Source of the DNA: Rhizophagus irregularis
Taxonomy: Eukaryota > Glomeromycota > Glomeromycetes > Glomerales > Glomeraceae
Assembly: GCF_026210795.1 (NCBI RefSeq)
Contig: NC_089460.1
Span: forward strand, 992,001-1,056,000
Length of the DNA stretch: 64,000 bases
Direction of reading: 5' to 3'
The notes beneath the pieces were generated by a model. That model was not told where the DNA came from. It worked only from the letters and a program-made list of their open reading frames with translations, and did no database searches. Within the stretch, counting starts at the first letter, position 1; the number at the start of each line of letters is the position of its first letter. Below, piece after piece: positions 1 through 64,000 of the stretch. Both the position numbers and the translations under genes were made by a program.

Positions 1-2214
1 TCTGTCGAACCATAATCACTTGATCCTTCCTCAACTTCTTCTTCACAAGTTGAAGAAATAGGTGTGCTAGGACGTCGAATAGGTGTCAATTCAAAAGATT
101 CTACTTTCTTCTTAAGAACCGTTCTTTCAGCCTACATTAAACAGGTTAATATACGATGCGTGATAAAAAATTTTACAGACAGAATTCCCAAACAGGATCA
201 ATTCATACTTGTAACGCTTTGCATAAGTTTACTAATTTTGCTTGCTTTTTTTTTGCATCCTCTATAGCTTTCTGATCCCTTGCCCGCTGGAGTATGCGGA
301 TAAATATCGATTCGTAATTATGTGTATTAGCATACCTTCACCAAAATATCCACATAGGTGGAAAAACAATAATAAAAGAAGAAGAAATAGTGATAAAACG
401 AAAGGTTGAAGGGAAAGACACATTGGATTGTTCAATGTGCGCTCAATTTCCCAAGTAGTATATGAAAATCTTAATATAAATTAATAGTACCTCTTCGGCC
501 ATCTCTAGAATGTTCTTGTTCATTATATCACATTTTCCTTTAATCGACGAATTTTCTTTTTCAAGTTTCTTTGTCTTTTTGGTCATCTGCGGTATTAAAA
601 CGCCTATAAGAGAGTAATATAAATGCATCTGTATAAAACTGATAAATCACAAGCGAAATGGTCAAACCTGTTCCATTTCTTTACGGAAAGTAAGAAAAAG
701 TTCATTGCTCTTATTTAACGTTTCCTCAACTTGCTTAAACTTATCTACGTAAACATTAAGCTGTTTACGTAATTCTGTTTCTGTTTTAGTGAAAGTTTCT
801 ACTTGTTCCTTTAAAGAATTGATCTAAACAGCAAAAAGGAAAAAATTATTTGTAAACATAACATAAAATAAACTCCTTAAATAAGTAAATATTCTAACTT
901 TTATCATTTCTTGTTCGGTTAATTGCTTTTGTTGCTGTAATTTTGCTTCATATAATTGCAATTCCAAATCTTTAGATCGAACAACACTTTTGAAGTGTTT
1001 CTCACGGAGCTCATATTGTTCTAAGAAACTGCGGAATTTATCTTTCAATCTATTACATCGGAATGAAGTGAAAATAAAAGGTTATTCTATTAGGACAATC
1101 GTACTTAAATAATTGGAAGAAATAAAATGTACTGATTTAGAAGGTTATTTATCTAGTAGATAAATTACTAACGCTTCATTATCCTCCGCTCGTTTTTTTT
1201 TCTCGTCAGTATCTTCTTCCATCTTGGATTTGATTTCCCAGATAGTATTTTCAAATTTACTCGATAATTCCTCGCGTTTCTGTTGTTCGCTAGCAGCCAA
1301 GCGCTTGCTTTCTTCCTACAAAGAGGATGCATTAACTAACGCCTTATAATTTAATAATGAGAGACTAAATTTTGCAAACCTTAATACGTTTATTTTCTTT
1401 CTGCAATTCTCGACATATGTTTTCAAATTTATGCTTCATTAAATTCGCTTTGGACAAATCACTCCTAGCTAAGAGAAAATTATATGTATGAGAATTTTAT
1501 TCAATAAATGTAAATCATATTAAATTAACAAGAAGATATATGTATACCAGCATCCTTCTCTTTTTGTAATTGTTCATTGCGTTTCTTCAACTTTACATGA
1601 TCTAGTTCAAGGCGTTTCATATCTTGAAACTATAAGCCAAATAAAAAATTAAAATGACTTATTATCAAAATCGGAAGAAATTAAAAATTTATAAATTAAT
1701 TATGCTTACCAATTCCATGTACCTTTGCTGTATCATATCAAATTTTTCCATTTGATCATCACGGGAATTGATGGTATCTTTTATTTCTTTGCTTGCTTTT
1801 TTAACAGCTTTAGCTATTTAATAGTTAAAAACCGGTTTATTAATTGAAATAAAAGTTTTTTTTCAAAAAATATAAACAAATAACTGTTATTAAATATATA
1901 GTTAATGTAAAAGAAAAGTATTAAAGTAGTTCTGTACCGAGTTCCTTTTCCTCTTCATCCTCAATTAACGATTCATTTTCAAGCTGCGTGATTTTGTTCT
2001 GAATCATATTGTTAAGTTCCTGAGGATCCAGTGGTCTCTTTTTAGACGACGCGCCATTCTTTTTCGCATTTGCAGGTGAGACGGAGGGGGTAGTTTTAGA
2101 TGAAGTAACTTTTAGATTTGCTTTTGAAGGTACGGGAGCTTGCTTCTCGTTCATTTCCGGTTGACCTGCTTGGTTTTCGGGATCGTTTGTCTTTGAAGTT
2201 TCAGTAGTTGGCAT
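1..2214 (-). CDS. Taxilin-family coiled-coil protein (C-terminus outside window)
   Basis: Taxilins are long coiled-coil proteins that bind syntaxins and act in vesicle traffic. Ten exons can be joined: 2214-1938, 1813-1710, 1629-1548, 1468-1380, 1315-1173, 1049-899, 823-668, 586-491, 286-209 and 131-1, with all phases closing. The first ~90 residues are low complexity (Pro/Ser/Lys-rich). From about residue 120 the protein is a continuous Glu/Lys/Gln coiled coil with family signatures: FLEQYELREKHF, KTKKLEKEN, EMAEE, and LCKALQ (LCRALQ in animals). The spacing EMAEE to LCKALQ equals that of human alpha-taxilin, which fixed one intron. The start MPTTETSK is the first ATG after the upstream spacer; a further in-frame ATG lies at 2253. 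The exon at 1-131 ends in an acidic Ser/Glu tail and runs off the window. About 435 residues are visible. Family call is strong; the exact function in fungi is inferred. Confidence 0.9.
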
Positions 2215-2863
2215 TATTAAGAAAAGTCGTTCTCGGAACGTATAAGTTAGCACAAATAACTTAAGAAATAGATCAAAAGAAAATTCCTCTCTTTATTCGG
2301 AAATGAACAAACAGTAAAAAAAGTCTACTTATAAAGTGGCTGTAAATAATAACGAATTTTTTTTTTTTTTTTTTTTTGATCCGATTCAACCCGTAAATAA
2401 TTATTACTCATTTTATTAAAAAATAATTTTATTCATTATTCATTATGCAGCTCGTGGATCTCAGATCTTATAAACAATACGATCTTGTAAACTTACAGTA
2501 ACTTGGTACATACGTTAATTTTTTATTCATGTATTATATTAGTTGAAAAGATTATTTAAGCAAATTGTGAGTATAATTAAAATCAATATTTATATTCCTA
2601 TAACAAAATTAATCAAAATGTCAGAGAAAAAAATAAATAAATTTCTTTTTACAATGATTATTAAATTTTTTTTTTCTTTTTAGGATATTATAGATAAGTA
2701 AAAAAAGAGAAAATTGAATCCTCGTCACTTTCAGTTACAACACCTGTAAAGACCTGCTCCAAAAATTATAATAATCAGATTCTTTTTATAATATAATGAA
2801 AGATAGATTGTAAAAAGTTTACATTCCTTAACATTCCTTCTCTAAAATTTCTTAATAAATACC
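2215..2863. other. Intergenic spacer, taxilin promoter side
   Basis: This AT-rich spacer lies between the taxilin start and the end of the HMG-box gene, both on the minus strand. It holds a run of 21 T at 2357-2377 and should include the taxilin promoter and the HMG-gene 3' end. No gene, tRNA or clear element was seen. Confidence 0.6.
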
Positions 2864-3995
2864 TCAATCTTGTCTGTTCCTTTTATTTTTCTTCTTCTTA
2901 TCTTTTTCTTCTCGAGAGCTTTTCTTGATCTTTTTTTTTTGCACTTCACCTTCTTCGTTTGAGGCTTTTTTCTTTGATTTTTTCTGCTCTTCTTCGTGAG
3001 CGCTTTCGTCATCGTCGTCCTCCTGGGTTTTGCGCTTTATGGGCTTTTTCTTTGAAGATTCCGGATTAGGGTGTGGCGCACTTTTCGCGGACGTACTTGA
3101 TCTCACCTTTGAACGTGATGAGCGAGAATTAGAAGGATTTGGTATATCTTCTTCATCTTCTTCATCACTTTGAGATGTGATGGACTCTGAATCAGGCGTA
3201 ACAGAGTCAGACGTATCATTATTTTCTTCAACACCATCAGGATCAACTGCTGTTACCACTAGATCTTTATTTTTCTTTTCCATATAAGTCTTAAGTTCGG
3301 TTTCATAGGTTTGTTTAGCCTCCTCAAATCTATGCTCATATATCTATAATTTAAGATTAAAATTCATTAGGAAATTATATTGATAAAAGTATAGTTCTTT
3401 ATTTTTTAAGTAAAATGAATAACGAACTTCTTTTTCCTCCTTTTGCAAACCCTTCCAACGGGCACTTATCAAATGCACTATTTCTGGCCATTGTTTATCT
3501 GGATTTTCCGCTTTTACTTGACTGGCAACCTCTTTTTGAAATAATATAAAAGCATTCTGTGGTTTTGTAGGTGCATTAGGATCACGAGGTGGTCTTGGCT
3601 TACGTGTAGATTTCTTGACTCCGTTTGCAGCACGTTTACCATTTTGTTGAGCCTTTTGATCATCATCTAGTGCTTCTCCATCGCCATTGAGAGCATTATT
3701 GAGCAATTTAATAAGAGTACTATTAATATCGCCTTTTAAGAAATCCTGAAGATTGACGTCTAGAGGGTTATTTTCTACTAAATTTTCATCGGTTTCGGCA
3801 GAGAGCGCATCCGCAGTTTGTAAAAGACTTACAACAGCGGCTTGTAAGCTAATAGCAGTTTTTCGTAGCCCTTGTGCCTTAAAATAAGTTGTTTGCGTTT
3901 TAGGTCACAAGGATTTCGCGTTAATATTTGATTTTAAATTTTAGAACGCTTACCGCGACTTTCAACCGCCGTTTATCATCGATTTTCGCAGACAT
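2864..3995 (-). CDS. HMG-box DNA-binding protein (NHP10/NHT1-like architecture)
   Basis: Three exons, 3995-3954, 3877-3428 and 3343-2864, give 323 residues from MSAKIDDKRR to a TGA at 2864-2866. Residues 1-100 form a helical N-terminal region with an acidic stretch. A single HMG box starts near residue 113 (PRDPNAPTKPQNAFILFQKE) and ends near 185, with the usual aromatic and basic core (W-P-E-I, ARWKGL). The C-terminal half is acidic Ser/Asp/Glu followed by a very Lys-rich tail, typical of HMG-type chromatin proteins. The order of N-terminal helix, one box and charged tail resembles the INO80 subunit Nhp10/Nht1. That assignment is inference; a general HMGB-like protein is the alternative. HMG boxes of this type bend DNA without strong sequence preference. 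Confidence 0.85.
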
Positions 3996-5870
3996 AACCA
4001 CAAAACCAACTTTAAAAAAGTATAAAAGCAAAAAAGAAGGATCTTACGCCCTTATAAATTGTGAAAAACGTTATATTATATAGAAAGAATTTTCAATTAC
4101 ACGCGAAGAGAAGCAATTTTAGTGTATAAACAGGACAAACAGGACAAAAAGGTGGTAGGTTTGTGGACTTTGAAATATACCAATTAGACCTTGTTATATT
4201 CATAAAATGCTGATTGAGGGGATCAGGCTGGTTATTTTTTGGGGACTGATTTGGATACTCGTGTTGTTTGGCATACATGTTATGATCTTATTTGAGTGGT
4301 TCATTCTTTTTTGGGTTACCATCAGTCATCAGGTCATCATCGTTTTGGGCTAATCTTCATAGATAAAATCAGAAGTACCTCATTTTGGATTGATCATGAA
4401 TCAAATTGTATATATTAACTGTTAATACAGAAGACGTGTACTGTATAACAAGCTTTTCACTACTTATTAAAATAAATCTGAAGCCCGAGCCTGGGAATTG
4501 AAGGATTTTAAATAATGAAATAAAAAAAATTTTAATATGGGTTTTAGCGCATTTAAAAGTGACAACTGTGGTGAGAAGATAAGCAATTTACTGTAAATGA
4601 TCAACTTTGTGCCATATTTATTGGGGTGTACCCTTTTTCGTTAACTTGACACAAAATTTTTGTATTCATACATTAAAGAAATTCGTATTTGTTTATTTAT
4701 AAACTAGTTTAAGTTATTGAAATTAGCATTTATAGAATTTTGTAAAAATATTGTCGTGTCCAATAACTTATACTCCAGTTCATAAGTTGATCCGCTCGCG
4801 CGTTTTTTTCAAAAGAATTCAATTTAACCCTAAAAAAACTATAGTATGACAGGCGAGAACCTGTCTAATTTGTAAAATGTGAATTGAATTTTCAAACGGA
4901 CTTTTTCTCAGTCTGAAAGGTTGTAGTTTTTTTGCGAGAACCGCGGAGTAGCAAGCAATTTTATTTTCTGTGTCGAAGGATCGCAGCAATTAACAGTTAA
5001 ATATTTGGCGGTTTTAGACTTCGTATAGTTTATTGGAGGCGAAACGTCAATAACATCAGAAATTCTGCATCACGAAGGACTAAAGAATTGATATCCACGT
5101 TTTATGTTTTTGGTCACCTTGGACCCATTTGAACACTTTTTAATTCAAAAACAATTTATAACAACTAACCGCGTTAATCTTTTAAGAATGATAATCAGAT
5201 CTTATGAAGGAGACCGATTGCATTTGCAGATTCTGATGTGAGTCTTGCCACGTTCAATCTTAGATATTTCTCGGTTTTTATGAATGTATTTAATGATATT
5301 AACTAAGAAAGGATTATAAAGGTATAATAAAGTTAATAAAGTTCAAGTTGAAAATTTGGGCAAATTTACCGCATGTTATTTTCTTGGTATATATACGTAA
5401 TATCACTGTTAACCAATATATAAGACCTGAAACATCATAATTAAGGTAGTGATAGGATAAGTGATATAAACAGAATATATATTAAAAGAATATATTAAAT
5501 TAAGGTTATGTGGAGTTAATACTTTATACTTAATATTATTGAACATCTTTATAGTCACTATGTGCTTTTTACAATAAGTGGTAAAGCCAGTTTACCTTTA
5601 AAAAGAAATACTAACTTAAATGTTGTTCGTTGTTAGAAACTCCTATAAACTGTGATAATGTTGTATAATTGTTAATATACCTCCAAATATCTAATGTTAT
5701 GCGATATAACTTTTATACATTCTATTAGCAATCATCTATAACCGACATATTTTAAGACGTTGCTACCATAATTCTCATTTAATGATTGGATTGAAAGAAC
5801 ATAAGTGTATAAGAATGGACATCTTATTCTCAAATAAAATTAAATCTATTAAAAACTTCTCTAATTATTG
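3996..5870. other. Intergenic region, no gene found
   Basis: About 1.9 kb between the HMG-box gene start and the SPC25 stop. Stop codons interrupt all frames and no conserved protein motif was recognised. A short hairpin (GACAGG / CCTGTC arms) is at 4848-4865. The HMG-gene promoter should lie at the left end. Confidence 0.5.
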
Positions 5871-7045
5871 TCATTTATCATTTTGAGCGTATCTATAAAA
5901 AGCTTGCCTCATTTTCTTTAAAAACGTAAAGAAGTTACGATTGGTATTTAATTGTGACAATATTTCATCCAAATGTTCTATCGGTGGACTACATTCTAGA
6001 ACTTTCGATCAAATCAAATAAATAAATAAATAAATAAATAAAAAAACAAACCAGCATTATAAAAAATTCTTAAAAATTATACTTTTATATATAGAGTGCC
6101 GTTCTTCTCCTAATTGAATCGTGAATTTGCATGGACGCGACAAATCTTTCTCATATATGCATGTAAAAGAAAAAGTTATAACATTTTCTAAAATTGATTT
6201 GTAAATATTAATAACACGTTTAATGAATAATACATGGTACAATAAAAATCACCTCTCAATCCAACCATTGCGAAGGCTAATTTATCCGCATAGCGTTTTA
6301 ACTCTGGCTCATTTTTTGAAAGTTGAAGTTGTAATGCTTGTTGCTTTGCCATATTGGCTTTTGTTTTGAGTAAAAGCATTAAGATAAAATAAAAGAAAAC
6401 AAAAAGTATATTCGATTAAAACAAATAATAAAATTACCATCACGTCGCTTTTGAATATCTTTTTTCACATTCTCGATTTGATTCTTCCAAGTGTTGATAC
6501 ATTCTTTTATCATTTCTTTTTTGTACTTCTTTTCTGAAATTTCTGTTTGTAACTTGCTAATATCCCTTTTCTCTTTTTCCTTTACTGACGAATAAGAAAC
6601 ACAAATTCAATAATTTCGAAAAAGATATGAATTGATTATTTGAATGGATCAATTGCTCACTTGCAAGATCATCTTTTTGTTTTTTCTCAGCTAATTTGAC
6701 TTGTTCTATTAGTTGAGATTTTGTTCCTATATTATAATTGAATAATTTTAAAAATTATTAGAAGCATTAAAAGTAATAGATAATTTTACTAGAGTATTTT
6801 TTTTTACCCATACCCTTATCTTCTGAAAAAGTACTTTGCCATTGTTGTTTTTTTAATGTTAAACTATCTTTTGTATTATTAATATAATCGATAAATTCGT
6901 CTTCAAATAATTTATTTTTATGTCGGACTGTTTCATAATTAAAGTTCACTCTTGATATGAAAAAAATATTTGAATTTTTAGTATCATCTTTATAAACTAC
7001 TGCTTTTGAAGGAGTTCTAGATGGCGTTGAAGAAGCAGAATACAT
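5871..7045 (-). CDS. SPC25: Kinetochore protein Spc25 (Ndc80 complex subunit)
   Basis: Spc25 pairs with Spc24 in the Ndc80 complex, which links kinetochores to microtubules. Six exons, 7045-6808 (or 6814), 6726-6661, 6584-6438, 6357-6253, 6187-6083 and 6001-5871, give about 263 residues, close to the usual family length (220-260). The N-terminal and middle parts are coiled coil (QLIEQVKLAEKKQ, ISKLQTEISEKK). The C-terminal globular RWD-like domain starts at ENVITFSFTCIYEKDL and ends with the family pattern ILECSPPIEHLDEIL...LNTNRNFFTFLKKMRQAF. The first donor is ambiguous: GTATGG or GTAAAA six bases on, both in phase. An AAAT microsatellite (about 6016-6041) sits in the last intron. The gene diverges from RPS2. 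Confidence 0.9.
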
Positions 7046-7518
7046 TCTAAAAAAAAAAAGTGAAAATAATAAGCTAATCTGAGTCGCGTTAAAAACGCGT
7101 TTTTTATTCCGTAGACTCAGCCACTCAGGTCACTCAGGTAATACAAGATCAGCTGATGAAATTCGGCTTATCAGTTATTTCTATGACTCATATTTATCAT
7201 AAATACTATGATCCGATTCGTTGATGATCAAAGTGACGTATGAAAAAAATTATAAAACGAGAGAAGTGCAATTTATTCTTCTCCCTTCTGAATCTCCACC
7301 CAAGGAAAAATACATCCAAAAGTTAAGATTATGTGAGTATCCAATTCATCAAATTACAATATTATCATAAATTTTGTATCTTGGCTCCGTATCTACAATT
7401 ATTCCCAATATGTGTTTTATCTTCTATAATTTTTTCTTTATTTTTTTTTTTTTTTTTTTTTTTGAGAGTGACCTAACTTCCAAATTACTGTCTTGAAATT
7501 AAATATCCATCATAGCAC
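7046..7518. promoter_or_regulatory. Divergent promoter region between SPC25 and RPS2
   Basis: About 470 bases separate the two divergent starts and must hold both promoters. It carries a pyrimidine-rich tract and 23 T at 7441-7463, about 55 bases before the RPS2 start. I saw no clear TATA box. The role is inferred from position. Confidence 0.5.
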
Positions 7519-8673
7519 ATGGCTGACTCAGGAACGGCCGATAGTCGTGGTGGTAAGTTAAAGCAGTTCATTTAAAACAACGGGGAAACACGTAGCCGAG
7601 TTCAGAGATTATTTATATATATATATATATCAAATATTCGAAACTTTATTTTTCTTTTCATTTAAGTAGATAATAATTGGTTGATCTATTAATATAACTT
7701 GTTATCACAGGACGTGGTGGTTTCGGACGTGGTTTCGGACGTGGTGGCGATAGAGGCCGAGGCCGGGGACGCGGTCGAGGTCGTCGTGGTGCACGTAAGG
7801 AAGACGATAAAGAATGGTGATTGTTATTTAAATTATCGAGTTATATAATTCTTTAATTTTATAGTAAAATATTTACGTAAATTTTTGATGTTTTATTGTT
7901 TAATTTATTAATTTAGGGTTCCTGTTACGAAACTTGGACGTCTAGTCAAAGAAAACAAGATCAAAACCATCGAAGAAATATATTTATATTCATTTCCCAT
8001 CAAAGAATTTCAAATCGTAGATCGCTTAATCAGCACTACATTAAAAGATGAAGTCATGAAGATTATGCCCGTTCAAAAGCAGACCCGTGCTGGTCAGAGG
8101 ACTCGATTCAAGGTTATTACAATTATACAAATATTTGATTTTTTTTAAAAAAAATTTATTATTTAAGATTATATAAATAAATGGACTCTTTTTTTATAGG
8201 CTTTTGTTGTAATTGGTGATTCCAACGGACATGTAGGTCTTGGGGTTAAATGCTCCAAAGAAGTGGCGACAGCTATTCGCGGTGCTATTATCCTTGCTAA
8301 ACTTTCAGTAATTCCTGTCCGACGTGGATATTGGGGTTCGTCTCTTGGTGATCCTCACACTGTTCCTTGCAAGGTTACTGGCAGATGTGGTTCCGTTATA
8401 TGCCGTCTCGTCCCTGCTCCTCGCGGAACCGGTATCGTCGCTGCTCCCACTCCTAAAAAACTTTTACAATTAGCCGGTATCACTGACTGTTATACTACGT
8501 CTCGTGGCTCAACTCGTACTTTGGGTAATTTTGTTAAAGCCACCTTCGCTGCCATTGGCAATACCTACGGCTTCTTGACCCCTGACTTGTGGAAAGATAA
8601 CGAACTTAAGCAGTCTCCATATCAAGAATTCAGTGATATGTTGCAGAAGGCTCCTGACAAGAGGAAGAGTTAA
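7519..8673 (+). CDS. RPS2: 40S ribosomal protein uS5 (RPS2)
   Basis: uS5 is a core protein of the small ribosomal subunit and helps decoding accuracy. Four exons, 7519-7552, 7711-7816, 7917-8112 and 8200-8673, encode 269 residues, near the family norm (about 254-293). After [12 protein letters not shown] comes an RGG-rich stretch ([13 protein letters not shown]...) typical of eukaryotic uS5 and a known target type for arginine methylation. Then follows [13 protein letters not shown], the S5 N-terminal domain ([23 protein letters not shown]) and the C-terminal fold ([20 protein letters not shown]). The end KAPDKRKS is full length. The ATG precedes a short exon split at a Gly codon, as is common in ribosomal protein genes. 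Confidence 0.97.
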
Positions 8674-10471
8674 GCTGTCGATGTGTCATTCTAATTATTC
8701 AACTGCTATAACTTTTTTCTCAAGAAGACAGACTCTTATCTTAATAACAATTTGTGTTCATTCAAATAATAAAACAAAAAATTTATTTTATGTTTGTGTG
8801 AATAATCAATATTGGTTTATTACTTTGTATAATCAATTTGAAAATTTTTTTCTCTATGTTAGAACTTACAGACATTAAATTGTACAAAAAGAAAAATCAT
8901 ATTAAACGTTTTATTAAGTGTTTCGTAGTTTCGTAATGTCTATTATTATAATAAACTGTCTAATTAAAATCTAAAGCAAGAATTTTAATAGATCAAGTGA
9001 ACGTATTAAAAACAGATATAAACAAGTGTGATACAATCCGAAATCCATTTCTAGATTAGGAATATAATTAAAAATTTAAACTTGCAAACTTATTGAACAA
9101 GATAATATATTAAAAATCATAATCTTCGAAAGACTATTCGTAAGATATTGTAAAATATGGTTAAAAAAAAAATTTAATATTCTAATTAAAGCGAATAAAG
9201 TTATGCAATAAATAAATAAATAAATGAAAAACACGAATGATGAAAAGAATTTAGGCAATGATCGGCAGAATAAATTGATAACATAATCTAGGATAAAAAG
9301 TTCTTTTCCCAATGTAAAATTTGAACCAGTTCTAAGAATGATATAGTCTTTTGGATGTCGTAATATTAATAACGTTATACAAACTCTCTTAAAAAATTCG
9401 ATATTATTTGTTGTAAATCAATTTCTAGAAGTGTCTATGGACCTTCCGATAGTGGATTAGCGAAAAATGACTTTGCCACAATATTAGCCACAATGTGATT
9501 CAAAGACGCGACTTAGAGATTGCGAATACTTTGCAAATTATGAGGTTAAATAAAGGAAAATAATTGTATCGTTCTCTATTCCTTTCTCAAACAAATTATA
9601 CTACTACTCACTATGAGTTGACTGGCGCATTAATACATGATTGACTTCGATGAGGTTTCAGCCGGAGCAAATTTCTGTAGTTTTTTTTGAAATTCTTGAA
9701 ATCTTTTATATTTTTTTAATTTTGATAATTAGATTGTAATAATATAATTATAATTTAACTTTTATTTGAACGTTATTAATTGAACTAATAATGTAAAATT
9801 GTGAATGATTTTAATATAGACGATGAATTCAAAATGCATATGTAATACAAAATTGAATTTTCACATTTTACATAACATTGCCTCATATAATGATAATATA
9901 AATGCAGCACGGCTTTAAAGTTTTAAAAAGACTCTAAGTATGTTTTAAATCTATTACAATTATTATAATAATTACTCATTTCTCATCTTTTTTTTTTTTT
10001 TGATAAACGCATTTCTTTATTTTAAATTTCATATTACATCGTAAATTTAGAAATACATATGAAATTAAGCATTTCTCATCATTTAAAAATGATTAAAGAG
10101 AAACACTAATTTATGAATGAGATTACAATTTTTTTTTTTACCGAAAACATACGCCAAATATGAATACGATTTTTAGCTTAGCATACAATTAAAAAAAACA
10201 ACAAAAAAAAAAATCAAAAAAGTATTCCCAAAATTGGTCATTATATTTGCATGTATATGCAAACGCCACATCTGACATCTGATCAACAGATTTAGCTGCC
10301 ACAATGAAAACTAACAACTTGAGCAGCCGCACTTACGAGTTTATTATAAACTCGTGACGTGGAGTAACACCATCTCTGGGTATAAATGCGGTATGATTCT
10401 GGATAACATTTCGTGGAAATTTAATAGCTATTGATTCCGCGTCAGCTTGTTAAAAAGTTAACTGCTAAAAA
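8674..10471. other. Intergenic region between RPS2 and the MYST gene
   Basis: About 1.8 kb of AT-rich DNA with homopolymer T and A runs. Open frames here lack family motifs and I call none. The left end holds the RPS2 3' UTR; the right end should hold the MYST-gene promoter. Confidence 0.5.
10381..10387 (+). promoter_or_regulatory. Possible TATA box of the MYST acetyltransferase gene
   Basis: TATAAAT preceded by GGG lies 91 bases before the start codon at 10472, in a locally less AT-rich stretch, so the match is less trivial than most here. The role is inferred from position only. Confidence 0.35.
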
Positions 10472-12695
<2,224 letters not shown>

Positions 12696-13205
12696 GACGC
12701 AAGGGGCTAAAGTAATATGACGATGAACTTTCTTTGTTTATCGTCTGTCACAAAGTCCTTTACTAAGTATTAAAACATCTATCGAAGGGAAATGAAGACT
12801 TTGACCGTTGTTATTGCATTTTTTTACAAAGATAAAACCTTTCCTCACGTTTTATCATCCAAAGTATATCAATAAGGCAATTGATAAATAACTTTGGCAG
12901 TTTCAATTAATCTTTTTAATGACGAAGAACTTTTCTTTGTTTATCGTAGGCAAAGCCTTCATGTCAAGGGGAAATGACACGGCTGTTGCAGATAATTTTT
13001 ACGTCGACTTGTTTTTCGTCCAAGAGCAAATATTTTATGGTTATTTATAATTATTATCTCATTAATTTCTCGTCGCAAGATCGTCAACAAAACCAAAAAA
13101 GCCTATTGATTTTTTTATATGACACTTTTTATTTATTTACGAAAAGCTAATGGCATCTTAAATACGATATAGATTTATTATTTTCATGGGCCGTAATTTC
13201 TTTTA
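12696..13205. other. Convergent intergenic spacer
   Basis: About 510 bases between the 3' ends of the MYST and MAK11 genes. The motif ACTTTCTTTGTTTATCGT near 12727 recurs in close form near 12930. I see no gene or terminator structure beyond AT-rich 3' UTR sequence. Confidence 0.5.
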
Positions 13206-14820
13206 TTATGCAAAATCTTGCTGACTAGCTCTTTCTTCTAGATCTTGAGCATCAAATTTTTGAGATAATACAACACAAGTTAACCTACTTTTTGTATCAT
13301 ATGTTGCCAACGGTAAATTGAAAATCGGATTATTCCCTTCTTTGTAATTGTGTGGTAACACTTTATTAAGGTTCCATACGTTAATGACACCATCAGAAGA
13401 GATGGATGATAATAATGTAAAAGGCGCACTATTATTTGGCGGTATTGATTGAATAATTGATATGTCCTTGATCCTATATATGAAGGTTAGTACTATATTC
13501 TTTTGAACATGATTTTGTTTATATGCAATATTAACTTACCTATTTTTATGTCCCAATAACGTTATCAAACAATTACCGCTCTTAACTTCATATACCCTTA
13601 TGGCCTTATCTTCGCTTCCTACAATCAGCAAGTCACCCAGATGCTCATGTTCATAATATTGCATACAAAGAAAACGAGAATTGCCACTTTGAAATCTCTG
13701 CAATATTTGAGCATCCTTTATTTATTTATATTATAAATAAAAGTTTGTTGGAAACAAACATTATTTATTTTTAATTTAATACATATTTGATTCAACAGAT
13801 AACTTAATAACTTACTGAAGTGCTGTATATTTCTATTTCTCGAGCCATTAAAATTGCATATTGTTCACCTGATGAATTCCATAAGATGATTTCACCCTCT
13901 AATGAAATAATTCAAGATTATAAGAAAATGGTCACTAAGAAGAAGTTTATTTCAATAAATACCTCTTCCAAGTTTGTTTACGCTGGCCTTTTGGCCAGCC
14001 AATAAATTCCATAAGCGAACAGTTTTATCATTAGATACCGATAAAGCTATTTTGCCAGATGGATGAACCGCTAAAGAATTTACACGTCCCTTGTGACCTT
14101 TTAAAGTTTTTAAACATTCCCAATCTTTGGTTCTCCAAATACATATTGTACCATCTTCGCTTCCGCTAAACATATGAGTTTTATTAAAGAATTGAATAGT
14201 TGTTATAGAACCTTCATGTTGTAACAAGGATCCAAGTTCCTTACGTTTTCTCAAATTGTATAACCTTTTATAGTAAAAAATGTTATTTCTTATTTTACTA
14301 ATCAAATATTACTTTCAGATTGATGTATTTAAACTCACTTTATAACCTCGTCAGTACTTCCTGAAGCTAAAAATTTGCCTCCCACCGATACTGTTTTGAT
14401 ACATCCAGTATGAGCTGAAAAGACAAAGATCGGATCTAATTTTAATGAAAAATCATCCTTCAAGAATAAATTATTTTATTAGATTCGATTCAAAAAGAAA
14501 AATTAAAAATAAAAAAATAAAATGTATACATCATCAGAGCTTTCGCCGGACTTTATCCAATGAGCATCAATTCCATATAAAATCCTTTCATAGCTTCCTG
14601 CAATAATTAAAAAATCTTTAACAATGATTTTGTCCTCTGTGTCTAACGAAATAAGTTCATTTGTTTGTTCCTTAATTTGTAATTTGTTATTAAGTTTAAA
14701 ATCAGACTTGGTCGTAGGTTGGTTTGAAATAGCTTTTTGATCAATTTTTTCTTTTTTCTTTAATTTATTTTCTTGTTTTGTTATAGAATTCGAGAGGCGC
14801 GTTTTCTTCGACTTTGGCAT
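13206..14820 (-). CDS. MAK11: MAK11/PAK1IP1-like WD40 ribosome-biogenesis protein
   Basis: Mak11/PAK1IP1 is a nucleolar WD40 protein needed for 60S subunit maturation. Six exons, 14820-14530, 14457-14339, 14264-13963, 13898-13816, 13697-13540 and 13473-13206, encode 406 residues. A Lys-rich N-terminus (MPKSKKTR...) is followed by WD repeats from about residue 75: FLIIAGSYERILYGID, FVFSAHTGCIKTVSVGGKFLASGSTDE, then KLYNLRKRKELGSLLQHEG, GSEDGTICIWR, LKTLKGHKGRVNSLAVHPSG, VSNDKTVRLWNL and GSEDKAIRVYEV. RLYNL-RKRKELG and LAVHPSGKIALSVSNDKT are typical of this subfamily. An in-frame upstream ATG at 14853 would add 11 residues; I prefer the inner start because it matches the basic N-terminus. It diverges from the kinase gene. 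Confidence 0.9.
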
Positions 14821-15288
14821 ATTTTTCGAAAGAGATGTAAAAAAAATATTCAATGATCCAAATAATCAGTACCAAATATTTGGATCTTATCACAAAAAAC
14901 GTATTCCGAATTGTCGGATGTACTAAAAAAAAGCTATAAATAGATTTAAAAAGAATTTGTGCGAATATTCTTTAAAATTTGCAGTTAAATTTATATTACA
15001 ATTTTACAATTACACCCCTTTTCAAATCACGAAAAAGATTACGTGTTTTGCAGTTGAAAAGGGGAAATTTTTTGGGTTTTCTCTTCGTTAATAAATAAAC
15101 ATATATATAGCTGTTTAACTTTCTTCATTTTTCTCCTAAAATTTTTTTTTTGGTCATTTTTCGCGTTTATTTATTAATTTTTTTCTTTATTATTTATTTA
15201 ATTTATTTGTTTAAAATTTCTTTTTGATAATAAAATTTTTACGTACATTTTTGTTTACTTTTTACTTTGGCTATATTTATAATTAACA
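14821..15288. promoter_or_regulatory. Divergent promoter region between MAK11 and the kinase
   Basis: About 470 AT-rich bases between two divergent starts. Pyrimidine tracts near 15120-15190 precede the kinase start. No clear TATA element or operator was seen; the role follows from position. Confidence 0.45.
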
Positions 15289-18004
15289 ATGGTAATGTGC
15301 TTTGTATAATAAACTAGATGCTTTCATTACAAAACTATTAAAAGGCGATTCATTATTTTCAATTTATTCGTTTGTTCAAAATAGAGTTCCTCTACCCAGG
15401 CCGATCCAGAAGAATTTTATGTCAAACAAGATAGAATAGGCAAGAGCTATATTATTTGAAATTATGTAATGAACATATCACATAATAGGAGGCTTGTTAG
15501 AATGGAAGGAGGAGTGCTTAGGATTGATTGGTTTCAATTCATTGATCATCATTAACATTTTTAAACAAAAACTTCATGATATTTAGGTAAAGGATCTTTT
15601 GGTGAAGTATTCAAAGGGTAAGTAAATAATTATTTTTTTATAGGAATCTTCAAATAGTAAGAAAAAAAAAGGATTGAATATTATCATGGAGAGCTTTCGA
15701 AGAAAGCATAATAATATAATTAGAGAATAATTAAAATATTTAAGCAGACTGTTAGATGTGCAATGTTTGAGATGAATAGTATAGCAAATAAGAGTATTAA
15801 GTAATATTGTTTATAACAATCACTTAGTTTTGATAAAAAGACGAAAACTCCAGTAGCTATTAAAATTATTGATCTTGAAAATGCCGAGGATGAAATTGAA
15901 GATATTCAACAAGAAATTTCAATCCTCTCACAATTGGATTCACAGTATGTTACAAGGTAACTTCAATAACATTATTGAGCTATGCTACATTTGAAGTACA
16001 AAATTAAAATCTTACAATTACGGTAAAAATGTATTGTAAAGATATTATGGCTCTTACCTTAAAGGAACTCATTTATGGATTGTAATGGAATATTGTTCTG
16101 GCGGTTCTTGTTCAGATTTAGTAAGGATTACTTTTTTAAATTTTCATTTCTTTAAAACATATATTGATTTACCTTTGAATATAGATGAAGCCAGGAGTCA
16201 TCAAAGAAGAGTATATAGCGATTATATTAAGAGAACTACTGAAAGGATTAGATTATCTTCATAACGAAAATAAATTACACAGAGGTTTGTACCTTATTTA
16301 TTTTAATTTTTCATATAAACATTGTATAATACATCGTATATAACTAATAAATTCGTATTAAAAATAGACGTCAAAGGTTCGTTAAACAGTCTTTATTGAA
16401 TATTTGTTACAAAGAATTTTTTCTTTGAGTCAGAACTGAAAGTTGAATCATTTACAACAGCGGCGAATATTCTTTTAAGTTCGACTGGTGATGGTACGTA
16501 AAAGTGATATAAATTTATAATCATGATGAATCGCAATATCTATTTGTACTAAATTTTGCATTATCGATCCGCAGTGAAGTTGGCCGATTTTGGAGTTTCG
16601 GGACAGGTAGACAAAATCTATATATAAAGCCTGTATTTTGTTATTTGTTAGATTCCTTTTGTAGGACTGGGTAAACATTTAAGTTCATTCATATAGCTTA
16701 CAGCAACTATAACAAAGAAAAATACTTTTGTTGGGACGCCGGTAAGTGTTACGAAATCATTTTCCCACTTTTCATATATTAGTAGATTTACTTTGATTGA
16801 TCTGATATTTTACTTTAGTTTTGGATGGCACCTGAGGTTATAAAGCAATCAGGATACGACTTCAAGGTAAATAAAAAAGGGTTCAAATTCTTGTTAATAT
16901 ATCTTAGCTGTTTTAACAAATATGCCGATTTTTTAGGCGGATGTCTGGTCGTTAGGTATAACCGCCATCGAACTTGCCAAGGGTGAACCGCCTTATGCAG
17001 ATCTTCATCCAATGAAAGTACTTTTCCTTATTCCTAAAAATCCACCTCCAACATTGGAAGGTTACTATTCTAAAGCATTCAAGGAATTTATCGCATTATG
17101 TTTAGATAAAGATCCTAATAACGTAAGTACAATTTAATTATAAGTCTTCTACAAGTTTAATAGTTATCAAATGAAATATTAAATTTACGAGTAAATATTT
17201 AGAGACCTACGGCAAAAGAATTACTTAAACATAGGTTTATTCGTAGTGCGAAGAAAACCTCCTATTTAACAGAGTTAACCGAACGACATGAAAGATGGTT
17301 GGCTGAAGGAGGTTGTCAGATAGATTCTGAGGAATCAGATAATTCAGAGAATGGGTATTTCTTTCTTAAATTACTTTTAAATTTTCCATACCTGATCTAT
17401 TTTATTTATTATACTTGAATCTTTTTACTGACTTTAGTGTCGATGATTATGACGAGACAAATTGGGAATTCGAAACTATTAAACAATCCAAAACAAGGTC
17501 ACCAAATTATTCAGATGATGATGATGATTTGAAAGATTCCGCTACAATTGGACCATCAAAAGGAAAACAAGCAAAGGTAATAATTGATTTTTGTCGTTGA
17601 TTTCAATTTATATTCATCTTAATATTAACTTTTAATGGTATTAATTCAAGGCTATGAAGGAAAATGATTCTGGTTACGATACAATCAAACATGTAGATAA
17701 TGAGTGCGTAGAACTCTATGGTCATCCAGTATCAGGTCCAGATGTTTTCAAAAAAGTGATTGTACCATCAATCGATAAGGTATGCATGTAACAAATTCTA
17801 TAAATAAGATTATGTATTCTATTATCTTAAAAATTACTTTTTTATAATTTGGAATAGTTGCGTAAAAAAGCTCCCACCCAAAAGGCTCAATTCACTTTGG
17901 ATGCCTTGAAAAAAGCTTTTGAGGACGCTGAAAGGGAAAATCCGGGAATAAGTGAGACATTTATGCATGCAGTGTTTCAAAGATATGATGAAGTTAATCC
18001 TTAA
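15289..18004 (+). CDS. GCK-III (MST3/STK24/25-type) STE20-like Ser/Thr kinase
   Basis: GCK-III kinases act upstream of NDR/LATS kinases in polarity and septation control. Sixteen exons give 438 residues: 15289-15291, 15385-15439, 15587-15617, 15828-15956, 16042-16120, 16185-16284, 16368-16376, 16461-16493, 16575-16606, 16697-16741, 16819-16866, 16937-17122, 17203-17354, 17438-17576, 17651-17779 and 17858-18004. The kinase domain (about residues 9-260) has [61 protein letters not shown] and [19 protein letters not shown], near identical to MST3/4. Then come [16 protein letters not shown], an acidic linker and a helical tail. Exon 1 is only the ATG, since exon 2 has a stop just upstream and no Met. 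Intron 2 is GC-AG. Exon 7 is 9 bases. All catalytic residues are present. Confidence 0.93.
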
Positions 18005-18420
18005 ACGTGTTATTATATTTAAAAGAATGTGAACGAATGCAATTTTTATTGTATATATTATATATTAAATTATCTCGCTCTAAAAATTGAGTACTGTTTA
18101 TTAATAATTTTATTGTTTATTATATAAATACTTTTTATTTCTACTCTCCTTTGTTATTCAGCACTTATTCCCCCTATTTATATAGTTCGATTTAATTATC
18201 CTTATTATAAACAGAGAAACATTGGTATATACCCAACAAGTACACTTAAATGTTCTTTAAAATATCGTTATTTATTAACATGCGGATGAATCACTTAATG
18301 AGTCTAAAAAAATTTATCGAATGTTCTATTAATAATACAAAAATTGATTATGCAATGAATAAATATAAGACGAATAAAATCATTCAGAGTAAATTAATTA
18401 CTTAATTAAATTAAACTATT
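18005..18420. other. Convergent intergenic spacer
   Basis: About 415 AT-rich bases between the kinase stop and the F-box gene stop. It should contain both 3' UTRs; no gene was seen. Confidence 0.5.
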
Positions 18421-19806
18421 TTACCAAAAAGTCAAAAAAAGTTTTAACTCTTCTAAATTACAACATATATCTTTAATCGGTTTTCCCAGATGTTCTTCCA
18501 CTAACATTTGCCAATTATTCTCAATATCTTGTCTATAAGTTACTAACATTCTAGAAAGATTTGGATGAGATACCGAAATATCATAATTGTCATTCCAAGC
18601 TCGATTTGTAGGCAAAAATGTATTAAATAATGATTCTACCCATTCGGAATATGAATTAGTATTTGCTGGATGATAAAATTCAAATTGATTACGTTCTGAT
18701 GGCAAGTCACTTGGTGAAGCATCGTTATCTAATTCAGAGCCGGAATCAGTATCATCAAAAATATTAATTACAGAACGACGTGAAGATGGGGGGTCAGCAA
18801 GAGAGACCCAAGCGTCGATTCGGTTTAAAGTAGACTTATTCATGACAACTAAATTCATTAATGTAGAAAGAGGTAAAGCACCTCCATCAATATCATGCCA
18901 AGTTATTAATTCTTCTAATCCTTTACAGTGTTTAGAAAGAATAAGAAAGTCCTCTCCTTCATGAAAACTGGATACTTCAATAATTAATTTTTTTAAATTT
19001 TTACATTGTTGAAAAATAACTTGATAAAGATATTCTTCTTCTTCTTTGTTGAATTTAGTACCCCACCAAGTTAATGAATATAAATTTGGTAAATTAACAA
19101 AAATTGATACAAGATTTTCAAACTCTAAATCATCAACGACATAATAATCTAAATTAAGTTCTTTTAAATCATTATTTTCAATTAACTTAACTATACATTT
19201 TTTACCAACTTCTCCTAATGGCCTACCACTTTCATGCCAAAATTCTAAACTTTCTAAATCACGTAAAAGACTCAAAGCTGAAGAAAAATAACTCCCATGT
19301 CTTTGGAATTCTCCTAAAAATCGTAGAGATCTTAAACATAATTTACGAACTTTTCTAGAAGAAAGAATTTCTACCGCTTTAGCTAAATATTTTGTAACTA
19401 AAGTTGTAGATTTAACGACTTCCATAACCGCAATGACTTGTGACTCTGCATATTGTTCTCTGGGACTAATTAAAATTCCATTTGCGTTAAAACATTGTGT
19501 TAAAACTGATGGCAAACGAAACCAAGGGAATTCATTTTCTCGATCACAAGAAGTAATTGAAATTGTACGAACTAAGGAAGCATAATTGTAATATGCTATT
19601 TGTTTACCATTAACATTACTGCTAATCGAGATCGAGTCTGCGAGTTTATTAAAATCTATATGAGGCCCTATAATAATTTTATCATAGAGTTTACGAACAG
19701 CAAAAGAGCTAAAAGTTTTATTGACCAATAGTAAGGAACGTAGGCTTCGGTAATCGGAAAAGAAATCTACGATCTCTTTCCATAATTCAGGCGGTAAGAG
19801 GGCCAT
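18421..19806 (-). CDS. F-box protein with leucine-rich region
   Basis: F-box proteins recruit targets to SCF ubiquitin ligases through Skp1. This is one uninterrupted reading frame of 461 residues, unlike its intron-rich neighbours. The N-terminus has an F-box (MALLPPELWKEIVDFFSDYRS, then LRSLLLVNKTF and AVRKLYDKI, residues 1-45). The rest has repeated Leu-rich helices (LRKLCLRSLRFLGEF, LRDLESLEFWHESG, LKELNLDYYVVDDLEFENLV, LPNLYSLTWWGT, CKNLKKLIIEVSSF), as in F-box/LRR proteins, and an acidic Asp/Ser loop near residues 345-365. The single-exon form suits a member of a recently expanded F-box family, as known in Glomeromycotina; that link is inference. Target unknown. Confidence 0.88.
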   Translation of the reverse strand: MALLPPELWKEIVDFFSDYRSLRSLLLVNKTFSSFAVRKLYDKIIIGPHIDFNKLADSISISSNVNGKQIAYYNYASLVRTISITSCDRENEFPWFRLPSVLTQCFNANGILISPREQYAESQVIAVMEVVKSTTLVTKYLAKAVEILSSRKVRKLCLRSLRFLGEFQRHGSYFSSALSLLRDLESLEFWHESGRPLGEVGKKCIVKLIENNDLKELNLDYYVVDDLEFENLVSIFVNLPNLYSLTWWGTKFNKEEEEYLYQVIFQQCKNLKKLIIEVSSFHEGEDFLILSKHCKGLEELITWHDIDGGALPLSTLMNLVVMNKSTLNRIDAWVSLADPPSSRRSVINIFDDTDSGSELDNDASPSDLPSERNQFEFYHPANTNSYSEWVESLFNTFLPTNRAWNDNYDISVSHPNLSRMLVTYRQDIENNWQMLVEEHLGKPIKDICCNLEELKLFLTFW

Positions 19807-20005
19807 AAGAATAAGAAAAAAAGATCTTCAATACATATAATAAATTATTTTAATTTGCATATTATACAAAAATAGTAAGACAGTTTTCACCAAGCTTTCG
19901 GGTTTAAGTAATACATTCTGATTATCATTTCAATTTCAGGAAGTTATGGAATACCAACAAATTTAGCGTAAATTTGAATACTCGTACTTAGTTTCGTTGG
20001 TCATA

Positions 20006-22502
20006 ATGAGTCTTTCTGTGAATTTCAACACCCATTCTAAAGCACTTTCGTCAACTTATCAATCTGTTCTTAATGGCGATAAAGAAACAAGCTGGGTGCT
20101 TTATGGTTATGACAAGGGAAACAACGATTTGAAAGTTTTAGAAAAAGGAGGTAAGAACACTTTTGTTATTTTAATCAATTTCTTAGTCTTTAACATTACG
20201 ACAACGACTTTATAGCCGGAGGACTTGAAGAATTGGTGGAAGAATTTAACGATGGAAAAATTCAATATGCTTTTGTTAGAGTGATAGATCCAAATACTGA
20301 ATTACCGAAGTTTGTTCTTATCGGCTGGGTAATGTGTTTTCTACATTAATGTTTATACTCTTTTTTTCATTGATTCTTTATTCAATATATTTCCGCTCGA
20401 TCTTATTTAAATCAGTGTGGTGAAGGGGTACCGGAAATCAAAAAAGGATTGTTCAATTCACATTTTAACGAAGTTTCAAAGTTCCTAAAGGTTAGTGAAA
20501 TTTTTTCATTTGTCTAAATAAAATTTTTTTTTTAAAAAAAACAAAATCTAAATAATGGAATCTATGTAGGGTTATCATCTCCAAATTAATGCCAGATCAG
20601 AAGTAAGTTTCCCTACGCTATTATAATATGAAAGAATTTTTATATACTTACATTTTTTATCTTAGGATGATGTTGATCCAGAATATATAATGAAACGTAT
20701 TAATGAAAGCGGTGGTTCTAAATATTCAATTAATACTAATAAGGAAAAGTCGAGAAAGGAGGATCCAATTTTACCTGTTGTATGTTATTGTTTTAGTAGT
20801 TATTATTTATATTACTTAAAATATTTCAAATATATATTTCTAATATATATTTTTTAAATATATAGCATTCTGCATATGAACCAGTAAAAATTCCAGATAT
20901 TACTGCGTTACAACGACAAGCTCCTCGTGAAGCAATTAAGCCTGTTGTATGTGTACAAAGAAAAAAAGTCTTAGCTTATTAGGCATTATATATTAATTAA
21001 TTAATGTTCATAAAGGGTTCGGTGTATCAACCCGTTCAACTTCCAAAACCAAAACCGCTTGGTACACGATCAACGTGGACAACCCCCGCCGAGGAACCAT
21101 TACCGTCTGGATCATCTCCAGCAGAATTAAAAGCACTTAGAGAACGCGATCGCGCTGAGAAGGAACGTGAAAGAATAGAACGCGAAGAGAAAGAACGTGA
21201 AAACAAAGAACGCGAAAGAATAGAACGTGAAAAGAAAGAACGTGAAAGAATAGAACGTGAAGAGAATGAACGTGAAGAGAATGAACGTGAAGAGAATGAA
21301 CGTGAAGAGAATGAACGTGAAGAGAATGAACGCGAAGAGAATGAACGCTTAGAAGCTGAGCGATTGGAAGCAGAACGCCAAGAAGAGGCTGCCCGTAGAG
21401 AACAAGCAGAACGCGAAGAACAAGACAGAATCAGACATGAGAGAGAATTAAGACAACGCGACATAGAAGAAGAAAGATCAATAAAAGCTAAAGAAGATCA
21501 GGAAAGAATGGAGAAGGCTCGTAAGGAGAAAGAAGAAAGAGAGAAACGGGAACGAGAAGAAGAAGAAAGACAGAGACTAGAATTTGAACGCGAACAAGAG
21601 GTTTGTTATTAATAAATTAGTAAATCTTAAAAAAAAAACCGATTAAGAAATTTTTTAATATTTTTTCAATTTTCAAAATTCTCACCAGCAAGAAGCTGCA
21701 CGTCTTCAACTCGAGCAAGAACAACAATTGGCCCAGGCATTATTACATTCATTTTAATTAATTCGTACTCATTATGTTTAATGAATTATTTAAAAATTAC
21801 TATTTAATAAATTTAGACCACCACAATTTCTGCTGAATCAGCTGATAGTATAACAGCAATAGTTCAATATTCTTATGATGCTAGTAAGTAAACATAATTT
21901 TATTTTCACTTCATAAAATGAAACTTTTTTACCAGATTTTTTTAAAAAAAAATTTTAGGTGAAGACAATGAAATGTCGCTATTAGAAGGTGAAATTATTA
22001 GAGATATTATCCAATTAGATGAAGGATGGTGGCAGGGTACTAGTGCGGATGGATCCAGGTCTGGGCTTTTTCCAGGTAAATGATTTATATAAATAAATAA
22101 ACCTTTTTTCCCTAAAATGCATCAAAATAAAACTCTTCAAATATACAGCAAACTATGTCGAAATTATTGAGAATGTGCCTGAACAAGTTGAAGAAGTTGA
22201 AGCTGAACAACAACAAACAGTTGATTCGGTACAAGAACAACACACTGCTAAAGCAATAGCATTATACGATTATTCTGCAAGTGAAGAAAATGAAATCTCA
22301 TTTTCGGATGGAGATATTATCACAGACATTGAATTTGTTTCAGAAGATTGGTGGAGAGGCAAAGCTCCTGACGGGACAGTCGGTTTATTCCCAGGTAAAA
22401 ATTAAATTATATGCTATATAAATTTTATCAAAATTAAGCAATTTTATTTATATATTAATCTGTTTATTTTTAGCTAATTATGTGGAATTACAGAATTCAT
22501 AA
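20006..22502 (+). CDS. ABP1: Actin-binding protein Abp1/drebrin-like (ADF-H + two SH3)
   Basis: Abp1 binds F-actin at endocytic patches and recruits partners through SH3 domains. Twelve exons give 550 residues: 20006-20150, 20216-20328, 20416-20490, 20570-20602, 20666-20779, 20866-20946, 21016-21600, 21689-21736, 21817-21883, 21959-22075, 22149-22394 and 22474-22502. Residues 1-135 are an ADF-homology domain ([53 protein letters not shown]). A Pro-rich linker and a Glu/Arg-rich single-helix or coiled-coil region (about 205-395) follow, including six 5-residue EREEN repeats. Two SH3 domains end the protein: [20 protein letters not shown]...GWWQG...GLFPANYVEI and [20 protein letters not shown]...DWWRG...GLFPANYVEL. 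Start chosen to match the conserved N-terminus. Intron 8 has a GC donor. Confidence 0.93.
21253..21342 (+). repeat. 15-bp coding minisatellite in ABP1
   Basis: Six tandem copies of GAACGTGAAGAGAAT, nearly identical at DNA level (the last has C for T), encode (EREEN)x6. The block sits in a longer Glu/Arg-rich stretch with looser repeats on both sides. Low divergence between units suggests recent expansion. Confidence 0.92.
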
Positions 22503-22842
22503 TAGTGTATTTGGATACTTGGTAGATTTTATTAAATTAATTTATAATAAAAATTGTATAAATTATAACTTTATTTCACGTGGTGCTTATTTTAGGAAGT
22601 TCAATAATTTATGACAATCTATTTATTGATTGAAAATTATATATAAATGTATAAAAAGTTAATGAATTTTTCTAAAGTTCATAAAATACACCAATATTTT
22701 TTTAGTTTGACTAAACTTCGTTATTTGTCATCTCCGTAGAATTGGGCTTTCTCTTTTAATTTAAAGAAAATTACAATATACAACCCAGAGATCTCCATCA
22801 TCTCTAGTTTTACCATAGCCTTTGCCGTAAATAAAGCTTAAA
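22503..22842. other. Intergenic spacer
   Basis: About 340 AT-rich bases between ABP1 and the A20/AN1 gene on the same strand, with the ABP1 3' UTR and the next promoter. No other feature seen. Confidence 0.5.
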
Positions 22843-23739
22843 ATGGAGGACAACACATCTAACAAGACGGAGTTTTGTATTAATGGTTGTGGATTTTATG
22901 GGTAAGCAGACGCAGAGCTTATATTATATCTATTAAGAAGTCTAAACTAAAGAAATATGTTTTTTCTTGGTTTTAACAAGAAAAAACATCTAGAATATAA
23001 ATACTTTCGTTCAATAATTTATTATATGTATACTATTATACTAAATCAACCTCTCTGTAAAATTAGCAACCCCATTTACAACCACATGTGTTCCAAATGC
23101 TTTAAGGAATGCAATGCAAAGAATGGACAAAGTGGTACGGATTGTTGCATAAAATGAACGTTTTGTTTAATACTGTATAATAAATAACTTATTGTATCAA
23201 TTATTTCTAAAAGCTGAGAAGCCTATAGAACCTGCCATGCCCTCTTCCGCTTCAACAAATCAGCCTCTTACATCCACACCCTCATCCACAACTACAACTA
23301 TTGCTACAGAAGAAATCCAAGAATCCATTGCTACACCTACTTCTGAGCAAGTCTTACCTCAATCCAGTCCTCCGATTCCTACTGAAGATCAACCAAGCCA
23401 ACATACACGACCGGTTCAATCTAACAAAGCTCGTTGTTTCATGTGTCGGGCCAAAATCCCTTTAGCTAAGCAAACTATTAATAAATGTCGATGCGGTTAA
23501 TATCATTTTATGATTGTTATAAGAAATTTACTTTATAAATTTTTGAGAATTAATTCTTTATTTTTAAACTTTTATTTTTGATCTCTTTAGAGTATGTTTT
23601 TTGTGATACCCATAAAGTACCCGATAAGCACGATTGTGACTTTGATTTCGCCAAGATGGGTAAAGATATTTTGGCAAAGAACAATCCGAAGTTGAATGAA
23701 GTGCACAAAGGTGGACGTTCTTTCAACAGAATTGACTAA
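22843..23739 (+). CDS. A20/AN1 zinc-finger stress-associated protein
   Basis: A20/AN1 proteins bind ubiquitin chains through A20 and are tied to stress responses and protein quality control. Four exons, 22843-22901, 23067-23134, 23214-23495 and 23591-23739, encode 185 residues. The A20 finger is at residues 12-35 (FCINGCGFYGNPIYNHMCSKC), the AN1 finger near 130-165: CFMCRAKIPL...KCRCEYVFCDTHKVPDKHDC, with the ordered C2...C-x-C-x4-C-x2-H-x5-H-x-C ligands. Between them is a Ser/Thr/Pro-rich linker. The end KGGRSFNRID follows the common C-terminal pattern of this family. The ATG is the first in the frame and starts MEDNTSNKTE. Confidence 0.93.
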
Positions 23740-24675
23740 AAACATTATTTTCGAAGGACTATTTGAATGCGGATTATATTTGAAATATGGTCTTATATGC
23801 TTTCGGAATAACGGTCATTGCATTTCGTTTATTGTCGTGAAGCAATTTTATGGACATTATTTTTCGCTAGTTACTAACGAAAAATCAAAGAGTTTTTTTT
23901 TCCTCATAGACTTACAAACTTTTTTTTTTTGAATTATTAAATCAACACTTGATTTTTCCTTTTACATTCATTTTTTGGGAGTTTAATGGAACTAACAAAA
24001 CGCATGATATTTTACAATATATTTGATAACAGATACACTTTGTGAATAATGGACTTGGCTCCATGATTCGATCTTATTAAGTAAATGGCAAATATTATTT
24101 TTATATTTTTTTTATTAAATCCGACTGTTGTTTTTTTACATGTTATAATCTCTTCATGTTTAAAACGTTGCGTAGCTTTGAACAAATCATTTAAAATGAT
24201 TTGGATGATGGTGATAATAAGGACGATTATAGTGTTTGTAACTCTTCCTAAAATTTTATTATTACTACTATTACTACTATACTTAAAGATATTAGTTGAA
24301 TTGAAAAAAATGTAAATTTTAATATGAACCTTGGGGGAATTTATTCCTTTTTCTTTTATATTCCCTAATGAAAGTTTGTTCAGTTGTTATTTATTTCAAA
24401 TATTTATTAGTTACAAGTCCTTAGCCTCCTTTAATACATATATTTTTTTACCTGACCTAACTAAATTACCTTAATTACAAGATAAAAGACGTGCAACATA
24501 ATTTCACAACCTTGAAACAAATGATAATATTTTATTAATTTTATTAATTGAGATTAAACCAACATAAATAATAACGAAATCAAATAAACATAGTTTTCTT
24601 TATACAACTATTCTTGTTTTATAGGAAAAAAAATATATTAAAATTGTTATTTCTTTCCCTATAAATAAATAAAAG
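23740..24675. other. Convergent intergenic spacer
   Basis: About 940 AT-rich bases between the A20/AN1 stop and the COX7A end. Short open frames inside have low-complexity Leu/Ile/Phe content and no motif. A third COX7A exon could lie in the right part if the gene is spliced once more. Confidence 0.45.
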
Positions 24676-24979
24676 TTAATTTGATTTAACAGAAAAAATG
24701 AGAATATAGTACAGTATAATTACACACACCTTTATCATTTTGGTTAAAGCATACGCTGCTCCAGTCGTGCCAACAGCAAGACCTCCAAAGAATAAAGCCA
24801 CGAAACCTTTTCTAGAAGGACCACCAAGAATCCAAAGAGGTGTACTAGAATTTGTCTTGAATAAAAGATAAATTGTTATTCAACGAAACCAAATATAAAA
24901 ATAGAAATATCTTCGTAACTACCTGAAAGAACTTTTGATATTCAACAACTCTATTTGGCTTATCTACTAATCCTGCCAT
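24676..24979 (-). CDS. COX7A: Cytochrome c oxidase subunit 7A-like protein
   Basis: COX7A is a small one-helix subunit of mitochondrial complex IV. Two exons, 24979-24923 and 24855-24676, give 78 residues starting MAGLVDKPNRVVEYQKFFQ, then TPLWILGGPSRKGF and a membrane helix VALFFGGLAVGTTGAAYALT. NRV..YQK.FQ plus P-L-x-x-x-G-G is the animal and fungal COX7A pattern. The C-terminus is uncertain: the frame continues to a TAA at 24676-24678, but a donor-like GTGTGT follows ALTKMIK, so the real protein may splice to another short exon. There is no separate targeting peptide, which is normal for some small COX subunits. Confidence 0.75.
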
Positions 24980-25458
24980 TTTATTTAAAGTGAAGTTTTT
25001 TTTTGTTTTTCAGATAGGGAAGCTGAATGATAAATTAATCGATTGTTACACGACAAATTTCACAAAAACTTTGCGCGTAACTGAAAAATCATGAGATATG
25101 AACATCAAATCCTAATCTAATCTAATCCCTAACTAAGTAACTATCAACTTACCTAATTAACCCCCTCCGATATAAAATCTTTTTAAAAAAGTTTTATCAA
25201 TTAATTCAGCTATTAGTCTTTGAGCATTGTATCGAAATATGGAAGTTAAATCTAAATTTCCATATTTAGACTAGATCGTTTACTTATTGACGCGAACATA
25301 GAGAGTAGATTATCAATAATTTTATTACACTGCCACTTTTATTTCATAGCCACATTTTCGTCTTTTTCATTGTTGATTACATATGTTTAAACCTCTCAGA
25401 AAATGACTTTTTCTTTTTCTTTTGCTTCTTTTGTCTAATTCAATATTTTATTATAAAT
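24980..25458. promoter_or_regulatory. Divergent promoter region
   Basis: About 480 bases between the divergent COX7A and unknown-protein genes. The motif CCTAATCTAATCTAATCC repeats a CTAAT unit near 25111-25129. Promoter role is inferred from position. Confidence 0.4.
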
Positions 25459-26630
25459 ATGTTACATATCGAATACCTTGATATCCTTCAAAATCATGGC
25501 TCAATAATAAATGAACAGATGAAGGTATTTTATTGTAATAAAAAGTTATTAATAGCTACTTTTTTAGAAGGTTTAATATAAATTGTATTTGACTTTTAGC
25601 CATCTTCTTTACATGAAATAGACCTAAAACGAGAAAATAACTGTAAGGCAGTAGAGGAGTATAATGATGATATAAAGAACCATCAACCGTTTACATGCAA
25701 ATGTGAGAAAGCAGCTAATCAATGTGATAAACCTACACATTTCTCTGCCAACCTCGCGAAATCCACAACTTCTCATAATGAAGAATCTTCTCGCTGGTTA
25801 CCTAAACAGAATAGTCCGATTTTAGAAACCGAGAATAATACTGAAGATAATGTCAGTTTTTCAGAACTAAAAAAAGTTAACGAGACCTTGGAAACACGTG
25901 ATGAAGCATATGATGAAGAAAAAGAATTATTAAATAAAATTAATGAGATTTTGAAAATGGACAATAGAAAAATAAGGGATAAAGTCAATAAAATGCGGGT
26001 CAACGAATTGAATCGAGACTCAAAATCTCATGATTTCCTTTTGCCTTGCGATGAAGATACTGGATGCGTTTGTGACTTTTTGCAAGTATATGAAAAACAT
26101 GCATCGTTTGACAATAATCGTTGCAGAATGTATGAAAATGTGAACAATGATATTCCGCGCATTAATTACGTGCCGACTACAAACGATTCGATCCATGAGG
26201 TATTTTGATCGTTTACGATTATTTTAATACTCAGAAAATCATTATTAAATTTAATTTTTAATTTACGGAAATAATCAAGAATGAATTTAGATATTTGATA
26301 CGTAAATATACTCCCTTGAATAACATACCTCGCGGTGAGATTGATGAACCAACACGTGTATACGGAAATAGCTTTTATAATCCCGCGTGTTTGAATAATG
26401 AAAACAATACAATTACAAATTTAGAAGAGCAGCTTACAGGAGCATCATTAGAATACTGGGGAAATAATTCTATCGGTAGCGTTGAACATTCTTTAACGCA
26501 ATCCGAGTGGAATATATTAAAATCTTCTAATGAATCTGCGAATTGGCTTCAACATTCATTTAATCAATCTAATTGGCTTAGAAGCAACACTTCTAGTCCT
26601 AATATGAGACAACGTGATCTTTATGCATAA
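25459..26630 (+). CDS. Unknown protein, 338 residues
   Basis: I do not recognise this gene. Three exons, 25459-25524, 25600-26199 and 26280-26630, join in phase into 338 residues from MLHIEYLDILQNHG. The third exon needs the acceptor at 26278-26279; the nearer AG at 26289-26290 would break the frame. Visible parts: a helical start, a Cys cluster (FTCKCEKAANQC, residues 47-58), an acidic and Lys-rich likely coiled coil (FSELKKVNETLETRDEAYDEEKELLNKI), a second Cys motif (LPCDEDTGCVCDFLQVYEK) and a Ser/Asn-rich tail with two similar pieces, EHSLTQSEWN and QHSFNQSNW. No signal peptide or membrane helix. The scattered Cys pairs could bind metal, but no known finger fits. Confidence 0.7.
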
Positions 26631-26718
26631 TATTGTAAATAATAAATGTTGTAATTATTAAATAAATATTTCAATAATTTATTTTATAAGAATAAATCTG
26701 CTTTTAAGCTTTTTCTTT

Positions 26719-28140
26719 TTAGGTATTTTTAACCCATTCATCATGTCTTTTAACTAATTCGGGAATTATCTTTGATTCAATTTCAACATCATTATTTACT
26801 TCTTCTTCAGATAATTGTATTTTAAGTTCAGAATCTTTTGTTATAAATGTTACTTCCAGTTTTCTTGTAGTCAGAAGATTACCAATAACGATTTGATGCC
26901 CATATCTTGTCAATGCTTGTCTTGATTTATCAACTAATAAAGAAGGATCTGTTTCTAACTATATAATAAAAAAAAATGGATAAATCATATAATTTTTTCA
27001 TAATAAAATAAAAAAAAAATTATTCCTAACCTTAAATGAAACAATAAATCCTTCCGGTACCCAGTTTGTGACCATTGGCTTTAAAAATTTTGGCACTTGA
27101 TCCATTGTAAGAGTTAAACCACCTTCCGCGGATTGAATTTTATGTTGAACCTATTTAATATTCAAGATTCTAGTCATAAACGATATAAATAATTTGAATT
27201 ATTAAAAAGGATATAATAATATTTGCTTACCATCTTTTGAGATGGAATAAAAAAATCACTGACAGCAGCAGCAAGGTAATACATTGCATTTTCTTTTAAA
27301 TTTCTCATGATTTGCGTAACACTACGAAGAAGAAAAAGATAATCTGCTACAGTAACGAAATTAATTAACAATAGTGTCCCATCTTGCTTTGCCTAAAAAA
27401 TGTAATAATATATCAACAACTAAAAAAAATTATATTAAAAGAGAAATTCTTAATTCTTCATTATTTACTTTTTTATATTTTTCCAATATAGATTTCATTT
27501 TTGGAATATATTGTGAATTAACTACTAATATAAAATAATTAATTTTTTGTCTCCTTTTTTTTTAAAAAAAAAAATTATTCAATTACCTTCAATTTTGCCA
27601 TCATTTCTTAATTCAATAAAATCAAGAAAACAATTTGTTGAATGAGTGTAATGTCTACTATATGGTTGTAAGCTAAATTGTCTATGCATAAAAATCACTG
27701 CATAACCTATCTCGAGAAAATATGTATTATTAAAATTTTTTGTTAAAGATAAAGCAAAAACTTCAACTAAAAAGATTATAGAAATGAATAAAAGGATATT
27801 CAGCTGAGGTAGCTCCTCTAGTTCCAGCACTAAAATTATCTAAAAATCTTACGGTATTATTTTCAAGTGGTACAGTAGTACCCCCACTCTTATTTTAAAA
27901 ATAAAATAAAATAAATAAAACACTATTTTCAATAAAATTAAATAAGTAAACTTTATTAATTACCGTAACCAAAACAATTCTTCTACCAGCTTTATCATGC
28001 TTATTTACAAATTCTTTTACTTTATTTTCATCTTCAGGTAATGTACTTGGTGGTAAATTATTTTGAAAATACGTGTCCGGATTAATTACTTCATTTGTAC
28101 CAGTATCGAGCAAACTTTTAGAAAAAATATTAGTGGTCAT
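26719..28140 (-). CDS. CAB2: Phosphopantothenate-cysteine ligase (PPCS, CAB2-like)
   Basis: This enzyme joins cysteine to 4'-phosphopantothenate in coenzyme A synthesis. Seven exons, 28140-27964, 27888-27800, 27723-27587, 27524-27469, 27392-27231, 27150-27031 and 26958-26719, give 326 residues, normal for eukaryotic PPCS. Conserved blocks are [75 protein letters not shown] and the C-terminal [19 protein letters not shown]. Intron 2 (27799-27724) begins ATATCCTTTT and ends AC. Only this split restores [12 protein letters not shown], as in other PPCS proteins, so it looks like a minor-class AT-AC intron. The other five introns are GT-AG. The gene is convergent with the unknown gene before it. 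Confidence 0.94.
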
Positions 28141-28570
28141 ATTTTTATATTAAAAAGTCTCGTAATGAAGAATTTTTATAACACAAAGTGAACCAGGTGA
28201 CAGAATAAATTACAAAGATTTAAAACTAAAACCGGGAGCAATTCAACAAACTGACAACCAAACCGCTACGAAGGCGATGTCACCATGGTGTCTTAATGAA
28301 GAATTTTTTTTACTGATAACAGATAATCTTAAAAACTACAGTTTCACGTGATGAATTATTTTTGTGGCGTAAAATCCCAAAAGATTACAAATACAATATA
28401 TTTTCGTTTACAAAAATTAAGATATTGTAATATGTTTTTTTTTGTTTACAATGAAAAAAGAAAGATTAAGAAAGGATATAGTACAATGATAAAAATAATG
28501 TTTAAACCTAAATCCTATATGTGTATAAATATCCTTATTTTATAATATATATATATATATATATATAAGG
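28141..28570. other. Intergenic spacer, PPCS promoter side
   Basis: About 430 bases between the PPCS start and the ERG6 stop, both minus. It contains an AT dinucleotide run (28541-28567). The PPCS promoter should lie at the left end. No gene supported. Confidence 0.5.
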
Positions 28571-30096
28571 TCACTGAGCTGTTGAAGGTTTTTTAAGTAA
28601 AATAAAGAACATTGGAGTAAAAATCTCCAATTCTCCTCCTTTAACTAAAGCATCAGCAGTGTTGTTAAGAAAGGATGCAACATCAGTTGAACCAGGAGCG
28701 ACGATGCGAAGACATTCGAGAAAATAAACTAACTTATGAGTTGTCCTAAAATAACTTAAATTAGAAAATCATACTATAAAATACACTCAGAACTTAGAAC
28801 AAATTTAAACCGTACCATCTTCCTATACGAGTCATCCTAAATCCACTGAAGGAAAAACTTCCTTTTAAAGTCAAATACCATGGATCATGACAATCTTCTA
28901 ACATAGCCATATCTTCGTACTCAAGCACTTCGAAGCCAACGCTTTTCGCGGCTTCAAGAGCTTGTTCATAAGAGCTCAATGATGGAATCGAGTTACCCTC
29001 CTAATTTAAGATCAAGAAAATATTTAAATATTTCATTTCAATTATGCCTAAAAGAAAAACTTTAATTGAATGAAAACCTCGATTCCATGAATGATTCGCC
29101 CATGTTCAGGATTATTTTCATCATATTTTGGTGTCGTAACCCATTCATAAGTTGCAAAGAGACCTCCAGGTTTTAAAGCACGAAATACTTGTCCATAAAC
29201 CATTTCAAGTTTAGGAGAATGTACTGTAGCTTCAACCGCGTAAGCTGAGTCGAATTTACCATCCAGCTCACGTGGCATGTTCGTGAAATCCCCCTAAATA
29301 AAATATTTGACATTTAGTTTAAGTCAAAATAAAAATATATTCAGATTTATGATTACTTTAACAAAATCGGTTCTGCTTTCTATTCCAAGGTTCCTCGAAT
29401 ACGCTTTACATCTTTCAATCTGATATGCATTATTATTAATTCCAGTTATATGAGCGCCAGATAACCTGACAATTTCACGGAGTGGGCCACCAACGCCACA
29501 ACCAACATCCTGAGCACGTGCAAACCCATCAAATTAGTGTTGGTAATAAAAAATTTGAATCTGATTGATTAAAAAAATTTTTTTTTAATCTTACTAAAGT
29601 TTTATGTTTATCATTCATTCCTAACTTTAAAGATAAATATTGTTCGTGACGTTTAATAGCTTGCTCAAAAGTATCACCTTTATAGATACGAGCAAAATGA
29701 AAAGATTCGCCCCATCCTATACATTTATTATCATTTATATATTTTTTTTAAAAAAAGGTTAATCTTTCAATTCTTGCAAATTTCCTTATACTGATAACAT
29801 AAATACTTGCCATATTCATAAAAATCTGTGACAATGTCATAGAACGCGTTTGTCATTTTTTGGGCATTTTCGCGTCTTACTTTGGTTGTTTCTTCCTTAT
29901 TAGAAAAATCTTTTTTATCCTCTTTCCACATACCAGTATAAGTATTAACGGTACGTCGGTTCAATTGTTTATCTTTCCTATGAATTTTACTAATAAAACC
30001 ATTAGTCTCATAGATAATTTCTCCATGATGCCGTTTAATATTGTCAATTTCTGACACGTGCTCTTCCAACTTGTTTGTTTCAGCAACTGGTGACAT
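28571..30096 (-). CDS. ERG6: Sterol 24-C-methyltransferase (Erg6)
   Basis: Erg6 uses S-adenosylmethionine to methylate the C-24 side chain in ergosterol-type sterol synthesis, usually at ER or lipid droplets. Six exons, 30096-29811, 29716-29595, 29509-29357, 29293-29078, 29000-28816 and 28745-28571, give 378 residues, close to yeast Erg6 (383). Seen are [22 protein letters not shown], the SAM-binding motif LDVGCGVGGPLREIVR, GINNNAYQIERCKAY, the YAVEATVHSPKL block, FRALKPGGLFATYEWV and the sterol-methyltransferase C-terminal domain (DPWYLTLKGSFSFSGFRMTR). No transmembrane segment is obvious, as in the family. Intron 1 has a GC donor (G/GCAAGT) that exactly restores [11 protein letters not shown]. 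Confidence 0.96.
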
Positions 30097-30533
30097 TTTT
30101 TATCTAATATCAAACTATACAAACTGTATATCATTAATTTGTCGCTAAATAAAAAAAATGAAAGGAATAGTAAAATGTTTTATAAAAAAGGGCGTAAAGG
30201 GTAAAGGTAAGAGACAAAACCTTTAGACAGTAAATCCATACAAAAAAAAAATAAATATCAAAATCTTGTCCTACAAAGATATGAACACAACCGATTTTGT
30301 ATTAATAATTAATAATATGAGCGAACCCTCTTTACTTAATAACAGATGAAGTTAATCAGCAACAAATCTTTTAAAAATTTTGTAATACTCAATCAAGTTC
30401 AGTATTTTTAATTTATGACGTAAATCTTGTAAATCTCGTAAATCTCGTAAATCTGATGTTCTCAATCCGTTTGAACGAATTAATTCAGATTTTAAATGAT
30501 TAATTTATAATTATTATTAAATATTTATTGATT
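30097..30533. other. Intergenic spacer, ERG6 promoter side
   Basis: About 440 bases between the ERG6 start and the ALKBH1 stop, both minus. A direct repeat of GTAAATCTC(T/G) occurs near 30419-30450. No gene seen. Confidence 0.5.
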
Positions 30534-32071
30534 TTAAAAGACTTGTCTAACATTAACATTAATGCGAGAAGAAGACATAAAATCTCCGTAAATTTTCCAT
30601 TCGGGATCATCATCATAATTGGGCTCAAGATATTTTGGGAGAGTTCCTTCAAGAATTCGTGGAACACCTTAAATTTTAATTTCAAATAAATTTGTTGCCT
30701 TTTTTTTCGAAAAAAAAGGAGATAAAATTTACAAACCATGAAAATTAGTTCTGCAAGGACCACACATAATTGATATATCACCACTGCGCAAATATAATGC
30801 GATCGGTGCAATATCCTTAGTTGGTCCCCCAATTAAGAAAATACAGGTATGTCCAAAACTAATTTATTTTAAAATAAATAATAATAATATTAAATGAAAA
30901 TAAACATATATTTCTTTTACATACCTAAAAGAAATCAGAGGAGCTTCCATATTAATTTCGCTTTTATCAACATGAGCCATTATGTTATCTTTAAGTTGAT
31001 AATAATTTACAACGCCAGCTTCAGGTTTCCATTTTTTATGATCATAATCATTAACAAAATATTGTTTATCATTATTTTCGTTTGTTTCATTAGTATAAAA
31101 TTTAATTCCATTAATTGATTTTACAACAGAGGTTGTCAATAATTCAATGTCTTTAGGAAATGGGAGTCGCTTATCTAAATGATAAGTTTTTGTTGCCCAA
31201 TGATATTGATAACCTAATGTAATCCATCTTAATTTTTTTATTAATTCTGAAGGCGATAATATTGGCACACCTGATGATGGTAATGGTTCGCCTTTTTCTT
31301 CTCTTTCTTCTTTCTCCTGATACTCTTTTTCAACTAATGATTTTTGAGGACATTCCTTCTGAGTTATTTCTTGTTTGGCATCAATTTCTTCTTCATATAA
31401 TGAATTTTGTCCAGTTACAGATGCTTTTAATGGAACAACGCATCGTGAATCATTTTTGTCTAATTCACCATTAATTATTTTTTCATGCAAATTCCATAAA
31501 CCTTCTTTTGGTAATACATAATGAGTGTCAAGATTATTTTTATTTGGATATTTCGCAAAATCTTTTAAACATCTTTTTATTATGTTTTTTTGTGCTTCGG
31601 GTGTAAAAGGATTAGGAATAAATATAAATCCTAATAATAAAACAATAAAAAATAAAAAATAAAATTACATTGTTTATCCTTTATTTTTTTTTGTAAGAAA
31701 ATAAAAATCCACTTACCTGGTAAATCCTTAACAACATAAGCAATCCTTCTTTCCCCTTTAATAATTTCTTTCTCTTCTTTTAGTTCATTATAATCGCCAA
31801 ATATATTTTCTTTTTCCTCGTCATCATCTTTACCTAATTCAACTTTTAATTCAATTTTCACAATTTTACTTTTAATTTCATCACTAGATAGATCTAAATT
31901 ATAAAAATCTATAACATTATCGAAATTTGGTGGTGGTAAACGCGATTTAAAATTTCTTTCGGCGTCTCTAAATGGAGTTTGTGTTGAATGTGTAAAAGGT
32001 TTCGACTGTGATTGTCTTTGTTCTAATTTTTGTTGTCTCTTACTTTTATACTGTGCTTTTGAAGAAATCAT
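30534..32071 (-). CDS. ALKBH1-type Fe(II)/2-oxoglutarate dioxygenase
   Basis: ALKBH1 enzymes remove methyl groups from nucleic acids; reported substrates include tRNA and N6-methyladenine DNA. Four exons, 32071-31717, 31630-30925, 30858-30737 and 30667-30534, give 438 residues. The basic N-terminus is followed by an entry region (GFIFIPNPFTPEAQK), LRWITLGYQYHW and the jelly-roll core: GVVNYYQLKDNIMAHVDKSE with the iron-binding H-x-D, ISFSFGHTCIFLIGG, LRSGDISIMCGPCR, the distal His of FHGVPRI, and the 2-oxoglutarate motif R-x-N-x-x-x-R as RINVNVR near the end. All cofactor residues are present, so it looks active. A Glu/Lys-rich insertion (about residues 190-220) separates the halves. A second in-frame ATG at 32104 would add 11 residues. 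Confidence 0.93.
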
Positions 32072-32765
32072 CGTACTTAATAAAAGTTTTTTTTTTGGGC
32101 ACATATTTATATTGTAGATCTGTCCAATGAAAAAAGATCTTTAATTAGTAGATCTTTATTTTATTTAGCAGTTACACTTAAAAAAGTTGTTACGTAAAAA
32201 AAAACTACACTTATCTATAAAGCGAATATTACAAATTATTATGTGTACATTTAACGTCTAGAAGGGATCAAGTACGAAATTTAATAAAAATGTATGCAAT
32301 TAAATCTTTTTAATAGAAAATTGGGGTTGCAACATATGATTTATACGAATGATAAATTAATCTGCTCCTTGTCATTCTATACACAAATAGCAATAAACTA
32401 AAGAATTATAAAAGAAAAGAAACTTTTGTAATCTGTAAAATTAAAAAATTACAAATAGACATTACTTTTACACTTTATTAAGATGTTTTATTTTAATTTG
32501 AAGTATTTTTTTATTTGTTAATTTTATTTTAAAATTAAATATTTACTGATATTAAAATAAAATAATTTTAATCACCCTTTTTATTGTATAAAATAAAATA
32601 TAAAGAATTGATTGACTTATACAAATATTAACTTTTTAAAATATTATATAAAATTTTTTTTAGTATAGGTTAGTATAATATTTCAGAGGTAATGTAAATT
32701 TTGAAATATTAGTTATATTACAAATGTAATATTTCATAAATGTATAAAAATTTAAAAATTATATA

Positions 32766-33390
32766 TGGTGCAAATAGTCTAAAGCCACCACTTTTTATCA
32801 TGTAACTTCAAATGAATAGAAAAAAAAATTTTTAATCAATATTTTTTTAAAAATTTTCTGTAATATTATAGTTTAAATATTATACTTTTATGTAACAGAG
32901 AGTTTTTTCAAATTGAATTACTGTAGCATAAGATATATAAGTTTTAATTTTGGTTATTTTACTATATTTTGAATAAATTTGAAGTTTAACACTAATATAA
33001 TGCAGGCCAAAATTTATAAACTGGCCTAAATTAAAAATTAATATAAAAATATTCTTGAATAACTGAATAAAAATTATTTATCTATAAATTTTATTTTTTT
33101 GAAAGAAATTAAATATATGTTTATTATTCTTAATAAATATAGAAAAGATTTAATGGGTATCACAATTTTATATATAATAAAATAACAGATTCTTTCTGAT
33201 AGTATGAATTTTATAAATCATTTTAGCCAGAATTAATATTAATTCTAGCTAAAACAATTAGTATTCTATTCTACAAATCCACATATATATATATAATTAG
33301 TAAATATTAACCAATAAAATTTTGCTCATGTGATTTTATAAAAATTTGGCAAAAAAACAAAAAAGTAGTGGTTTTAGACTGTGTACACTA
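32766..33390. mobile_element. 625-bp TA-flanked terminal-inverted-repeat element
   Basis: The left end reads TGGTGCAAATAGTCTAAAGC and the right end, reverse-complemented, TAGTGTACACAGTCTAAAAC, continuing into CCACCACTTTTT / CCACTACTTTTT. Both ends are flanked by TA, as Tc1/mariner-type elements leave. It has no coding capacity, so it is a MITE or internally deleted copy. Mismatches between ends suggest an older insertion. Family is inferred. Confidence 0.65.
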
Positions 33391-34534
33391 TATCTAAAAT
33401 TTATAGCTCATTAAATTTTATTAAAAAAATTGAATATTTGAATAATAGTAAATTTATACTAATAGGATTATAGGAGTAATTTTTATTATATTAGTAAATA
33501 TTAATATAATTTTATTTTAAGAGTGAATTTATTTACTGCACTTTGCATTACAAAGCATCCTTCCTTTTTTGTAAATTATTTATGTCAATCTTTAGTTTAT
33601 ACACCGCAACCCTTTAAAATGGCAAATGATAAACATAAAAATATATATAAATTTGTAATGCAGAGTGTGGTAAATACATTATTTCTTATTTTAAAATTCT
33701 ATTTTTAATAAGATAATTAATATTTAAAAATAAAAATTTATTATTTCTTTATTTGTAATGCAAATATATATTATATATGTTATCAAAATTTAATATAATT
33801 TGGAATTTGGAATTTAACTTCAAAATTCAGCTTACAGTTAATATTTTGCATGAATCAATTTATGATATGATATAACTCTAATTGATTCTGAAGAATAAAA
33901 ATATTTTTTGCAAAAACTTTTGATCTAACAGTCTGATTTCAATAATTTTTTTTTTATTTTAATCAGAAAAACAAGAACTATCAATTAAATAAAATTAATT
34001 ATATATAAATACTTAATTTTTAAAGTAAAAAGAATTTTAATATTTTAACCAAAGTAGCTAAAATAAAAAATCAATTCTCTAATTAAAAATTAGCTTATTT
34101 TTAAGATTTAATTAGTAGTTGTTAAAAAATCCACTTTTACAAATTAGCAAATTTGATAATTTAAATATAAAATTATAAAAATTTCACTAAAATTCTAATA
34201 AATAAATATTTGGAAAATCTTAAATATATACATATATAAGGCTTACATAATCATGATAAACATCAAGATATAGAAAAAATATGTTATAGTTATCATATTG
34301 ATTGACTTCAATGTAATAACTATAAAATTATAAAATAAAGAAATTTTAATAACTTCCTTAAGAGGTATTTTTGTAAGATAATTTTCAGCTACTTTAAATC
34401 TAAAATAATAAAAGAAATTTAAACAATTTCAAACTATGATGATAGATATTTTTACTTAAATTTACCAATATTACTACAAGTATTTTATACTTAAATAATC
34501 TTATTCATTTTATTATTTATCTCTAATACCTACA

Positions 34535-35446
34535 TCAGGAAATTTGTTTAGGCGTAATTTAGTGTAATATTTTGAAGGTGGTGTAAAATTTTGAAATATT
34601 ACACTAAAACATAATATTACAAAAGTATACGCTCTTAAATTTAAATAATTATAGTAATTTAAGAATATCTCACTATCTACTGATCCAATTAAGACGATCT
34701 ATAGTTCATTGGAATTAGCTCATCAAGACAAATCGAATGGTAGTAAAATCGCATTTCTACAGTTGATAGAACGCTCTATAGTATACAATAAAGTTTTAAA
34801 TTAATAGAAAGCCATCTATCAAACGTAAAGATGTGATTTTACTACCATTCGATTCGTCTTGATGAGCTGATTTCAATGAACTATAGATCGTCTTGATTGG
34901 ATTAGTAGATAGTGAGATATTCTTAAATTACTATAATTATTTAAATTTAAGAGCGTAAATTTTTGTAATACAGTCAACTCTTAATATAACGAAGTTGGTA
35001 TCCGGGTTGATCAGGCCTTTGTTATAGGAATATTCGTTAATATGATGGGAAAATCTGGTATAACCCGGAAAATTTTTGTATATTATGGTATATTGTCGTA
35101 TAATAATTGTATCAAAATGCAAGTTACACAAAATATCTTCGTTATATTGAAAAAAAATTCGTTATAAAAGAAAATTCATTGTTAAAAGGGGCATTTTTCA
35201 TATACGGTTTATAAAATTTACTTCGTTAAACGGTATACGGCATTTAATTAGTAAAATTCGGTATAATGAGATTTTTTTCATATGTTAAAATCTGTACCAT
35301 ACTGAAGATCCGTTATATTGTAAAATTCGTTATATCAAAATTCGTTATAAGAAGAGTTGACTGTATTACGTTTTTAGTGTAATATTTCAAAATTTTACAC
35401 CACTTTCAAAATATTACACTAAATTACGCCTAAACAAATTTCCTGA
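34535..35446. mobile_element. Foldback MITE, copy A, carrying a nested insertion
   Basis: Ends TCAGGAAATTTGTTTAGGCG and its inverted partner bound a near-complete palindrome: arms of about 210-240 bp around a loop of about 80 bp near 34760-34840. It matches the element at 39871-40380 almost base for base, except that the right arm is split by a 393-bp TA-flanked insertion at 34971-35363. No coding capacity. The target duplication is unclear; both copies are flanked only by AT-like bases. Superfamily not assigned. Confidence 0.88.
34971..35363. mobile_element. Nested 393-bp Tc1/mariner- or pogo-type MITE
   Basis: It starts CAGTCAACTCTTAATATAAC and ends with the inverted form GTTATAAGAAGAGTTGACTG, flanked by TA on both sides (34969-34970, 35364-35365). 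CAGTC termini with TA duplication fit pogo/Tc1-mariner relatives. The interior has many TTCGTTATA-like words on both strands. Removing it restores the palindromic arm of the host element, so it inserted later. Confidence 0.88.
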
Positions 35447-35474
35447 TAGTATAATACAGTTTAAGGGAAAATAT

Positions 35475-35699
35475 AGGACCCCACTTACTTATAATAAAGG
35501 TTACTGTAGAAAATTAGCCTTTTACTAATAGTTTTTACCTTACTTTTTTCTTAAATACTATTGGTTAATTAGCTAAAAAGGAAAAAAATCATAACAATGT
35601 AACATAAAATTTCCTTTTATAGTAGGATTTGCAAAGAATTTTATATATGATTTTTACCTTAAGCCTGGGATGACCTATCTTATAAATAAGTAGGGTCCT
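35475..35699 (+). mobile_element. hAT-type MITE family 1, copy 1
   Basis: A 225-bp element with ends AGGACCCCACTTACTTATAA and inverted AGGACCCTACTTATTTATAA. Flanks GAAAATAT and GATAATAT match at 7 of 8 bases, fitting an 8-bp duplication as hAT elements make. It aligns over its length with copies at 36090-36313 (inverted) and 38191-38414. No coding capacity. Confidence 0.8.
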
Positions 35700-36089
35700 G
35701 ATAATATACTATTAACTGATTATTTTACTGGCAATATTTAAATAATATTAATAAAGGCCAATGCATATCTTTCAATACTAACAATAAGTTAATTTATTTT
35801 GTAAAATACTCTAATAATCTTCTTCTTACTATAGATAATTTAAGAAAGCATAACAATTTATATGATTAAATTAAATATCTATTGTGCTTTAGAAAAAGTA
35901 AAACTATTAAGCATTTTGTTATTTATCAAAAATAAAAATTAGTTTTTCATAACTAAAATTAAACAAAAAGTTATTAACAAAATTTTTAAGTTTATCACAA
36001 AAATAAATTCAAATAAAAGAAAGAATTTTTTTTGTAATTTATTGGAAAATATAAAGGTTGTTACTTATAAACTACACTAATATTATGTG

Positions 36090-36313
36090 AGAATTCTACT
36101 TACTATTAAAATAGGTCATCTTGTGGTCTAAGGTAAGGTTTACATATAAAATTCTTTAAAGATCCTACTATAAAAGGAAATTTTATGTTACATTTTTATG
36201 ATTTTTTTTCTTTTTAGTCAATTAACCAATAGAATTTAAGCAAATTCTAAAGTAAGGTTCATATGAAAGTGAAATTTCTACCGGTAACATATCTTAGTAA
36301 TAGGCGAGATCCT
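36090..36313 (-). mobile_element. hAT-type MITE family 1, copy 2 (inverted)
   Basis: The same 224-bp element as copy 3 in reverse orientation, sharing ACATAAAATTTCCTTTTATA and the rest of the interior. Flanks ATTATGTG and ATTATATG match at 7 of 8 bases. Its left terminus has diverged (AGAATTCT for AGGACCTT). Confidence 0.8.
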
Positions 36314-37305
36314 ATTATATGACTTCAAATTTTTATAAATTATAAATTAAATAGTAAACTAAACTGATAAAATAATAAAGCAACATATATTAAATATTTT
36401 TATTAGATTATTTTATAGAATTTAATAAGAATTTCAATTAATATTATAGATTAAAGTTGGATAATTTTAATAAGTAGTAATAATAAAACATAAAATTTTG
36501 GATTAATTTTTATTTAATTTTTATGGATTTTACAAAAATTCTATGGAAATTTATAAGAATTCCATATAATATAATAAAAAAAAAATTTGCTACTTATGTA
36601 GCAATTAATATTTTAATAAAGTACTTTTAAAAATAAATTATACAATATAAATAAATAAAATTTCAAATTTTGGATTATTGCTATTTATAGGTGATAACTA
36701 CCATACTATTTTTGAATATAAAAATAATGCATTTCCAGAATTTAAGATAAGAAGCTAAATAGAACTATCCAATTATCCTGTGATTTAATATCAGACACTA
36801 TTATGAAAAAGCTTAAATCTTTCATATCAAAGAAGTAAACTGCTATTATTACTATAAGAATAATTAATTAGTTTTACAATGCCTTTAAAAAATATGTATA
36901 AATTCTAAGATGCATAAAATTAATTAAAATAAAAGATCACTTCGGTATTGGAAAAAAAGAAAAATTATTTGCTATAAAATCTTTTGCTTCTCTACAATAA
37001 CTTGATTATATTTCTAAACTTAAAAGGAAAAAAAATATAATTTGTAAAAGTATAATCTGATGCAAAAATTACATCTTTTGTTACTTATTAGATAGATTAC
37101 AATAATTATAGAAATTCAAGAACTGGTATAAGTTAAAAGATTGTAATAATTTTAAAGAAAAAAATAATGATAATAATTTGGTTGTAGTATAGTAAATCTT
37201 ATAATTATTTTTACTTTAAAAATAAAACCTTTGATTAAAAATGATTTGTTTCATATGTAATCTATTTATTTAACATAATTAATTACTCAACAATATATAT
37301 GTGAA

Positions 37306-37549
37306 TAAGGTTGCTTGCCGTAACCTAGGGGTTTAGGCAAGATGGCGTTTCGCCGAAAAGCGAAATTCTGCCGAAACTATATTAAAGTTATATTAAAAAA
37401 CTGGCGAAACTTTGGAGAAAGGCGAAACTGCCAAAACTTATTATAAATGCCGAAACTGCCGAAACTCTGCCGAAACTATAATAAATCTATAGTAAAATTT
37501 TGATGAAACTAATTGTAGGATTTTGAAGAGGTTTAGACAAGTAACCTTA
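37306..37549 (+). mobile_element. hAT-type MITE family 2, copy 1
   Basis: A 244-bp element whose ends TAAGGTTGCTTGCC and GACAAGTAACCTTA are inverted. Both sides carry a perfect 8-bp duplication TATGTGAA (37298-37305, 37550-37557), diagnostic of hAT-type insertion. The interior repeats a GCCGAAACT word many times and is less AT-rich than its surroundings. A second copy is at 39453-39697. Confidence 0.88.
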
Positions 37550-38190
37550 TATGTGAAATATTTTCTTGATATAATAAGCAATTTCAATTATAAATTAATA
37601 ATATTAGAATAATTCTATAATTCTTTATTTTTTGTAATTTGTGTTACTTTAAATATTTTAATAAATTTATAAATATGCTGTAATTTAAAAAAAAAATTAT
37701 AATATATTATTTATATTTTTAAAAAATAAAGTTCAAATTATATAAAAATTCAAATAATATATAATTTTAAAAATAATCATATATTTTTTAAAAAATTAAT
37801 TGTTTTATTAATTATTTTTTTTATTATACTTAATAGTACAGTAATATGGTTAAAAGAAGAAATTACAAGAATCTATAATTTTATAATAATTAATTATGGT
37901 ACTTTATTTACTGAAATATAATATGCAAATATATCTTATGAGTTATACAAAATTATTAAATAAATCAAAAGAAATAAAAGAAAATAAAAAAAACAAAAAT
38001 GTAAAATAGGAAAATAATTAATAATAGAAATCTTTTTATAAAATTATCTACATTTTTAAAACTAAAAGTATTTTTACAAATATTGTTAAACCACTTATAG
38101 TTTTTTAAGCATTAATTGAATTTTATTTAAAACTGTAAGTTTTTTATTATTATTACTTAAAAATTTGTTATTTTTTTAATGTACTTAGCT

Positions 38191-38414
38191 AGGACCCACC
38201 TACTACTAAGATATGTTACCGGTAGAAATTTCACTTTCATATGAAACTTTACCTTAGAATTTGCTTAAATTCTATTAGTTAATTAACTAAAAAGGAAAAA
38301 AATCATAACAATGCAACATAAAATTTCCTTTTATAGTAGGATTTTTAAAGAATTTTATATGTAAACCTTACCTTAAGCTACAGGGTGACCTATCTTAATA
38401 GTAGGCAAGGTCCT
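38191..38414 (+). mobile_element. hAT-type MITE family 1, copy 3
   Basis: A 224-bp element with ends AGGACCCACCTACTACTAAG and inverted AGGACCTTGCCTACTATTAA, flanked by a perfect 8-bp duplication ACTTAGCT (38183-38190, 38415-38422). The perfect duplication suggests it is the youngest of the three. Confidence 0.9.
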
Positions 38415-38865
38415 ACTTAGCTTCTTTATATTTATATTTAACTGTTAATTAATATTCTGCAAATTTTTAAAATCATCATCTTGATTTTTTTTTGATAATG
38501 ATCTTTTCTTGGTGATTTTAATTAAGATTTATTCAAATTTGTTATAAAATAATATTTTCAAATATTTATAGCAAGATAAATTCTGTACCAATAATTTTAT
38601 TCAAGTCAGTTCATGTTTTATAATATGTAATCAGTTTATATTTTTGCCTATCTTGAATAATCTTAAATGCTTTATATTTCTATATATATAAAGTTAAAAT
38701 TAAAAGTTAAAAGTCAAAATATTTCAGTTTTGGAGGTCTTAAAGTTAAAATTAAAGTTAAAATTTATCATATCATATGATTTTAAATAGTTGTGAAATAA
38801 TAAAAATTTTAAATTGCAATAACTCTATTAATATTAAAACTATAAATATGAAAATAATGAAATTA

Positions 38866-39060
38866 GTGTTGCTGTCCAAAATTTATTTAATGATAAAATT
38901 AAAAATCTGAAATTTAAAAACTTTATTTTTAATAAAAAAATTGGCAAATCTGAAACTTTTCTAAATTATAATTAGTTTCAGAAAAGTATAATAACAGTTT
39001 AAACAATTAATTTTATTATAAAAAATAGTTTTAAATTAAATTTTAACTAAACTAAAATCT
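38866..39060 (+). repeat. Dispersed AT-rich repeat, copy 1
   Basis: About 195 bases similar to 58524-58700 in the same orientation. Shared words include ATTGCTGCCCAAAA/GTTGCTGTCCAAAA, ACTTTATTTTTAAT and CAATTAATTTTATTATAAAA. It looks like a decayed transposon fragment; ends and family are not resolved. Confidence 0.65.
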
Positions 39061-39452
39061 TGAAAAAATAGTTTTGGCAAGCATCTTTATATAAAATACA
39101 TATTATTTAAATCCTTTCAATAAAATAAATCAAATAGTATAAAAATTATTGGAATTTAATTACTAAATACCAAAATCATAAGCATAATATTTAAATAAGT
39201 AAGTATAAATTAATATTAATATTATCAATATAATCTTACTATCATATGATTAAAACTTTTAAATAAGTTATAGATTATTAAATTCTTTTTTTTTTTGCAA
39301 GGTAATGCAATTCATGAGTTTATTAGTTACATAATAGTAGTACAGAAATTTCTGATATATACATAACTAATCTATTAAAACTCTGAACCAGTTTCCCATC
39401 CTATAGATTGCTTCTGTGTCCTACTATCACCAATATGAAATTCATCTATATC

Positions 39453-39697
39453 TAAAGTTGCTGGAGAAACTAGGGGGTTTTGGCAAGTTGTTAAAATGCT
39501 GAAATGGCGAAACTTTGCTAAAACTATATAAAAGTCTTATTAAAAAGTTAGAAAAACTCTGGAGAAAAGCAAAACCTGATGAAACTTATTATAAATGCTG
39601 AAACTGCTAAAATCTTGCCAAAACTATAATAAAACTATAGTAAAATTTTGAAGAAACTAATCGTAGAATTTTGGAGAGGTTTAGGCAAGCAACCTTA
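39453..39697 (+). mobile_element. hAT-type MITE family 2, copy 2
   Basis: A 245-bp relative of the element at 37306-37549, aligning along its length including AACTTATTATAAATGC and the end GGCAAGCAACCTTA. The GCCGAAACT words are mutated. Flanks TCTATATC and CCTATATT match at 6 of 8 bases. It looks older than copy 1. Confidence 0.82.
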
Positions 39698-39870
39698 CCT
39701 ATATTCTCCTATAGTAGCTATTAGATTATATAGAATCATTATTATCATATGGCTTCAGTATGTGCTTTCACTACTTTCTAAATAAAAGAAAAAGGATTAT
39801 ATCTGTATTTGTATATCTTGATATTATTATATACCTTCCAAATTACCCTATTTCCTTCCCTAATAAGTCA

Positions 39871-40380
39871 TCAGGAAATTTGTTTAGGCGTAATAATTTA
39901 GTGTAATATTTCGGAGATGGTGTAAAATTTTGAAATATTATACTAAAAATGTAATATTACAAAAGTTTACGCTCTTAAATTTGAATAATTATAGTAATTT
40001 AAGAATATCTCACTATCTACTGATCCAATCAAGACGATCTATAGCTCATTGGAATCAGCTCATCAAGACGAATCGAATGGTAGTAAAATCGCATTTCTAC
40101 AGTTGATAGAACGCTCTATAGTATGCAATAAAGTTTTAAATTAATAGAAAGTTATCTATCAAACATAAAGATATGATTTTACTACCATTCGATTCGTCTT
40201 GATGAGCTGATTCCAATGAGCTATAGATCGTCTTGATTGGATCAGTAGATAGTGAGATATTCTTAAATTACTATAATTATTCAAATTTAAGAGCGTAAAC
40301 TTTTGTAATATTACAATATTTCAAAATTTTACACCACCTCCAAAATATTACACTAAATTACGCCTAAACAAATTTCCTGA
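39871..40380. mobile_element. Foldback MITE, copy B (uninterrupted)
   Basis: A 510-bp palindromic element: arms of about 210-220 bp (39871-40089 and 40172-40380) around a short loop. The arms are nearly identical, so the DNA or a transcript could form a long hairpin. Outer ends are TCAGGAAATTTGTTTAGGCG. It serves as the empty-site reference for the nested insertion in copy A. Confidence 0.9.
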
Positions 40381-40411
40381 TGTTATTATTATAATAGATA
40401 TGTAAAATATA

Positions 40412-40580
40412 CATGCTGCCCAAATTATTTTGGGATGCCATAATTATAATTTGGGATGCTATAATTCATTCAGTTTATATATAATTTACTATGTAAAGTG
40501 CCAAAATAATTTGGGATGCCATAATTGAATTTGGGATTTTACTTATAATTACGGCAGTCCAAAATAATTTGGGTGGCATG
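40412..40580. mobile_element. 169-bp TA-flanked MITE
   Basis: Ends CATGCTGCCCAAATTATTTT and inverted CATGCCACCCAAATTATTTT are flanked by TA on both sides (40410-40411, 40581-40582), fitting a Tc1/mariner-type MITE. ATTTGGGAT(G/T) words recur inside. It lies 31 bases from the foldback element at 39871-40380. Confidence 0.85.
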
Positions 40581-41523
40581 TATAATGTAAAATAACAACT
40601 TTCATAATATTTAAGGTGGTATGAAAATTTATTTTTCAATAGTGAATTTTTTATAATCATTTTAAAGTCCAAATCTCAAATTATAATGAGAACTTTGGAT
40701 TGTTTTTGAAGCAGTATATTAAGAAGATGGTAATACAAAAAAAAGAAAAAAATTTTACAAGCCACTTCTCAATTTATTTAGAAAAAAGTAAAATAATTTA
40801 GAAAATAGTATAATTATTAATAGCAAGGTTATTGGTGATAAAGCACACAAAATCAAATTGAAGTATATGTTGATGCAAATAGAAGTCAAATTAAATATTT
40901 ATTGAATAATAAAATATATGTATTTTTGACCTTTTTTTTTGAAAATAAAAAAAGATTTCATAGCTTCATTATAAAATTTATGTGCTATATTAAAAAAACT
41001 GACTGTCATTACTTTTGCCAGGGTCTGTATCTTATTTATCTCTTTAACTTTATTTTAGTTATTTGCCTGGAATTTATTAATAACTTTAGAAAATTACAGT
41101 TAGAAGAATAATATTCTTTAAAAAATAAATAACAAAAAAAAATTATAATATATCAATATATAATATTAAAAAATAATGTGATAAATGTATTTTTGCCTTT
41201 TTGCAAATTTACTTAAGATGGCAAAGGTGGTTTTAAATGTCATTTGTGATTTATTTGACAAAAACCATTTTTTTTATCAAGTGATTGGCAAAGAAATTTC
41301 CTTTTTGGAAATTGTGTGATCCTTATGTATAAACACAAATTTCAGTAACAAAATTTCCTTTTTGGGTTCGCGTAATCGCGTAATACAAATTGACCAATAA
41401 AAAGCGCACATCATATACAATTAAAAGTTCGTTCATATTAATTTTTCACTATTTAGTAATCAGATGTCTATAAAAATTCAAATGGTAAAAATAAAATTAA
41501 ATTCTTGTATGTAAAAGCTAACT

Positions 41524-41720
41524 ACAGTCAGCTCGCGTTTATAACGAATTTCGATATAACGAATTATTTAGAACATAAGAATAATAATGAAATCTCAAAT
41601 TTTTTTACCGTTTTTTAAAAGTAGTATTCTGAAGGCCCATTTAGTTTTGCAAACATTAATTTAGGGAAAATGCCGATCTTACGTTCAAAACACATTTTTA
41701 TCACCATTATTTTCGCCGGG
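41524..41720 (+). mobile_element. Lone end of a pogo/Tc1-type element
   Basis: TA followed by CAGTCAGCTCGCGTTTATAA and then CGAATTTCGATATAACGAA resembles the terminus of the nested element at 34971. I could not find the matching inverted end; GGGAACTGTA near 41712 may be a degraded one. The right boundary is a guess. Confidence 0.45.
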
Positions 41721-42087
41721 AACTGTATTGATCATTATCAAGTATTACATAAATAAATATATTTAATAAATTTTATTTATTATTTCTTTTTAATCATTTC
41801 ATCTTTGATTCATCTTATTATTGATGGATGTTTTATTAAAAATTTAGCCAAGATATAATATTAATATATAAAACATTATAATATATGATTTATAAAATTT
41901 TAAAGGAACTTATTAATTGTTGATTTTCCGTTCTTCATACGATCCGATCGGAGAGAAAAATAATAATAAGTGAATATATAAACATAATTCAAATAATTAA
42001 TTCATCAGAACATAGAAGTTGCATATTAAAAGGAAAATTTACGAATAAATAAGTTTTTGCTACTATGCTTCATTACTTCGCGTCGCG

Positions 42088-42119
<32 letters not shown>

Positions 42120-42690
42120 AACATAATACAATTTATCTAGCAAAAGTTTTAGTTAACATCGAAAAAAGAATTGGTAATCGGTTCTATAATAACGACTACT
42201 TTGACTTTTTAATTACAGTAGCTACAAATTTGATATTTTTAATGTCCGTATGTTTCTTTCTTTATACGATATCAATCAGCTGCGGATAAATTCAATACTA
42301 TCTTATCAATCAATTAACAATCTTCAATCAATATGATTTGATTATACTTTATCATAAGAGAAATCTTTTTTTCAGTCGAGTTTGGATTTCATCATGATCA
42401 TTTAATCAGTTCATCATTCTCATGTAACAGAAAAAAAATGTCGTAAAGATACTATTATTTAAACTCAAATCAGTCAATATTTCCGCAGTCTATTGAATAC
42501 AAATACGGCGTTTCTTCTCTTAACTCAGTTTTGAAAATTCTTTTCTTTATTTTTACAGAAACTCTATTCAGATAATTATATTTCCCACTATATATTTGAT
42601 CACTATATATTTGACCTATTATTAAACACTTTATAATTTCTCCGAATAACAAATATTATATATTATTTCAACATATTTAAAGAAATTAAT

Positions 42691-44534
42691 ATGTCTGTAT
42701 CATCAGAAGAGGATAATAATTTATATCAACAATTGCAACATCAACTGCAAAGAATTGCTCTTACTGCGCCAATCACAACACAAGGAACCACATGTATACC
42801 CTCTTTTGCTGGATCTATGCCTCAACTAGCACCTCCATTAAAAACAAAGAGAAAACAAGTAAAAAACGCTTGTGGTAAGTAAAACTTTCATTTATTTATT
42901 TTTTTTTCACGTAACTTGTCTGTAAAATATGTTTTATTGCTTATTACCATATTTACCTATTTTGGAGTCTTTTTTTGGCTATAAAATAATTTTGTACTAC
43001 TTAATTCCGGGAGCTCGGAATTTGACATTTTGTGTAACAATTGTTTAAAATTTTGACATTATTAGTAAACTGTCAAAAGGCATGCAAGAGATGTGATGAT
43101 GGAAGACCCTGTCAACGTTGTATAAAATACGGGCTTACTGAAACATGTAAAAACTCTATTCGAAAAGAGAGAAAAAAAGGTATCAAAAGAGGTCCATATA
43201 AACGTCGTACACAGATAAAAGGTAAAAATCCTCATAAAATAATGTACTATTATTAAAGATTTGTTAATTTTATTTTATTTTTTTTTTAAGACCAAGACGA
43301 TAAATATACGACATCAACGAGTTCTGTTTCCTCTGAAGTTTTTACAGTACCCGCTTCTTACGGACAAATTGGTGAACTACCTGTTAATCCCCTTCCTATT
43401 AATCTTCCGTCAATCTCTTCACAAATATTTGGAACACAACTGTCAACACTCGATAGCGGTGAAAAATTTATTCTCATTCCTCAAAGTTCAGGAGGCACTT
43501 CATATTATGTTCTTATGCCAGTTCAACAACAAAATCAAATTTCTATTTTACCTACTAGAATTTGTGCTAGTAAAGATTTAACTACCGATTTAGATCAAGA
43601 TATACAGGTTAAAATAGAATCTGAATTTCAATCAGGAGTATCTGATGGATTACTTTTAGAAGAAGATTCTAAATTCGCTGTCAATAAGGAAGAAAATTAC
43701 GAAATCATCCCAAATAAAGAAAAAGAAAAAAAAGATAAATCGAATTTATCTGTTCTTTCTCTTGTATGTAGTGGTTTATTGAATCAAGAGACTGATACTT
43801 ATGAACAAGCAAATAAAGAAATGGACGGAAATTCTTCACAAGACGAAGATAATGAATCTTTGAAATCTAATATATCTGATATACCTGTTAGCCAGAATCT
43901 AGTAAATAATGAAAAGCAACAAGTGTCAGAGTACAATAAAAAGAACCAAATACTTGATTCGGTTAAGAACAAAATCGTCAAAGAAAATTTGGAAGAGTCA
44001 CTAAAGGCACATAATACACCTGGAGATTCGGTTAAGAATACAACACATGTGGAACCACGAGTTTATAGTTGGGACTATCATTCTCCATCATTTCAAACAC
44101 CTTCAGTCGAGAGTCCTTTGTTGTTTTCAACTCCTGCTAATACTTATCCTGTAGCTCAAGCTCAATATGTGCCAATAAAGTGTGAATCAAATATTTATGA
44201 TATGAAATGCACGAGACAACAAAATGAGGAGTTTCAATTACTTCAACATGGTGACTCATTTTCTCAAAATCAAATACCAATGCGACAACAATATTATGAA
44301 ATATCCCCTTTCACACCATCTCATACGAATCCATCTAACGCTTACATGGTACAACAAAATCAAACATCATCTTTCTATCAATTTAGAGGTCAACAATTGC
44401 CACCACAATTCACACCAACTTCTTTGTCATTTGCTTTTAGTCCGAGAATTTCTAATAAAAGCACCCCTCAATCGCAAATTCGTTGTTATGCTGGCTTATC
44501 TGTCTCATCAAATGGCTTGGAAGATTCTTCTTAA
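42691..44534 (+). CDS. Zn2Cys6 zinc-cluster transcription regulator (ERT1/AcuK-like cluster)
   Basis: Fungal zinc-cluster proteins bind DNA and control metabolic genes. Three exons, 42691-42874, 43066-43221 and 43291-44534, encode 527 residues from MSVSSEEDNN. The cluster is at about residues 59-88: NACVNCQKACKRCDDGRPCQRC...GLTETC, with C-x2-C-x6-C-x5-C-x2-C-x8-C spacing and one extra Cys. The D-D-G-R-P-C-Q-R-C-I-K core is that of ERT1/AcuK-type gluconeogenesis regulators. A basic stretch RKERKKGIKRGPYKRR follows and is a likely nuclear signal and DNA contact. The remaining 400 residues are Ser/Gln/Asn-rich and look disordered; I see no fungal-specific middle homology domain or PAS domain. 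The target pathway is therefore open. Confidence 0.88.
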
Positions 44535-45036
44535 GGTCAAATTGATGAAAATGAAGGAATTTTATGTATGTATTAATTTATCAGAAAACTTCATCTGAAC
44601 GAATGAGAAACTAAAGATGATGATGTAGACATTGATAATTTATAAGCAGATTTCTTTGGAATTTTTCTTAATTTTCTTGCAATTTCAAATTTTTATGAAC
44701 AATAATACTGTTTATGTATGCAAATTTCTTGTTTTTATGCGATTTAATTTTTTTTTTTGCATTTAGCTTTAAATTTTATTTAGAAATATTATTTACCAAT
44801 ATTTGAAATTGGTATTTGAAATAAAAAAAAATATATATATATAATAATATTTTACGCGTTTTTAAACTGCGCCACGTAGAATTAGCCGTTTTTAATTAAA
44901 CCCATCGTTTGTGACGCAAATATAATGTACACTCGGATGCAATAATTATTTATAAATAGTTGATCGTAAACTCTTTCCATCTGGGGAATCAAAAAACAAT
45001 ACTCTAATTATTTCGTTTGTCATTTATTCTATTGAA
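44535..45036. other. Intergenic spacer
   Basis: About 500 bases holding the zinc-cluster 3' UTR and the promoter of the small gene. TTTATAAATA near 44949 lies about 85 bases before the next start and could act as a TATA element. Confidence 0.4.
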
Positions 45037-45346
45037 ATGACATCTTCCCCCGAAAAATCTCTTGAAACTGAATCTACAAACTCTACAAACAAACGCCAAT
45101 TTCAGAAACAACCACATAGATGTTACAATCACTTACACGATGTTTTAATTGGTCTTCAATCAAACCCATTGTATTTTCGGGAACCTTTTACTTTATTTTG
45201 GAAATGTCTCAAAAGCGAAAAAGGGTATATAGTTTAATTAATTTTAAAATATTTCTTTTTACAGACTAATAAGAACAAAATTATTCATGAAACTAATATT
45301 TTTAATCTTTAGAAAAGAACCACCTCGTTATCGGCCGAATGAATGA
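45037..45346 (+). CDS. Unknown 73-residue protein
   Basis: I do not recognise this gene. Two exons, 45037-45224 and 45313-45346, join in phase (GG/A) into 73 residues beginning MTSSPEKSLE and ending EPPRYRPNE. The first 30 residues are Ser/Thr-rich and polar; the core RCYNHLHDVLIGLQSNP and FREPFTLFWKCLK is amphipathic with two Cys. The intron has a good acceptor after a T-rich tract, and the second exon gives a Pro/Arg-rich end, which supports a real spliced gene. No signal peptide or membrane helix is clear. Confidence 0.55.
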
Positions 45347-47212
45347 CAATTGTGAACAATTGGAAATAATTTTCTTTTTAAAACATTTAAGAAAAAAAAA
45401 AAAAAAAAAAAAAATAACAATAGGTTTTTATTATAGTTTAGATACAAAATCACTCTATAAGAGAGAAATATTCAAAGTGAACACGACTTTATGAATGTAA
45501 TAGTAACGCATTATTTCATCATATAACATCCATTATTGGATGCATGTACATTGTGATTATGCTTCTCGTATGCTATAAGAAAAGAAAACTCAATGAATCA
45601 TTGATAAATTATAAATCTTACATATAATCTTGTGAAAAAGAGATTTTTTTTTCTTTTGTGGGAAAAGTTTGATTTTTTTTTTAAAAAAAAAAAAAAAATA
45701 TGCAAAATTGTTCTGGGGCAAGAATCTTTAATTTTTTTTTTAATAGTGGGGTGAGAAAGAAAGCAACCTTCTTTTGATAATATATGCAAAAAATTTTGAA
45801 AATATATATATATATATATATATATTTTATGTATATATATTACATTTTTATCCGAATTTGTATTCTTTCAATTAATGAGAAAAAAGATGCATGCAATAGG
45901 CAAAATATTAAACATACGTTTTGCAGATCGAAAGAAGGGGTTAAATAACTCAATAGTACCATATAAATGATAGATAAGCGAAAGTTATAATATTTTTTTA
46001 AACCGACAAAGTTAAATCGAAGTTTATGAAAATGAGACCCGAAAGAGGATATAAGATTTCTTTGTGTTTGATTGACACGTGCATATATGCGGAGTGTTGT
46101 TATTTCGGGATATTACCCACCTCTCAGGCTGGTAATTGCTTGTGGCTTGAGAAGTTGAACTAACCAACTTTTTTTCAACAAGTCACGTGAATATGTAGGA
46201 ACTCAATGGAATATGTTTCAAAATTGAAGATTTAGTAATTTATAAATCCATTTCCATACAATGAGAATTTTCTTATCTCCTCTTAAAAGCGAAACCTTAA
46301 ACAGAATTTTCAACAGAAAAAAAGTTATTTATAACCGGATTATCTCTTAAATTTTTTTTGCTAAACTAAAATAATTTACAATTCCACCTAAATCAAGTTG
46401 TATTCAATTAACTCATATGTCACGGAATTTTTTTTGTGTTCAATAAAATATATTTTGACTGTTAACGGTTCTAAATGAATTTATCTGTTACAACAGTTAA
46501 TGATTAAGTAATCCTTTAACTAAATCCGGTTTTGTATTTTTATTGTATTTTTTTTATTTATATTTTTATATTTTTATTATATAAAAAAAAAATCTTTTTT
46601 ATTTTACACTAATTTTTATTTGTTCGAGTAATATATACAACAAACATATATGACTCCTATTGACACAATACTCCAAAAATATTAATTTTTGACTTTCTTT
46701 ATATTTTTTCTTTACAAGTACTTTTTTTTCCTTTGAATATTTTTTAATATATAACCAACTTCATAAAAAAAAATTTTTTTTTTTTTCCTTTCTTTGAACA
46801 ATAAAAAAAATCGAAAACAATTTCTATTATCATTTTATTTTCTTGAAAGTCACTGCAATCATTTTGTATCACGACTTTTCTACTTTTTGCCGTCTAAACT
46901 GCTAAGCCATTATCATTATAATACCCCTCACCCCACCTTAATATCTATTCATACTCAGACTATATATAGCAGCGGTATTTTTGTTCTTTTTTTTTTTTTA
47001 GCTTTGTTCACCGAACTATTTGAACAAAAAAAAAAATCTTGGCTGTGGTCTCTAAGCCAATTTTTCCCCCCTTACCCCCTTTGCAACGGCTTAGGGTTAT
47101 TTCCAAATTAAAACTCGTTTTATTGATGCGATAGTTTACATTTTTGTAAACTTCTAAAATTATACGTATTTTTTACGATTTTTAATTACCTTTTTATAAT
47201 TATAATAATATA
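45347..47212. other. 1.9-kb upstream region of the 906-residue protein gene
   Basis: This region carries a long A run (45391-45413), an AT dinucleotide run (45801-45825), two CACGTG boxes (near 46077 and 46184), C-rich tracts and a TATA-like site. The length and motif content suggest a large promoter and 5' UTR. A non-ATG open frame at 46794-47111 spans pyrimidine tracts and is not called. Confidence 0.5.
46961..46968 (+). promoter_or_regulatory. Possible TATA box of the 906-residue protein gene
   Basis: TATATATA followed by GCAGCGG, set in a locally C-rich stretch, lies about 250 bases before the start codon at 47213. A pyrimidine tract lies between. Positional inference only. Confidence 0.35.
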
Positions 47213-50200
47213 ATGACCACGGCCGCCGCGCCAGCAATGTCTAGTGAACGATTTCAAAATACAAAAAATAGGATCGCGTCACTATCAAGTAAAAATGAAG
47301 AGGTAAATAAAATAAAAATAAAATTTATTATTTTAATAAAATAATTTAGTCTATTTTATTTAATTAATCAGCTAATTTATGATATTTTTATTTTATTTTT
47401 TTTTTTGAATGGTCACTTTTAATTTCATTATTACTTTTTTTTTTCTTTTTCTCTTTCTAAATAGTTTCTCGACCAAATAAACAAATTACAACATTCACAT
47501 TCTCAAGCTTTAACTGCATTAAATAGTCAATTGGAAACCATTCCTACAGATGATTCAGAACAAAATATTGATAATCTAGTTAATAATTTAAAATTTAATC
47601 AAAGGCGTAGTAATAATTTACAACAACAATCAATATCTACTGTACTTAGGTCAGATAAATTAGGTAACGGAAAAGATCTTGAAGATGTAATGGAGGTGGA
47701 AGATGATTATAAAATGAAAATGAATGGAACAGGAACAATTACTGCTATTGATGATTCTTTATCATCGAGAAAATCGGCAAAACTTGCAATGGTAAATCGT
47801 ACTGTTAAGGAATTAAAAAAAATTGAATCTAATGGAGAATTGGATCGAAAATATTTTTCAGCTGAAAATAATTCAGATTCTGAAGATGTTAATGAGAATA
47901 GTAGTATTGAAGATAAAGATTTTGAAAATATTAACGATCGACGAAGAATTCTTAAGAGTCATCCTACTTTAACTATTAATACTAAAACTACAAAATCATC
48001 TTCACGATTAATTACACCAGAATCTTCTGATTCAGAATTTGATATTTCAAAAGCACATATGCCTCTTGCTCCTACATTAGGTGGAAGTAGAAATTCTCTT
48101 CGTGCTGCTCGTCATAGTTCTGCTGAACATTATAATGGTAACATAACAGAACGACGTGGTCGGGGTATATTTTCAATGGATGATGTCATTGAAGAAGAAA
48201 GAGGAGGTTCTTTATCAGATGTAGCTGAACAAAATGAAATAAGTACTGAAAATATTAATCGTATGCGGGGTAAGCAAATAATTTCTGCAAATGGTAGAAA
48301 GCGAACACAAAAATATATGGATGAAAATGATGTTCCTAAAACAATTAAAATGCATCGAAGACCACAAACAGATGATTCATATGCTGATATTCCAGATGAT
48401 AATAGTAGTGTAATGTCAACCGATTCTTATCTTCAAATAGAAGAACTTAGAGCGCGCATTCAAAAACTTGAGTCAGAACGCATTGATGATGGTATGTTTT
48501 ATTATCTTTAAAATCATAATAAAAAATATATAAATTAATTATAATAATAATTATAATAAAATTTATAATAATTTCTTAATAACAATTTATTTATTTATTT
48601 ATATTAAACAGAACTTATGTCTGAACGAAAGAGCCAAAGAAGAAAGAAACATCATTCTGATTCAATATCTCCAGCTGCTCTGTCTCCTGATAGTTCCCAA
48701 GGTGGGACCAGTTCGATCACAGGTGTTCCAAGACGTTCTCCGGCATTGGCCCAACATCAAAAACATTTGCAAAATGCCTTTGATATGTTTGAGAAAGCAT
48801 TTACAACAGATTATCCGGTTGATGATTCCTCACCCCCACCTTCACATTCAATGGCAATGGTAGTGTCATCGGCACTTTCATTAAATCAAAAGTTGCGTTC
48901 AATCATGTCACAAATGGAACTTGATGGTCAACTTGAAAGAGGAATGAAGGCATTATTAAAAACGAGTGATGAACAGGTCCGAAGTTTAACCGAATGTTTA
49001 TTAGCACTTGCTCCTCTTTCTCCAAAAAGAGTATCATCAAAGAAAATGGAGAGAGATCAACTTGGTATAAAAGGATATGCTTATTATCCTGGTGATTCAT
49101 CCCTCTTGCAAGCTTCTACTCCTTCACATTCCACACGATCTATTTCTCCTCCTATACCAAGAATATCATCTGCTCCAGTTATTGCTTCCCATGAATCACA
49201 GATTAGTGAACATGATCAGCTACATGATCAATCCTCACGAAGAGTTTCTCCAGGTCCTCCATCTGATCAATCATCTCCACCTAATTCATATTATGTTCCA
49301 CAAAGAGCTACATCACGTTATAGGTCTTCCTCTCCAACCTTACCAGAATATAATGATTCACAAATTTCAGCTACACGTGTATTAGAACGAAAATCACGTC
49401 GTTCCTCTGGTACTGCATATTCTGGTACAAATCCTATTTCATCAACTTCACCTTCTCCACCACCAATGCAACATCCACCTTCTCATTATGATCAACCGGG
49501 GTCGCGTGTTTATTATGAACGCGAAATTCCACGTGAAACACCTCGTGAACTACCTCGGTTACAAAGATTCAGTATACAAGGATATAACAATGTTTCATCC
49601 CAACCGGCCTCTTCAGCATATCAGAGAACTGCATCACGTCCATTAACACATATTCGAACCGATGAATTATCTTATCCTTCTAATCACGTTCGAACATCAT
49701 CTACATCATCTACATCATCTATTCATCGTTCTTCATCGGGAAGATCATATACGTCACGTGTTGCTAATGAAGAATATGTAAATAGTCCAGTTTCAACTAC
49801 AAGATCACAACCACGATATGAGTATACTCGAAGGTATCCTTCTGATGGTCAATCTCCAATAGAAAGACGTCCAACGCCTGGAATGGAGACGGATCGGAGA
49901 TATTCAAGACGTTTGGTAAATCAAATATACGAGCCTGAAGATGGCTATGATGGGTCAAATGGTTACGGAGAAAATATTCCTGAAAGAGATTACATTAGAG
50001 ATGATAAAATGGGAATAAGAAGAAACATCTCTAATGGTAGTGGTACTTTTAGACAAAAAATGGTACCTGCTCAAGAACAAGAAGTAAACAGAAATGTTGG
50101 AGTTGGTAATGAAGAAAGTCGAGGTGGTCAACAAAATGATGAAATAAATGATCAAAATGTTCAAGTAAACGGCACGAATGTTGAAAATAGTGAAGAAAAT

Positions 50201-50215
50201 GACGGATATATATGA
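47213..50215 (+). CDS. Unknown large Ser-rich, mostly disordered protein (906 residues)
   Basis: I do not recognise a family. Three exons, 47213-47302, 47465-48491 and 48612-50215, join in phase into 906 residues starting MTTAAAPAMSSERFQNTKNR. A short N-terminal coiled coil (FLDQINKLQHSHSQALTALNSQLETI) is followed by an acidic, Ser/Asn-rich region, a second coiled coil (YLQIEELRARIQKLESERIDDELMSERK, about 355-385) and a compact helical block AMVVSSALSLNQKLRSIMSQ...MKALLKTSDEQVRSL near residues 450-500. The rest is Ser/Pro/Arg/Tyr-rich with many SP and RRSS sites, typical of cytoskeletal or polarity scaffolds under kinase control. That last point is inference from composition. Confidence 0.75.
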
Positions 50216-51076
50216 TGAAAGTCGTATTCCTACCACTTGCAATTATTGCTCATTTTCTGCAATTTTTTCTCCATAACAATATTGAACTTTATTTTGCAAG
50301 CTGGTCTTGACACGCACGTTGAATACTTTTTCTTATAAATATTTAATCAAAAAATTATTTCGTTGTAGATATTTTTTCTCCCATTTATTATTTTTATATA
50401 TTATTATTATTCGCATATGTTTTAACAATTACGTTTTTTCCCAACCTTATTGAATTATTTATTATTTATGTTTTTATCCCTCTTCATTATATAAGAGTTT
50501 CTTTTTTTTTGAATATATATTTTCAAAAAAAAAAAACACAAATTATTGATTATTGATTATTATTAAATGAAATTATATATATTTACATATATTTATCCTA
50601 TATTGTTTAGTCAATTGCATATTTTATATCAGAAAAAGCGTGACAAAACGTTTAATCTAAAAAAAAAATTCATTTGTTGAAAGAAAAAAAAACTATATTT
50701 TAACTCATTATTTTTATGACAAAATTATTTTCAAAATGTATAATTTTATTTTTTTTTTTGTAAAAAATATTTTCATTTTAACATGATTATTTTATTATAT
50801 ATTACATTTTTTTATTTTTATTTTTTTTTTTTAAAAAAAAAAATTATTTTGTAATATTTTTTATACTATCGACTTTTTCTTTCGAAATGAATTAATGAAA
50901 AAATCTAATTTTTACTTAACTATATTATATCTAAGAGTGTGCTCATAATATTTTATTGTGTGATTGTATGGATTGTATTTGAATGGTTAAACCTGTGAAC
51001 CTTTTACGTATATGAGTATTTGAAGAATAAATTATAAATTGTTCCGACTCTTGATTCCCAGGTTATGTACATCGAT
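50216..51076. other. Convergent intergenic spacer
   Basis: About 860 AT-rich bases between two 3' ends, with many A and T homopolymers of 8-12 bases. No gene or element recognised. Confidence 0.5.
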
Positions 51077-51737
51077 TTATTTTAAAAAGAAATAATATTT
51101 CCCATAAATATAGGCGTTGGACAAAGCAAGTGATGTCATTAAAATAGGTAAAGGTTTTCTTGATTTAATTGATTTTTCAGCATTAAATATACTGTATATT
51201 AATGACCAAGCTTATAATAAAAGGTGATTCAAAGTTAGTTTTTTTTTTGAGAAATAAAAATACAATAATTTGGTAATTTAAAAAGTACAAACATGCTGTA
51301 GTTCCTCCTCCATTGCTTAAATCGCCTGTATAAGTCATATATCTAGAATTAAAAATGATTATTTTAGGATAATTTAAAGAATAAAGAACAAAAAAGGGAA
51401 TGAAATGAATGATTTATAACTACCCTGAAAAAGAAAATATTAAACCAAAACCTACGACAGTCCATATCGAAGACATTCCAGGATATTGTCTTACTGCCAT
51501 TCCTGAGGACCCTAAACCTTTTTTATTTTTTTTTTAAGAAAAAAAAAATAATTTTAAAAGTTTCTTCAGTGCTTTTCTGGTTTTATATTCGGGTTTCTTT
51601 CACAAATAATAACTTAATGTACATAACGTCGCCATTGTCCAAGCTGGATATGGGGTATCGGCTAATTTTTTAGTAATAGGTTCATTTTCCTTCGTTGTTT
51701 TCAAAGACTCATCATTATTTGTTTTAGAAGTATTCAT
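51077..51737 (-). CDS. AIM19-like small mitochondrial membrane protein
   Basis: Four exons, 51737-51614, 51511-51424, 51342-51293 and 51210-51077, join in phase into 131 residues. After a polar N-terminus (MNTSKTNNDE) come conserved-looking blocks: LADTPYPAWTMATL, SSGMAVRQYPGMSSIWTVVG, FGLIFSFSGYMTYTGDLSNG, GGTTASWSLIYSIF and KPLPILMTSLALSNAYIYGK. It has three to four hydrophobic segments with small residues and Gly. The pattern recalls Aim19, a small mitochondrial membrane protein of unknown biochemical role; I name it from memory of the family, so treat it as tentative. The first donor could also be GTACAT a few bases upstream, in the same phase. Confidence 0.65.
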
Positions 51738-52130
51738 TTTTTTTGGGAACTTAAAACTAATTTTTCACACTGCGTCCCTTAAGGGTAATTTTTTTTTAAA
51801 AAAAAAAATGTAGATGAGATATCAGATATTTAATTATTTATACATCTCATCAACAAAAATTTAGTCCACGTGACCATGTGGCGCAACTTCATTTATACCA
51901 CACCTCGTCACTTTTTCCCCACGTGACTTTTTGGCCGGCATTACGGAATTAAGAAATTAACCATGTGATGAATAAGTATGTGAAAAATAATTTTTCACCC
52001 CTCGAAAAAAATCGTCCCCAGAATAATTATGAAAAAGGAAAACGCAGAGGGTGTGATACCATGTGACAAATGTTTTTACTATGATCACATGGAGGAAGAA
52101 AAGTGACAGTGATACTGGGTAAGATGCGCA
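51738..52130. promoter_or_regulatory. Upstream region of the AIM19-like gene with CACGTGAC boxes
   Basis: CACGTGAC occurs at 51867-51874 and 51920-51927, with near copies CCATGTG(A/G) near 51873, 51961 and 52051. GCGCAACTTCATT occurs twice (about 51882 and 52125). CACGTG is the core bound by Cbf1/Pho4-type bHLH factors in fungi. The density in an otherwise AT-only region suggests a promoter. Confidence 0.5.
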
Positions 52131-55100
52131 ACTTCATTCTTCGTATTAAATTTGTAAGATTTTTTAAATTAAAATAAGTAATTGTAATGTAGTACCTTAT
52201 TTCTTTATATATTTACAAATATTATTTGCAGCTTTTATTATCTTGATTTTTATTATATACAGTTATAAAAAGTTTTCAATTAAGAATGAATAATTAAAAA
52301 AAATGGAAGAAGAGTAGTTTTTTATGTAATTGACAATATAAGATAAAATCAATTCATTTTTTTAAAATGTAAATTTATTTAACTGAATAAAAATAGTATA
52401 AAAATAAGATTTATAATTTATAAGTTTTATAATCTCTGCTATTCAGATTTTTATCTAGTTTTTAAAAACTGAAAATAAGAATTTAATGAATACTGCAAAT
52501 AATGTAAAAACTAATAAGTAATTTTATTTTATTTCATTATTATAGGTTAACTTTTTACAGTGCTTTTTTTTTATTATAACTTTCATTTAATAAACTTATT
52601 TAATAAAATAATTATTAAAATAAAATTATTTTTAATTATATTAAAATTACCAATTGTATTAAAAATTGAATTTAAATATCCATTTAATTTTATTTTATAA
52701 TATTGGTTTGAAAAGCAATTTTATAATTAAAATTTAAATTTACAAAAAGATTTACTATTTAAAGATATTTATATTATAGCAGATTATTTATAATTTTAAA
52801 AACTATTTATTTAATATATTATATAATTTTATCTTTCAGTTTTTTTTATATAATATCTAGTTGTACCTGTTGCTTCGTACCAGAATTGTTTGTAATGCTG
52901 GCTGGAATAATATAATCATCATATAAATTTCACTTTTTTGAATTTGTTAACGTTATGACATCACATAATAAACTGATTAATGAAAAGTAATATTACACAA
53001 TTTAGAATTTATTATACAGGTAATCTAAATGTTACAAATTATATAGATTCATTATATATATAATCAAAATTATTTTGGAATTAATTTAAGATGTTATAAT
53101 AAAACTTATCGCTATTTTCAATTTAATTGAAACTGATTAAATTATAAATAAAAATAATAAAATACTGAAAACACTTGACAATACATCACTATCATCAAAC
53201 ATAACGATCAGCCAATGAAATTTAAACACATAATAATTTACTGAATAAAAAAATTATTTTTTGCGTTCAAACGTTCAAAAGAAAAAATTTTAACATGCCT
53301 TTTGCAACCTTACAATAATTAGAAAATTTCACCAACCATTTAAAAACAATAATTACTACTTTATAATATTTTGATTATCTGTAATTTGATTTGAATAAGT
53401 TTTTATTTAAAGGTTTAAAGTTTATATAATTATAATAATTTTTTTTTAAAAAAAAAATCAAATTTTAGTGTTCTATTAATTTGTAATTTAAATGATTTTT
53501 TAATTTTTAAAAAAAACAAATCTTTTTCTAATCATAATCCAAAAATTGCCTTAACTCAAGTACCCACTGCATTTATTTATAGATATAAATATTTATCTCT
53601 AACTGTATATAAAAATATCTTGTTTATCCAACAAGGTTTATAATAAAGTGAATAAGAATAAAAATCAGTAATTATTACTTGCTAATATTATACAGTATAG
53701 CCAATATAATAATAAACTTAGTTTACCTTTAAAATAATGTTAAACTTTGCAATCTAAAATACTGGTAAGTACTTTATTATTATTTAATAAGTATTTTCAG
53801 TTAAATACTCCAGTTAAATAAAAAAAAATAATAAAAATAATACAGGAGTGGCTTAGCATGATACGTCAATCAAAATATTTTATATGTTCATATGTGAAAC
53901 ATGATGCTTTATTAGTACAGTTTCACAAAATTATGAGTTTTCGGTCTTTTTATTATAATTGATCAACAAGCCGCAGTTTTAACCAAATTGAAAATGGTGA
54001 TAAAAATATATATAGATTTTGCTATTTTAAGAGTTGGTAATTGGATTTTAATAATCTTAGATTTGTTTTATTAAAACAAATATTTTGATATATATTTCAT
54101 TTTTGTAAATATAATATTAACCAAAATATTTCATTTAAAATTTTTATTATATAGTGAAATTTTAATATATAACATATCCACCAATTTGTGAAATTAGCCA
54201 AAATTAAGATTTTTATAAAGATTTGCACATTTTAACAAGAATTATTATGTTTCACAAGCTTAAATTATATGTGTTATATAATCAGATAATATAAATCTAT
54301 CAAAAAATAAATAAAAATTTTTTAACGTTTATTCAAAAATAACAATGGTAACTACTTTCTTTTTCAATCACTTTTCAATCAGATTTTTGTTAAGTGATTT
54401 AGAAAAGTTTATAGGCATATATAGCAGGTTTTTTTTTAATCAGTAAGTAAGAAAACAAATATTAATAATTTATATTAATAAGAAAAATCTTTTTTCATTT
54501 ATTTTTAACCTTAGTTCCTTCTTTTTTTTAGTAAAAATATATACAAAATAAAAATGTGAGTTATAATTTAGAGTTTTTGAGATGTTTTTTTTGTTTTTTA
54601 CTATACTGATTTTATTCTACTTGTTAATTACTTTTTAAAATTGATTTTATTAATTTATTCAATTTAAAATAGAAATAGCAAATAAAACCTTGTTAAGTAA
54701 AGTAAAAAGAATTCAATAATACCTGTAAAGATCATTTTTTGGTAAGAATTATAATTTTAAAAATTTTTGTGTCAGAGTTTTATTCAATTAACAAAATTGT
54801 TAATATCTCGGCGTACATGCATGCTAAATACATATATTTATATTTATATAAAATCCCTACCTGAACGAAAAAAAATCATTCAGATCGAATTACTAGATGT
54901 GAAGATATTAACAATCAAAGTCAAAAGTTAAAAATAAATATATTGAACGTAATTATTCAGCAACTTGTGATTTAATTCATGCGATATTTGGTTTATAGAT
55001 AGCTCTTGATTACCTCTTTCTAATGAATATAAATTCATTCGTCTAGCACATATACACATTAAGTTATTCAATATTTTGTTATGACAATTATATTTAAATT

Positions 55101-56039
55101 TTTTAATTTTAATGATATTATTAAAATAATCAAAAGATAATATAATTAAATCAATTTTATTTATGTCAGCTGGTGTGAATCTATCATTTTCATGTAACTT
55201 GCATTTGCATTTGCTTAATAAAGTTAGTTTTTTGAATATAAAAACTTAATTCCATAAATCAGCCCATATGAATATATTGCTATTATAGTAAAATTAAGTA
55301 TAATAAAGTTATTATTTACATATAATTTAAGATTTTTTTTTGTTTATAGTCATAGTTTGCACTTTACATCTTCATATAAATCATATCTCCTTTCTTTCAT
55401 AATTTCCAGAGTTGGTAATAAATTGTTTATAAGTTTCAAGTATTTAATAAAAATTAGTTTAATTTTATTTATAATTAAAAAATATAAATCATCATAAGTT
55501 TATAAACTTTTATTTTATTTATTTAATATTTTTAAAGTAATATAAAATTTTAATACAAATAATTAGATTACTATTTAATATAATTTTTTAAAAACATATA
55601 TAGTTTATTATTTTATTTTAAATAATAATAATAACTAATCTAAATATTTTTTATTTATATTAAATAAAAATTTATTTATTATATTTAAGAAAGTAATAAA
55701 CTTGAAGATGATTATTACCATTAGCCAGAATTATCAATTTTTATTAGCACTATATTTTTTTAATGCTAGTCGATTATCATAATTTTAGTTATTAGTGATT
55801 ATCATTTTTGATGATAGTTAGAAAAATTTTTTAAAAATTATTATTATTAAATTTCTTTTATTAAGATAAATTTTATTGAATTATTATAAAAAATAGGAAA
55901 ATAAATAATTTTTTGAAAATTTTATTCTATATGAGGACTTTTATAGCAAAAGGAAGAATAATACTAGTCAAAAATTAGTTTAATAAAGCTTATGCTTGAA
56001 TTTTATTAATTTTTGCCATAAGTAACTTTAGATAATACC

Positions 56040-56830
56040 AGGTATTCAAGAAAGAACCACAACAAAGTGCAGAACTAACTAATTCAAGAACAAATAATCT
56101 TTTGAAAAAAAAATACATAAAAAGAAATGCAAGATTATAAACCCAACACCCTCTCTATATAAATTATTACAGTTACCCTCAAATTATATCTTAAACCCAG
56201 TAGAATCGACTATGCTATATGTACCTAGCGAAGCATTCCGCTACATTTAAAGATCAAGTCACCCTATAAGCCAAGTACTATTAGCGCAATTAAAAAGGAA
56301 CAAAATTCAATTTTTCCTATTTAACTACATACTATGGATAACAAATCTACTTCAAAAGACCTCAGGAAACTTTTTAGTGTCATGCAGTCCAGCCGCTAGA
56401 GGAACTTTTTAGTGTCATGCAATTCTCAAAGGGACATCCACCTCATTGCGAATGATCCGTCAGTCTAAGATCTACCTAGATAAATCAATCCAATGATAGT
56501 CCAACATGTGACTACCTTGATCAGCATACTACAAAACTGCAGTACCTAACCTGTCACCCCCTTATCACTCGAATGATCATCAATTTTGAAAATTAGTAAT
56601 ACCAAGCCATCATGACGATCAAATTTTCCAGTATCCCCTACCCCCCAAAGAAAATAAGGTTACACTGAAAAAAATGACCAAGAAAAACAAAAAGCAAAAA
56701 AATAAAGACATAAACTTCAGGAAAACTCGAAGTGCAATGAGAAAAACTTGAGTAAAAAACACCAAACATACACCTCAACTCCGTCTCCTTATTTTAGAAG
56801 ACTAACTTCTCCGTTAATAACATCAATTAG
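56040..56830. repeat. Less AT-rich block of unknown origin with an internal direct repeat
   Basis: This ~800-bp block stands out by base composition from the AT-rich surroundings. GGAACTTTTTAGTGTCATGC occurs twice, near 56367 and 56401. Neither strand shows a long open frame. It may be a decayed mobile element or a former exon-bearing fragment; I cannot assign it. Confidence 0.5.
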
Positions 56831-56850
56831 CAAGAAATACGTTGGTCAAG

Positions 56851-57122
56851 AACTAGTCAAAAATTAATATATTGATAGCAGATATGTATCAGATATATAC
56901 CTAATATATGTAGTAATGGGTACCTGATATAAGATATATATAAATATATATATTATATACATTTCAGTATCTAATATATATAATATATAAATGATATATA
57001 TATTTATATATATCTTATACATATCAGGTTTCAGATATCTGATTTTCTGCATTTTTACTACACATATCAGATACATATTTGATATATATTTGCTACCTGA
57101 TATATTAATTTTTAATTAGTTT
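56851..57122. mobile_element. AT palindromic element with related empty site
   Basis: The ends AACTAGTCAAAAATTAATAT and inverted AACTAATTAAAAATTAATAT enclose GATATA/TATATC-rich arms that pair over most of their length (TAGCAGATATGTATCAG against CTACC...GATACATATTTG). A short sequence at 55963-55990 reads as the same flanks without the insert. No coding capacity. Family unknown. Confidence 0.6.
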
Positions 57123-58523
57123 AATAAGCTAATTGTGAAATTTTGAAGAATCGCAATTTTAAATCACATGATTAATTTTATAGATCATTATTTAATTATG
57201 AAAAATTCAAATTTTTTTATATAAATTAGAATAAAATTTTGCAAGGAATTTATTAAAATAATGATTTTATTTTGACAAATTTATATAATTTATTAATATT
57301 ATAAAAGTAAAATTTTTAAATAATAAAAAATATTTTTTTTTTTTTAATAATTTATATATGGTTTATTGATATTTAATTTATATATCATACAAACAAATTA
57401 TTATGAGCTATATCTATCCAGTAAGATAGAACTCTGGAAAACTAATATAAAGATTATAAAGGACTTTTGGCCAAAAACATCACTTTTCGCTAAAACTCAA
57501 AAAATTGTTTTTTTTGTAAATATTTCAGCATCCAGTAATTTAATTTTAATGAATTTTTTTATTTTGTAGCCTCATTCAGATCTACAATTTATAAAAATTT
57601 TATCAAAATTGGACCACTGGATGCCAAGATATTTGCAAAAACGATTTTTTAAACCCTTAAAAAAAAGGACATTTTTTCACCCCTGTGATGGTCATGACAG
57701 TACTTGGGCGTGATGTTTAATGCATATTTATCACGTGATATGTGCGTAACATTTAGGTGTTAGTGAAATATCTATTTTGTAGTGAAATATGAACCCAGCT
57801 TAAAAAATGGGTCAATTCACCAAAAGTATGACTTATGACCTATATTAAAGAATTCCGGGGTCCTAGTAAGATGTAATCATCAAAATAAATAATAAAAAAA
57901 TATTAAATTTACAATTTTTTTTATTATTATATATATTACTAATAAAGAATTATATTTTTTATATAGTAAATACTTTTTTATAATTATTTTATGAGTTTCA
58001 TATCATGTAAAATACCTCTTAAATAATTATATAATAGTGTAATTTAATTATTTAATGAAAATTTATTTTTTAATAGTATTTAAATAAATTAAATTTTTTA
58101 TAGAATTACACTATAGAATTAAAACAAGTAATTTATTTAATAACATAATATTTTAATAGAAAATTATGTAATTATATAAGTTAATTATAAATAACATTAT
58201 TTATTAATCCTAAATACTTTAAATTTAAAAATATTTTTATTATTTTTTGATTTAATATATTATAAAAATAATAAAATATTGATTTTTAATTTATTAAATT
58301 TGGTTTATTAATAATTTAAATTTATAATAATTAGATAATAGTATTTTTAAATTTTATACAGTATATTTTAAAATAAATATTCAAAAATAAGATATAGAAT
58401 TTTGTTTATTGTAATTATAACAGATAAATATAAAATTAGATACCATTTATATTATTACAATAATTAATAACATATAATAATTTATATAATTTTAGAAACA
58501 AACTGAATAGCTAATTACATCTA

Positions 58524-58700
58524 GTATTGCTGCCCAAAACTTAACAATAAAATTCAAAAATCTGAAACTCAAAAACTTTATTTTTAATGAAAAAATTGGT
58601 AAATCTGAAAATTAAGTTTTGGAAAAGCATAAAAACAGTTTAGGCAATTAATTTTATTATAAAAAATAATTTCAGATTGAATTTTGACTAAACAAAAAAA
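58524..58700 (+). repeat. Dispersed AT-rich repeat, copy 2
   Basis: It aligns with 38866-39060 over about 180 bases with scattered differences and small gaps. It is probably a remnant of a non-autonomous element; the two copies are 20 kb apart in the two gene-free islands. Confidence 0.65.
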
Positions 58701-60002
58701 ATTACTACTATCTGTAATATATAAGTAATAATATAATAATATATAATATTGATATTAATTTAGCAAACTATTTTTTTTTATTTATACTAATTGTATTTAA
58801 AGAATATATTTTTTTTGCTTTTAATTTGGCATTTTTTTATTAGTAAAAGACTAATTTTAACCCTGGTGATTTATCAATCTGGATGATTTAATCTACTAAT
58901 AAAGTTTATGTAATTATATAATTTTGCCCAAATTTTCAAAAAAATAAGTAAATTATGGTCATGATCAAAAATAAGAGATATTGTCAAAAATATTAAGAAA
59001 ACTTGGTCATTATATTCTATAATATCCAAATAAATAAAATTTATATAACGTGAATAATAACATAAATAATTTCTTTTTTTTTAAAAAAAAATGATCGATA
59101 TAAAATATAAATTTTAGGGGGGTGATTTAACCCAGATTATCTAACCCAGTTAGCAAACTCTTTTATTATTACAAATTTTTTATGAAAAACTGAAAATCCG
59201 AAAATAGTAAAATCAGAAAATCAGGTTTTTAGTTGGCTGAAACTATTTTACTTAGAAAGGTAATTGGAATTTGTCAAATACATGAAAAAGGAATTGGCTG
59301 AAACTATAGCCAATATTTTTTTTTAGAAAAGTGCAACGATTATTTGTTCTAAATAAGCTTATTTTTATTCGGGGAAGCTGATAAATTTCAGATCAAAATT
59401 ATTTTAAAAATAACAGAAAAGCGCGCCTCATTTGATTGTTTGGTTCCTTTTAAAATAGAATAGCCTCTAATTAAAGGGAATGGATGTAATGAACAATGCG
59501 CAAACACTTGAAGCACAAGCACGTTTATAGCTAAAAATAGAAATTATAAATTTGATGCATATAACAGTATGTACCGAGTATGCAAGAATATGGACCAGTA
59601 ATATAAGCATTAAATTGGAATTTCTTGATTTTTCATTGGATGATCTTTGAAAAAAAATTTTTTTTTTGTATCCTTTCTTAGCTATAATTATAAATTGTTA
59701 TTTTAGAGAACGAAAACTTTGAATATCAATAATACCCCTTCTGCACACTGCGCTCTTTCTAGGAGGCACATTCGACATCTAATAAATTTGAATTGGTTAG
59801 CAAAGAAAGTTCATGCGTTATTAAGCACTAGCATTAATTACTCGAAATTACATTAGGCGAGTAACACATTACAATGCTTACAATGCTTTAATCAATCAGA
59901 TTTGTGTTACAGATTGTCGAGATAACTTTGACTATCAAAACAAGAGTTTCTTTTTTTTGTGCGCCAGTCGTGGACAAAAATAAAAGGCGCGACATTCTAA
60001 AA

Positions 60003-60035
60003 AAGGGGTTAGTCCCCTTGTAAAAATGTATAAAT
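60003..60035 (+). promoter_or_regulatory. GFA1 core promoter: STRE-like palindrome and TATA box
   Basis: AAGGGGTTAGTCCCCTT (60003-60019) pairs two AGGGG/CCCCT words, the core of fungal stress-response elements, and TATAAAT follows at 60029-60035. A CT-rich tract leads to the start codon 100 bases on. Function is inferred by position and motif. Confidence 0.5.
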
Positions 60036-60134
60036 TGTCCTTCTCCACGCTCTTTTTTGTTCCTCTCTCTTCACATTTTGTATTTTTATTATTCATTCAC
60101 CCTTCATATTAAAATATCTACAAAATAGATCAAA

Positions 60135-62889
<2,755 letters not shown>

Positions 62890-63695
62890 AAAGGGTCATA
62901 TTTATAAGTAACTGTTGAATAGAAAAGGTCATTAATGACCTATTAAAAAAAAGTAAATATTTCTACCCTAAAATATTTCATCAGTCTTATTTGTTTTTCA
63001 ACCTGATAATATATTTATTTCCAATGATATTGTAATAATGGACTTTATTTATTAAGGAATCCAAGAAGAGATGTTTTTTGGTATAGATTTATTGTTGTTA
63101 ATTATTATTTCAATTCGTATATTATTCATTATTTATTTTTTCATAATAAAATCATATTTACTGTACTACATTTACATGTTCCGTATTGAATGTAACATAG
63201 AAAATCATGGTCACGCACTAACTCAAAGGGTAAGTCAATTCATTTGTCGCCGGATAAACTACCCGATCTAGTCGTAAATCGGAGGATATCGGAATCGATT
63301 CTAAAGATCAAAAACTGCAGCGAAAGTTGTAAAGTAAATAAAGTACAAATTATTGATAAAGTATATGACATATGATAAACATAAATTTCTTAATAATTTG
63401 TCTCGTGTAAAAAATTTGCCATATGATTGATAAAAAATTGTGTCTCATTACATCAAATTGGCTTTGATGTTCTAACACTCGAATTTTTGTCTTGCATCAC
63501 TAAAACAAAATATACAATGATCATTGATCATTCGGTTGTATCTAACCACGGGGGTTTGGAGGCCGGAGTAGCCTTACTTTTATTCCATGACGTACGTCCT
63601 ACTTACGTATACTACCCATAAACAGATATAAAGCATGTACAACTGGAAGAACCACTTCTTATTAATTAACCCTCAAAGAAAGATTTGTAAAAAAA
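62890..63695. other. Intergenic spacer
   Basis: About 800 bases with the GFA1 3' UTR and the promoter of the UBA-domain gene. GTAACNGTTGAATAGAAA(G/A)GGTCAT is duplicated near 62875 and 62909, the first copy overlapping the last GFA1 codons and stop. No gene supported. Confidence 0.5.
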
Positions 63696-64000
63696 ATGAC
63701 CCCCGAAGACAAAATAGAAGATTTCTGTAATGTCACAAACGCGAATAGACTAGCCGCAGCAAACTATTTGGAGGTAAATTACGTTTGGAAATGAGCAGAA
63801 ATATAATTTTTCGTTCTCTAAAGTTATATACTTTATTATATGTCTTCTTTTCATTTTCTTTCTTGCAATGACTCGCGAAACTTAATAGCTGTCTGGCGGA
63901 GACGTTGCGCAAGCTGTTTCTCTTTACTTAGAGATGGGTGGACAAGATCTTTCTGAAGTTGTAAATACTAGTACTGCTACAAATTTTCAACAGTCCACAT
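63696..64000 (+). CDS. UBA-domain protein, UBX/UAS (Ubx5/UBXN7-like), N-terminus only
   Basis: Exons 63696-63773 and 63889 onward give the first 63 residues, then the window ends. MTPEDKIEDFCNVTNANRLAAANYLELSGGDVAQAVSLYLEMGGQDLSE is a UBA-like fold with the F-C-x-x-T-x-A and L-x2-x-G-G-D-x-x-x-A-V-S-L-Y-L pattern seen at the start of UBXN7/Ubx5 and related Cdc48 adaptors. UBA binds ubiquitin; the UAS and UBX parts would lie outside. The start is the first ATG in frame. Family placement beyond UBA is tentative. Confidence 0.75.

Follow-up and report, generated by a model that had tools for sequence, protein, structure and literature searches.

A seven-exon PPCS gene with one AT-AC intron

The window, by which we mean the whole 64,000-nucleotide stretch of DNA analyzed here, carries on its minus strand a gene at 28140-26719 whose seven exons, separated by six introns, give a 325-amino-acid product. 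Exon 1 (27964..28140) starts with the ATG at 28140 and is followed by exon 2 (27800..27888), which ends in ...TCAGCTGA, and by exon 3 (27587..27723), whose first bases are ATATTTTCTCGAG. Exons 4 (27469..27521), 5 (27231..27392), and 6 (27031..27150) lead to exon 7 (26719..26958), which closes with the TAA stop codon at 26721-26719. Five of the six introns have GT-AG termini (65, 72, 75, 76, and 80 nt); the remaining one, intron 2 (27724..27799), is an AT-AC intron of 76 nt in phase 2.

When the 325-amino-acid product was searched against the PDB, four distinct sequences were matched at an E value of <0.001. Yeast CAB2 (6ai8) was the top match (E = 1.3e-81, 277.4 bits), with homology over residues 21-323 of the product in two stretches, followed by human PPCS (7edz, E = 4.6e-80, 272.3 bits; 1p9o, E = 1.2e-79, 271 bits), which is homologous over residues 43-322; 2gk4 was a weak match (E = 1.3e-7). 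Based on this homology to CAB2 and PPCS over most of its length and on a Pfam match to DFP (2e-17), the gene is predicted to encode a eukaryotic phosphopantothenate-cysteine ligase, referred to below as PPCS. An orthologue search of two non-eukaryotic collections gave 14 pattern matches in viral contigs and 71 in prokaryote genome contigs, none of which was confirmed in either set. At the 3' end of PPCS intron 3 (27522-27528, minus strand), tandem acceptors are present (TTAGTAG), both of which keep the frame with a one-residue difference (VNS or VVNS); NAGNAG alternative splicing is possible at this site.

A second multiexon gene, GFA1-like, lies on the plus strand at 60135-62889 and has eight exons and seven GT-AG introns, with exon 1 matched by glutamine amidotransferase models in Pfam. 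We take it to be a glutamine-fructose-6-phosphate aminotransferase gene.

Protein homology and the boundaries of intron 2

A first-pass annotation of this DNA had proposed a 76-base minus-strand intron at 27724-27799 that starts with a minor-class donor consensus, and the intron was indeed seen to begin with ATATCCTTTT and to end with AATAATAC. The product of the 27800/27723 junction aligns without a gap to both CAB2 (GTRGASSAEQFLANGYSVIF) and human PPCS (RRGATSAEAFLAAGYGVLF), in agreement with the proposal that a conserved PPCS motif is formed across the junction. The intron lies within the codon for the conserved glutamate of SAE, and the exons that follow stay in frame up to the terminal TAA. 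If intron 2 were retained, a stop would be reached at the 12th codon past this glutamate, and 100 of the 325 PPCS residues would be made, 11 of them wrong. Since retention stops translation so early, a working PPCS should depend on the removal of intron 2.

To score alternative boundaries, donor/acceptor pairs were enumerated exhaustively, starting at base 7 of exon 2 and moving toward the exon 3 end, for intron lengths of 30 to 219, and each product was given a summed BLOSUM62 local score against CAB2 and human PPCS. In this exon 2-3 interval, 31,435 pairs were tried, 7,291 of which left the frame open, and the top score (441) belonged to a single mRNA. This mRNA is common to five sequence-equivalent registers at the junction (AT-AC, TA-CA, AT-AT, TC-TA, and CC-AT), because ATAT opens both intron 2 and exon 3, and since all five give one mRNA, the sequence does not single out one cut site. 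Of the five, AT-AC alone has commonly accepted termini, and in no other register does the full donor motif start at the first base.

Pairs whose termini are of no accepted class, shifted by one or a few bases, scored up to 429, and the best AT-AG pair scored 400. Another AT-AC acceptor is available at 27742, where the AC is part of the branch motif; it adds six residues and was rejected at 412 versus 441. We also considered whether a GT-AG or GC-AG intron with other boundaries is used instead, such that a variant protein is made. While 22 GT-AG and 3 GC-AG pairs keep the frame open in the interval, the best of each scored 378 versus 441 and damages the conserved motif: the GT-AG solution replaces FLEIG with eleven other residues past the start of SAEY, and the GC-AG solution deletes AEYFLE. 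Conventional splicing at other boundaries is thus extremely improbable in our estimation.

U12-type signals in intron 2

The consensus of U12-type 5' splice sites is RTATCCTTT, with TATCCTTT as the positions after the first base, and that of U12-type branch sites is TTCCTTAAC; U2-type AT-AC donors resemble ATAAGT (the match counts below refer to the two U12 patterns). We compared intron 2 with 12 control introns, the five other PPCS introns and the seven of GFA1, which had been picked as GT-AG introns by reading frame. The 5' splice site of intron 2, ATATCCTTTT (27790..27799, minus strand), matches 8 of 8 positions after the first base, whereas the controls match 2 to 5. Its branch-site-like sequence, ATCTTTAAC (27742..27750, minus strand), matches 7 of 9 positions with TAAC intact, the other two being mismatched, compared with 5 to 6 of 9 in the controls. 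The 3' splice site AC (27724..27725, minus strand) is the sole AC downstream of the branch motif, and neither AC nor AG occurs between the two. The AT-AC termini fit those of U12-type introns, which are AT-AC or GT-AG.

These signals also bear on whether intron 2 is a U2-type AT-AC intron spliced by the major spliceosome. The TCCTTT that follows ATA is the U12 pattern and does not fit ATAAGT, and the U12-like branch outscores those of all 12 GT-AG introns. We therefore consider a U2-type intron highly unlikely, even though AT-AC termini are also found outside U12-type introns, as noted in a review (PMC3584512). According to that review, donor and branch sequences define the U12 class, and the optimum distance from branch to 3' splice site is 11 to 13 nt (PMC3584512). 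In intron 2, the last base is 19 nt away from the second A and 20 nt away from the first, which exceeds the optimum and agrees with the first-pass description of a branch site about 19 bases before the intron end, slightly far.

A pseudogene, or an assembly error in this stretch, would make the AT-AC pattern fortuitous. The gene is known here as one copy from a single window, which leaves room for such an explanation; on the other hand, the 325-amino-acid frame is free of stops, homology to CAB2 and human PPCS is strong over the spans given above, the five other introns are GT-AG, and a full U12 donor stands exactly at the junction. With these observations set against it, we assign this explanation a very low probability.

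Chance expectation and other U12-like sites

A blind search of the window for the donor-branch-AC architecture found one instance, compared with a mean of 0.55 in each order-3 Markov sequence, and 31 of 100 such sequences contained at least one. U12 motifs alone are therefore not significant in this AT-rich window, since they are expected by chance. The case for a U12-type intron rests instead on the coincidence of the motifs with a junction fixed by the protein, which is improbable by chance. Under an order-3 Markov model fitted to the remainder of the window, the probability of ATATCCTT at any one of the five registers fixed by the protein is ~2e-4, that of ATATCCTTTT is ~4e-5, and that of a branch of this quality 8 to 20 nt from the intron end is ~0.008. 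Even when the donor and branch probabilities are multiplied together and by 100 introns, to allow for the choice of introns that could be viewed, the result is still ~2e-4 or less.

The sequence ATATCCTTTT occurs three times in the window versus about one expected, and RTATCCTT occurs at 12 sites, including 27799. Among these 12, none except 27799 is followed by a YYTTAAC or TTTTGAC branch and then a matching AC or AG. In a scan of both strands of the window, a perfect donor, a branch matching at least 6 of 9 positions with TAAC, and a matching AC or AG came together only at 27799 (minus strand); allowing one donor mismatch adds two further start points, at 60533 and 5493 (both minus strand), the former antisense to GFA1 exon 1. 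Four of the other RTATCCTT sites were placed relative to the open reading frames (ORFs) of the window. Two of them, on the minus strand, lie antisense to long plus-strand ORFs, one at 12128, where the ORF has a MOZ/SAS match, and one at 49078. A second ATATCCTTTTT lies at 27214 (minus strand), inside the GT-AG intron 5 of PPCS, and is either a chance U12-like donor or a cryptic one. At 59668 (plus strand), ~470 bases before the ATG of GFA1, GTATCCTTTC is a full match to the GT-type U12 donor; a consensus branch followed by AG was not found downstream of it.

Probable assignment of intron 2 to the minor spliceosome

The window shows directly where intron 2 lies, how the reading frame and the protein continue across it, and which signal sequences it carries, and its donor, branch site, and termini, together with the protein evidence, support a U12-type AT-AC intron as the best reading. 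We are strongly inclined to accept intron 2 of PPCS (27799-27724, minus strand) as a genuine minor-spliceosome intron of the AT-AC subtype, so that the central proposal of the first-pass annotation is upheld by a donor of 8/8, a branch of 7/9, the termini, and the continuity of the protein. Judged from these signals, the intron is probably spliced, and by the minor spliceosome. In the established pathway, recognition of ATATCCTTT would fall to U11, with U11-48K placed at the first bases, and U12 would pair with TCTTTAAC, leaving one of two As as the branch point. U6atac/U4atac and U5 would then complete catalysis, with the AC downstream of the branch. A U12-type intron in PPCS predicts minor-spliceosome parts in the genome, which would be expected to encode U11, U12, U4atac, and U6atac; an Rfam search of the window itself gave no match.

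Such parts have been described in fungi. A survey by Larue and Roy (2023; PMC10639083) reports that Rhizophagus irregularis has 205 predicted minor introns (0.272% of 75,377 annotated), the complete set of four minor snRNAs, and many of the minor-spliceosome proteins, that Basidiobolus meristosporus has 249 minor introns, and that minor introns are present in Spizellomyces and some Neocallimastigomycetes, whereas convincing support for them is lacking in Ascomycota and Basidiomycota. In the Rhizophagus irregularis introns described there, the donor and branch motifs are similar to those of animals and plants and phase 0 is disfavored, and PPCS intron 2 resembles these introns in both respects. 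Likewise, another paper (PMC2846911) describes AT-AC and GT-AG U12 introns along with U12-type spliceosomal RNAs in Rhizopus oryzae and Phycomyces blakesleeanus. PPCS intron 2 is like these in being an AT-AC intron in what is apparently a non-Dikarya fungus, although U12 introns are few in those two species and the fungal example named is ribosomal protein S13.

Since minor introns and their machinery have already been published for such fungi, finding a minor intron outside Dikarya is unsurprising. The first-pass remark that most studied fungi have lost the minor spliceosome stands for Ascomycota and Basidiomycota, but the notability drawn from it is weakened because several other fungi keep minor introns (PMC10639083, PMC2846911). 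Because many such introns are published for some fungi, we view PPCS intron 2 as a convincing but ordinary new example.

As to the gene itself, our literature search found no report on a U12 or minor intron in PPCS (phosphopantothenoylcysteine synthetase). The term "phosphopantothen" is absent from the main text of PMC2846911, and both it and "PPCS" are absent from the main text of PMC10639083. Genes for small-molecule metabolism are under-represented among the Rhizophagus minor-intron genes (5 versus 24.44 expected), as stated in that survey (PMC10639083); PPCS would accordingly belong to the rarer cases, provided that the same pattern applies here. Intron 2 offers a clean, protein-anchored example of the AT-AC minor class in a gene of central metabolism, namely coenzyme A biosynthesis, in an apparent early-diverging fungus, and a gene finder restricted to GT-AG introns would mis-annotate PPCS. 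We think it rather unlikely that the source fungus lies outside the known minor-spliceosome species, or that the intron in PPCS is a minor one missing from existing catalogues, at a site not common to animals and plants. If the fungus or the intron site were new, U12 splicing would have been kept or gained in a case yet to be described.

Other features of the window

The G+C content of the window ranges from 0.18 to 0.34 in 4-kb bins and is 0.20 at 32 to 40 kb. This low G+C, the compact introns, and the slightly higher PDB score of PPCS against CAB2 than against the human enzyme (277.4 versus 272.3 bits) suggest a fungus, possibly one of the Glomeromycotina. Repeat pairs were seen at 34606-34905/39946-40245, with further pairs within 35381-40389, and at 38895-39057/58550-58698; their members are 84 to 95% alike and lie in or near gene-poor, low-G+C stretches. 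Those around 34606-40389 and 58550-58698 are possibly the remains of transposable elements. A 31-mer taken from a repeat had no match in either the viral or the prokaryote contigs.

On the plus strand at 21128-21382, repeats at 15-nt spacing (13 overlapping copies) encode a charged repeat within an ORF that precedes one with an SH3 domain. A cysteine-rich CQKACKRCDDGRPCQRC stretch at 43038-43253 (plus strand), for which Pfam gave no match, presumably resembles fungal Zn-cluster regulators. The minus-strand ORF at 30867-31664 encodes a 2OG-Fe(II) oxygenase (Pfam 2OG-FeII_Oxy_2), which in our assumption resembles ALKBH1. Among the best 60 of 156 PDB matches to an S2 ribosomal protein exon, many ribosomes that we take to be from animals and plants rank above entries that we assign to Neurospora, Chaetomium, and Candida, a ranking that fits a fungus outside Ascomycota but other eukaryotes as well, and that is no argument for a fungus on its own.
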